A stretch of DNA of 44,671 nt. Source: Verrucomicrobiales bacterium (GTDB taxonomy: Bacteria; Verrucomicrobiota; Verrucomicrobiia; Verrucomicrobiales; V1-33). Shown here piece after piece: positions 1 through 44,671 of this stretch; position 1 is the first letter of the stretch; the number at the start of each line of letters is the position of its first letter. Under the pieces are notes generated by a model. It saw nothing but the letters and a program-made list of their open reading frames with translations, searched no databases and had not been told where the DNA came from. Made by a program: the position numbers and the translations under genes. Location of the stretch: assembly GCA_018003315.1 (NCBI GenBank), contig JAGNEJ010000033.1, positions 1 to 44,671 of the forward strand. The letters are read 5' to 3'.

Positions 1-2505
1 CCGTTCGTGGAACGCTATGCCCTTTACAACTGGGTGGAGGATTCACGGCGGCTGGTGTGGGACGACGGCTGGCCGCGGGCTGCCGGAGTCATTTACCGCG
101 ACAAGGAATCCCCCATCGGCCACCGGCAGGAATTGAAGGACTCCGACACCGGACGCACCGCGCGCTACCGGTTTGACGGCAGCCTGACCGACGACGGGGG
201 CAACGGCCAGGATGCCCTCCGGGTGGGCACGCCGTCGTTTGTCTCCGGCAGGCATGGCCAGGCGGTGCAGTTCGACGGAGTCAACGACTACCTGCAGCTT
301 CCGGAGAGTGTGGGAAACAGCACGGATTTCACCTTCGCCGCGTGGGTTTACTGGAATGGCGGCGCCAACTGGCAGCGCATTTTCGACCTGGGCGACGACA
401 CCCAGCACTATCTCTTCCTAACCACCAAGGCCGGCTCCGGCGGCGGCACCCGCTTTGCCATCACCACCGGCGGCGGCAGCGGCGAACAGCGGCTGGATGC
501 TGCCACGTTTCCAACCGGTGTCTGGACGCATGTCGCCGTCACCCTCAAAGGAGACACGGGAAAGCTGTTCATCAATGGAGCTCCTTCGGCCACCAATGGA
601 TCCATGTCGCTCAATCCCGACGGCATTGGGGTCAAGTTCAACTACCTTGGACACAGCCGCTATGCCGCGGATCCCAATTTCAACGGACGCTTGGACGATG
701 TTCGCTTCCTCACCTCGGCCCTGACCGACGCCCAGATCGCCTCCCTGGCATCGTCTGCGCCGCCTGCGTTTTCCGCGGCCAGTGTCGCCGCTCCCAACGC
801 CATTGTTTACCAGCCCTATTCCGCCACCCTGACCACGCTGGCCTCCGGCGGGAGCGGTGGGCTGACATTCGCAAAAATGGACGGCCCTTCGTGGCTCAAA
901 ATCAGTTCGTCAGGAACGCTTTCCGGCACGCCTGGGTCCGCGGATGCTGGCGTGAACCGTTTCGTCGTCCGGGTCACCGATGCCGTCGGAGGGGCAGAGC
1001 TAGCAGAACTCACCGTGGACGTGGAGGCGCTGGCTGCGGTGCCGGTTACCGTTGCCTCCAGCATCTCCTCCGGGGCAAATGATGCGGAGGAATCCGCCGC
1101 CGGTGCCGTGACGCTGGACAGCACGGATCTGGAAATGACGCACGACCCAGCGCTCGCCGGACTCCAGACTGTGGCGCTGCGCTTCAGTCTGCAAGTGCCG
1201 CCCGGTGCTTTCATCCAGGACGCGCGCATCCAGTTCACTCCGGACGAAGACCAGGACGAAGCGACCTCGCTGACCATTTCCGTTGAGGCCGCCGACCAGG
1301 CCGCGGCTTTCTCCACTGCCACCGGTAACCTCACTGGCCGCACCCGGCATCCGGTCACCATTCCTTGGGATCCCGCCGCGTGGGTGGCGGGAGCAGCCGG
1401 TCCCGCACACCAGACCCCGAATCTGGCCGGCCTTGTCCAGAGCACCGTCCTGCGTTCCGGATGGCAGTTGGGCAATGCCATGGTCTTCATCTTCTCCGGC
1501 ACTGGCCAGCGTACGGCAGAGGCATTTGAAAAGTCCGGCGGCACTCCCGCCCGGCTGACCGTCACGTTTTTTACGCCCAGCACGCGGTTCACTGCCACCG
1601 GCACCATCAGCACCAGCGAAAACGATGCCGAAGAGTCGGCCGCAGGCGTCATGAATCTAACTAGCACCGATCTGGAACTCGTGGCGGATGGAGCGCTCGG
1701 AAATCAAACCGTCGGCCTGCGCTTCACCCCGGTGGCCATCCCCCGGAACGCTTTCATTTCCACCGCCACCGTCCAGTTTGCCGCAGATGAAACCCAGAGC
1801 GGCGTCACCAGCCTGACCATCCAGGCCCAGGCGGCGGACAACGCCCCTGGTTTCACCACTGCCTCCAATGACCTCGGCAACCGTCCCCGCACCGCGGCTG
1901 CCTCTGCCTGGTCCCCTCCCCCATGGACTGTCGTCGGCGACCGCGGCTCCGCACAGATGACGCCTAACATTTCCGCCGTTGTTCAGGAAGTCGTCTCGCG
2001 TCCCGGATGGACCAGCGGCAATGCCCTCGTCCTGCTCATTGCCGGCACCGGACATCGCACCGCCTACTCGTTTGATGACACCGCGGCTCAGCCCGCAGAA
2101 CTTTCCGTGCGCTATTTCAACGAAGTCCCCCAATTCACCTACGGGCGCTGGGCCGTGGATTTTGCGGATCTCAGCGGCGACCCCGCCGCCGATGACGACG
2201 GAGATTCCGTCCCGAACCTGGTCGAATACGCTCTGGGCAGGCATCCCCTTCAACCCGCCGCGCCGCCGCTTTTTCAGCTTGTTCCCGACGCTGGAGGCAC
2301 GCTGGGATTCACCTGGAATTGTGCGTCGAACGCCCTTGACGTGCGCTGCGACCCGGAATGGGCCGACCTTCCTGCGGGGCCGTGGTCCACATCCGGCACC
2401 ATGACCCGCATCATTGCGGACGATGGGATGCAGCGCACGCTGCACACACTCATCCCCGGCGGCAGCGTCCGCCGTTTTGTCAGGTTGCGCGTCCGCCTGC
2501 CCTGA
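1..2505 (+). CDS. Secreted multidomain glycosidase/LamG protein, 5' end outside window
   Basis: The reading frame is open at the left edge, so the N-terminus is missing. The first ~40 residues (FVERYALYNWVEDSRRLVW) look like the end of an Asl1-like glycoside hydrolase catalytic domain. A LamG/concanavalin-like lectin domain follows (about 170-740), then a putative Ig-like domain (about 780-1030). Two tandem copies of a ~180-residue beta-rich domain come next (about 1042-1580 and 1588-2126); both share NDAEESAAG, GLRF/ALRF, IP-GAFI-type and GTG-RTA motifs. The C-terminus has an Asp-rich Ca-binding segment (ADDDGDSVPNLVEYALG) of the thrombospondin-3 type often seen in secreted Verrucomicrobiota proteins. 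Polysaccharide binding or hydrolysis outside the cell is inferred. The GTG at 7 is not considered the true start. Confidence 0.8.
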   Translation, partial: PFVERYALYNWVEDSRRLVWDDGWPRAAGVIYRDKESPIGHRQELKDSDTGRTARYRFDGSLTDDGGNGQDALRVGTPSFVSGRHGQAVQFDGVNDYLQLPESVGNSTDFTFAAWVYWNGGANWQRIFDLGDDTQHYLFLTTKAGSGGGTRFAITTGGGSGEQRLDAATFPTGVWTHVAVTLKGDTGKLFINGAPSATNGSMSLNPDGIGVKFNYLGHSRYAADPNFNGRLDDVRFLTSALTDAQIASLASSAPPAFSAASVAAPNAIVYQPYSATLTTLASGGSGGLTFAKMDGPSWLKISSSGTLSGTPGSADAGVNRFVVRVTDAVGGAELAELTVDVEALAAVPVTVASSISSGANDAEESAAGAVTLDSTDLEMTHDPALAGLQTVALRFSLQVPPGAFIQDARIQFTPDEDQDEATSLTISVEAADQAAAFSTATGNLTGRTRHPVTIPWDPAAWVAGAAGPAHQTPNLAGLVQSTVLRSGWQLGNAMVFIFSGTGQRTAEAFEKSGGTPARLTVTFFTPSTRFTATGTISTSENDAEESAAGVMNLTSTDLELVADGALGNQTVGLRFTPVAIPRNAFISTATVQFAADETQSGVTSLTIQAQAADNAPGFTTASNDLGNRPRTAAASAWSPPPWTVVGDRGSAQMTPNISAVVQEVVSRPGWTSGNALVLLIAGTGHRTAYSFDDTAAQPAELSVRYFNEVPQFTYGRWAVDFADLSGDPAADDDGDSVPNLVEYALGRHPLQPAAPPLFQLVPDAGGTLGFTWNCASNALDVRCDPEWADLPAGPWSTSGTMTRIIADDGMQRTLHTLIPGGSVRRFVRLRVRLP

Positions 2506-2524
2506 TCACGGCCCCTGGGTGATC
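2504..2524. terminator. Small hairpin between convergent genes
   Basis: A perfect 6-bp inverted repeat, GATCAC/GTGATC, with a 9-nt loop. It overlaps the stop codon of the plus-strand gene and lies before the stop of the minus-strand gene at 2560. There is no T tract, so termination is only a possibility. Confidence 0.25.
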
Positions 2525-2559
2525 CGCGCAAGCGAGACAGGACCGGTGACGTTAGGCAG

Positions 2560-3750
2560 TCAAGGCACATACCATCCGCTGCCCTCCACCACGGCGATCT
2601 CCACCTGATCCGCCCCCTCCTTGCTGCCGGGGGGAAATTTCACCAGCACCGTGGCCGGCTGCTGGACAGGCCGACTGAAGAAACGCTGCACCCAGTTGGC
2701 GATCGCCGGCGACCCTTTCGGAGCATAGGCATAGGCAGTCTGCTGGTCATCCGGACCGGTCATGACCAGACTCCAGTGGGTTTTGGGATCGCTGAAAGGA
2801 CCGTTGTAGTAGTTTTTCGGGCGCAGAAAAACCCGCACCCGCCGGGGCGTCTCCGGACGGGTCCGCAAGAGTTCGGGCAGCGTCAGGTCTCCGGGTTCAA
2901 ATCCGGTCATGCTGGGCCAGTCCACGAACACACCGGAGGGAGTGTGCGCCACCACGAAGGAAAATGGCGGACCGTTGGCAGTCATGGCCTGCACCTCCCA
3001 CACTTTGTGGGAACCGATCCACAGCGGCGCGGAACGGGCATCAATGGATCCCGCCAGCGGCAAGGAGTTTCCCGCCGCCAACCAGCGCCGGATTTCCGGC
3101 TCCATTTTCTGAGGGTTGCGCGCCACGGCAAACAAATCCGCCGGGGTTTTCGCCGTCAGAAATCGCTGCACGACCGGAGCCACATCGTCCCACAGGATCT
3201 CCTTTTGCGGCGTCTCGGCCGTCTGCGTCGGCTGCGGCTGTCGCTTCACCAGCAGAAAGGCGGCACCCACCGCAGCGATGATGACCAAGCCCATTGCCAA
3301 CAGCCAATTGTCAGCGACCAACTTCGGAATCCGGTGTTTCTGGGGAGCCTTGATGCCTCCTGCCGACAGGCTGGGAACGGGCAGCGCCACGAACGAATGT
3401 CCGCAAGGACACACGTCAGGAAACTCTCCGGTTGCCGGGTTCGGGTATTGGCTGCGCCGGCACTTCGGACAGACGCGTTCTCCCCGCCGCAGCCGGGTTG
3501 GCGCGGGCACTTCGTCAGCTTTCTGCGTTCTCACCACTGGGGATTCCACCGCGGTGGTGGCCGCCGCCGGGTCGGCATCCGCCTCCCATTCCTCCAATCC
3601 CGGCTGGTGCGCCCGTTCAATCCGGACGGCTTCCGGAGTCTCTTCGCACGGGAAATGGCAATGGCTGCAACGCTGGGCTTCCGGTGGCTTTACGGGATCC
3701 AGCGGGGCTCGCTTTTTACAGTTCCGGCAGCGATAGGTAAAAACAATCAT
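2560..3750 (-). CDS. Zinc-ribbon, single-span membrane protein of unknown function
   Basis: 396 residues, not recognised as a named family. The N-terminus carries an FmdB/rubredoxin-like zinc ribbon (CRNCKK...CSHCHF, residues 8-35). A second ribbon near residues 95-120 (CPKCRR...CPCGHSF) is joined by a charged linker. One transmembrane helix (LLAMGLVIIAAVGAAFLLV, about residues 148-170) is followed by a ~220-residue C-terminal domain without recognisable motifs. The topology suggests cytoplasmic zinc ribbons and a periplasmic C-terminal domain. It is convergent with the upstream LamG protein gene and lies 97 bp from the next minus-strand gene, so the two may be cotranscribed. No Shine-Dalgarno sequence is visible before the ATG. 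Function unknown. Confidence 0.7.
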   Translation of the reverse strand: MIVFTYRCRNCKKRAPLDPVKPPEAQRCSHCHFPCEETPEAVRIERAHQPGLEEWEADADPAAATTAVESPVVRTQKADEVPAPTRLRRGERVCPKCRRSQYPNPATGEFPDVCPCGHSFVALPVPSLSAGGIKAPQKHRIPKLVADNWLLAMGLVIIAAVGAAFLLVKRQPQPTQTAETPQKEILWDDVAPVVQRFLTAKTPADLFAVARNPQKMEPEIRRWLAAGNSLPLAGSIDARSAPLWIGSHKVWEVQAMTANGPPFSFVVAHTPSGVFVDWPSMTGFEPGDLTLPELLRTRPETPRRVRVFLRPKNYYNGPFSDPKTHWSLVMTGPDDQQTAYAYAPKGSPAIANWVQRFFSRPVQQPATVLVKFPPGSKEGADQVEIAVVEGSGWYVP

Positions 3751-3847
3751 GGGTGGTTTTCCACGCGGTCGCAGGCCGCCTCACAGCGGAATGTGACACA
3801 CGCTCCCCCAACAGGCAACTCCAAGGGAGACATGGCAGGGAATCCTG

Positions 3848-6358
3848 TCAGGGTAGCGCAAACACCCTGGCGGCATCGCGGGAGGCCGCTCCGGATTTCC
3901 CGATGGGCAGCACGGCCAGGACGCGCAGGATGACGGGATCGTGATGCAGTTTGGCGTTGCGATCCACATCCGGCAGCGCCACCACCATGAACCACTGGTC
4001 TGCGGGAACCGCGCGCAAATCCGCATCCCGAACGATGGCGGAAATGGGTGATACCATCCGCTGCTGGGAACGTCCGCCCCGCCGGTCGGATTTCGCAGGC
4101 GGCCGGACCATGAGCACGGTTCGATCAAACGGCTGCCGAAAAAACAGGCGTCCGAAATCCGAAGCATCCTCATGAGCCGGAATGAATGTCCGGTATGGTC
4201 CCAGCCGGGCAGGCAGCACTCGCAGGGCGTCCACGCCGCCTGCCTTGGCCACTTCCGATGGGGCGGCAGATTCCACCCATGCGAGAATCTCCCGCCGCTC
4301 ACTTTCGGAAGGTTCGGGCGGCTCCGCCGGATGTTTGGCTAGGATCATGGCTCCGGCACCTGTCAGGGAAACCAGTGCCAGCATCACCACCGCGCCGCCA
4401 ACCAGAGGATTCTGCGCCGTCACCGCTGGATCCAGTGCGGAATGTTCTTCCGGCACAGGACGCATGCCGCCGGACAGCCAGCGCTGCAGCCACAACAGGG
4501 CACCTAACAGAATCAGCCACTGTGCCCAGTCGGCAAACACCGACGATCTCCGCAGCAGTGTGGCCCCGGCTACGGCATGGGTGATGGCGCAGCCGACGAG
4601 CACCGCAGCCAGCAGCGCCAGAAGCGGACGGTTCGCCGGTGTTTTCCACCACAGCAGCAGGAAGGCCGCTGCCAGCACTGCGGGAAACCAGGTTCCGTTT
4701 ACATCCGGCCATTCATCTCCCGACGGAAGACTCCACTGCACCTGCCCCATGCCGTCCAGAAGCCACCAGACTGCCGGAGCGCTTCCGGCCCAGACCAGCA
4801 ATGGAGCGGCGCCGCCGCCGCGCCACCACCGGTGCACGGCCGCAGCCAGCAACACCAGCAGCACGATCAAACCAGCAGCAGATGTCTGACCGACCGGATG
4901 GCAGGCAAATTTGAGGGCAGCTCGGCCGAGTTTCGCCGCATAGCGAACCGGATCTTCCCTCACGGTTTCGGCAAACCGTTTCATGAAATACGCATAGCGT
5001 TCCGGAGTGGGTCCAGCCACGGAGGAAATCCCGTGCGCTTCCAGTTCCGCGCCCATCCAGCCACCCAGCGGACCGTTGGTGGAAGCGGTGGCATAGAGCA
5101 GATCCGCCGTCTGCGTGGACAGGGTCGCAATGCCGTGGACGGATTTTTGCCTGGCCAGCCACGGAACGAACACCAGGCACGCTCCAAGACCAAGGGCGAT
5201 GCCAGGGCGAAAATCCCAGCGCCGCCACCAGGCGCGGACATCGTCCTGACATGGTCCGGGACGCGACACCAGCAGGCAAAAGAATGGAAGTCCGAACAGC
5301 GCCACCGGGCAGGCCAGATTTCCCAGACCCAGCAGAATGCCCGCGAGCAGCAGCAGCCCGAGTTGTTTCCACCGTCCGCCATCCGGTTTCTGCCGCCAGT
5401 TCAGCAGAACCAGCAGGCCGGTGAGCATCAGCACCAGTCCGGCCTGTTCCGTCATGATGACGCGGACTTGATAGGCATGCTCGCCGGTGAAAACCACCAT
5501 GGCGGCGGCGGCAAATCCCAGCAGGCGCGCCCCCAGGGCGCATCCGAAAAGAAACACCAGGCCGACCGAAATGCCGTGGCAGAAGGCATTGAGGATTTGC
5601 GGTGCGAGCACTGAGGGGCCGGAAAAGCAGAAAATGCATCCGAGCAGATAGGAATAAAACGGGCGCTGGCCGTCAAAGCCCCCGGCCAGTCCGCGGCCTT
5701 CGGTCAGGCTCAGACCCATTTCATTCCACATGACCGCATCGCTGTAAGGCATGCCCCGGATGGAAAGCACGCCGTCGTGGAAATCTGGATCGGCGGCGAT
5801 TTCACCGAGGCGCAAACTGGCAGCCGCCACGGTGAGCAGCAGCGGCATCCATTTCCAGAGCCTGCTTCCCACGGGGGGAATGGCCGACGGTTGTCGCCGC
5901 CAGGATGCGGCGCCCAGCAGAAACACCCCAAAAGCCACGCCCGCGCTCCAGACCGGAATGGGATAGGGAATGCGCAGTGCGTAGGCGCGTCCGTTTTCCG
6001 AGGGATTTGTCAGGTCGGCGGTGCGCAGGAGGGCGTAACTCCTGCTGCGGGCGAGGTGATACCGCGGACCGCCACTGTTTTCGAAATCACGCCGGCTTCG
6101 GGCCGGGGTGCCCAGTGGCAGACCGTTTTCCAGAATTTCACCGCGATCCTCCACCAGTGCAGTGCGGTAGCGCTCCGGAATGGCGGCCTTCCATCCGTTC
6201 TCCAGCGGGAGAATTTTTGCGGCAGGAATGGGAATGGTTTTGGTCCACCCCAGCCCGTGCAGGCTCTGGCATAGCAGGAGGACCGCGGCCAGCGCACCCA
6301 GCAGGGCACACCACCGGGCCAGCGGCTGCGGGAGTTGGGGAATGGGAAGACGCATCAT
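3848..6358 (-). CDS. Polytopic membrane protein, GT39/GT-C-like glycosyltransferase candidate
   Basis: 836 residues with roughly a dozen hydrophobic segments. The first is near residues 15-35, then a soluble loop, then a series of helices from about residue 140 to 640, and a soluble C-terminal stretch. The acidic motif YSDAVMWNEMG, after the second hydrophobic block, and the following GQRPFYSYLLG pattern resemble the first extracytoplasmic loop of GT-C (PMT/ArnT type) glycosyltransferases, which use lipid-linked sugars. The family call is an inference from architecture; other large membrane proteins of unknown function remain possible. It starts with tandem ATGs (6358, 6355). It is divergent from the acyltransferase-heptosyltransferase gene about 100 bp away, which would fit a role in surface glycan assembly. 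Confidence 0.6.
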   Translation of the reverse strand: MMRLPIPQLPQPLARWCALLGALAAVLLLCQSLHGLGWTKTIPIPAAKILPLENGWKAAIPERYRTALVEDRGEILENGLPLGTPARSRRDFENSGGPRYHLARSRSYALLRTADLTNPSENGRAYALRIPYPIPVWSAGVAFGVFLLGAASWRRQPSAIPPVGSRLWKWMPLLLTVAAASLRLGEIAADPDFHDGVLSIRGMPYSDAVMWNEMGLSLTEGRGLAGGFDGQRPFYSYLLGCIFCFSGPSVLAPQILNAFCHGISVGLVFLFGCALGARLLGFAAAAMVVFTGEHAYQVRVIMTEQAGLVLMLTGLLVLLNWRQKPDGGRWKQLGLLLLAGILLGLGNLACPVALFGLPFFCLLVSRPGPCQDDVRAWWRRWDFRPGIALGLGACLVFVPWLARQKSVHGIATLSTQTADLLYATASTNGPLGGWMGAELEAHGISSVAGPTPERYAYFMKRFAETVREDPVRYAAKLGRAALKFACHPVGQTSAAGLIVLLVLLAAAVHRWWRGGGAAPLLVWAGSAPAVWWLLDGMGQVQWSLPSGDEWPDVNGTWFPAVLAAAFLLLWWKTPANRPLLALLAAVLVGCAITHAVAGATLLRRSSVFADWAQWLILLGALLWLQRWLSGGMRPVPEEHSALDPAVTAQNPLVGGAVVMLALVSLTGAGAMILAKHPAEPPEPSESERREILAWVESAAPSEVAKAGGVDALRVLPARLGPYRTFIPAHEDASDFGRLFFRQPFDRTVLMVRPPAKSDRRGGRSQQRMVSPISAIVRDADLRAVPADQWFMVVALPDVDRNAKLHHDPVILRVLAVLPIGKSGAASRDAARVFALP

Positions 6359-6462
6359 TCAAATCATCGGCGGACGGATCACCAGGCGGGCACTTTGGGC
6401 GGGACCAGGAAAAGTCTCAACTGCTGTCTGTGGTTCGCGGCATCCCGGCTTGCGATGCGGCA

Positions 6463-8445
6463 ATGCCGGTGTTTCTTCCGCGCTTCATGTCTGCTGGCGT
6501 TCCCCCGCTTTCCTTTTTCCGCAGGGCTGCCGCGTATGCTGTTTACGCGGCATTCCGGTCGCTGGAAAGCGTGCTGCGGATCCTGCCGCTGGAAATGGCA
6601 TTCCGCCTGGGCATGGTCGGAGGCTGGCTCGCATGGCTGCTGTTGCCCGGCTACCGCCGCCTGGTGCAGCGCAACCTGGCCATTGCCTTCGGCCAGGAAC
6701 AATCCGCCGGAGAACTCCGGCACCTGGCGCGCCGTCACTTCGTGTTGCTAGGAGGAAATCTGCTTTCCAGTTTCAAGATCCCCTGGCTGCCTCCGGAGAA
6801 AGTGGCGGAACGGGTGGAATTTTCCGGACTGGAACATGCCGCGGCGGCCGTGCGCGAAGGTCGCGGGCTGATTTACGCGCTGCTCCACATGGGGAATTGG
6901 GAGATCCTTTCCCAAATGTCCCTGATGGCTCCAGGCTCCCGTCCGGCGACCATGTATCAGCGACTGGGAAATCCGTATCTGAACGCCCATGTGGAACGGC
7001 TGCGGGCCCGCACCGGCTGCACGTTGTTTGACCGGAGGGAGGGTTTTTTTGGTCCCACCAAATGGCTGCGGGAAAATGGGGTGATCGGCATTCTGGTGGA
7101 CCAGCATGCGGGAGACGCCGGGACATGGTGTCCATTTTTCGGACGGCTGGCTTCCACGACGAATGCGGTGGAATTGCTGGCACAGCGCACCAAAGCTCCC
7201 ATTTTGCCGCTTTCACTGGCCACGGTGGGAACGGCGCGGTGGCGGCTGCAGGTGCATGCGCCCCAGCCCACCGTGCGCAACGCGGACGCCGCCGCCGCGG
7301 ATCTGAATCTGGTCCTGGAAAAAATCGTCCGCAGCTCGCCCGCTGACTGGTTTTGGGTGCATAATCGCTGGAAGACGCCGAATCCTGCGTTCCTCTTGTG
7401 CGAATACAAACGCGGCGTGGTGCTGCCAAACGACTTTCCCATGGAAGCCCTGCAACCTTTCTCCATTCTCCTGCGCTCCAGCAACTGGCTGGGAGACGCG
7501 TGCATGGCGCTGCCCATGGCCCGCGCCCTGCGCCGCGGCCGCCCGGATGCGCACCTGACCGTGCTGACTCCGGCCAAACTGGCCGGGTTTTGGAAACTGA
7601 TCCCGGAAGTCGATGCCGTGCTGGAAATTCCATCCGGCGCGGGGCTGCTCGCGGTTCGGCGCTTGGTTCGCCGGAGCGGACGGAAATACGATGCGGCGGT
7701 GCTGCTTCCCAATTCCCTGCGCACCGCCCTGGAAGTGTGGCGCAACGGCATTGAACGCATTGTCGGCTACGCCGGACACTGGCGGCGGCGGCTTCTGGAC
7801 CAGATCATCCCGCCGCTCAAGTCCGTAGGACCCACCCGGCACCACGCCGAGCACTATTTGCGGATGGCGATGCGGCTGGGGGCCAATGTCAGGGACCCTG
7901 GCCTTTATGCCCCGCTGCTGCCTGCGGCGGCGGAAACGGACACGGGCACCGTGCTGCGGCTCGGGCTTTGTCCCGGAGCGGAATACGGAGCGGCCAAACG
8001 TTGGCCGGCGGAGCGCTTTGCAGCAACCGCACGACAAATTGCCGAGCAAACCGGCTGCCACTGGATGCTCTTTGGGGCCGCGGGGGACACCGCGGTGGCA
8101 GCCGAAGTGGAAACCTCACTGGGTGGACACTGCGAAAACCTGGCGGGAAAAACCTCACTGGAAGAACTGGTCCATGCCTTGCGCCGGTGCCGCCTGCTGC
8201 TGACCAATGATACCGGCGCCATGCACCTGGCCGCGGCGCTGGGGGTGCCGGTGGTGGCCGTCTTTGGCTCCACAGATCCGGAATGGACCGGCCCCTTGGG
8301 CGGCGAACATGTCGTGCTGCGCAGGCATGTGGAATGCAGCCCCTGCTTCCTGCGGGATTGCCCGCTGGACCTGCGCTGCATGAAGGAAGTGGAGCCCGAA
8401 CATGCCGTCGCCGCGGTCATGGGAATGCTGGCCGGACGCGTCTGA
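6463..8445 (+). CDS. Fused lipid A acyltransferase (LpxL-like) - heptosyltransferase II (WaaF-like)
   Basis: A single 660-residue chain with two LPS-biosynthesis domains. Residues ~10-310 are an LpxL/HtrB-type late acyltransferase: an N-terminal hydrophobic helix, the H-X4-E catalytic motif HMGNWE (H142, E147), and the family-typical WFWVHNRWK near the end. Residues ~333-660 are a GT9 ADP-heptose:LPS heptosyltransferase. They start with LLRSSNWLGDACMALP, then have CPGAEYGAAKRWP and, near residue 580, LLTNDTGAMHLAAALG. The LpxL part would add a secondary acyl chain to lipid A at the inner membrane, and the GT9 part would add a core heptose. The two functions are normally on separate proteins. 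No stop or frameshift separates them. Start 6463 was chosen where the frame leaves the antisense membrane-protein gene; ATG 6487 is an alternative. Confidence 0.88.
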   Translation: MPVFLPRFMSAGVPPLSFFRRAAAYAVYAAFRSLESVLRILPLEMAFRLGMVGGWLAWLLLPGYRRLVQRNLAIAFGQEQSAGELRHLARRHFVLLGGNLLSSFKIPWLPPEKVAERVEFSGLEHAAAAVREGRGLIYALLHMGNWEILSQMSLMAPGSRPATMYQRLGNPYLNAHVERLRARTGCTLFDRREGFFGPTKWLRENGVIGILVDQHAGDAGTWCPFFGRLASTTNAVELLAQRTKAPILPLSLATVGTARWRLQVHAPQPTVRNADAAAADLNLVLEKIVRSSPADWFWVHNRWKTPNPAFLLCEYKRGVVLPNDFPMEALQPFSILLRSSNWLGDACMALPMARALRRGRPDAHLTVLTPAKLAGFWKLIPEVDAVLEIPSGAGLLAVRRLVRRSGRKYDAAVLLPNSLRTALEVWRNGIERIVGYAGHWRRRLLDQIIPPLKSVGPTRHHAEHYLRMAMRLGANVRDPGLYAPLLPAAAETDTGTVLRLGLCPGAEYGAAKRWPAERFAATARQIAEQTGCHWMLFGAAGDTAVAAEVETSLGGHCENLAGKTSLEELVHALRRCRLLLTNDTGAMHLAAALGVPVVAVFGSTDPEWTGPLGGEHVVLRRHVECSPCFLRDCPLDLRCMKEVEPEHAVAAVMGMLAGRV

Positions 8446-8503
8446 CAGGAAAATGAATGCCGCGGAAGTTGGTGGGTGAAATTTGGCGAATGCAGGGCGA
8501 GTA

Positions 8504-10546
8504 ATGCGGCAGCCCATGCCGCGAGACTACCATTTGAAAAGCAAACCAGGCCCGCCGCCACCCGAGGTGGGAGCCATCGACTTCGATGCGGAATTGAACG
8601 CACAACAGCTCGCCGTGGTGAAATCTCCCCCGGGAAAATCCCTGGTAATTGCCGGGGCGGGCAGCGGAAAAACCCGAACCCTGACCTACCGGGTGGCATA
8701 TCTGCTGGCCAACCGCATCGCTGCCCAGAACATTCTGCTGCTAACGTTCACCAACAAGGCCGCACGGGAAATGCTGGAACGGGTGGAGATGCTGCTGCCG
8801 CACCGCACATCCGGCCTGTGGGGCGGGACCTTCCACTCGGTGTGCAACCGCATTCTGCGCCGGCATCCCCAATCCGTGGGACTGGCGCAGGGCTATTCCA
8901 TCCTGGATTCCGAGGATCAGAAAAGCCTCCTGACAAAGATCATCAAGGATCTGGATGTGTCCGCTGCCGTGGAAAAGGCGGTGGGCCGCAAGTTTCCAAA
9001 GGCTCCCGTCATCCAGGGCTTCATCAGTTTTGCGGCAAACACCGGCACGCCGCTGGAGGAGGTGCTGACCCGGCAATACAGCGCGGACCCGCGACTGGTG
9101 GAGGCCGTGGCCAAAGTGGCGACCGCCTACGCAAAACGAAAGCTGGAATCCAACGCGGTGGATTTCGACGACCTGCTGGCGCTCACGCTGCAGCTGTTCC
9201 GCGAACATCCTGACATTCTCACCGGTTACCAGCACCAGTTTCAGTTCATCCTGGTGGATGAATACCAGGACACCAATGCGCTGCAGGGCGAACTGGTGGA
9301 CCTGCTCGCAAACCAGCACGGAAACCTGATGGTGGTCGGGGACGATGCCCAGTCGATCTATTCCTGGCGCGGCGCAGACTTCCGCTACATCATTGATTTT
9401 CCCAAACGCCACCCGAAGGCGCGGGTCTATCGCATCGAGACCAACTATCGCAGCGTGCCCGAAGTGCTGGCATTCGCCAACGAAGCGATCCGGGCCAACG
9501 AGGAGCAGTTCGAGAAACAGCTGCAGCCCACCCGTGACGCCTCCGGCGTGCGTCCGGCGCTGGTGGCGCTTTCCTCACCGCAGGAGCAGGCGCTTTTTGT
9601 CTCGCAACGCATCAGGGAACTGCAGGACGAAGGCGTTCCATTTGCCGACATGGCCGTGCTTTACCGGGCACATTTCCAGAGCATGGAAATTCAAATGCAG
9701 CTCACCGAGGACGCCGTGCCCTTTGTCATCACCAGCGGACTCAGATTCTTTGAACAGGCGCACATCAAAGACTTTTCCGCCTTCCTCAAATTCGCGGCTA
9801 ACCGGCGGGATGAAACCTCGTTTGACCGCATCGTGCGGCTGATTCCGGGCATTGGTGAGGTCACATCGACCAAAATCTGGGCGCAATGGCTGGCCTCCCC
9901 TGCGGCCAAAGGTCCGGCCGCGCCAGCCAGTTTTTCCCCCCACCTCATTGCGCTCAAGGTCCCCGCCAAAGCCCGCGAGGACTGGGATCAGTTTGCCTAC
10001 ACCATGGACGAACTCGTGGACGGCAAGGGTGGTCTGCGCAAGCCGGCGGAAATGATGCGATCCATTCTGGAAGGCGTCTATGAAGACTATCTGGCTGCTT
10101 CCTATGAAAATGCGGAGATGCGGCGGCAGGATTTGGAACAGTTCATGCGTTACGCAATGCGCTATGAAACCGTCGATGAGCTGCTGTCGGAACTTTCCCT
10201 GCTCAGCGGCCCGGAAGCCGCCTCCGAAACCACCCAGTCCGAGGAAGCCGTCTGCCTGAGCAGCATCCACCAGGCCAAGGGGCTGGAATGGGGCGTGGTC
10301 TTCGTCGTCTGGCTGACCGATGCCATGTTTCCGAACCCCCGCGTCATCGAAAGCGGCGGTCAGGCCGGACTGGAGGAGGAACGCCGACTGTTTTACGTGG
10401 CCGTCACCAGGGCGAAAAACCAGCTTTACCTAACCTACCCGCGAACCTGGCAGCGCGCCTATGACGGTGATGTCTGGCAGGTGCCTTCCGTGTTTCTGGG
10501 CGAGGTGCCCAGGCATGTGGTGGAGGAATGGCGTGTGGGCGGGTAG
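8504..10546 (+). CDS. UvrD/Rep/PcrA-family superfamily 1A DNA helicase
   Basis: 680 residues, a complete SF1A 3'-5' DNA helicase. Motif I is GAGSGKT (about residue 51), motif Ia is LTFTNKAAREM, motif II is DEYQDTN (about 252), motif III is VVGDDAQSIYSWRGA, motif IV is ETNYRS, and motif V/VI covers SSIHQAKGLEWGVVFVV and EEERRLFYVAVTRAK. Such enzymes unwind DNA in repair and replication restart using ATP. The sequence does not decide between UvrD, PcrA and Rep, so no symbol is given. ATG 8504 is preceded by a purine-rich GGCGAG; ATG 8516 and TTG 8483 are alternatives. It follows the fusion gene by under 60 bp and precedes the NERD gene by 61 bp, all on the same strand. Confidence 0.93.
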   Translation: MRQPMPRDYHLKSKPGPPPPEVGAIDFDAELNAQQLAVVKSPPGKSLVIAGAGSGKTRTLTYRVAYLLANRIAAQNILLLTFTNKAAREMLERVEMLLPHRTSGLWGGTFHSVCNRILRRHPQSVGLAQGYSILDSEDQKSLLTKIIKDLDVSAAVEKAVGRKFPKAPVIQGFISFAANTGTPLEEVLTRQYSADPRLVEAVAKVATAYAKRKLESNAVDFDDLLALTLQLFREHPDILTGYQHQFQFILVDEYQDTNALQGELVDLLANQHGNLMVVGDDAQSIYSWRGADFRYIIDFPKRHPKARVYRIETNYRSVPEVLAFANEAIRANEEQFEKQLQPTRDASGVRPALVALSSPQEQALFVSQRIRELQDEGVPFADMAVLYRAHFQSMEIQMQLTEDAVPFVITSGLRFFEQAHIKDFSAFLKFAANRRDETSFDRIVRLIPGIGEVTSTKIWAQWLASPAAKGPAAPASFSPHLIALKVPAKAREDWDQFAYTMDELVDGKGGLRKPAEMMRSILEGVYEDYLAASYENAEMRRQDLEQFMRYAMRYETVDELLSELSLLSGPEAASETTQSEEAVCLSSIHQAKGLEWGVVFVVWLTDAMFPNPRVIESGGQAGLEEERRLFYVAVTRAKNQLYLTYPRTWQRAYDGDVWQVPSVFLGEVPRHVVEEWRVGG

Positions 10547-10607
10547 GGTTCATTGCCGAATCGCTGACTGAATTTCCTTCCTTCCTCCCGCCCCATCCGC
10601 AACGACC

Positions 10608-11420
10608 GTGGCCGAATCCCCGTCCAGAAACGCTTCCACTCCCGCCGCCCAAAAATCGGCCTGGCGGGAGGTCAACCGTCCAGTCATTGACCTGTTCAAC
10701 GAATCCACCCAGCGGGAGGAACGCTCCCGGTTGCTGGGCAAGATCACCGAGTACCTTTTTGTCAGCATTTTTGTCATGACCCTGGTGGCTTACGAATGGG
10801 CACACTGGTATTTTCAATGGACACCGCGTCCGTTGGTGTTCGCCGCGCTGGGGATTCCCCTGGTGAGCTATGCCCTGGTCAGGGTTGCATTTCTCTGGCG
10901 GCGGCTGCACGGCCTGCATTTGCAGCAAAACGCCGCGCAGAATCTGAAGTCGTCCGTGGAAAATCTGTCGGAGTTCGGTTATTTCGTCTTCCACAACATC
11001 CGCGACGGCACCGGCTGGGACCTGGGTTCCGTGATCGTCGGGCCTCCGGGGGCCTTCACGCTCACCGCCCGCTTCGCAACGCGCAACGGCCGGTTTGGAG
11101 AATGTCTGGACCACCTCGACCGCCATACCCTGCACCTCGCGGGACGCGAACCCCTGGCCGATCCACTCGGCCACGCACGGCGTTCGGCCTTCGCCCTGTA
11201 CAGCCTGCTGGCCACCGCCAATCTGGAAACCATTCCCGTGCAGCCGATTCTGATTTTTCCCGGCTGGCCTCTCGGGAAACAACCTCCCGGCGAGGAACGT
11301 GATGTGTGGGTGGTCAATGAGCAGGGTCTGGCTTCGGAACTCACCCATCTGCCAAAACTTCTGGAACCGAAAGACCTCATCGGTGTCTGCACTCTGCTGG
11401 AGCGCCACGCTGGCAAATAG
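10608..11420 (+). CDS. NERD-domain membrane protein
   Basis: 270 residues with a GTG start. Two hydrophobic helices lie at about residues 48-68 and 74-94. The following soluble domain (about 115-230) contains GWDLGSVIVGPPGAFTLTAR, matching the NERD (nuclease-related) pattern of an acidic residue followed by hydrophobic-VVGP-G-F-x-x-E/T-K/R. The typical Glu-x-Lys is replaced by Thr-Ala-Arg (LTAR), so nuclease activity is uncertain. NERD proteins are thought to process or bind DNA, but their roles are poorly known. It lies 61 bp behind the helicase gene, so a joint DNA-related role is possible. Confidence 0.72.
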   Translation: MAESPSRNASTPAAQKSAWREVNRPVIDLFNESTQREERSRLLGKITEYLFVSIFVMTLVAYEWAHWYFQWTPRPLVFAALGIPLVSYALVRVAFLWRRLHGLHLQQNAAQNLKSSVENLSEFGYFVFHNIRDGTGWDLGSVIVGPPGAFTLTARFATRNGRFGECLDHLDRHTLHLAGREPLADPLGHARRSAFALYSLLATANLETIPVQPILIFPGWPLGKQPPGEERDVWVVNEQGLASELTHLPKLLEPKDLIGVCTLLERHAGK

Positions 11421-11723
11421 CCGTTCTCCCTTCGCCAATGTTTCCCGTCATTGTCCGGGGAATTGCCGGAGCAACAGGCCGCATGGATCTCCCCCGCCGC
11501 TCCATTTCCTTGGTTGATTGCTGGTTGCCCTCGGAACTACCGAGCAGGCTTCCGAGAGCCAACGCCTGACTTGCGATGGAAAATTCCCGGAGCATGGTGC
11601 TCCCAGCGCATTGTGGCAAAAATGCCCGTGCAGCCCCCACGAATCCGAGGATTTGATGTCCCCGAATGCAAAAACCGGCTCGGAAAACCGGCCGGTTTGC
11701 AGAAGAAAAAATTTGGGGATCGC
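11421..11723. other. Intergenic region between convergent genes
   Basis: About 300 bp between the NERD gene and rpsT. The only clear element is the rpsT terminator near 11671-11698. Short open frames here have no family signature. Confidence 0.5.
11671..11698 (-). terminator. Intrinsic terminator of rpsT
   Basis: Downstream of the rpsT stop on the minus strand the sequence reads AAACCGGC, an 11-nt loop, then GCCGGTTT running into a short T tract (TTTTT). The 8-bp stem followed by Ts fits a Rho-independent terminator. Confidence 0.7.
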
Positions 11724-11993
11724 CTACTTGGCAGCCGCCTTGGCAACCGCGTGGGCCAAGCGCTTCTTGAAGCGGCTGGCGGTGTTCTTGTGGATCACGC
11801 CGGAATTGGCGGCCTTGTCCGAAGCGGAGGCAAATTCGTTCAGCTTGGCGGCCACCGCCGCTTTGTCACCACTTTCCAGCGCAGCCAGAACCGCCTTGCG
11901 GGCATTCTTGACCCGGGTCTTGAACGACTTGTTGCGGAGGGTGCGGGAGGCAGTCTGCCGGACGCGCTTTTCTGCGGACTTGGTGTTGGCCAT
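11724..11993 (-). CDS. rpsT: 30S ribosomal protein S20
   Basis: 89 residues, full length for S20. It has the hallmark N-terminus MANTKSAEKRVRQ, a Lys/Arg/Ala-rich all-helical body, and the C-terminal SRFKKRLAHAVAK. S20 binds 16S rRNA early in small-subunit assembly. It stands alone and ends in a hairpin terminator near 11671. The L,D-transpeptidase gene lies 75 bp upstream on the same strand, so read-through from it is possible. The region before the ATG (CTTTAGCAAACCT) has no Shine-Dalgarno sequence. Confidence 0.97.
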   Translation of the reverse strand: MANTKSAEKRVRQTASRTLRNKSFKTRVKNARKAVLAALESGDKAAVAAKLNEFASASDKAANSGVIHKNTASRFKKRLAHAVAKAAAK

Positions 11994-12068
11994 AGGTTTG
12001 CTAAAGAATCAGGACTCGATTGGGAAAAGGGTGGCGAGATTACGATGGTTTCAATGGATGTCAACCGG

Positions 12069-12839
12069 CTAGCGCCGCGATTTTTTCGACTTCGTGCGGT
12101 CGCTCATGGCGACCTCCGGTCCGAGCTTTGGCGCCCCAGTGGCGGCGATCTGTTTGACGGTCCGTCCCGAGGATGGCGGCAGCATCGGCTGCTGCACTTT
12201 GGGCATGGAGCGCGACGGCCAGGATGCAGCGTAAACCGGCTGCTTCCGGACCTCCCCCGGCAGGCCGCTCTTGGTTACCGTCACCGGTGTTCCCACCGGG
12301 ACTTTGTCAAACAGGTCCACGATGTCCATGCTGCGCATGCGGACACATCCCCAACTCATCGGGCGTCCGATGTTGCGCTCTTCCGGAGTCCCATGAATGT
12401 AAATGCACCGGCCAAAGGCGCGGCGATTCTTCGATTCGCAGCCCGCCAGCCAAAGAATCCGCGTCACGATGGGATCGCGTCCCGGCGCATCCGGCGGCAG
12501 CACCTCTCCGGTGGGTCGGCGGCTTTTGAATACCGTTCCCGGACGTGCCCCTCTGCCGATTTTCTGGGCGACCCGCAATTTGCCCAGCGGGGTGGCATAA
12601 CTGCCGGGATTGTCCCCCACTCCGAACTTCGAAGTGGAACACTGGTAAACACGGACGGGTTTGCCATTCTGCAGCAGGGCAACCTTTTGATCTTTGACAC
12701 TCACGCGCACTTCCCGCCCGGCAGTGGAGACGGAAGAACAACTGGAAAGCAGTGCGGCGACTCCGGAGAGCAGCAAGGCCGCGAATCCGGCCCGAATCCG
12801 GATTCCGGTCGCGGCATGGAGAGACTTGGTCCGTTTCAT
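12069..12839 (-). CDS. L,D-transpeptidase (YkuD) lipoprotein
   Basis: 256 residues from ATG 12839. The N-terminus is a lipoprotein signal with lipobox LSSC (Cys34). The YkuD domain follows (about residues 45-185), with catalytic-site residues YIHGT (H149) and MSWGCVRM (C165). The family motif is usually S-H-G-C-x-R; here the His before Gly-Cys is Trp. YkuD enzymes make 3-3 peptidoglycan cross-links or attach proteins to peptidoglycan. The C-terminal ~70 residues are basic and Pro/Ser-rich. The start overlaps the stop of the upstream GT2 gene (TAATG), so the two are very likely translationally coupled. An upstream in-frame extension was rejected because it would precede the signal peptide. Confidence 0.88.
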   Translation of the reverse strand: MKRTKSLHAATGIRIRAGFAALLLSGVAALLSSCSSVSTAGREVRVSVKDQKVALLQNGKPVRVYQCSTSKFGVGDNPGSYATPLGKLRVAQKIGRGARPGTVFKSRRPTGEVLPPDAPGRDPIVTRILWLAGCESKNRRAFGRCIYIHGTPEERNIGRPMSWGCVRMRSMDIVDLFDKVPVGTPVTVTKSGLPGEVRKQPVYAASWPSRSMPKVQQPMLPPSSGRTVKQIAATGAPKLGPEVAMSDRTKSKKSRR

Positions 12840-14362
12840 TAGGCTGTGGCTGGTGTGGAATCGTCCGATCCCTGGCGGCTGGGCAGCGGCAGCGACCCCA
12901 AGGCCACATACCAAAATCCCAGCATGAACAGCGTCAGAAACGGAACGGAAGTCCAATTACCATTTACAATAGCCATAATAGTAAGAAAAGTAAAGTATAA
13001 ACCCAGCAAAATTTCCATCCCTGTGGCGACGGACTTGAGCGCCTTGTATTTCCCCTTCTGCTTGGATTTCCACGTATCTCCCTTGGTTTCAACGCCATAC
13101 TTCGGCGTGCGCACGAATGGAGACTGCCGGTTGAGGATGGCCTCGATCACGGCTTTTCCGTTGTTGATCGACATTCCAATGCCAAGCGCAAGAAGTGCAG
13201 GGAGGTAAATAATTTCCCGAAGCCAAGTTTTCGGAAACAGGGTCCGCTGGGCGGTGATGTAAAACAGGCAGACGGATCCGGTGGTGATGACAAAAATCGG
13301 AATATCGAGCAGCCAGACGCGCAGCGAGGTGGGATCCTCCACCGTCATGCCGCGGGCTTGGTGTCCCACATCCGGCCAGACGAGGAAACACAGGAGCACC
13401 AGCAGCAGGTAGGCAAAATTTGCCGTGAGGTGAGCCGTGGATTCCAGCTTGAGAATCAACGGGATGTCACTTCTCCAGACTTCACCCAGAAGTTTTTTGC
13501 AGGTCTGCACGGAGCCTTTGGTCCAGCGGTGCTGCTGGCTCTTGAACCCGTCCATGTCCACCGGCAGTTCCGCGGGGGTTTCCACATCGAGCAGGAAAAT
13601 GAATTTCCATCCCTTCATCTGGGCACGGTAACTCAGATCCAGATCTTCCGTGAGGGTGTCGTGCTCCCAACCGCCGGCGTCGATGATCGCCTGCTTGCGC
13701 CACATGCCGGCAGTCCCGTTAAAATTGAAAAACCTGCCGGCCCGGCTGCGTGCGGTCTGTTCCACTACCAGGTGACCGTCCAAAAACATGGCCTGAATTT
13801 TCGTGAGCAGGCTGTAGTTCCGGTTCACATGTCCCCAGCGGGTTTGGACCAGGGCGATTTTTTCATCCGTGAAGTAGTGCACCATTTCGTGCAGTACGGT
13901 GCGCGGAGGCATGAAATCGGCATCCAGAATGAAAATATAGTCGCCTTTGGCCGTGGCCATGCCGTTTTCCAGCGCTCCGGCCTTGAATCCGGTGCGGTCG
14001 ATCCGGTGGATGTATTCCACATCGAATCCCTGCTCCTCAAGGCGGCGGACTTCGTCTTCGCAAATCGCCTTGGTTTCGTCGGTGGAGTCATCAAGGATCT
14101 GGATTTGCAGCAGGTGCCGGGGATACTCCAGTTCTGCCACTTTTTCGACCAGACGCTTGATGACATGCAGCTCGTTAAAGACGGGCAGTTGCACCGTGAT
14201 CAGCGGCAGATCAGTGAAGCGCGATTTCGGTTTGGGCAGGTTTTTCCGATGCTTCCAAAAGAGGAAGATCATCGAATAGCGGTGGATCCCGTAAAGGGAC
14301 AACCCAACGACTACGATGGAGTAACTCACTATCCAGAACACGGAGAGCCAGGACGATTCCAT
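12839..14362 (-). CDS. Cellulose synthase-like processive glycosyltransferase, GT2
   Basis: 507 residues. One N-terminal transmembrane helix (about 5-35) leads to a cytoplasmic GT2 domain with DDSTDE (D91-D92), DAD (147-149), TED (238-240) and QQHRW (276-280). This is the D,D,D,QxxRW signature of processive synthases such as cellulose or glucomannan synthases. At least four more transmembrane helices follow up to about residue 500. No PilZ domain is seen. It uses a nucleotide sugar and probably extrudes a polysaccharide or makes glycolipid. It overlaps the L,D-transpeptidase start by one base, linking surface glycan and peptidoglycan modification. ATG 14362 was chosen because the hydrophobic helix begins right after it; an in-frame ATG at 14449 would place the terminator hairpin inside the coding sequence. 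Confidence 0.88.
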   Translation of the reverse strand: MESSWLSVFWIVSYSIVVVGLSLYGIHRYSMIFLFWKHRKNLPKPKSRFTDLPLITVQLPVFNELHVIKRLVEKVAELEYPRHLLQIQILDDSTDETKAICEDEVRRLEEQGFDVEYIHRIDRTGFKAGALENGMATAKGDYIFILDADFMPPRTVLHEMVHYFTDEKIALVQTRWGHVNRNYSLLTKIQAMFLDGHLVVEQTARSRAGRFFNFNGTAGMWRKQAIIDAGGWEHDTLTEDLDLSYRAQMKGWKFIFLLDVETPAELPVDMDGFKSQQHRWTKGSVQTCKKLLGEVWRSDIPLILKLESTAHLTANFAYLLLVLLCFLVWPDVGHQARGMTVEDPTSLRVWLLDIPIFVITTGSVCLFYITAQRTLFPKTWLREIIYLPALLALGIGMSINNGKAVIEAILNRQSPFVRTPKYGVETKGDTWKSKQKGKYKALKSVATGMEILLGLYFTFLTIMAIVNGNWTSVPFLTLFMLGFWYVALGSLPLPSRQGSDDSTPATA

Positions 14363-14374
14363 AAATGATTCGCG

Positions 14375-14403
14375 AAAAAAAAATTCCGGCTCAAAGTCCG
14401 GAA
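14375..14403 (-). terminator. Strong intrinsic terminator in front of the GT2 gene
   Basis: On the minus strand: TTCCGG, 8-nt loop, CCGGAA, then nine Ts. This is the clearest T tract in the window. It lies 111 bp past the stop of the oxidoreductase gene but only 12 bp before the GT2 start codon, so it may end the upstream transcript or act as an attenuator of the GT2 operon. Confidence 0.8.
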
Positions 14404-14421
14404 GATGCAGGGTTATCTTCC
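14400..14421 (-). promoter_or_regulatory. Hairpin competing with the terminator (possible antiterminator)
   Basis: A perfect 7-bp inverted repeat GGAAGAT / ATCTTCC with an 8-nt loop. Its 3' arm shares the four bases TTCC with the 5' arm of the terminator at 14384-14403, so the two hairpins cannot form together. This is the usual geometry of an attenuator or riboswitch expression platform. No known aptamer was recognised in 14422-14513. Confidence 0.4.
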
Positions 14422-14513
14422 TTGCACTTCCGACTGCGTCAAGGCGCATTTCTGGAGGAGAGACCCAGCCGAATTTTGCTGCTTGGCGGGGTTTCGCGGG
14501 TCCTCCACCCGGT

Positions 14514-16004
14514 TTACACCTTGGGCATCACGAATGGCTCGCGGTAGTCCTCAGTCGCCAGGTTGTTGGCCGCATCGGCCAGTTCACCAGTGAATTTTTC
14601 GGCTCGGCCATCCATGGCGAGCATGGGACCGGTGACGATTTTCGCTTCGTCCGTTTTGATGCCGTTTTTCTGCAGATGCTCGAGGAACCGCTGGCAGGTC
14701 TCGCTGAATTCCGCGTTGCCCTTGATCGTCTCCGCGGCCTGCGCCCCGCCCATTTCCCGTCCGAGGCGGTAGGAAATGTTGGCCATGTGCGCCAGGGCTG
14801 CGGAGAGGTGGCCGGTCAGGACCTGGTGTGTCGGGGCGATTTTTCCGGAACGCATGCTTTCGAAGAACTTGTCCTGGTGGCCGACGCCGTCGTTGGGGCG
14901 CATCGATTTGTCGATCACCTTGTCGCTGCCGTTCTCATAGACGATGCCCTCGGCAATGTAGCCGCCCTCGCAGTGCAGAATGTTGCCCACCCGCACCCCG
15001 GTTTTGCGCCATACGGGCATGGGGCCCTTGAAGTTGAGGTTGGCATCCGGCAAGCCCCGCACTTCGAAAATAATGGGCACCGGTTTGAAGTCGAAATAGG
15101 CAATCTGGGTGTTTGCGGTGGTGGCATCGTCTTCATACCCGAAACGCCCGCCAATGCTGATCACGCTGGCGGGAAGTTCCTGGGGGTCGCCGATGAGCCA
15201 CCTGGCCACATCCAACTGGTGCGGCCCCTGGTTGCCAATGTCCCCGTTCCCCCACGGCCACTGCCAGTGCCAGTCATAGTGCAGGCGTTTGCGCGGCACC
15301 GGTTCCGGCTTCCGGGGACCGGACCAGAGGTCATACTCCACGGTGGAGGGTGGAGGCTGGGGAGTGCCCACCTGGCCAATGCTGGGGCGGGTTTTATAGC
15401 ACAATCCGCGTGAGAGCAGCGGTTTCCCGATTTTCCCGGATTTCACAAATTCGATCACCTTCTCCCACACCGGATCATTGCGCCGCTGCATGCCGTGCTG
15501 GCAGACTAGCTTGCCGGAATGCTTGCGGGCCAGTTCCGACAATTGACGGCCTTCCCAGATGTTGTGGGATACCGGCTTTTCGACGTAAACGTGCTTGCCG
15601 GACTCCAGCGCCCAGGCGGCAATGAGCGAGTGCGTGTGGTTGGGCGTGGCAATGATGACCCCGTCCACCTCCTTGCTTTCCAAGAGCTTGCGGAAATCCT
15701 GATAGTATTCCGCCTTGATCTGCGACTTTTCCAACTCCGCCCTGGCACCGTCAAGATTGGTGGAATCCACGTCGCAAATGGCCGCAACCCGCACCCCGCC
15801 GTGTTTCATTTTCCCCACGATTTCCTTCATGTGGTAGCGACCTCGTCCGCCGGGAGGATTCTTGCCAGGGTCATTGCAGCCGATGACGGCGATGCGCAGG
15901 TCGCCGTTGGCTCCGGCAGCACGGCACCAAGTGGACATGGGCACGGCCATGCCAGCAGCACTGGCGAGAGAACTTTTGAGAAAAATGCGACGGTTCGATT
16001 TCAT
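14514..16004 (-). CDS. Tat-exported Gfo/Idh/MocA-family oxidoreductase
   Basis: 496 residues from ATG 16004. The N-terminus is a twin-arginine signal (SNRRIFLKSS, then a hydrophobic stretch and an Ala-rich cleavage region). An NAD(P)-binding Rossmann fold follows (LRIAVIGCND) with the conserved VEKPVSHN (EKP motif), then the Gfo/Idh/MocA C-terminal domain. These enzymes oxidise or reduce sugars and inositols; Tat-exported versions are common in Verrucomicrobiota and Planctomycetota and act outside the cytoplasm. ATG 16013 gives three more residues. No substrate can be assigned. It is monocistronic as far as can be seen. Confidence 0.9.
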   Translation of the reverse strand: MKSNRRIFLKSSLASAAGMAVPMSTWCRAAGANGDLRIAVIGCNDPGKNPPGGRGRYHMKEIVGKMKHGGVRVAAICDVDSTNLDGARAELEKSQIKAEYYQDFRKLLESKEVDGVIIATPNHTHSLIAAWALESGKHVYVEKPVSHNIWEGRQLSELARKHSGKLVCQHGMQRRNDPVWEKVIEFVKSGKIGKPLLSRGLCYKTRPSIGQVGTPQPPPSTVEYDLWSGPRKPEPVPRKRLHYDWHWQWPWGNGDIGNQGPHQLDVARWLIGDPQELPASVISIGGRFGYEDDATTANTQIAYFDFKPVPIIFEVRGLPDANLNFKGPMPVWRKTGVRVGNILHCEGGYIAEGIVYENGSDKVIDKSMRPNDGVGHQDKFFESMRSGKIAPTHQVLTGHLSAALAHMANISYRLGREMGGAQAAETIKGNAEFSETCQRFLEHLQKNGIKTDEAKIVTGPMLAMDGRAEKFTGELADAANNLATEDYREPFVMPKV

Positions 16005-16285
16005 GCCAGGCATGTTTGGTTGGAGGCTGAAGGGTCAGGCACCGTTCAAATGGATGGTGCGGTGAATTGGGAGCATGCTTTTCGCGGAAATGACGGGCAA
16101 CCCGCAACCGCAACGCAATCACGTGGCATCGCCACTGTCTGGCCGCTCGCCACCACCCGGTTCCCCGCCAGCCCCGTGCGACTGGAGCATTCGTCCCGTT
16201 GCGCTTCCGAAAACCAAGCGGGAAGGATGGCCCGCAAGGATGGATTGCCGGTTGCACTTCACCCTGGGGTGCGGCACTGTCATTG

Positions 16286-16768
16286 ATGGTACCGCCTCTG
16301 CCTCAAGAAGTTCAAAAGCGCATGGACGAATTTCTCGTCAGCAAGGGTTTGCGCCGCACGCGACAGCGCGACATCATCATTCAAGCAGCGTTTTCCACCC
16401 AGGACCATTTCACCGCGGACGAGCTTTGGGAAATGGCCCGCAACCTCGATCGGAAAACCTCGCGTGCCACGCTCTACCGCACGCTCGGCCTGCTGGTGGA
16501 AGCCGGCCTGCTCCGGGAAATCGATCTCGGACGGAATCAGACTTATTTTGACCCGAATTTCATCGACCACCCGCATCACAACCATCTCATCTGCCTGGAC
16601 TGCCAGCGGGTGGTGGAATTCGAAGACCAGCACATCAGCCTGCTTGAGGACTGCATCACCCGCCGCCTCGGATTCCGTCCGGCAAGCAAGTCCATCCGCA
16701 TCGAAGCCAGTTGCGAGCAATTGCGCACCACCGGCCACTGTCGGCATCTGAAAACCGCACACCGGTGA
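16286..16768 (+). CDS. Fur-family ferric uptake regulator
   Basis: 160 residues from ATG 16286; ATG 16322 is an alternative. The N-terminal winged helix (about 15-85) contains SRATLYRTLGLLVEAGLL, the family recognition region. The metal-binding part has HHNHLICLDCQRVVEF (H97, H98, H100, C103, C106), very close to the classical Fur sequence HHDHLICLDCGKVIEF. This favours iron-responsive Fur over PerR or Zur. C134 and C142 lie near the C-terminus. Fur represses iron-uptake genes when Fe(II)-loaded. No iron-transport gene is adjacent, and no confident Fur box was found before its own start. Confidence 0.88.
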   Translation: MVPPLPQEVQKRMDEFLVSKGLRRTRQRDIIIQAAFSTQDHFTADELWEMARNLDRKTSRATLYRTLGLLVEAGLLREIDLGRNQTYFDPNFIDHPHHNHLICLDCQRVVEFEDQHISLLEDCITRRLGFRPASKSIRIEASCEQLRTTGHCRHLKTAHR

Positions 16769-17010
16769 GGCCTTCTGTGCCGAAGATTCCAGCCTCCTTG
16801 AGCAGCCGGCGACCATGGCCAATGCTCTCCCCTGCCCCGGATGCGTCCGGCCAGACAAGGCATCGCTGACGGGCCACACCGCTCCCGCTGCCCGTTAGAA
16901 CCGGTGGCCTTGCCGCCATTCAGGCTTGATTTCCAGCCCCTGCGGCACCAAATGGCGGAAGCTCCGCACCCCTGCTGGGCGTCCATTCCATCCTTCCATC
17001 CGATTGTTTC

Positions 17011-18933
17011 ATGTGCGGCATTTTTGGCTTTTCCGGCTTTGAAGAACCCGGCCTTCTCGAAAAGATGGCCCGGACCATGAAGCACCGGGGGCCGGATGGT
17101 GAGGGATTTTACACCCAGCCCGGTTTCAGCATGGGCATGGTCCGGCTCAGCATCATCGACCTGGCCAGCGGCTGGCAGCCGATTTACAATGAAGACCGCT
17201 CCTGCGCGATCATCCTCAACGGAGAAATCTACAACTACAAGGAACTGCGCGCAGAACTGGAGGGCAAAGGGCACGTCTTTTCCACTCACAGCGACACGGA
17301 GACCATCCTCCACGGCTACGAGCAGTGGGGCATTGAAGGCGTATTGGGCAAGCTGAACGGGATGTTCGCGTTTTGCCTCCGCGACGAGCGAAATGGGGAA
17401 TTTTTCATCGGACGCGACCGCACCGGGCAGAAGCCGCTTTACTGGCATCGCGAGAACGGGCGGTTCCTGTTCGCCAGCGAGGCCAAAAGTCTCCTCCAGT
17501 CACAGCACGTCTCCGCCCAGCCCAACGTCCCCGCCATCGACGCCTACCTTTGCCTGCGCAACGTCCCGGAACCGCAGACGATGTTCGCCGGCATCCACAA
17601 GCTGCGCGCCGCCCACTACCTCCACGGAACGCGCGATGGCAGCATCGCCATCAAACGCTACTGGGACATCACCCTCAGCGATGGAAACTACAAGTCCGAT
17701 ACCGAATACTTCGAGGAATACGAAGCGCTGTGGAATGACGCTGTCAGCCTCCACATGCGCTCGGATGTCCCGGTGGGGGCCTACCTCAGCGGCGGCGTGG
17801 ACTCCTCGCTGGTGGTTGCCGGCATGATGCAGCACGCCAGCAGCATCAACACCTACAGCGTCGGTTTCGACTCCCCGATCGATGAAACGAAGGACGCCGC
17901 CGACACCGCAAAATTCCTGGGCACCAACCATCACGAAATCATCTGCCAGGCGGAAGATTTCAACCTGCTGCGAAAAATCGTCTGGCACATGGACCGTCCC
18001 GTGGGCGATGCCCTCATCATTGCCTTTTACAAATTGGCCGAAGGCGCCGCCAGAGATTTGAAAGTTGTCCTGGGTGGCGAGGGGGCGGACGAAATTTTCG
18101 CCGGTTATTCCTTTCAAAAAGTCATCCAGAAGGTCCACCGCGTGCAGCGGAAATTCGGCCCGCTGGGCGGCACCGCCCTGAAATATGGCGCCGCCACGGC
18201 CTTTCAGCTTACGCCCCACACCCTGCTCAACAAGTTCTTCGAATTCCCCGCCGATCTGGGCAGTCAGGGGAAAAAGCGCATTGTCGATTTCCTGAAAAAC
18301 TACGGCCGCCGCGACATGATGAAAAACTTTGTCGCCCTCCGGACCCTTTGGGCGCAGGACGAGCGGCGCAGCGTGTATTCCCCCGAATTCCAGCATCTGG
18401 CCACGGAAGCATGGGTGCCGCCGGTGCGGGATGCCAATGGTCCGTTCCTCGACTGTCTGCTGAAGCTCCAGTTCGACGAATGGCTGCAGGACTGGGCGCT
18501 GATTCGTCAGGATAAAAATACCATGGCGCATTCCCTGGAATACCGCCTGCCGTTCCTCGATCACCGGCTCATTGAACTGGCCTTCCGCATGCCTCCGCAT
18601 CTCAAACTGCAGAACATGGAGGACAAATGGATCGAACGCCGCCTCGCCGACAAGGTCTTCGCCAGGATGGAACGCAACCGTCCCGGCCACCGCCCGAAAA
18701 TTCCGTTTTTCCTCCCCTTGGAATTCTTCTTTGAGCATCCGGAGTTCAAAGCCCTGGTAGCCGAAACGCTCAGCGAATCCCAGCTTAAAAAGCGCGGCTA
18801 TTTCAACCCGGCTAAGGTGAAGGCCCTGGTGCAGAAAATGGAAACCCGCGAGTTCGTTTATTTGAAACAGGTGATGAGCCTGGTCATTCTGGAACTCTGG
18901 CACCGTGTCTTTGTGGACGGAGAAGGTGCTTGA
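17011..18933 (+). CDS. asnB: Asparagine synthase (glutamine-hydrolysing)
   Basis: 640 residues. It starts with MCGIFGF, so Cys2 is the N-terminal nucleophile of the class II glutaminase domain (about residues 2-210, with RGPDGEG and NGEIYN). The synthase domain begins near residue 240 with the PP-loop SGGVDSSLV and contains GGEGADEIFAGY. It converts aspartate, ATP and glutamine to asparagine. Length and domain order are normal for AsnB. Asparagine synthase-like proteins also modify surface glycans or peptides, and no dedicated partner is nearby, so simple asparagine synthesis is the first guess. No Shine-Dalgarno sequence precedes the ATG (CCATCCGATTGTTTC). Confidence 0.93.
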   Translation: MCGIFGFSGFEEPGLLEKMARTMKHRGPDGEGFYTQPGFSMGMVRLSIIDLASGWQPIYNEDRSCAIILNGEIYNYKELRAELEGKGHVFSTHSDTETILHGYEQWGIEGVLGKLNGMFAFCLRDERNGEFFIGRDRTGQKPLYWHRENGRFLFASEAKSLLQSQHVSAQPNVPAIDAYLCLRNVPEPQTMFAGIHKLRAAHYLHGTRDGSIAIKRYWDITLSDGNYKSDTEYFEEYEALWNDAVSLHMRSDVPVGAYLSGGVDSSLVVAGMMQHASSINTYSVGFDSPIDETKDAADTAKFLGTNHHEIICQAEDFNLLRKIVWHMDRPVGDALIIAFYKLAEGAARDLKVVLGGEGADEIFAGYSFQKVIQKVHRVQRKFGPLGGTALKYGAATAFQLTPHTLLNKFFEFPADLGSQGKKRIVDFLKNYGRRDMMKNFVALRTLWAQDERRSVYSPEFQHLATEAWVPPVRDANGPFLDCLLKLQFDEWLQDWALIRQDKNTMAHSLEYRLPFLDHRLIELAFRMPPHLKLQNMEDKWIERRLADKVFARMERNRPGHRPKIPFFLPLEFFFEHPEFKALVAETLSESQLKKRGYFNPAKVKALVQKMETREFVYLKQVMSLVILELWHRVFVDGEGA

Positions 18934-19723
18934 ACCCACGCGGATCCGCATGGCACGCCGAAGCGCCGCATCATTCCATGCTCAGGCCTGGACAGGCGGA
19001 TGCGTTCAATCGAATCCAATGCTTGGCGAGGGTCCCGGGACTCACCTCCTCAGGCGAGGAAGGTGTTCCACGAGCATGGCGCAAACTCGTGAGCCAACCG
19101 GTGCCAGCATTGGCCTGCCAAAGAAATGCTTCTCCAGCAGCAGCTACGCGGATCATCGAGCCCAAAAGCAATGCGGCTCCAAAAAGGGATGAGCGCTTCA
19201 CGACGGGAAACGGGCCGCTTCAGCCGCGAAGCGCAAGATTCATCAGCCATGCAGCCCCGGAGGTTCCGCAGGTCGGGCTCAACCGAGGAATGGATTCCCA
19301 CCGGCTGTGTCCCGCATAGTGCATTCACATTTTCCCTTTTGGTCCGCCTTCGCCTTCACGCTTTTGGGACAGGAATTTTCACTTGGGGTTTCAGCACGGG
19401 CGTCCTATCCAATCGATGGATCTGCGCCGTGCGGCCCGCCAGCTCCGGAATCATGATTGGTCCGGCCAATGCTGCTTCGTGAGGGACTTGATAGGCGTCA
19501 TCGCGACCCCATCAAGGTGGGCCGATTTCCCGCGAAATGTCATTTGCAGCCGGGTGCATTCCTCCACTTCGTGGCCTCTCCTGCCCTCCGTTCGCGCCCA
19601 TTTCCCACCATGCCAATGTCGAAGCGTCATGAAAGCTCCCTATCATATCGCGGGAGCACCGCACCAAAAATGGCCGGTGTCACTCGGAGTCTGAACATTG
19701 AACCTTGAAACAACGTGCGACGG
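18934..19723. other. Gene-poor intergenic region
   Basis: About 790 bp with no convincing gene. It holds a palindrome GCGGATCCGC just after asnB and several short open frames without family motifs. The best is a minus-strand frame at 18971-19201 that begins with a signal-peptide-like segment. No tRNA, rRNA or known ncRNA was recognised. Confidence 0.5.
18971..19201 (-). CDS. Possible small secreted protein or gene relic
   Basis: A 76-residue frame. MKRSSLFGAALLLGSM followed by VAAAGEA reads like a signal peptide with an AxA cleavage site. The rest (FLWQANAGTGWL...) faintly recalls the start of TraB/GumN proteins but then loses similarity, as a truncated or frameshifted relic would. Very uncertain; it could be chance. 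Confidence 0.2.
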   Translation of the reverse strand: MKRSSLFGAALLLGSMIRVAAAGEAFLWQANAGTGWLTSLRHARGTPSSPEEVSPGTLAKHWIRLNASACPGLSME

Positions 19724-21181
19724 ATGAATTTTCGATTGGTTTGCTTTCTGGTTCTGACGCCCCTGGGCGCGGCAGTGACGGGGGAGATTTCCCCGCTGTG
19801 GGGTCACCGTGGAGAGAAGTGGAATCCCGCGGGACGTCTGCCGGACGTGTCCTTCGCCGGGTATGCCTGCGGGGAACGCCCGATCCCGGAGCCGGAGGTG
19901 ACCGCCAACGTCAGGTCATTCGGGGCGAAAGGGGACGGCGCTGCGGATGACTCTGCGGCATTTGCCGAGGCCATCATGAAAACGGCGCGGGGTGTGGTCT
20001 TCATTCCTCCGGGGAAATACAAGCTCACCCGCATTCTGGAGATCAGCAAACCGGACATCGTCCTGCGTGGAGCGGGCCCGGACAAGACCATCCTTGTCTG
20101 CCCGGTTCCCCTGAATGAAATCCGTCCCAATTGGGGTGCGACCACCGGGGGCCGCCGCACTTCGAATTATTCCTGGTCTGGGGGCATGGTCTGGTTCAAA
20201 GGCAGGGGCCTGGGGAAAAAGCTCGGCAAAGTGGCCGCGCCGGCCAGGCGTGGCGATGTCAGGGTCGTTTTGTCAGAGTCGGCGGCTGCGGGGCTTTCAC
20301 CCGGAGGCTGGATCGAACTGCGGCAGATGGATGATGCCAGGAAATCCCTGGTGAGCCATCTTTACTCCGACGATCCCGGCGATGTCACAAAAATCGCGGC
20401 ATCGCGGCACCGGGAATCATTGATCGCACGGGTCAAGTCGGTGTCAGGACCGGCCATCACGCTCGACCGTCCGTTGCGCACCGACGTGCGCCTTGAATGG
20501 AATCCCGAAATCGCAACCTGGGAGCCGTCGGTGCGGGAATGTGGAATCGAATCGATTCGCTTTGAATTTCCCGCCCGCAGCTATGGCGGCCATTTCACGG
20601 AACTTGGCTTCAATGCCATTGCATTCCAGGACGTGGCGCACTGCTGGGCGCGCCGCATTGAACTGGTGAATGCCGACAGTGGCATTTTCGCCAGCGGGCG
20701 CTTCTGCACCCTGTCCGGCATCGTCAGCAGACTGGACGGGAGCACCGCAAACAAGGGGGACTTCGGCCACCACGGCATCACCCTCGGCGGCAGCGACAAT
20801 CTGCTTGCCGATTTCGATCTGCGCCAGCGCTTCATCCACGACATCACGGTTTCCGGCGGTTCTGGCAATGTGGCCCGGGCAGGACGCGGCTGGGATCTCT
20901 CCTTTGACCACCACAAACGCGCCCCGCATGACAATGTCTTCACCAACATCGACGCCGGTGAAGGCACGCGGCTCTGGCGCTCCGGCGGCGGCGACGCACT
21001 CGGACGTCATTGCGGCGCACGCGGCACCTTCTGGAACATCCGCTCCCAACGGGGCGGCCCTGCACCCGCCGGATTCGGCCCCGCCGACATGAATTTTCTT
21101 GGATTTGTTGGCGACCATGCCCCGGGCGTCTCCCCGCCTGACCTCTACCGCGCCCAGTTGGAGCGAAGGCTTGGGAAGTGA
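19724..21181 (+). CDS. Secreted right-handed beta-helix protein, pectate-lyase-3 type
   Basis: 485 residues with an N-terminal signal peptide (MNFRLVCFLVLTPLGAAVTG). The mature part contains NVRSFGAKGDGAADDSAAF, the signature start of the pectate lyase superfamily 3 / GH28-related beta-helix. It is followed by VVFIPPGKYKL and a series of short repeats with Asn/Gly turns. Such proteins bind or cleave polysaccharides; the substrate cannot be told. ATG 19724 was preferred over GTG 19715 because it begins the signal peptide directly. It is convergent with the pilus locus. Confidence 0.85.
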   Translation: MNFRLVCFLVLTPLGAAVTGEISPLWGHRGEKWNPAGRLPDVSFAGYACGERPIPEPEVTANVRSFGAKGDGAADDSAAFAEAIMKTARGVVFIPPGKYKLTRILEISKPDIVLRGAGPDKTILVCPVPLNEIRPNWGATTGGRRTSNYSWSGGMVWFKGRGLGKKLGKVAAPARRGDVRVVLSESAAAGLSPGGWIELRQMDDARKSLVSHLYSDDPGDVTKIAASRHRESLIARVKSVSGPAITLDRPLRTDVRLEWNPEIATWEPSVRECGIESIRFEFPARSYGGHFTELGFNAIAFQDVAHCWARRIELVNADSGIFASGRFCTLSGIVSRLDGSTANKGDFGHHGITLGGSDNLLADFDLRQRFIHDITVSGGSGNVARAGRGWDLSFDHHKRAPHDNVFTNIDAGEGTRLWRSGGGDALGRHCGARGTFWNIRSQRGGPAPAGFGPADMNFLGFVGDHAPGVSPPDLYRAQLERRLGK

Positions 21182-21264
21182 ACGCCCGCTGGACGGCGTG
21201 CCGTGTCCTCACCGACCTGCAAGGAAGCGGGACCACATGCGAACCGCCTCCGGGGAGGAAGCCT

Positions 21265-22515
21265 TCAGCGTTTGGCTCCGGCGGTGCCTTTCGCCTGCGG
21301 CAGCACGACGCGGCCCAGATTAAAGATGGGGCCGTAAATGGCGTAGATCAGAAAAGCGACCAGAACGCCCAGAATCACAATGGTGATCGGCTCGATGATC
21401 TTGTCGATTTGATTGCCGATGGTGTCGAGGTCATCCTCGTAGTCGTTGGCAATTTCGTCCAGCATGTCGGTGGAGGATCCTGTTTCCGCGGAGATTTCCA
21501 TGAGTCCGGAGATGGAGCGGCCTTCTGCGCCGAGCATGTGGGATTCCAGCAGGAAGGATTCGGGCAGTGCCAGTCCTTCCTCGGTGTGTTTCTGAACTCT
21601 GGCAAAGAATTCGCGGTAGATGACATTGGGGGCGCTTTCAGAGGTGATGCGCAGGGCGGTGGAGACCCGGACGTTGGCTTCCAGGAGCATGGCCAGACAC
21701 CGGAAACTGATCGCGGCAGCGCTTTTGCGCACGATGCCTCCGACGGTCGGCAGCTTCACCAAAAACCGCTGAACGGAGGGGATCGCCATGAGCCTGCCCC
21801 AGTTTTTGAACAGCAGCACCACTGCAGCAAAGGGGAAAACGAGCACCCAGGGCGCATGGATGAGCAGGGAGGAGAGCTTCATCATGACCACCGTGGCGAA
21901 AGGGAGTTCCGCCTTGAACTGGCCGTAAAGCTGGGAAACGGCCGGCACCAGGGTAAAGCTCATGATGATGATGACCGCCAGCCCGATGAACAGGACGATG
22001 CCAGGATAGATCATTCCGCTCTTGAGCTTCTTGAGAATGCGCAGGGTTTTGCGCTGCCCTTTGGCGATGCGGCTGCAGACTTCCGGGAGCTGGCCGGCCT
22101 CTTCGCCGGCCCGAACCAGTGCCAGCATGGCGTCGCCAAAAAGGTCGTGGTGCCGGGCCATGGCGTCCGAGACTTTTTCCCCCTGGGCGATCTGGGCCGA
22201 AATATCGGCAATGACGCCCTTGTAGCGCGGAGACTTCACCCGGTTGGCCTGGAGTTCGAAACTCTTGATGGTGGAAATGTTCCGTTCCAGACAACGCCCG
22301 ACTCCGGCGAACAGCGCCACCCGGTCACCCAGCGACGGTTTGGCGACGCTGATGCGGTGAATGGTCTCGTCGAGTCCCTCGATGCTTTGCACCTTGGCGG
22401 CTTCATTGGCGGCTCGCCCCGAGCCGACAACGGCCTTCGTGTCGTCATCCGTATCCACGAGGACGAGCGAGCTGCGCTTGGTGTTCAGATTCGTGAGGGT
22501 GACTTTTTTCAACAT
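21265..22515 (-). CDS. Type II secretion / type IV pilus inner-membrane platform protein (GspF/PilC)
   Basis: 416 residues. Two repeated GspF domains (about residues 65-190 and 270-395) carry the family patterns LGDRVALFAGVGRCLE and AISFRCLAMLLEANV. Three transmembrane segments are visible, near 165-195, 215-235 and 375-400. The protein organises the inner-membrane platform that interacts with the assembly ATPase and the PilM/N/O complex. It is the last gene of the nine-gene minus-strand locus, 29 bp after a prepilin gene. It begins MLKKVTLTN without the long N-terminal domain seen in some PilC proteins. Confidence 0.93.
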   Translation of the reverse strand: MLKKVTLTNLNTKRSSLVLVDTDDDTKAVVGSGRAANEAAKVQSIEGLDETIHRISVAKPSLGDRVALFAGVGRCLERNISTIKSFELQANRVKSPRYKGVIADISAQIAQGEKVSDAMARHHDLFGDAMLALVRAGEEAGQLPEVCSRIAKGQRKTLRILKKLKSGMIYPGIVLFIGLAVIIIMSFTLVPAVSQLYGQFKAELPFATVVMMKLSSLLIHAPWVLVFPFAAVVLLFKNWGRLMAIPSVQRFLVKLPTVGGIVRKSAAAISFRCLAMLLEANVRVSTALRITSESAPNVIYREFFARVQKHTEEGLALPESFLLESHMLGAEGRSISGLMEISAETGSSTDMLDEIANDYEDDLDTIGNQIDKIIEPITIVILGVLVAFLIYAIYGPIFNLGRVVLPQAKGTAGAKR

Positions 22516-22544
22516 GACTGGAAAACGAATGACAGCCGGGGCAA

Positions 22545-23015
22545 CTACCGGGTGCGGTAAATGGTCAGGGAATGGGTACGGGATGGGCGGGAAGTGCTCC
22601 CGGCGGGCGGAGCGCCGCCGGTCCAGTAGCCGGTGTTGCTGGCGGCGTTGCTTGACGGCTCCGTGCCATAAAGCGTGGCGGTGATCGTCTGTCCGGTCAC
22701 CGCCCCGATTCCGGTGAGCGTGGTGTCCGCACTGGTCCAGGCAAGACTCACGCTGTCGTCAGGCGGGAGTACAGCGGTGATCTCTCCTGGGTTCAGCCCC
22801 AGTTGATAGAGGCGGGCGGCGTTTTCCTGAAAATTGAGCCCGCGGCTGATGCGGTGGTTCATTTCCTCCTGCGTGACCATGGCCATGCTCATGAGACAGG
22901 CCGCGCTGATCCCCATCATGAGGATGCTGGAGGCCACCAGCAGTTCGACCAGGGTGTAGCCCTGGACGGAGCGGCGGCGACGCCTGGACGGGGCGTATTT
23001 GCTAGAGCGATCCAT
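22545..23015 (-). CDS. Minor pseudopilin with prepilin signal
   Basis: 156 residues. A basic leader (RRRRRSVQG) is cut before YTLVELLVASSILMMGISA, a class III prepilin signal with Glu at mature position 5. The remaining ~110 residues form a small globular domain with a Ser/Thr/Ala-rich composition. This is a PilV/GspI-like minor pilin by position and size; the exact class is not certain. The start overlaps the end of the upstream gene by 14 bp, showing tight coupling. Confidence 0.85.
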   Translation of the reverse strand: MDRSSKYAPSRRRRRSVQGYTLVELLVASSILMMGISAACLMSMAMVTQEEMNHRISRGLNFQENAARLYQLGLNPGEITAVLPPDDSVSLAWTSADTTLTGIGAVTGQTITATLYGTEPSSNAASNTGYWTGGAPPAGSTSRPSRTHSLTIYRTR

Positions 23016-24492
23016 TGTCGAGATTCAAGTGATTTTCCACCCAGGCCAGACGGGGAGCGAGACGGTTGAGGCGGCGAGGATCCGGCTCTGGCAGCAGTCT
23101 GAGACTGGCTCCGGTTGCGGATGGTGCGGCGACGCTGCCGTCGGTTTCGATGCCGCCCGTGAGCGTGATGATGCCCGGGCCGCCGAGGGCGGTGAAGGCC
23201 AGCGGAGTGTTTTCCGCAACCACCATCAGACGCCACACGGGCGCCTGGTTGGACTGGGGAAAAACACAGGAAACAACGCTGCCGTAGGCCTTCGGCGACT
23301 GGCTTGCAGGCGGCACTTTTTTGATACCCATGATGAACCGCCGCTTGTTGTAAATTTCCTGACACCGGACTTCCGTCAGACTCCGCGAAGTGACGCCGCC
23401 GGTTTCTACATAACAGAAGCCGACCGCACCCAGCGGATCTGCAATGGTGGCATCTGCCGCGCTCCTCTGACCGGTCAGGATGATTTTCGCAACGTGATTT
23501 TCGGCAATGATGTTCGGGAGCAGCGGCTCGGACAGATTGATGGTGAGGGTGCCGGTGGTTTTGTCAAAGGCGACGCCGCGTTCGCCGCCGGTTTTGGTTG
23601 TATCCACCGTCAGGTAGGGACCAGTCTGCACCTTGGACTTGAAGCTGTTGCCGCCATTGGCGGGGGAATCGATGACGTCCAGGCGTCCGGCAGTGTCCAG
23701 GGCCCCCGCGATGCTTCCTCCGCTTAAGATCGGAAGCGGGAGATTGCCAGGGAGGATGACCGCATTGGTCTGCGAGTCACGCGAGACCGGAAGCGTGCTG
23801 CTCCCCGCAGGCTGCACCGGGGGAAAGGCAACTTGAGTGGCCCGGGCGGTAGTGCTGAGGGCATCGCTCAATGGGGAAAAATACACGGCGCGGCCTCCGA
23901 CCAAATCGAGGCTGCCACTGATGGTGATCTTGGGAAGCGGCGTGGAATTGACCGTGGTGGGGCGGTGAACCACGAGGAGATCGCCGCTGGTCAGCGGGGA
24001 CCGGCTGTTGATTTCAAGCGTGAAGTCGGCTGCTCCAGTGCCGACTGCCACTGGAGCGGGATACGCATCGGAAACGGAATATGGCAGGGAGACGGCAAGC
24101 TGTTTTCCGTAGGGATAGCCATTGGATGCGGGGGAAATGGGATTGTAGCCGACCGGGAAGGTGGTGGATTCCATGGCATAGCCAGACCAGGATGTGACGG
24201 AAAAGCCGCCATTGAGGAGTCCGGTCGGCAGCCCCGGCAACGGCGCATTCAGGGCAGCGCCAGCATTGCTGGGGATGACCCCGGCGTAACCATACTGGCG
24301 GGCGATCTGGCGTCCGTTCTCCACGGCCAGGCGCCGCTGGGTTCCCGCGAGGGCCTGCTCAACAAACTGGGTGCGCTGCCCGAGCAGCATCGCCCATGCC
24401 GCAAACCCAACGGCAGCACCGGCGGTGATGACCAGTGCCAGAACCAGCACTCCACCGCAGGAGCGCCGACGGCTGGATGAATGAATCCTCAT
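23002..24492 (-). CDS. PilX/GspK-like minor pilin-associated protein
   Basis: 496 residues. The N-terminus SSRRRSCGGVLVLALVITAG, followed by a hydrophobic helix to residue ~37, resembles PilX/GspK-type prepilins, which often lack the Glu at mature position 5, as here. A long extracytoplasmic beta-rich domain follows. GspK-like proteins form the tip complex of the pseudopilus with GspI/J. Its place between two prepilin genes supports this. No domain beyond the N-terminus was recognised. Confidence 0.7.
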   Translation of the reverse strand: MRIHSSSRRRSCGGVLVLALVITAGAAVGFAAWAMLLGQRTQFVEQALAGTQRRLAVENGRQIARQYGYAGVIPSNAGAALNAPLPGLPTGLLNGGFSVTSWSGYAMESTTFPVGYNPISPASNGYPYGKQLAVSLPYSVSDAYPAPVAVGTGAADFTLEINSRSPLTSGDLLVVHRPTTVNSTPLPKITISGSLDLVGGRAVYFSPLSDALSTTARATQVAFPPVQPAGSSTLPVSRDSQTNAVILPGNLPLPILSGGSIAGALDTAGRLDVIDSPANGGNSFKSKVQTGPYLTVDTTKTGGERGVAFDKTTGTLTINLSEPLLPNIIAENHVAKIILTGQRSAADATIADPLGAVGFCYVETGGVTSRSLTEVRCQEIYNKRRFIMGIKKVPPASQSPKAYGSVVSCVFPQSNQAPVWRLMVVAENTPLAFTALGGPGIITLTGGIETDGSVAAPSATGASLRLLPEPDPRRLNRLAPRLAWVENHLNLDNGSL

Positions 24493-24507
24493 GGGGGAAC
24501 GGGGCGG

Positions 24508-25602
24508 CTAGAGTGAGGGGAACATGGGAATGACAAAGGACCATCCAGTCTGGTTTTCGTGCTGCCGGTAGTGGTTCCGCGGATCGTTGACGGGAAGGGT
24601 TCCAACCGGACTGCCGGCGAGGCGCGGCTGCGCCGGATCCGGCCACCACACAAGATAAAAGGGGCGGTTGTCCGCCTTTTTGAAGGCGTCAACCGCGGTG
24701 CCTTCGGCCACGCTGCTGCGAACCCGGCGTTCAAAGCAGGCGAAGAGCGGACCGAACTGAGAGGCCGCAGGAATGGAACCGCTGGCCGACAGTCCGACGC
24801 CTCCGTAAAACACGTCATACATGTGGGTCAACTGCGTGCCATAGTACCGTTTTACACTGGCATAAACCCCAGGATTTGGAGTGGAGACGTCCAGCAGGTC
24901 AATGTCATACACGGCCCGGACGACGAGTTTGTCGATCTGATCCGTAGCCTGCAAAATGAAGATGGAGCCGTTTGGAGAACTGGCAGAGGGAACCCCCCGG
25001 TAGGCTTGGCTGAGAAACGGAAACGGATCGGAAGTTGAATCCGGGTAGAGTCCGGCCAGCAGGGAAAGAAAGGCGTTCGGGTGGTCCAAAGCGGAACCCG
25101 GCCCGGTAAACGGAATTTTCGGGGCCATTGCCGATGTGCCCACGGTGGTTTCAGGCGGGTGGATGTAGTTGACGTTGCGGATTTTGTCCGTCGCGGCAGA
25201 AGCCGGATTGACCGCGATGGCGCCCCGCGGCAGGCAAAACACCGCAGACGCCGCAGCAACGTCTTCCAGAAACACATTCCGCAGCACCTCGGCCTGGGCG
25301 GTCACTCCGTAGTTCGGTGCGGAATAGGTGTCCAGTGCACCGCCGGCCATCTGGTAAAACGCATTGGTGATGGCGCTGCCCACTTCGATGCGCTGAAAGG
25401 TGGTGGCACGGTTTTGGTGGATGCCAATGGTGCGGAAGGCAATGGCACCCGTCGTAAAGACCGCCGCAGCCAGGCCTCCAACCACCACCAGTTCCGTCAA
25501 CGAAAAGCCGCCACGGCGCCGGGAGCGTCCCGGGACTTCACCCGCTCCAATCCGCCCAAGCGGACGGGCACGACACGGGGTGGTGGGCGGCGCTGAGGTC
25601 AT
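24508..25602 (-). CDS. Pseudopilin with long leader
   Basis: 364 residues. A long basic leader of about 33 residues ends in RRRGG, followed by FSLTELVVVGGLAAAVFTTG, a prepilin signal with Glu5. The large C-terminal domain (~310 residues) is unlike major pilins and suits a GspJ/PilW-like minor pilin. The gene lies 15 bp before the PilX/GspK-like gene and 6 bp after the PilP-like gene. Confidence 0.8.
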   Translation of the reverse strand: MTSAPPTTPCRARPLGRIGAGEVPGRSRRRGGFSLTELVVVGGLAAAVFTTGAIAFRTIGIHQNRATTFQRIEVGSAITNAFYQMAGGALDTYSAPNYGVTAQAEVLRNVFLEDVAAASAVFCLPRGAIAVNPASAATDKIRNVNYIHPPETTVGTSAMAPKIPFTGPGSALDHPNAFLSLLAGLYPDSTSDPFPFLSQAYRGVPSASSPNGSIFILQATDQIDKLVVRAVYDIDLLDVSTPNPGVYASVKRYYGTQLTHMYDVFYGGVGLSASGSIPAASQFGPLFACFERRVRSSVAEGTAVDAFKKADNRPFYLVWWPDPAQPRLAGSPVGTLPVNDPRNHYRQHENQTGWSFVIPMFPSL

Positions 25603-25608
25603 CGCGGC

Positions 25609-26340
25609 TTACTTTTTGAGGGGATTGGACCGCTCCGGAGCGGCGGGGAAGGGGGATGGCGGCGCAGGGAGTTCGATTGGATCTTCCGTCTCTGCTGCGG
25701 TGGCGGACGCCGCACGCGGGTCCGACGCAGCGCGAGGAGCTTCCGCCTTCAGATATTCACCGCCGGTCGTCCTGGGCACCAAGAACTGGCTGGCCGTCAG
25801 ATCCCCTTTGTCGCCGTAGGAGCGCACCATCTCCCGGATGCGCGCTTGATTCAGTTTGATGGGGCGCACGATTTTTCGCGGTGTCACCGAAGCCTGATCC
25901 TCCACCCATGAGATTTCCACCTTGTCCGCCTTGATGCTGCTGATGCGGAGCAGCACCGTTTGATCCGGAAGCAGCGGCGGGAGCCGGTCCCCCTCGTGCA
26001 GCAGGGCACCGGCAAAGAGCACGCCCTGACGACCGTCGCTGTTGCTGATGCGTCCGCTCAATGGCAGTTTGGCGATCACTGCCCGCAGCCGGGCATCCTC
26101 GCTCTCGGCGTCCTCCGCGAGAGGGGAACTCCCGTGGGAAGACCGCTCTGCAAAGGGATTGCGCTCCGTTTTACCAAGCACTTCCGCGGATTTCTCCTCC
26201 GGAAGGGGGCCCAGGGCGCGGATATCCCGTTCGGCAATCTTGATTTCAGCATCCTGGGCCGGCGTCAGGCCGGAGGCGCAGGCGAGCACAAGGCATACCA
26301 GCATGTTTTGTTGCATGACGCTGCGTGTGGTTGGATTCAT
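25609..26340 (-). CDS. PilP/GspC-like periplasmic protein
   Basis: 243 residues with an N-terminal signal peptide (MQQNMLVCLVLACASGLTPA). A proline/charged linker contains the RNPF motif (TERNPFAER) typical of PilP before its secretin-binding domain. A small beta-rich domain follows (about 85-150, SGRISNSDGRQGVLFAGALL...), and then a Pro/Ala-rich tail. PilP links the PilN/O inner-membrane complex to the secretin. The start overlaps the PilO-like stop (ATGA). The assignment rests on motif and gene order. Confidence 0.65.
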   Translation of the reverse strand: MNPTTRSVMQQNMLVCLVLACASGLTPAQDAEIKIAERDIRALGPLPEEKSAEVLGKTERNPFAERSSHGSSPLAEDAESEDARLRAVIAKLPLSGRISNSDGRQGVLFAGALLHEGDRLPPLLPDQTVLLRISSIKADKVEISWVEDQASVTPRKIVRPIKLNQARIREMVRSYGDKGDLTASQFLVPRTTGGEYLKAEAPRAASDPRAASATAAETEDPIELPAPPSPFPAAPERSNPLKK

Positions 26341-26900
26341 TTTTTGGCTTCAGCCTTCGCCTGGACGATCATGGGCGTGTCCACCGTCAGGCTGAGTTTG
26401 ACATCATTGGCGCGCTGTCCTTTGGAAAGGTTCACGGTGCTGATGCGTGAGGAAGGCATTTGCCGCTCGATGTGGCCAATGAGCCCCATGGCCGTCGGAT
26501 AGTCTCCTTCCACCGCCAAGGAGCTGCGGAAACGCTGCGTGATGTAGGCGGCATCCTTGATGTTCTCCAGGTCGGTGCGGAAGGTGAAGGTGACCAGACC
26601 CTCGCCGCTTTGTTTGAGCACCCGGGTGAACAACAGCCGGGCTTTGGTTTCCTCGTTGGTTTCTTCGAGTTTGGGCAGCCACCGCGTCAGAAATGCGCGC
26701 AGCGCGGCGGTGTCCTGGTCCTTCGCGCGCAACAGGATTCCGGTGAGCCGCCGCTGGTCCGTGGTGGCGGCCAATGCCGTTTCTGCATCTTCCTGCTCCA
26801 TACGGGCCGCGGCCATTTTCTTGTGCATCATCATGGCGGCCTGGAAGCAGCCCACCACCACCAGGAAGAGAATGAAGCAGGCCAGATGTTTGTTGTTCAT
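26337..26900 (-). CDS. PilO-like pilus alignment protein
   Basis: 187 residues: one N-terminal transmembrane helix (CFILFLVVVGCFQAAMMM), a coiled-coil-like charged helix, and a small alpha/beta domain with DYPTAMGLIGHIERQMPSSRISTVNL. That segment matches the conserved PilO stretch around G-x-Y-x-x-x-x-x-F-x-x-x-I. PilO pairs with PilN to form the periplasmic alignment complex. In Akkermansia the neighbouring-type protein Amuc_1100 sits in the equivalent place of its pilus locus, but it is longer. Confidence 0.65.
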   Translation of the reverse strand: MNNKHLACFILFLVVVGCFQAAMMMHKKMAAARMEQEDAETALAATTDQRRLTGILLRAKDQDTAALRAFLTRWLPKLEETNEETKARLLFTRVLKQSGEGLVTFTFRTDLENIKDAAYITQRFRSSLAVEGDYPTAMGLIGHIERQMPSSRISTVNLSKGQRANDVKLSLTVDTPMIVQAKAEAKK

Positions 26901-26927
26901 TTGGAAAATCAGTTGGAGTGCGGCGGG

Positions 26928-27506
26928 TTACCGGCCTGGATCAAGGATTTCGGTTTTTATCCAGGTGCAGTCGAACGAGAGGTCCCGCTTGCCGCCTTTT
27001 TTGTTGTCGATGTTTTCCGAAAAGCTGCGGTAGGACAGCGCGTTCATCATGGCGTTGCGCAGGGCATCGATCTGCTGCGGGCCGTGGGGCGAGGTGATTT
27101 GAAGCCCCATCTGCACCTGGGAGGGGATTTCCTCCTTTCTCGCCAGCGTCATGGATGAAATCGTTGATTCCGCATCCATGCTGCGGGCCAGGGCCAGCAC
27201 GATGGGCTGAAGTTGATTGGTTCCCTGGATCCACTGCTGGACTTCCTTGGCGTTTTTTTCCTCGGCTTCAATGGCGGCGAATTCGGATTTCAGCTGGGCA
27301 ATTTGCGCCTGTTCCCCGGCGTTGGCCTGCCGGGCCTCGCGCGCCTTCTGTTCGGCCTGCCGCATCTGCAGGAACGCATGGGAACTCATCGCAATGGCTC
27401 CGAGGATGCCGGCGTACACCAGCAGCGGCAGCACCATGAGCGGTGCGGGCAGCGGCTGTGCCACGTCGAGACGTTCTGTTTTGAGGTCTGGGATCACGGT
27501 TTTCAT
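26928..27506 (-). CDS. PilN-like pilus alignment protein
   Basis: 192 residues. A short cytoplasmic N-terminus, which in PilN proteins binds PilM, is followed by one transmembrane helix (LMVLPLLVYAGILGAIAM), a long Glu/Ala/Gln-rich coiled coil (about 50-105) and a small C-terminal domain. It lies between the PilM-like and PilO-like genes, the canonical pilMNO order. Sequence similarity to classical PilN is weak, so the call relies on topology and position. Confidence 0.65.
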   Translation of the reverse strand: MKTVIPDLKTERLDVAQPLPAPLMVLPLLVYAGILGAIAMSSHAFLQMRQAEQKAREARQANAGEQAQIAQLKSEFAAIEAEEKNAKEVQQWIQGTNQLQPIVLALARSMDAESTISSMTLARKEEIPSQVQMGLQITSPHGPQQIDALRNAMMNALSYRSFSENIDNKKGGKRDLSFDCTWIKTEILDPGR

Positions 27507-27549
27507 GGCGAATTGTCAGGCAGGGTGGACCATTCGGGAACAGCGGCGC

Positions 27550-28440
27550 TCATTGATCCGTCAGGATTTTCCAAAGCTGGTGCGGGACGCTCACATCACT
27601 GACCTGGACGCCGGGCACCCGGTATTGCAGAAGGCCGGGAAATCCGGATTCCGCGTTGTCACTCATGAAGACGACATGGGTGTTAGGGCCGGCGTTTTGC
27701 AGCAGCGGCAGAATGATTTCCAGCACCGGCGTCATGTCGTCCCCATAGCAGTCCGTCCGGGATCGCAGTTCTGTCCAGGCCTCCTCCCGCTGGCTGAGGG
27801 CACAGACCGACCCTTCACAGCAAGCGACCAGAAGCAATGAACCGAATGGCTGTCCTGGATGGCTTTGACTGCGGGCGTGGCGGGCTTCGGCCACCTGCTC
27901 GATGAGATTCAGCAGCATGGCATGGACACCGCACGTGACCCTGCCGATGTTCATGCCTGCCTCGCGCAGTTGGGATTCCATTTTGGTGATCGCATCCTCA
28001 TCGCAGGCGAGCAGGATGCTGGTGTTGCTTTCCGGATTGTGCGTGAGGCTGTAGCGTTTGCCCCGCTCCGCCTTGGCCCCGATGACCGCCTTCGGGTTGG
28101 TGCGCAACATTTCCTGGAGGCCGGCCCGGCGGCTCAAGTTCACTTCCAGGGTGACCATGCTCCGCGTGTTCAAGGACACCGCACACCAGCCTCCATCAGC
28201 CATGGCCCGCCAGTCCGGTCCCATCTGGCCAAGGACTTCCTTGAATTCCCCCTCGACGCTTCCGCCTTCGCTGAATTCCCCCCGCTTGTCCTGGCGAACC
28301 CAGGAGACTCGTCTGCGTCCCACATTCAGCAGGAGTGTTTTTTTGTTGGAAAAACGTTTTTTCCACGAAGCCGAAGAATCGTCCGGTTCCGGCCGGAAGG
28401 CGGAGAAATTCAGTACGCTGAGGATGTCTGCTAGTTTCAT
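27550..28440 (-). CDS. PilM-like actin-fold pilus assembly protein
   Basis: 296 residues, without signal peptide or membrane helix. It begins near a KTLLLNVGRRRVSWV strand pattern similar to the first phosphate-binding loop of actin-like PilM. Later segments such as MNIGRVTCGVHAMLLNLIEQ and LLLVACCEGSVCALS correspond to the alternating strand/helix pattern of the fold. PilM is a cytoplasmic ring component binding PilN. The protein is shorter than typical PilM (~350 residues), and the ATP-binding residues are not obvious. Confidence 0.6.
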   Translation of the reverse strand: MKLADILSVLNFSAFRPEPDDSSASWKKRFSNKKTLLLNVGRRRVSWVRQDKRGEFSEGGSVEGEFKEVLGQMGPDWRAMADGGWCAVSLNTRSMVTLEVNLSRRAGLQEMLRTNPKAVIGAKAERGKRYSLTHNPESNTSILLACDEDAITKMESQLREAGMNIGRVTCGVHAMLLNLIEQVAEARHARSQSHPGQPFGSLLLVACCEGSVCALSQREEAWTELRSRTDCYGDDMTPVLEIILPLLQNAGPNTHVVFMSDNAESGFPGLLQYRVPGVQVSDVSVPHQLWKILTDQ

Positions 28441-28464
28441 GGTGGCGGATGGGGGGGCAATGCT

Positions 28465-29514
28465 TCAGCGAATGGCAGGCTGGGCGGCCAGGTAGTCCTG
28501 AACTTCATCCTCGGTGAACCCGCTGGGCGGTGGAACGGCGCAAAACCAGCCTTCGTTGAAGCGCGCCTCCAGGCTCCGTTCAAAGCTGATCATTCCGCGC
28601 TTGCCGCCGGTCTCCAGCTCCTGGTCCAGTTTTTTGAATTCGCCGCGGCGAATCAGATTGGTGACGCTGTCATACTGCAGCAGCACTTCGTGGATGGCAA
28701 AACGCCGACCCTGCTTTTCATCGTAGAGCAGGCGCTGGCAGAGAATCATTCGCAGCGTGTCCGCGAGGCTCGCCTGGGCATTTTCGAGCCGTTCGGAAGG
28801 GATGAGCTTGAGGAATCGCTGCACCGTTTGTGAAGCGCTGTTGGTGTGCAGGGTCGCGACCACTACATGGCCGGTCTCCGCCGCCTGGAGCGCGATTTCA
28901 GCCGTTTCTCCGTCACGGATTTCCCCCACCAGAATCACATCCGGCGCCTGGCGCAGGGAGGCACGCAGCGAAGCGGCGAAGTCGTGGTCGTCCTCTCCAA
29001 TCTCCCGCTGACTAACCAGGGAGGGCAGCCCGTCAGGATAGACGAATTCAATGGGATCCTCGAACGTCACCACATGTTCCTGCCTGCGTTGCGCCCGATG
29101 GTGAATCATCGAGGCAATGGTGGTCGTTTTCCCGCTTCCCGTGGCTCCGCAGACCAGAAACAGACCGTTCTTCGCCTCCAGGAATGCCTTGAGTCCCTGG
29201 GGCGGCACGTTGATCTGCTCCGGTTGCAGGATCTTGGTTGGCAGCAGCCGCAGCACCCAGCGGTAGCGCCCCTTCGTAACCATCCGGTTCACACGAAACC
29301 GCATTCCGCCAAACGACATGGCGTAATCCACACACCCCGGCTGGACCGACATCGTTTCGGACGGTTGGTAGATAAATGAGTCGTAATACAGTTTCCCGTT
29401 CGCCTTGTAACACAATGGCTCCCAGGGAGTAATGTAAAAGTCACTCACTCCAGTTTGCTGCGCAATCTGCTGCACTCGATGGCCCAGTGGGCTGTTTTCG
29501 TCGATGGAGTCCAT
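28465..29514 (-). CDS. PilT-like secretion/pilus ATPase
   Basis: 349 residues from ATG 29514. It has Walker A CGATGSGKTTT (about 122-132), an Asp box (EDPIEFVY), Walker B (PDVILVGEIRDGETA) and a His box (GHVVVATLHTNSA). The size and the AIRNLIR-like SVTNLIRRGE region fit PilT retraction ATPases rather than the larger PilB/GspE. It powers pilus retraction, or possibly assembly if no PilB exists. It is the first gene of the minus-strand locus and faces the AT-rich intergenic region. A TTG start at 29520 is in frame but less likely. Confidence 0.93.
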   Translation of the reverse strand: MDSIDENSPLGHRVQQIAQQTGVSDFYITPWEPLCYKANGKLYYDSFIYQPSETMSVQPGCVDYAMSFGGMRFRVNRMVTKGRYRWVLRLLPTKILQPEQINVPPQGLKAFLEAKNGLFLVCGATGSGKTTTIASMIHHRAQRRQEHVVTFEDPIEFVYPDGLPSLVSQREIGEDDHDFAASLRASLRQAPDVILVGEIRDGETAEIALQAAETGHVVVATLHTNSASQTVQRFLKLIPSERLENAQASLADTLRMILCQRLLYDEKQGRRFAIHEVLLQYDSVTNLIRRGEFKKLDQELETGGKRGMISFERSLEARFNEGWFCAVPPPSGFTEDEVQDYLAAQPAIR

Positions 29515-29548
29515 TTCCAATCACAATTCGCTTTTGAATATGGAATTT

Positions 29549-29578
29549 ATAATGTTTGCAGCCGATTCGCAACGTCAA
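29549..29578 (-). promoter_or_regulatory. Promoter-like sequence for the pilus operon
   Basis: On the minus strand: TTGACG, 18-bp spacer, CATTAT, ending 35 bp before the ATPase start. It matches the sigma-70 consensus at 5/6 and 4/6 positions. AT-rich surroundings raise the chance of coincidence. Confidence 0.35.
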
Positions 29579-29844
29579 AAAACCATTTTTACTATAGATT
29601 TTGAAATTCTAACCAGAAAAAAGAAATGCCATCCACGGAATTTCCTCTTCAATTTGATAGTGATCGACAATGAAGACTTATCGCTCTTCATTGATTGGAT
29701 GGATTTGTTGATATTCGAACCATTGATTCTCGATTCTGAAAATTCACTCAAAACTGTTCGGAAAACACCCTTCATTTCCAATCCAGCTTGGATTTCAATT
29801 ATAGCGAAATTTTGTAGAAATTACAGCCGGAATTGATTTCTTGC

Positions 29845-29873
29845 TTGAATGATGATTCAATTTAGACCATAAT
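29845..29873 (+). promoter_or_regulatory. Promoter-like sequence for the secretin gene
   Basis: TTGAAT, 17-bp spacer, CATAAT (4/6 and 5/6 consensus matches), about 110 bp before the secretin start. The spacing is ideal for sigma-70, but the region is AT-rich. Confidence 0.4.
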
Positions 29874-29982
29874 TTCCATAATTCCCAAGTTCCATTTCGA
29901 TCCAAAGTCATCCTGCGCAGGCATCAGACATTCCCCTTGACTGGAAATGTGCGGGGCATCCCAACCGAGCACTCTCTGCACT

Positions 29983-32100
29983 ATGAAGAAACTCTGTGTC
30001 CCTAATTCCCGGCAATGGTGGAAGGTTTTGCGCATCCTTGCTGCCGCCGTCGGAGTGCTTCCACACGGCAAAGCCGAGTCGCTCGATTCGAATGCTTCGC
30101 TGGAGGTCACCTCGGCGATGAAGGACCAGCAGTTGGTGCAGCCGAACGCGGAGGCATACGAAAAGGAAGTGGCGCAATTGCGCTCCCATGAACCGAAGGA
30201 GTACGATTTCGACCGGGCAATTTTGTCGGACGTGCTGCGCGCCTTGGCAACGGATGCGAACCTGAATTACGTGGCGTTGTCGGAAAGCCTGGAATCGGAA
30301 TCCACCCTGGTAACCATTCATCTGAAACAGGCACCCTTCACGGCGCTGGAGACGGTGGCCAATGCCTACGGGGTTGCCCTGATTTTTGAGGGAGGGGTCT
30401 GGCACATGAGGCCGTTTGATGACAAAAAAATGATCGCTCGAAACTACCGCCTCAAATACAACCTGACGGAGGAGGTTGATTTCGGAGGCGGAGGCGGAAT
30501 GAATGGTGCCATGGGAAGCGCGGTGGGAGCCGGTGGCGGCATGGGAGGCAGCACCAGCAGCATGAATGGCGGGTATGGCGGTGGAGGGTATGGCAGCGGC
30601 TACGGAGGCGGGAACGGAGGGTATGGCGGCGGAGGCATGAGTGGCGGCATCGGCATTGGCAGCACGGGAATTGCCGTGTCCAAAAAGGCCGACAGCATCA
30701 TGGAAAACATCAAGGCGATCTTGGGCATTCCGACCCACGGCTTCCATGCCTCAGTGGCCGGTGAAGTGGCGGTGGGGGAGTTTGACCGCTCCCCGCTCAT
30801 GGTTCCACTGGGAAGCGGTGTGGAGAGCGACAAGGCCGTGGAGGCGGCAAAGTCCGATGAGGGAGCGGATGCGGCGGTGGCCTGGAACTCCGACAACAAC
30901 AGCTTTTTTGTGGTGGCCACGCGGCAGCAGCACCAGTGGGTGGAAGCCTATCTGACTTCACTGGACAAGGTTCAGACGCTCATTGGCATTGAGGTGAAAT
31001 TCTTTGAAACCACCCGTGATCCGAAAAGCCAGCTGGGTGTTGACTGGTCGAAAACGCTGGATGGAGGCATTGCACTGAAAGGAACGGGCTTGGAAACGCC
31101 TTCTTTTGATTTGAACGATTCCCTCGCGAAGATTCTCGCTCCGCAGGCAGTAATTCTGAGCGCCACGGACCTGGATGTACGCATCCAGGCGCTGAACAAG
31201 GATCGCGAAAGTCAGTTCACAAGCTATCCCCGGGTGCTGACGCTGAACAACCGCCCCGTGACGATCCAAAGCGTGGTCAATCAACCGGTCATGGCCAGTT
31301 CCGCCAGCGTGACTCCGGGAGTGGGCGGCACCAGCACCCAGAGCATCTCCTACATGCCGATCGGGACGTCGATTGTCCTTGTGCCGAAGAAGCTCGATGA
31401 AGGGCGCATCAACATGCACGTTCAGGTGATTGTCAGCATGATCGTCGGTAATGAGATCGTGGGCGGAAACAAATACCCGGTGCCAGCAACGCGCGTCTAT
31501 CAAAGCCAGTTGCAGGTGGAAAACGGCTACACCATTGCCATCGCGGGCCTGGATGAGGCGCTGGATTCCCGCGAGGGAACGGGAATTCCCATCCTCTCCC
31601 GCATTCCGATCGTCGGCTGGGCATTCAAAAACCGTTACCGCGACCGCAGCAAGCGGAGCATGATGATGTTCATTACGCCGACCCTGATGGATGCGAACGG
31701 AAACGGGATTACTGAAAAGCCGCTGTCGGAGCTGCCCCGCTACAAGGGGGACCTGCCGCGGCAGGCGCCGCAAATTTACGCGGATGGCAGCCTGCGGGGA
31801 GGGCCAGCCAAACTGGGAGATGCCATTCTGTGGGTGGATCGCGAACAGCGACGACTTGACCGGATCATCCGCGAACGCCGGGCAGAACAGGGACACCGGC
31901 AGGAATTGTCCCGCTTGGGCGATGTCGTCGAAGCGCTCGAAAGCTATCTTCCCACCTGTTCGCAGACACTGCCCGCGGAAAAGGCCGAACTCTACAACTG
32001 GCAGATCCAGCAGTTGGATGCCAAGGTTGGAAATCTCAAAGCCTGCTACCGCAAGAATGCACTTTATGGCCTGGGTTATGATCAAACCTGCGATGAATAG
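29983..32100 (+). CDS. Secretin (PilQ/GspD family) with glycine-rich insert
   Basis: 705 residues, start ATG 29983 (MKKLCVPNSRQ), followed by a signal-like hydrophobic segment. An N-terminal STN/N0-like domain (YDFDRAILSDVLRALATDANLNYVALSESL) is followed by a glycine/tyrosine/serine-rich insert (about residues 168-225, GGYGGGGYGSGYGG-like). An N-type domain with NNSFFVVATRQQHQWVEAYL and the C-terminal secretin domain come next (SYMPIGTSIVLVPKKL, LDEALDSREGTGIPILSRIPIVGWAF). It forms the outer-membrane pore through which the pilus passes. A ~100-residue tail with conserved-looking Cys pairs follows the secretin domain. It is divergent from the rest of the pilus locus. Confidence 0.93.
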   Translation: MKKLCVPNSRQWWKVLRILAAAVGVLPHGKAESLDSNASLEVTSAMKDQQLVQPNAEAYEKEVAQLRSHEPKEYDFDRAILSDVLRALATDANLNYVALSESLESESTLVTIHLKQAPFTALETVANAYGVALIFEGGVWHMRPFDDKKMIARNYRLKYNLTEEVDFGGGGGMNGAMGSAVGAGGGMGGSTSSMNGGYGGGGYGSGYGGGNGGYGGGGMSGGIGIGSTGIAVSKKADSIMENIKAILGIPTHGFHASVAGEVAVGEFDRSPLMVPLGSGVESDKAVEAAKSDEGADAAVAWNSDNNSFFVVATRQQHQWVEAYLTSLDKVQTLIGIEVKFFETTRDPKSQLGVDWSKTLDGGIALKGTGLETPSFDLNDSLAKILAPQAVILSATDLDVRIQALNKDRESQFTSYPRVLTLNNRPVTIQSVVNQPVMASSASVTPGVGGTSTQSISYMPIGTSIVLVPKKLDEGRINMHVQVIVSMIVGNEIVGGNKYPVPATRVYQSQLQVENGYTIAIAGLDEALDSREGTGIPILSRIPIVGWAFKNRYRDRSKRSMMMFITPTLMDANGNGITEKPLSELPRYKGDLPRQAPQIYADGSLRGGPAKLGDAILWVDREQRRLDRIIRERRAEQGHRQELSRLGDVVEALESYLPTCSQTLPAEKAELYNWQIQQLDAKVGNLKACYRKNALYGLGYDQTCDE

Positions 32101-32184
32101 CAGGCCCTTCCTTTCCCAAGCGATCACAAGCGGGAAGATGGCCGCCGGACTTCCTCCGGCAGTGAACTGCAACGCTGGCCTTTC

Positions 32185-33420
32185 ATGCGCTGGTTGATTC
32201 ACGATTATGCCGGGCATTCGTTTCAGGTGCAGCTCAGCCGGGCGCTGGCCCGGCGCGGACATGAAGTCATGCATGCCTTCGCCGGGAGCCTGGAGACTCC
32301 GCGCGGGGAATTGACGCGCCGTGCCGACGACGCTCCTGGATTCCAAGTCCGTGAGGTGGCGATGGATTCTTCCTATCCAAAGGCGAAATACTCCTTTGTT
32401 CGCCGGCGCAGGATGGAGGTTGACTACGGACGTGCTGTGGCCGGCCTCATTCGCAACTGGCAGCCGGATGCGGTGCTTTCTGCAAACACCCCCACGGAAG
32501 CCCAGGGGTTTATCATCGCCCAAACCACCCGCCTCCACCGCCGCTTCGCCTACTGGGTGCAGGACTTTTACAGCCTTGCCGTGGACAAGCTGGTCCGCAG
32601 GAAATTCCCACTGTTCGGCGCCTTGATCGGACGGCATTACCGGTCGCTGGATCGCCGCCATTTTCAGGCGAGCAGCCAGATCGTGGCCATCACCGAGGAC
32701 TTCGTTCCCATTCTGAAACAACAGTTTGGGGTTCCAGCCGGCAAGGTCACGGTCATTCCGAACTGGGCACCCATCGACTCGCTGCCCGTGATGCCAAAGG
32801 ACAACGCCTGGGCGCAGCGCCATGGGCTGCAGAACCAGTTCGTTTTTCTCTACAGCGGAACGCTGGGAATGAAGCACAACCCCGAGCTGCTGCTGCAGCT
32901 GGCCCTGCAGCATCGCGGAGATGCCGCGGTCAGGGTCATCATCATTTCAGAAGGTTTGGGTGCCCGCTGGCTGCTGGAGCAGAAGTCGGCACGCGGCCTG
33001 GAAAACATCGAAGTGCTGGGCTACCAGCCGTTTGAGGTGATGCCGCAAGTGCTGGCGGCTGCCGACGTGCTGGTCGCCGTGCTGGAGGAGGATGCCGGTG
33101 TGTTTTCGGTGCCGTCCAAGGTGCTGACCTACCTCTGCGCACAGCGACCGCTGCTGCTCGCGGTGCCCAGGGTGAACCTGGCCGCACGCATCATCGAGGA
33201 AAGCCAGTCCGGCCTCTGCGTGGCCCCATCGGATGCCGGAGCCTTTCTCGCAGCGGCTGCCCGCTTCCGATCCGACCCGAAACTTGCTGCACAGCTGGGC
33301 GTCAACGGTCGGGCCAAGGCAGAGAAATCCTTCCGCATTGAGACCATCGCACAGCAGTTTGAAGAAATTCTCCTTGGCGGCGCGAACGTCCACGCCCCGA
33401 ATGGAGTGCCGGTTTCCTGA
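32185..33420 (+). CDS. Glycosyltransferase family 4 protein
   Basis: 411 residues with a GT-B fold. The N-terminal acceptor domain starts MRWLIHDYAGHSFQVQLSRALARRGHEV. The C-terminal GT4 domain has FLYSGTLGMKHNPELLLQLA, VLGYQPFEVMPQVLAAADVLV and VPSKVLTYLCAQRPLLLA, as in WbuB/WcaI-type enzymes. It transfers a sugar from a nucleotide donor to a glycan, probably a surface polysaccharide. It begins 84 bp behind the secretin gene on the same strand, so joint transcription is possible. No other polysaccharide gene is adjacent, so the product is unknown. Confidence 0.9.
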   Translation: MRWLIHDYAGHSFQVQLSRALARRGHEVMHAFAGSLETPRGELTRRADDAPGFQVREVAMDSSYPKAKYSFVRRRRMEVDYGRAVAGLIRNWQPDAVLSANTPTEAQGFIIAQTTRLHRRFAYWVQDFYSLAVDKLVRRKFPLFGALIGRHYRSLDRRHFQASSQIVAITEDFVPILKQQFGVPAGKVTVIPNWAPIDSLPVMPKDNAWAQRHGLQNQFVFLYSGTLGMKHNPELLLQLALQHRGDAAVRVIIISEGLGARWLLEQKSARGLENIEVLGYQPFEVMPQVLAAADVLVAVLEEDAGVFSVPSKVLTYLCAQRPLLLAVPRVNLAARIIEESQSGLCVAPSDAGAFLAAAARFRSDPKLAAQLGVNGRAKAEKSFRIETIAQQFEEILLGGANVHAPNGVPVS

Positions 33421-33434
33421 CAATTCTCAGGAAA
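33413..33434. terminator. Hairpin overlapping the stop codon between convergent genes
   Basis: A perfect 8-bp inverted repeat, TTTCCTGA/TCAGGAAA, with a 6-nt loop. It includes the GT4 stop codon and ends 2 bp before the ComEC stop. It could act as a bidirectional terminator; there is no long T tract. Confidence 0.4.
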
Positions 33435-33435
33435 G

Positions 33436-35733
33436 TCACGGGGGAACCGAGAGCCGTTGACCATTGGCGAACCCCCTCAATTCCAGCGTGCCGTCGCCAC
33501 CAACCGCGATTTCCACGGCACCGGTTTCCAATTGGTCAAAGGCAACGATTCCTTTTCGCTGCAGCAGTTCCTTCCAGCTTTGCGGAACCTGCTCGCCGGA
33601 GGGGAAACTGGCATTCGAGAAAACCACCGCCCGCGGATTCACCGCGGTGAGGAATTCGCCCAGCCCGGAATGATCGGATCGATGCCGCCCCTTGATCAGC
33701 ACGTCCGCCTGAACATCGGCTCCGGTTTCCAGCAGCCACTTCTCCGTGAGGAATCCGGCGTCGGAGACAAAGAGGAAGCGCCGCCCCTGACAATCCAATT
33801 TCGCGACCAGACAGCGGTTGTCAGCCAATCCCCAACCCAACGCGCCGGGAGGGTGCAGAATTTTCAGGGAAGCCTCCGATCCCAGTGCCAAAGTGGCGTG
33901 CGCATGCATCTCCACGGCACCGGACAGGAGAGGCCGGGGTTCCGGCGCAATGAAAATGTCGCCAGGGGAAAATGTCCCGGCAAGCTGCGCAGCCGCCCCG
34001 GAATGGTTCGCATCCGTGTGCGTCAATACCAGGCCATCCAGTTTGGAAACCGGGTACCGCAGCAGGTGAGGACGCACCGTACGCAGAAAGGATCTGCCGC
34101 CGCCGGCATCGAGCATCCAGTGCGCTCTTCCGCAGTGCAGATGGGCGGCTCCGCCACCATCTGGCAGCGCGAGCACCGTGATGCGGCATTTGGAATCATC
34201 CACCAGCCGGGCGATGTCCACCCGGACATGACCTCCCGGAACGGCGGCAAAAAATTTCGCCGTCCAAATGGAAACTTGCGCCAGCAGCCAGTTGGCGTTG
34301 TTGGCGCAGGCGGCCAGCCAGGCGGCCTTGCAGGCGGTGCACAGAATGCTGAGGCAGCCGACGAACAGGATTACGCTGGAGAACAGCACCAGAAAAAGAT
34401 TTGCAACGATGCCGATGGGCGAAAGCAGCTTGAAATGGTGCAGCATCAGCGGTGCCGAACCCACGGCGCAGGCCATTGAGACGGCGATGCTTTCGCAGGC
34501 TTTCTTGCGCACCCACAGGCTCCACCGCTGCCATCCTGTGAGGAGACTTTGGGGAAGAAACGGGTCTGCCGTGCACAGCGGAGCCAGCGGCGCCATAAAC
34601 CACCGGGTCATGAGTGCCAGTGCCAGCAGCACGCCAAAGGACAGTTGAAACCCAGGCTGGAAAAGCTGCTGGGTATCCCAGCCCAGCAGCAGCAGGGAGG
34701 CTGCTCCCAGGGTGTTGAAAATATCCCCCTTCCTGTCCACGAGCGGCGCGGCGAGGAACACGGCGGTCATCAGCGCAGCCCGCCACGCGGATGCCCGCAG
34801 GCCGGTCACAAAGACATAGAAAAACATCAGCGGGATGATCAGCAGCAGCATCCAGCGCCATGAAATGCCGAACGGCCTGAGGAATTGCCGCAGCACCCAG
34901 CCAAACAGCGCCACATGCAGGCCGCTGACGGCAAAAATGTGCATGGTGCCGCTGGCAATGAACGCGTCTTCCACATCCTGCGGGGTGTCCTCCCGCGTGC
35001 CTAGCACCATGGCTCGGATGGTCGCCGCGATTTGCGGATCATTTTCCAGATCCTGAGTCACCGCTGCGGCGATCCAGCGGCGGGCGCTGATGGCCGCAAC
35101 CATGACGCTGGAACCGTTGCCATGGTCCAGGATTTGGCAGAACTGCCTGCCTGCCACGCTCATTTCCGCCCCGAATCCCTGCCTTCGGAGGTATTCAGCG
35201 AAATCAAACTCTCCCGGATTGCGCGGCCTGTCCGGTTCCCGTAGGGCACCCTCAAGACGAATCCGGTCACCATACTCCGGAACAGTGGCATTCCGGATGC
35301 GAACGTAGATTTTTTCCCGACTGGGGTGGTCATCCAGGCGTTCCGCCTGAACGGGAAACCGCCAGGCACCGCTCGGCTCCGCCTCGGGCTCGTCCGCCAC
35401 CATTCCCACCACCACGGCATTCACGGTCTGGTCCCGGTCCGACTGGATCATTTTGCGAAGCGGGCTGTGATCGTTGATCCGATGGGCGAACGCAAAAACA
35501 GCCACCGTGAGCAGCCCAATGGATAGGAAATGCCGCCGGCGCATGGCCAGCCAAAAAGCGGCGATGGCCAGCACTGCCAAATGCCAGGTACGAAGACACT
35601 GCCAGAAATCCGCTGCCAAAATGCCGGCCACCGCCGCCAAACCCAGCAGAAAAAGCGGCTGGCAAAGACGCCTCCATGCACGGCGCAGACGCTGAACCAG
35701 GGAAATTCCCGAGAAAATCGTGGAGTCCGGCAT
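33436..35733 (-). CDS. comEC: ComEC/Rec2 DNA-uptake channel protein
   Basis: 765 residues. The N-terminal hydrophobic segment and DUF4131 region (to ~residue 230) are followed by the competence domain with the hallmark HIFAVSGLHVALF (about 266-277) and many transmembrane helices (about 265-510). A metallo-beta-lactamase domain follows (about 525-745). ComEC carries single-stranded DNA across the inner membrane in natural transformation. The lactamase metal motif is changed: THTDANHSG (H572, D574, N576, H577) where H-x-D-x-D-H is usual. The later HHGS motif reads RHRSD. Transport may therefore persist without nuclease activity. It is close to the pilus locus. Confidence 0.9.
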   Translation of the reverse strand: MPDSTIFSGISLVQRLRRAWRRLCQPLFLLGLAAVAGILAADFWQCLRTWHLAVLAIAAFWLAMRRRHFLSIGLLTVAVFAFAHRINDHSPLRKMIQSDRDQTVNAVVVGMVADEPEAEPSGAWRFPVQAERLDDHPSREKIYVRIRNATVPEYGDRIRLEGALREPDRPRNPGEFDFAEYLRRQGFGAEMSVAGRQFCQILDHGNGSSVMVAAISARRWIAAAVTQDLENDPQIAATIRAMVLGTREDTPQDVEDAFIASGTMHIFAVSGLHVALFGWVLRQFLRPFGISWRWMLLLIIPLMFFYVFVTGLRASAWRAALMTAVFLAAPLVDRKGDIFNTLGAASLLLLGWDTQQLFQPGFQLSFGVLLALALMTRWFMAPLAPLCTADPFLPQSLLTGWQRWSLWVRKKACESIAVSMACAVGSAPLMLHHFKLLSPIGIVANLFLVLFSSVILFVGCLSILCTACKAAWLAACANNANWLLAQVSIWTAKFFAAVPGGHVRVDIARLVDDSKCRITVLALPDGGGAAHLHCGRAHWMLDAGGGRSFLRTVRPHLLRYPVSKLDGLVLTHTDANHSGAAAQLAGTFSPGDIFIAPEPRPLLSGAVEMHAHATLALGSEASLKILHPPGALGWGLADNRCLVAKLDCQGRRFLFVSDAGFLTEKWLLETGADVQADVLIKGRHRSDHSGLGEFLTAVNPRAVVFSNASFPSGEQVPQSWKELLQRKGIVAFDQLETGAVEIAVGGDGTLELRGFANGQRLSVPP

Positions 35734-35847
35734 GGCACCTTGATGCGGCGTTCATGCGGGGCCGCCTCGTTTGTCAGGAGAACATTTCCACCGCATACCG
35801 GCACAGCCGCCCTGGTTGCAGATCAATGCGGCACGCCGCTCCAGGAC

Positions 35848-36591
35848 TCAATGGTGCGCTCCGCCGTGCTGCGCGATGAATTCCGCCTCCTCTATCTCCC
35901 GCAGCTTGTGCGTGGCCATGCCGGCGTGACGGCTTCCGGGATAGCGCGTCTGGACTTCGTTGAGGTAGGTTTTGGCCGTGGCGTTGTCCCCCTTGTTTGT
36001 GAAATAGAGATCGCCCAACCGCAGCAGGAAAAAGGCGGCATCATCCTCCGCCCATTCCTTCTGCAGAGCGTCATAATAGGTACCAATGGCGGCATCCACG
36101 TTCTCCAGCTTTTCCTGCTGAATCTTCGCGATCTCGACCACTGGGAAACGATCCGTCGGATTTTCCTCCGCCAGTTTCTGAAACTCTTCGATCGCCTCCT
36201 CGTATTTCCCGGAATTCAGCAGCGTCATCGCCTTCGCATTGCGATCAGGACCCACCTTCTCCCCGGAGGAATAAAACGCTTCGCCGACCTTGTCCCCCAC
36301 GGCGGGCAGGACCCACTTCAGCACGATGAATCCGATGCCGGTGGCCAGCACGATGGAGTAAGTCAGCAGAACCGCCGCATTGCGCGGTTTCTGCTTCAAT
36401 TCGGTCTCGATCTGCTTGTCGGTCACGTCGCTGAACGGGGCGCCTTCCGGCCATTCGTTGCGCCCCATGAGCAGCAGGCGCGTCTCTTCCTGCAGGGCAT
36501 CCTTGTCCTTGCGGCAAAGTTCCTTGTAAGCTTCAAAGCCAATGAAGGCCAGAACCAGCACGACAGCGAGGCGAAAAAACAAATTATCCAT
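35848..36591 (-). CDS. Tetratricopeptide-repeat membrane protein
   Basis: 247 residues from ATG 36591. The N-terminus is a hydrophobic helix (MDNLFFRLAVVLVLAFIGF). A second hydrophobic segment (TYSIVLATGIGFIVLKWVLP) lies near residue 85. The C-terminal half holds about three TPR-like units, including AMTLLNSGKYEEAIEEFQKLAEENP and FLLRLGDLYFTNKGDNATAKTYLNEVQTRYP in parts. TPRs bind proteins, often in envelope assembly (YfgM/BamD-like in style). It lies 114 bp upstream of comEC on the same strand. No specific role can be assigned. Confidence 0.8.
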   Translation of the reverse strand: MDNLFFRLAVVLVLAFIGFEAYKELCRKDKDALQEETRLLLMGRNEWPEGAPFSDVTDKQIETELKQKPRNAAVLLTYSIVLATGIGFIVLKWVLPAVGDKVGEAFYSSGEKVGPDRNAKAMTLLNSGKYEEAIEEFQKLAEENPTDRFPVVEIAKIQQEKLENVDAAIGTYYDALQKEWAEDDAAFFLLRLGDLYFTNKGDNATAKTYLNEVQTRYPGSRHAGMATHKLREIEEAEFIAQHGGAHH

Positions 36592-36710
36592 GCCGCGAGT
36601 TTGAAGCAAATTTCAAGGACGGCAATCAGCAAAACGGTCCCTCGAAAAATTTGGCATCCGCCGATTGGAGAACCAAACGTGCGTTTGCGACTCGGCTGGC
36701 CGCACCGTCG

Positions 36711-36753
36711 AAAAACCGAACAGGAGCGGTGCGCTGCCGCACTGCCCCCGTTC
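36711..36753 (-). terminator. Strong intrinsic terminator of the ribosomal operon
   Basis: On the minus strand a 16-bp stem (one mismatch, two G-U pairs) from GAACGGGGGCAGTGCG to CGCACCGCTCCTGTTC closes a 4-nt loop GCAG. It is followed within two bases by TTTTT. It lies 33 bp past the rpsD stop and 120 bp before the TPR gene, separating the two units. Confidence 0.85.
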
Positions 36754-36786
36754 CGTGTTGATGAGAAATGGCTGAATGCTCGCCGG

Positions 36787-37404
36787 TTAGCGGGAGTAAA
36801 GTTCGACGATCAACTGTTCGTTCACGAGCGGGTTGATTTCATCGCGGGACGGAACCCGGTTCACGGTCCCGCTGAGTTTGTCACGGTCGATCGTCACCCA
36901 CTCTGGAACCGGAACCGCCTGGGTCAAATCCAGTGAACGCATGCCAAGCTGGTGGGAGCGGGCCGTATCCTTCACGGAAACGACGTCGCCCGGCTTGCAC
37001 TGGTAGGAGGGAATGTTGACCTTCTCGCCGTTCACCCGGATGTGGCCGTGGCCGACAAATTGGCGGGCCGCACTCCGGCTGCTGGCTAGTCCAAGGCGGT
37101 AAACCACGTTGTCCAGGCGAAGTTCCAGCATTTGCAGCAGAATTTCACCGGTGACTCCCTTGCGCCGCTGGGCTTCGGCAAAAAACCTCCGGAACGGCTT
37201 TTCAAGCATCCCATACTGGTAGCGAAGCTTCTGTTTTTCGCCAAGGGCGATCGAATAATCACTCTGCTTTTTGCGTCCACCGCCGCTGCGGCTGCCATGC
37301 TGGCCGGGACCAAAGGCGCGGCGTTCAATCGCTTTGGTCGGCCCATAGATGGCCACTCCGAAACGGCGGGAAATTTTGTCTTTGGGCCCAGTGTAACGTG
37401 CCAT
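36787..37404 (-). CDS. rpsD: 30S ribosomal protein S4
   Basis: 205 residues, normal for S4. It starts MARYTGPKDKISRRFG and contains the S4 RNA-binding domain (about 93-155: LELRLDNVVYRLGLASSRSAARQFVGHGHI). No zinc-ligand cysteine cluster is present at the N-terminus, so it is of the zinc-independent type. S4 initiates small-subunit assembly and in many bacteria represses its own operon. The last gene of rpmJ-rpsM-rpsK-rpsD here, followed directly by a strong terminator. Confidence 0.98.
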   Translation of the reverse strand: MARYTGPKDKISRRFGVAIYGPTKAIERRAFGPGQHGSRSGGGRKKQSDYSIALGEKQKLRYQYGMLEKPFRRFFAEAQRRKGVTGEILLQMLELRLDNVVYRLGLASSRSAARQFVGHGHIRVNGEKVNIPSYQCKPGDVVSVKDTARSHQLGMRSLDLTQAVPVPEWVTIDRDKLSGTVNRVPSRDEINPLVNEQLIVELYSR

Positions 37405-37441
37405 AGGAAAATTGGAAAAGAGTCAGAATCGGGGGAAGGAG

Positions 37442-37960
37442 TTAGACGCGGCGGGCCTTGGGTGGGCGGCAGCCGTTGTGCGGCACCGGCGTGACGTCGC
37501 GGATGCGAAGGATTTCGATACCCATGTTCTGGACGGCACGGACGGCGGACTCGCGGCCGGCGCCGGGTCCCTTGACGCGGACTTCCGCTTCGCGCAAGCC
37601 ATGCCCCATGGCCTGTCGGCAGGCATCCTGGGAAACCAACTGGGCGGCGTAAGCCGTGCTCTTGCGGCTGCCCTTGAAACCCATCTTGCCCGCGCTGCTC
37701 CAGCCCAGCACATTGCCACGCACATCAGTGACGGAAACAATCGTGTTGTTGAAGGTGGCCAGTACGTTCACCAATCCGGTGGTCACGTTTTTACTGCCCT
37801 TGGCCTTCACAACCTTGAGCTTTTCATCGTCGATTGCCAGCAGCGCGGCGGCATCCTTCGGCCCATCAACCGCAGGTGCGGCGGGAGCGGGAGCAGGGCT
37901 AGCTACCGGTGCGGCGGGAGCGGGAACGGGCGGGGCGGGCTTTTGCGTTTCGTCAGCCAT
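37442..37960 (-). CDS. rpsK: 30S ribosomal protein S11 with N-terminal extension
   Basis: 172 residues, about 45 longer than usual. Residues ~52-172 are a standard S11 ([22 protein letters not shown] near the start, CRPPKARRV at the end). Residues 1-50 are a Pro/Ala-rich, acidic-ended extension ([18 protein letters not shown]...). The only ATG in frame before the S11 core is this one, and the extension fills the gap to rpsM exactly, so it is probably translated. S11 forms part of the platform near the mRNA exit of the small subunit. Confidence 0.95.
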
Positions 37961-37999
37961 AATGGGTCGTTTGAAAATGGTTTGCCTTGCGGTTGCGGA

Positions 38000-38374
38000 T
38001 TACTTCGAACGCTGCACGCCCACGGTCTTGCGCTTGCCCTTGCGGGTGCGGGCATTGGTGTGGGTGCGCTGGCCGCGCACCGGCAGGCCTTTGCGGTGAC
38101 GCAGTCCGCGATAACAGTTGATCTGCTGCAGGCGCTTCAGATTCATCTGCAATTCCCGGCGCAGGTCGCCCTCCACCAGATAACCGTTGGCCTGGATGAC
38201 GGCCACCAGTGCGCCCAACTGCTCGTTGCTCAACTCTCCGGTGCGCAGATTCGGATCAATGTTTGCCTGGCCAAGCACTTTGCGGGCCAGACTGGGACCG
38301 ATGCCATAGATGTAAGGGAGGGAAGCCTCAATGCGCTTCTCATTCGGAATATCGACTCCAAGAATTCGGGCCAT
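38000..38374 (-). CDS. rpsM: 30S ribosomal protein S13
   Basis: 124 residues, full length. It begins [19 protein letters not shown], has the helix-two-turn-helix [11 protein letters not shown], and the C-terminal [21 protein letters not shown]13 contacts the P-site tRNA and the 50S subunit in bridge B1. 42 bp after rpmJ and 39 bp before rpsK. Confidence 0.98.
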
Positions 38375-38416
38375 GATTTGAACGTGCGGTTGCGGTGGTG
38401 ATAATGAAAAAATCCT

Positions 38417-38530
38417 TCAACCCTGGCGCTGCTTGTGGCGCGGGTTCTTGCAGATGATGCGGACAACACCCTCCCGGCGGATGATCCGGCAGGATTCACA
38501 AATTTTCTTGATGGACGGTCTGACTTTCAT
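38417..38530 (-). CDS. rpmJ: 50S ribosomal protein L36
   Basis: 37 residues ([14 protein letters not shown] at the start, NPRHKQRQG at the end). It has the C-x2-C-x12-C-x4-H zinc pattern (C11, C14, C27, H32) of the zinc-binding L36 type. It heads the rpmJ-rpsM-rpsK-rpsD cluster, the usual gene order. No infA or secY gene lies upstream; a 365-bp gene-free stretch precedes it and probably holds the promoter. No Shine-Dalgarno sequence is seen before the ATG (CGTTATTCCTTC). Confidence 0.96.
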
Positions 38531-38895
38531 GAAGGAATAACGAATGAGAAGGGGAAAAAACGCTTTGCGGCAGGAACTGCTTCCTGTGGTTCCATTGGCT
38601 CCAATGCCAAAACGGCTTTAAGCACATCGGCACCTCGAACCTGCAACTCCCGGCAGGCGCCGAAAATGGAAGGGCGGGACTCCTACCACCTCCGCCCCGT
38701 CACGCAAGGGGGAATTGCACTTTTTTATGCCGAAATTAAAATCATTAGAATCGATAATTTCCATAAATTACCGGCTTGCGATGCCCCCTGGCCTCGGCGA
38801 GTTGACATCTGACCAATCCGCCTTTGCTCCCTGCCCACTCGTTCCCGGAAGTGAAGCGTTGGCATCGGCCTTCATCCATTCAACACTCCTCGTCC
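38531..38895. other. Divergent intergenic region upstream of the ribosomal operon
   Basis: 365 bp without a supported gene. The stretch 38720-38780 is clearly AT-rich and is the likeliest place for promoters of rpmJ (minus) and the small plus-strand gene at 38896. No riboswitch or leader motif was recognised. Confidence 0.5.
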
Positions 38896-39237
38896 ATGGC
38901 TAGTTCGCTTGACCAATTTCTGCCAAAGACCCACCTGAATTTTCCAAACGGTGCCGTGCTGACCATCGGCTCGGTTGCCAGTGATGGCCCCACATTGCAG
39001 GTGGTTTATGTGGGTTTCACCCCAGCCGACTCCGCCACACCCAGCATGGAGCTGGAGATTCCTCCACACGCGGTAGAAGTGATCATGCAGCAACTGCAGC
39101 ATTACGCCAACCAAGTGCGTTTCATCAACGGAGTGCCCATGCTGGAGTATCCCGCCCCCCATCCAATTTCGTCCCCGAGTGATGCGCGCACCAAACGCAG
39201 GACCCCGCGGAAAAAGCCGACGAAGGGCCAGCAATGA
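38896..39237 (+). CDS. Small protein of unknown function with basic tail
   Basis: 113 residues from ATG 38896; an in-frame ATG at 38824 would add a region of non-coding character. The first ~85 residues look like a compact domain, with hydrophobic strands (AVLTIGSV, LQVVYVGF) and a helix (AVEVIMQQLQHYANQVRFI). The last ~25 are Lys/Arg-rich (TKRRTPRKKPTKG), as in nucleic-acid-binding tails. No family was recognised. It is divergent from rpmJ and convergent with the ClpX-like gene. Confidence 0.6.
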   Translation: MASSLDQFLPKTHLNFPNGAVLTIGSVASDGPTLQVVYVGFTPADSATPSMELEIPPHAVEVIMQQLQHYANQVRFINGVPMLEYPAPHPISSPSDARTKRRTPRKKPTKGQQ

Positions 39238-39303
39238 TTACCCGAGGCCGTGCGATCGGGGTGTGCCGCCCAGGAGCAGCCTTGACAGCGATTTCAGCCC
39301 CGT

Positions 39304-40800
39304 TCAACCATCCCGTTTCTTCTTGTTTTTCTCCTCCTCTTTTTTGAGCCGGGTGTAGTCCAGGTAATGGAGATTGGCTTGGATGTTATCGGTGTTGGAA
39401 TAGACGTAGGAGAGGAAAAACTCGGTAATGGTCGCACTCCGGACCTTCAATTCTTCGATCAGGCGCAGAACCAAGGCCGGACGGTGGCGGTTTTCCTCCT
39501 CAAATGCATCCCACCATTTCCGTGCGCTGCCGGTGGTGTTATGCCAGTCCAGGTCTGCGGACTTGACCTTCTGTGCCTCGTTCCATATCGCTTCGTCCGT
39601 CCAATGGCGAGTATCTGTAATGCCGAGCGGCAGGGCATCCGCCGCACCCCTGGCGATCACTGGATGCGGACGCGGTGGCAAGCCAGCCACGGCCAGATGG
39701 CGCAGTTCGGCATCAATCCGCGGCTTTGCCCGGCCTTTCTTTTCTATGCGTGGTTCGGTGCCTTTCGTTACGCAGTCGCCGTCGATGACCACTCGGCGCA
39801 CGCCTTCCTCAGCCAACTCCGGCCAGCGGTGGTCCACGGAATCCAGCGTCTTGCCGATCAGTCGCGCCAGGCCGCGCGCTCCGGTACCCAGGGCTTCGGC
39901 TTCCGCAGCAATGCCATCCAGTGCTTCCTTGGTCAGAACCAGGTCGATGCCATGCACGCTGGCGAGTTTCTGCTGGAGGACCAGCGGGGAACGCTCGGTT
40001 TCACCGGCAACGATAGCTCGCAGGTCGGCCCGAGACAATTCGTGCAGCACGCTGACGGTGGCGAAACGTCCGATGAACTCGGGAATCATCCCGAATTTCA
40101 CCAGGTCCGCCGTCTGCGCCTGGCACAGTGCCTCGTAAACCGGACGGTCCGGGATGGATTTTACTTTCTCGTTTGGCCTAGCTTGGAAGCCGATGATCCC
40201 GCGGCCGGTCCCCGTGCGCTGGCGCACGATCTCATCCAACCCCACAAATGCCCCGGTGCAGATGAAAAGCAGTCGGCTGGTGTCCACCGCAGGATGGTGG
40301 TTGCTTTCGTCACCCGAAGAAATGCGGCCATCCAAAAGCGTCAGCAGCGCGTTCTGCACTCCCTCGCCGCTCACGTCGCGCCCCCCGGTCTCTTCGCGGC
40401 GGATTTTATCGACCTCATCCAGAAAGACAATCCCGCGCTCCGCCTTGTGCGGGTCGTCACCCGAGCGGTCGAGCAGCGTCTTGACCAGGGATTCCACGGT
40501 GCTGCCCTTGTAGCCCACCTCCACCAGCGAGGTAGCGCTGGAAAGGCCCACCGGCACCCCCAGGAAGTCCGCCAGCGTCCGCACCAGATGCGTCTTGCCC
40601 GCACCGGTCGGGCCGATAAGCAGCAGATGGTGCTTGCCGAGGTCCGTCCCCTCCTTTTCGCGATGTGCCTGCGACAGGTAATGGTTATAAACCGCCACTG
40701 CCAGATCCCGCTTTGCCCGAACCTGCCCCCGCACAAAGCGGTCCAGGTGCGCGATCATTTCCGCGGGGGTGGGGAGGGCTTGGGGATTGTTGGCCATCAT
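39304..40800 (-). CDS. ClpX-like AAA+ unfoldase with new C-terminal domain
   Basis: 498 residues (second ATG at 40797 equally possible). The AAA+ core is clearly ClpX-like: Walker A GPTGAGKT (63-70), Walker B VFLDEVD (125-131), LIPEFIGR-type FGMIPEFIGR (236-245) and sensor 2 GARGL (307-311). It lacks the N-terminal zinc-binding domain of ClpX. The pore-1 loop GYVG is GYKG (96-99), the RKH-loop region reads SNHH, but the ClpP-docking IGF tripeptide is kept (203-205). Residues ~350-498 are an extra, charged, mostly helical region ending KKEEEKNKKKRDG, with no match to a known family. It probably unfolds proteins, maybe with ClpP. Not the housekeeping ClpX by its features. Confidence 0.85.
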   Translation of the reverse strand: MMANNPQALPTPAEMIAHLDRFVRGQVRAKRDLAVAVYNHYLSQAHREKEGTDLGKHHLLLIGPTGAGKTHLVRTLADFLGVPVGLSSATSLVEVGYKGSTVESLVKTLLDRSGDDPHKAERGIVFLDEVDKIRREETGGRDVSGEGVQNALLTLLDGRISSGDESNHHPAVDTSRLLFICTGAFVGLDEIVRQRTGTGRGIIGFQARPNEKVKSIPDRPVYEALCQAQTADLVKFGMIPEFIGRFATVSVLHELSRADLRAIVAGETERSPLVLQQKLASVHGIDLVLTKEALDGIAAEAEALGTGARGLARLIGKTLDSVDHRWPELAEEGVRRVVIDGDCVTKGTEPRIEKKGRAKPRIDAELRHLAVAGLPPRPHPVIARGAADALPLGITDTRHWTDEAIWNEAQKVKSADLDWHNTTGSARKWWDAFEEENRHRPALVLRLIEELKVRSATITEFFLSYVYSNTDNIQANLHYLDYTRLKKEEEKNKKKRDG

Positions 40801-40945
40801 GATGGGTGGTGTTTGCGCTTGGTTGGGTAATCATACTCGAGTTGCCTCAAAATAAAACACACTGGGGGAGCGTGAACGAGTGGGGAGTTGGCGGATCGTT
40901 GCCTCAGAATGGAAGACACCGGGTGGACCCACCACCGGGCATGAG

Positions 40946-41050
40946 TCAATTGAGTCGAAAAGAGTATCTGGCAAAGAAGCACTTCGTGAAGCAATCGAAG
41001 ACTGCATCCGCTGCACCAATGGCAACCCCAGGCCATTCGTCTGGCGCAAA
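40946..41050 (+). pseudogene. Relic of an IS630-family transposase C-terminus
   Basis: A short plus-strand frame reads KEALREAIEDCIRCTNGN then PRPFVWRK. This matches the end of IS630/Tc1-mariner-type transposases, which have a helix followed by N-x-N/D-P-K/R-P-F-V-W-T/R. No catalytic DDE part and no terminal repeats were found around it. Flanking 40801-41130 is otherwise without a supported gene. Probably an old insertion that has decayed. Confidence 0.5.
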
Positions 41051-41129
41051 AGAGAGGCACCGGGGGCTCCGCTGCGAAACACCATCGTCAATTGATGCAA
41101 GCAAGCACTACATTCCCAAACTGCACCGG

Positions 41130-41264
41130 ATGAACGATGACGGAAAGCACTGGGAGAAGGGCAAGGAGGCCAGGGTCGTCCAGTGGATCAAGCAGGAAAT
41201 CGGGTTGCATCCGCCGACGCCGGAGCAGCCAGGCGGGATGGACCCTTGGGGTTTGAACACCTGA
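41130..41264 (+). CDS. Possible small protein
   Basis: A 44-residue frame (MNDDGKHWEKGKEARVVQ at the start, DPWGLNT at the end) of protein-like composition, ending 4 bp before a hairpin. It could instead be the end of a decayed gene. No family recognised; no Shine-Dalgarno sequence. Confidence 0.25.
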   Translation: MNDDGKHWEKGKEARVVQWIKQEIGLHPPTPEQPGGMDPWGLNT

Positions 41265-41268
41265 AACA

Positions 41269-41291
41269 GAAGGCCCAAGCGCAAGGCCTTC
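41269..41291. terminator. Hairpin after the histidine kinase gene
   Basis: A 7-bp inverted repeat GAAGGCC/GGCCTTC with a 9-nt loop, 10 bp past the kinase stop on the minus strand. The T tract is weak (TTCTGTTTC), so termination is probable rather than sure. Confidence 0.45.
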
Positions 41292-41301
41292 ATTCGGACG
41301 C

Positions 41302-42534
41302 TCAAACGGCATTGGAGCCTGGCGCTGCATCCGGTGAAGGGTCTGGCAGGCGGATGAGAAATTCCGTGCGCAGGCCGGGGGTGCTTTCGAGTTCGATGGT
41401 GCCCCCGTGGGCTTCCACCGCCCGTTTTACGATGCTGAGGCCCAGTCCAGTGCCTTTGACTTGCTGCCGTGAAGGACCCGGAGCGACGCGGTAAAAGCGC
41501 TTGAAGATGAAGGGCAGGTTTTCATGGGGAATGCCCACGCCGTTGTCCCGGATGCGAAATTCCCAAGCCTGCCCCTGCCGTTCAGCGCTCACGGTGATGA
41601 CCAGGCGTCCGTCGTCCCGGTTTTCCTTGAGGGCATTCTCGATGAGGTTGAAAAACACCTGGTCCCAATAGAACTGGTCGCCAGCCACGGCATCCTCAGG
41701 GGGAATTTCGACCACGAAGCGGGCTTTTTTCTGGTCAAACAGCGGAGCGAGGCGCTCCAGCACGCCAGCCACGCATTCCCGGCAGGAAAAGGTCTGCTGC
41801 CGCAATGTTTCCGCAGCCGCTTCAGCGGCGGATTCAAATTTGGAAATGGCGAGCATGTCTTCGACGAGCCGGGCCAACCGTTCCCCATGTTTGCGCATGA
41901 TTTCCAGGGACCGGGTCACCTGTGCAGGATCGGTGATGACTCCTTCGAGGAGATTTTCCAGATACCCGTTGATGATGGCCAAGGGGGTGCGCAGTTCGTG
42001 GGAGGCATTGGTGACAAAATCGCGGCGAATGCGTTCGGTTTCCTGCCGGCGGGTTTCATCGCGCATCACCACGCGGATTTGCGGTTCTGCCTGCACGCCG
42101 TCCCGCACCGGTGCGGCATTGACCATCAGGTAGCGCTCCTCCCGGCGTCCGCGGGGATGCACGGTGACGACGAACAAGTCCTCCACGCTGCCGTCCTTCA
42201 GGTGCAGCGCCCGGTTGACAAATGCCGTGATGCGGTCATCCGGCACCAGTTGGCTGAGTCGCCGCCCCAGCAGGGTCACGCTGGCATTGAAAATTTCATG
42301 GGCGCCCTCGTTGGCATAGAGGATTTCCCCCTGCGGGGACACCAGCAGGCAGGCCTCCCCCAGCCCGGAAAAGATGGCGTCGAGCACCCGTTTCTTGTCC
42401 GCAGCCAAATCCATTTCCCGGACCTTCCTCAACTGCCGCAGCCTGCGTGCCGTCCGCAGGAGCAGCCAGCCGAGCAGCAGCAACCCTGACAGCAGGGCGA
42501 TGCAAAACGGATGGAGGACGGCAGGCGATGGCAT
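41302..42534 (-). CDS. PhoR-like sensor histidine kinase (orphan)
   Basis: 410 residues from ATG 42534; a GTG at 42546 is in frame. One N-terminal transmembrane helix (about 8-28) is followed by a PAS domain (about 48-165: VLDAIFSGLGEACLLVSPQGEILYAN). The HisKA domain has the phospho-acceptor NASHELRTPLA (His179). The HATPase domain has an N box (FFNLIENALKEN), G1 (DNGVGIP), F (FKRFY) and G2 (GTGLGLSIV) motifs. It resembles PhoR-type kinases for phosphate sensing. No response regulator gene is adjacent, so its partner and signal are unknown. It is divergent from the HtrA-like gene. Confidence 0.92.
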   Translation of the reverse strand: MPSPAVLHPFCIALLSGLLLLGWLLLRTARRLRQLRKVREMDLAADKKRVLDAIFSGLGEACLLVSPQGEILYANEGAHEIFNASVTLLGRRLSQLVPDDRITAFVNRALHLKDGSVEDLFVVTVHPRGRREERYLMVNAAPVRDGVQAEPQIRVVMRDETRRQETERIRRDFVTNASHELRTPLAIINGYLENLLEGVITDPAQVTRSLEIMRKHGERLARLVEDMLAISKFESAAEAAAETLRQQTFSCRECVAGVLERLAPLFDQKKARFVVEIPPEDAVAGDQFYWDQVFFNLIENALKENRDDGRLVITVSAERQGQAWEFRIRDNGVGIPHENLPFIFKRFYRVAPGPSRQQVKGTGLGLSIVKRAVEAHGGTIELESTPGLRTEFLIRLPDPSPDAAPGSNAV

Positions 42535-42633
42535 GACGGCGTCCACGATGGATGGGAATGCCCAGGGCTCCAGCAGGAAAACAGCCGGGGTTCGCGTTGA
42601 CGCCTAGTCGCTTTGCCTGCATGCTGGCCGACC

Positions 42634-43494
42634 ATGAAATGCTCCATCGCCGCCAGTTTGTGCCTGCTCACCGCCACTGCCAGCCTCCTCCGAGCCGTCG
42701 ATCCTGGTGATGTCGATGCCGCGCGGAAACTGTTCACCGAGAAGCAATCCGCCGTGGTGGCGGTCAGTGCCGTGGTGAAGCTGCAGATCAGCGTTGGCGG
42801 GCAAAACCAGTCGCAGGAGCAGTCCGTGGAGATGCTAGGCACAGTCATCAACGAACAGGGACTGACGCTGGTGGCCTATTCCGCGCTGGACCTTTCCAGT
42901 CAGGTCAAAGCCCAGGTGAAGGGGAAAATTCCTGCCAACATGAAGCTGGAAGTGAAGAGCGACTTCAAGGAAGTGAAGCTGATTCTGAGCGACGGCGAAG
43001 AAGTGCCGGGCGACGTGGTGCTGAAGGACGAAGACCTGGACGTGGCCTTCATCCGTCCGGATCCCGCATCGGATGAATTCAAGGCGGCCAAATGGTCCCC
43101 AGTCAGTTTGACCCCCCCTCCGGCGGAGCCGCAGGTGCTGGACGAAGTGGTGATTCTAGAACGCTTCGGGAAGGACCTGGGGCGCAAGGCATCCGTCAAC
43201 TTCGCCCGCATCGTCACCATCCTGACAAAACCGCGGAATTTTTACGTGGTGAATGACAACAATGCCGGCACCCCGGTCTTTGACCTGAAAGGAAACCTCC
43301 TCGGCATCTTCGTCCGGCGCATTTTTGAAAAATCCGCCGCCACCCCGGTCATCATGCCGGTAAAGGACCTCGTGGACCTCGCAAAACAGGCGGAAGCCGC
43401 CCCAGCACCCAAAAAAGAAGAAACCGAGGAAAAAAAGCCGGAAGCCGCAGCCCCCACGCCAGGCACCGAATCGGAGCCGAAAAAAGACGAATAG
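42634..43494 (+). CDS. HtrA-like fold protein without catalytic residues (pseudoprotease)
   Basis: 286 residues from ATG 42634, with a signal peptide (MKCSIAASLCLLTATASLL). The middle resembles the trypsin-like part of HtrA/DegP. VINEQGLTLVAYSALD corresponds to the segment that normally holds the catalytic His (here Ser83). DLDVAFIRPD keeps an Asp (136). NAGTPVFDLKGNLLG corresponds to the GNSGGPL Ser site (here Ala211). Two of three catalytic residues are therefore replaced. A charged Pro/Glu/Lys tail replaces PDZ domains. It is exported, and probably binds rather than cuts peptides. It precedes the hydrolase gene by 36 bp. Confidence 0.7.
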   Translation: MKCSIAASLCLLTATASLLRAVDPGDVDAARKLFTEKQSAVVAVSAVVKLQISVGGQNQSQEQSVEMLGTVINEQGLTLVAYSALDLSSQVKAQVKGKIPANMKLEVKSDFKEVKLILSDGEEVPGDVVLKDEDLDVAFIRPDPASDEFKAAKWSPVSLTPPPAEPQVLDEVVILERFGKDLGRKASVNFARIVTILTKPRNFYVVNDNNAGTPVFDLKGNLLGIFVRRIFEKSAATPVIMPVKDLVDLAKQAEAAPAPKKEETEEKKPEAAAPTPGTESEPKKDE

Positions 43495-43530
43495 CCCCAC
43501 GCACTCCCCACCTACCACCACACCGCCGCC

Positions 43531-44289
43531 ATGCACCGCCTGTCTCCTGTCATTCTCGCCCTGACCCTGACCGCCGCCGCCCACTGTTTCGCGGAGACTG
43601 CGAAACCGGAAGCCGGGAAACAGGTGCAGCAGTCCTTCACCCATGCCAGGCCGGACGGGACGAAGGCAGAACTTGGCTATTGGCTCTACCTGCCAAAACC
43701 TGATCCCGCCAAGCCCCCGGCCAAACCTCCGCTGGTGCTGTTTCTCCACGGGTCCGGAGAACGCGGCCACAACCTGGATCTGGTCAAAAAGCACGGTCCG
43801 CCCAAGCTCATCGGAAAGTTCCCCGAACTCGACGGCTGCATCGTTGTTTCTCCGCAATGCCCACCGCAGCAATGGTGGGACACCACCGTGGTGAAAGCCC
43901 TGTGTGACGCGGTCATCCAGACGCACCATGCGGATGAAAACCGCATCTATCTGACCGGATTGAGCATGGGCGGGTTCGGCACCTGGACGCTGCTGGCGGA
44001 ACATCCTTCGTTTTGGGCCGCCGCCATTCCCATTTGCGGCGGAGGAAAACCGGACGCCGCCGAAAAATTCAAGGATGTGCCCATCTGGGTGTTTCACGGC
44101 ACACGGGACGAGGCCGTCCCGCTCAAAGCCTCGGAGGAAATGATCGCCGCCCTGAAAAAATCCGGCGGCAAACCGAAATTCACCGTCTATCCGGACCTCG
44201 CCCATGACTGCTGGACCACCGCCTACAATGACGCGGAAACCTGGCGCTGGCTGCTCCAGCAGCACACAGCCAAGCGGCCTGAAAAATAA
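43531..44289 (+). CDS. Secreted alpha/beta hydrolase (dienelactone hydrolase/esterase type)
   Basis: 252 residues with a signal peptide (MHRLSPVILALTLTAAAHCFA). The alpha/beta hydrolase fold has the oxyanion strand LVLFLHGSGERG, nucleophile elbow GLSMGG (Ser145), acid HGTRDEAVP (Asp193) and base DLAHDCW (His225). It belongs to the phospholipase/carboxylesterase-like group of exported esterases, and probably hydrolyses an ester in a polysaccharide or peptide. The neighbouring exported HtrA-like gene suggests a joint unit. The gene ends exactly where an ISL3-type terminal repeat begins. Confidence 0.88.
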   Translation: MHRLSPVILALTLTAAAHCFAETAKPEAGKQVQQSFTHARPDGTKAELGYWLYLPKPDPAKPPAKPPLVLFLHGSGERGHNLDLVKKHGPPKLIGKFPELDGCIVVSPQCPPQQWWDTTVVKALCDAVIQTHHADENRIYLTGLSMGGFGTWTLLAEHPSFWAAAIPICGGGKPDAAEKFKDVPIWVFHGTRDEAVPLKASEEMIAALKKSGGKPKFTVYPDLAHDCWTTAYNDAETWRWLLQQHTAKRPEK

Positions 44290-44671
44290 GGATCTTCCCG
44301 GATTCGTGTGGGATTTATTCACGGCAGCGAGAGGTCGAGTTTTCCGAGGTGGAAGAGAATGCGGACGCGGTCGTGTGCGAAGTTGCGGAACCCTAGGGCG
44401 GCGGATTTGATGGCTTGGATCATGCTGTTGAAGACTTCGGCCAAGGCGTTGCTGATGGGGTGGGCGAACCCGTTGAGCCTTCGCGGCAGGCTGGCTTTGA
44501 AACTGCGTCCGAGCTTCTTCATCAGGCCCAGTCGGCAGCACTTCCTCCACCGCGGCCTGATAGGCGGGGCTGCGATCCATCGTTTCGCCGCTCGTGGGAT
44601 TGCGCGCCCGAGGACCCCTGGCAGATGTCGCCAAATGCGCTCCTGCCCCCCCCCCCGTAGAGGTGCAGCGC
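44290..44671 (-). mobile_element. Remnant of an ISL3-family insertion sequence
   Basis: The element starts with GGATCTTCCCGGATTCGTGT, which has the look of an ISL3 terminal inverted repeat, directly after the hydrolase stop codon. It contains a broken transposase on the minus strand and runs off the window at the right, near a run of 11 C at 44646-44656. The other end and the target duplication cannot be seen. Confidence 0.55.
44319..44634 (-). pseudogene. ISL3-family transposase, deleted and frameshifted
   Basis: The C-terminus, in the frame 44319-44522, reads MKKLGRSFKASLPRRLNG and HPISNALAEVFNSMIQAIKS, then AALGFRNFAHDRVRILFHLG. This is the end of an ISL3 (IS204/IS1001/IS1165) DDE transposase. 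Upstream, in another frame (about 44534-44580), MDRSPAYQAAVEEVLP matches the DMSPAY segment of the same family that should lie well before it. The two pieces are adjacent but out of frame, so an internal deletion has removed the part between them. It is not functional. Confidence 0.7.

Follow-up and report, generated by a model that had tools for sequence, protein, structure and literature searches.

A late acyltransferase joined to a WaaF-type heptosyltransferase in one conserved gene of the Verrucomicrobiia

The window, the whole 44,671-nucleotide stretch of Verrucomicrobiales DNA that was analysed, encodes on its forward strand a single predicted chain of 660 residues (72.8 kDa, pI 9.8) in which two LPS enzyme domains follow one another (Table 1). 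The first-pass annotation had described two complete domains joined head-to-tail without a stop, and the sequence bears this out: all 660 codons are free of internal stops, the catalytic residues are intact, and the Pfam search that it proposed matches both PF03279 (E 7.6e-48; 163.6 bits against a gathering score of 22.3) and PF01075 (residues 399-635, positions 7657-8367, E 1.3e-40), with nearly all of each profile covered. The HMGNWE motif and the WFWVHNRWK segment (residues 296-304) are present as it had reported. The GT9 domain also starts soon after the acyltransferase ends, as claimed, at a distance greater than the ~20 residues given there, with the first GT9 strand at residue ~333 and a linker of ~28-30 residues. 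The open frame extends 5′ of position 6463 to an ATG at 5905, over a stretch that has another gene on its opposite strand, but alignments with relatives begin only at residue ~6-30; position 6463 is a reasonable start codon, the exact start being less than certain. That the window gene is a real fusion is confirmed. The draft state of the source genome (155 contigs) might invite the suspicion that a frameshift, misassembly, or chimeric contig created it, an artefact that is ruled out by the identical architecture in dozens of independent genomes, including those of the isolates Chthoniobacter flavus Ellin428 and Verrucomicrobium sp. and a complete genome of 2,664,102 bp taken as that of Akkermansia muciniphila ATCC BAA-835, which encodes a GH20 enzyme nearly identical to PDB 6je8.

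Table 1. Coordinates of the fusion gene and its parts within the window.
Feature	Position	Strand	Basis
Fusion gene, LpxL-family acyltransferase + WaaF-type heptosyltransferase	6463..8445	+	frame, Pfam, NCBIfam, conserved architecture
PF03279 Lip_A_acyltrans domain (residues 35-305)	6565..7377	+	Pfam, structure match
HX4E catalytic motif HMGNWE (H142, E147)	6886..6903	+	alignment to E. coli LpxL H132/E137
Linker (residues 306-334): PxPxFLLxxYKRG, 9-residue variable stretch, LxPF	7378..7464	+	alignment, model
WaaF-type GT9 heptosyltransferase domain (residues ~335-656)	7465..8430	+	Pfam, TIGR02195, WaaF 1psw Z 24.5
Catalytic Asp D345 in NWLGD	7495..7497	+	aligns with E. coli WaaF D13
K512 in PGAEYGAAKRWP	7996..7998	+	aligns with E. 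coli WaaF K195

The late acyltransferase half spans residues ~25-305, with helices at residues 18-60 that are likely to form the membrane-association region. Its HX4E dyad, equivalent to that of LpxL from E. coli K-12, is invariant in all 60 aligned fusions. None of the NCBIfam acyltransferase models reaches its cut-off on this half; the LpxL/LpxP model TIGR02207 scores 100.8 bits against 297.8, and the MsbB model TIGR02208 falls behind it with 71.1 bits against 336. Because the LpxL/LpxM subfamily cut-offs (e.g. that of TIGR02207) are not reached, the half is filed, by its sequence, under the PF03279 family and the label of LpxL proper is withheld. The GT9 half, by comparison with the models for its own family, scores 213.1 bits for heptosyltransferase II (TIGR02195; equivalog cut-off 134.6) versus 63.5 bits for heptosyltransferase I. 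Its catalytic Asp is kept in 55 of 60 fusions and replaced by Glu in the five Akkermansia sequences, and K512 is kept in 54 of 60 and lost in Akkermansia.

The first-pass annotation had asked whether separate lpxL and waaF genes are absent from the genome, and the answer differs for the two halves. No other gene in the window genome scores above the heptosyltransferase II cut-off; of its further GT9 genes, one (C142) is WaaC-like, and all stay below the heptosyltransferase cut-offs. Two additional genes, C65 and C91, carry PF03279, and the fusion is therefore not the only late acyltransferase of this genome. In a same-genus relative (G001), the fusion is immediately preceded by another LpxL-type acyltransferase gene (L010, 3-1112), whose nearest relative in the window genome is C65, on another contig. 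KdtA is present in the window genome. An HldE-type nucleotidyltransferase domain scores 173.6 bits, just below its cut-off of 181.5, and no HldD-type epimerase is found above cut-off, the best candidates scoring higher as GalE-type epimerases; with no HldD at that threshold, the sugar could be D,D-heptose or a different one. The HldE-type domain is itself fused to a PurN-like formyltransferase (PF00551) in a gene (L214, 1321-2544; G000:C112) that adjoins an LpxA-like gene, and A. muciniphila has a 496-residue HldE in its place.

Structure prediction gives a confident model of the chain. An AlphaFold2 model built from a 60-sequence alignment resolves two domains with mean pLDDT 91.8 and pTM 0.90, and the high pTM suggests that the halves would adopt a defined arrangement. 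Structure comparisons (Foldseek, VIA-align) pair the N-terminal half with LpxM (5kn7) at Z 27.9 and with PatA at about 26.5. For the C-terminal half they give WaaF (1psw; Z 24.5, with an rmsd of 2.7 across 310 residues) and, at a Z of about 21.8, WaaC; a search of a viral structure library gave nothing beyond matches that were GT9-like or generic. The linker is modelled with pLDDT about 91-93, and its first part, residues 306-320, is more conserved than either domain (mean pairwise identity 0.60, versus 0.46 for the LpxL half and 0.50 for the GT9 half), with P308, L311, and R317 invariant among core fusions. The following residues, 321-329, are variable (0.26). Most core fusions (39 of 48) have a linker of 30 residues; it is shorter in Akkermansia (25) and longer in the Opitutus-like group (33-35). 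From these features we infer that the linker has a role of its own.

Surveyed in Verrucomicrobiota, as the first-pass annotation had proposed, the architecture proves widespread across the class Verrucomicrobiia. All 37 relatives searched match the fusion, most of them over both halves, and a contig scan yields 481 encoding stretches, the best 80 of which are all labelled Verrucomicrobiota, isolates included. Among 145 genomes sampled evenly over the phylum, matches to both halves are confined to this class, to which the window belongs; about 96 of the sampled genomes come from elsewhere in the phylum, and no fused match is seen in them. Several long GT9 frames, most of them outside the class (L201-L204, L206) and one within it (L133), were rejected as candidates, their upstream reading frames being empty of any acyltransferase. 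No plasmid record covers 80% of the query. Within the class, groups are referred to by guessed labels: Opitutus-like (f9, f16, f17), Methylacidiphilum-like (f8), and Xiphinematobacter-like (f11, 0.9 Mb). The fusion is the sole PF03279 gene in two 0.9-Mb genomes. Opitutus-like genomes (L132, L134, L138, L140, L141, L142) carry a second GT9 gene head-to-head beside the fusion, WaaC-like where tested. Methylacidiphilum-like genomes (G072, G101; L131, L129) have no PF03279 gene at all and encode an unfused WaaF-type GT9 between LpxK-like and MurJ-like genes. One genome (G029) contains two fusion genes (L209, L210), one grouping with the Opitutus-like fusions, possibly through horizontal transfer, and the other with a decayed acyltransferase half. 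In another (L208, G035), the LpxL half is complete and the fusion is truncated within the GT9 half, of which the first part is left.

The fusion is old. The LpxL halves of all fusions cluster apart from standalone acyltransferases (SH-aLRT 98). In quick trees of the GT9 halves, fusions of the Verrucomicrobiales and Chthoniobacterales types fall into a single clade (99.7) and those of the Opitutus-like group into a second (100), and the AU test does not reject one shared fusion event (p 0.31). A single origin is compatible with this test but not proven, because the Opitutus-like fusions branch apart. Two standalone GT9 genes (L211, L212) nested inside the fused clade suggest that the LpxL half was lost there at a later stage. 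Both halves are under equal purifying selection, with dN/dS between the window and its same-genus relative of 0.166 for the LpxL half and 0.158 for the GT9 half. A search of the neighbourhoods in relatives found no conserved cluster of LPS genes surrounding the fusion; the neighbouring genes are not conserved, and the halves are therefore kept together by fusion rather than by a gene cluster. One half has been lost or split off in some lineages, so the fusion is not indispensable.

An unexpected version occurs in Akkermansia, where the sugar-adding half, judged by its motifs, appears to have lost its active site and the acyltransferase half is kept. The fusions of this genus (L121-L127, L130; that of A. 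muciniphila, genome G142, is L125, 1435-3372) retain HX4E and lack the GT9 catalytic motifs: in all five aligned sequences the Asp is replaced by Glu, the Lys by Ser or Asn, TG by GD or GV, and His by Ser or Ala, with loss of the NDTG/H motif. TIGR02195 is not among the matches listed for them at E values up to 1e-15. The fused GT9 half still folds in silico (pLDDT 88.5, pTM 0.87), and its dN/dS of 0.11-0.20, against 0.08-0.11 for the LpxL half, indicates selection that is relaxed, still constrained. In four genomes of the genus, A. muciniphila among them, the fusion is the sole PF03279 gene, and the other clear GT9 is a standalone protein of 331 residues with intact Asp and Lys motifs (HGALGD, KRWP); one of the four has an additional weak GT9 match. 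Three smaller Akkermansia-genus genomes (2.2-2.4 Mb; L194-L196) encode a complete LpxL half followed by a GT9 half that breaks off after its first part. On a 2.65-Mb contig of a further genome (L197, 421-2560; G025), the two halves are encoded in separate frames that overlap at the linker, through either a natural split or an error in sequencing.

These observations bear on published Akkermansia LPS chemistry. Two reports describe an inner core of three Kdo and one heptose (PMC13135019; PMC12527988). A dead fused heptosyltransferase together with one live standalone enzyme would explain the single heptose, an explanation that is a correlation of genome with chemistry. For strain HW07, one account names JFJHEM_01585 as a ‘potentially new acyltransferase’, LpxL-like and 23.7% identical to LpxL, reports no lpxM homologue in A. 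muciniphila, and leaves open the route to hexa-acylated lipid A (PMC12527988). Given the single PF03279 gene of this species, JFJHEM_01585 is probably the Akkermansia homologue of the fusion, and the parts of that account consulted make no mention of a fused GT9 half.

The single chain, the two complete domains, the intact catalytic residues, the equal purifying selection, the conserved linker, and the wide distribution are read from sequence and model; the acyl position, the sugar, the acceptor, the membrane placement, and the advantage of fusion are what we infer from them. The gene probably encodes one bifunctional, membrane-anchored LPS-assembly protein that couples acylation and heptose addition by stoichiometry and location. 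The N-terminal half would lie at the cytoplasmic side of the inner membrane, where it would, like LpxL, supply the Kdo-lipid A precursor with a secondary acyl chain. The C-terminal half, kept at the same membrane through the fusion, would move the second heptose from ADP-heptose onto the inner core in the manner of WaaF. The likely benefit would be that lipid A maturation and core extension take place side by side with their enzymes in a fixed 1:1 ratio, and a membrane tether for WaaF at that ratio is the simplest form of it; regulatory coupling of the two halves is possible. Substrate channelling, which the first-pass annotation had put forward, is unsupported. In E. coli, the WaaC step falls between those of LpxL and WaaF and late acylation is independent of heptose, and the WaaC-like C142 is separate in the window genome. 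Hand-over of product is an unlikely benefit because such an enzyme must act between the two steps. Mutants in waaC still have acylated Kdo2-lipid A (PMC8151780).

The chief alternative to a coupled protein is a passive accident, in which the enzymes were joined once, each works independently, and coupling amounts to co-expression. That the two steps are not consecutive in E. coli fits such a history, as do the fissions, truncations, and losses of one half tolerated in several lineages and the unfused WaaF-type GT9 of Methylacidiphilum-like genomes lacking a PF03279 gene. Persistence across orders and even in reduced 0.9-Mb genomes argues in the other direction, as do the invariant linker residues, a linker segment more conserved than the domains that it joins, and the defined arrangement in the model, leaving the passive accident a real, if minority, prospect. 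A tighter form of coupling would make the fusion a checkpoint that ties acylation to core extension via the linker, with the GT9 half in Akkermansia a non-catalytic positioner or regulator of the only late acyltransferase; this reading is speculative and somewhat improbable.

Two further readings concern what the protein does and whether it stays whole. Transfer by the GT9 half of a group other than the second heptose (the first heptose, D,D-heptose, or another sugar) would accommodate the lack of an HldD above cut-off, the Opitutus-like fusions that score below the TIGR02195 cut-off (111.6 versus 134.6), and the unusual Akkermansia cores (PMC12527988, PMC13135019). The strong preference of the window GT9 half for the heptosyltransferase II model and the separate WaaC-like gene speak against it and make it unlikely. 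The chain could also give rise to two separate enzymes, by cleavage of a precursor or at translation, for which the variable stretch of nine residues within the linker and the Akkermansia genome with halves in different frames offer some opening. The linker is modelled at high confidence, however, its flanks are conserved, and no relative requires an internal start, so this reading is very improbable.

The bifunctional, membrane-anchored protein thus preferred combines two well-known families; what is new is that they are joined, how widely the joined gene occurs, and the half-dead Akkermansia version. No description of the fusion was found in the open literature, including that on Verrucomicrobial LPS genes, in a search that left subscription papers and domain-architecture database pages outside its range, and as far as these open papers show, a class-wide late acyltransferase-heptosyltransferase fusion is an unreported layout. 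Host sensing of Gram-negative bacteria depends largely on lipid A acylation and core sugars. One gene is now indicated as the sole LpxL-family acyltransferase of the gut commensal A. muciniphila, and its decayed heptosyltransferase half offers a reason for the single-heptose core.

Each half of the fusion can be set beside characterized enzymes. The Kdo-dependent late acyltransferases LpxL and LpxM (HtrB/MsbB) share with it the whole PF03279 domain, the HX4E dyad, and the LpxM fold, and it differs from them in the added C-terminal linker and GT9 domain, in falling below all NCBIfam equivalog and subfamily cut-offs, and in the 27% identity of its acyltransferase half to E. coli LpxL. Mycobacterial PatA, also a PF03279 protein, has the acyltransferase fold in common but acts on a different acceptor and lacks a GT9 domain. 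The closest counterpart of the C-terminal half is heptosyltransferase II, WaaF (RfaF), whose E. coli form is 36% identical over 285 aligned residues and alike in fold, with the equivalents of D13 and K195 retained in the window fusion. In contrast to WaaF, the GT9 domain here sits behind an acyltransferase and is hence predicted to be membrane-tethered, with putative substrates.
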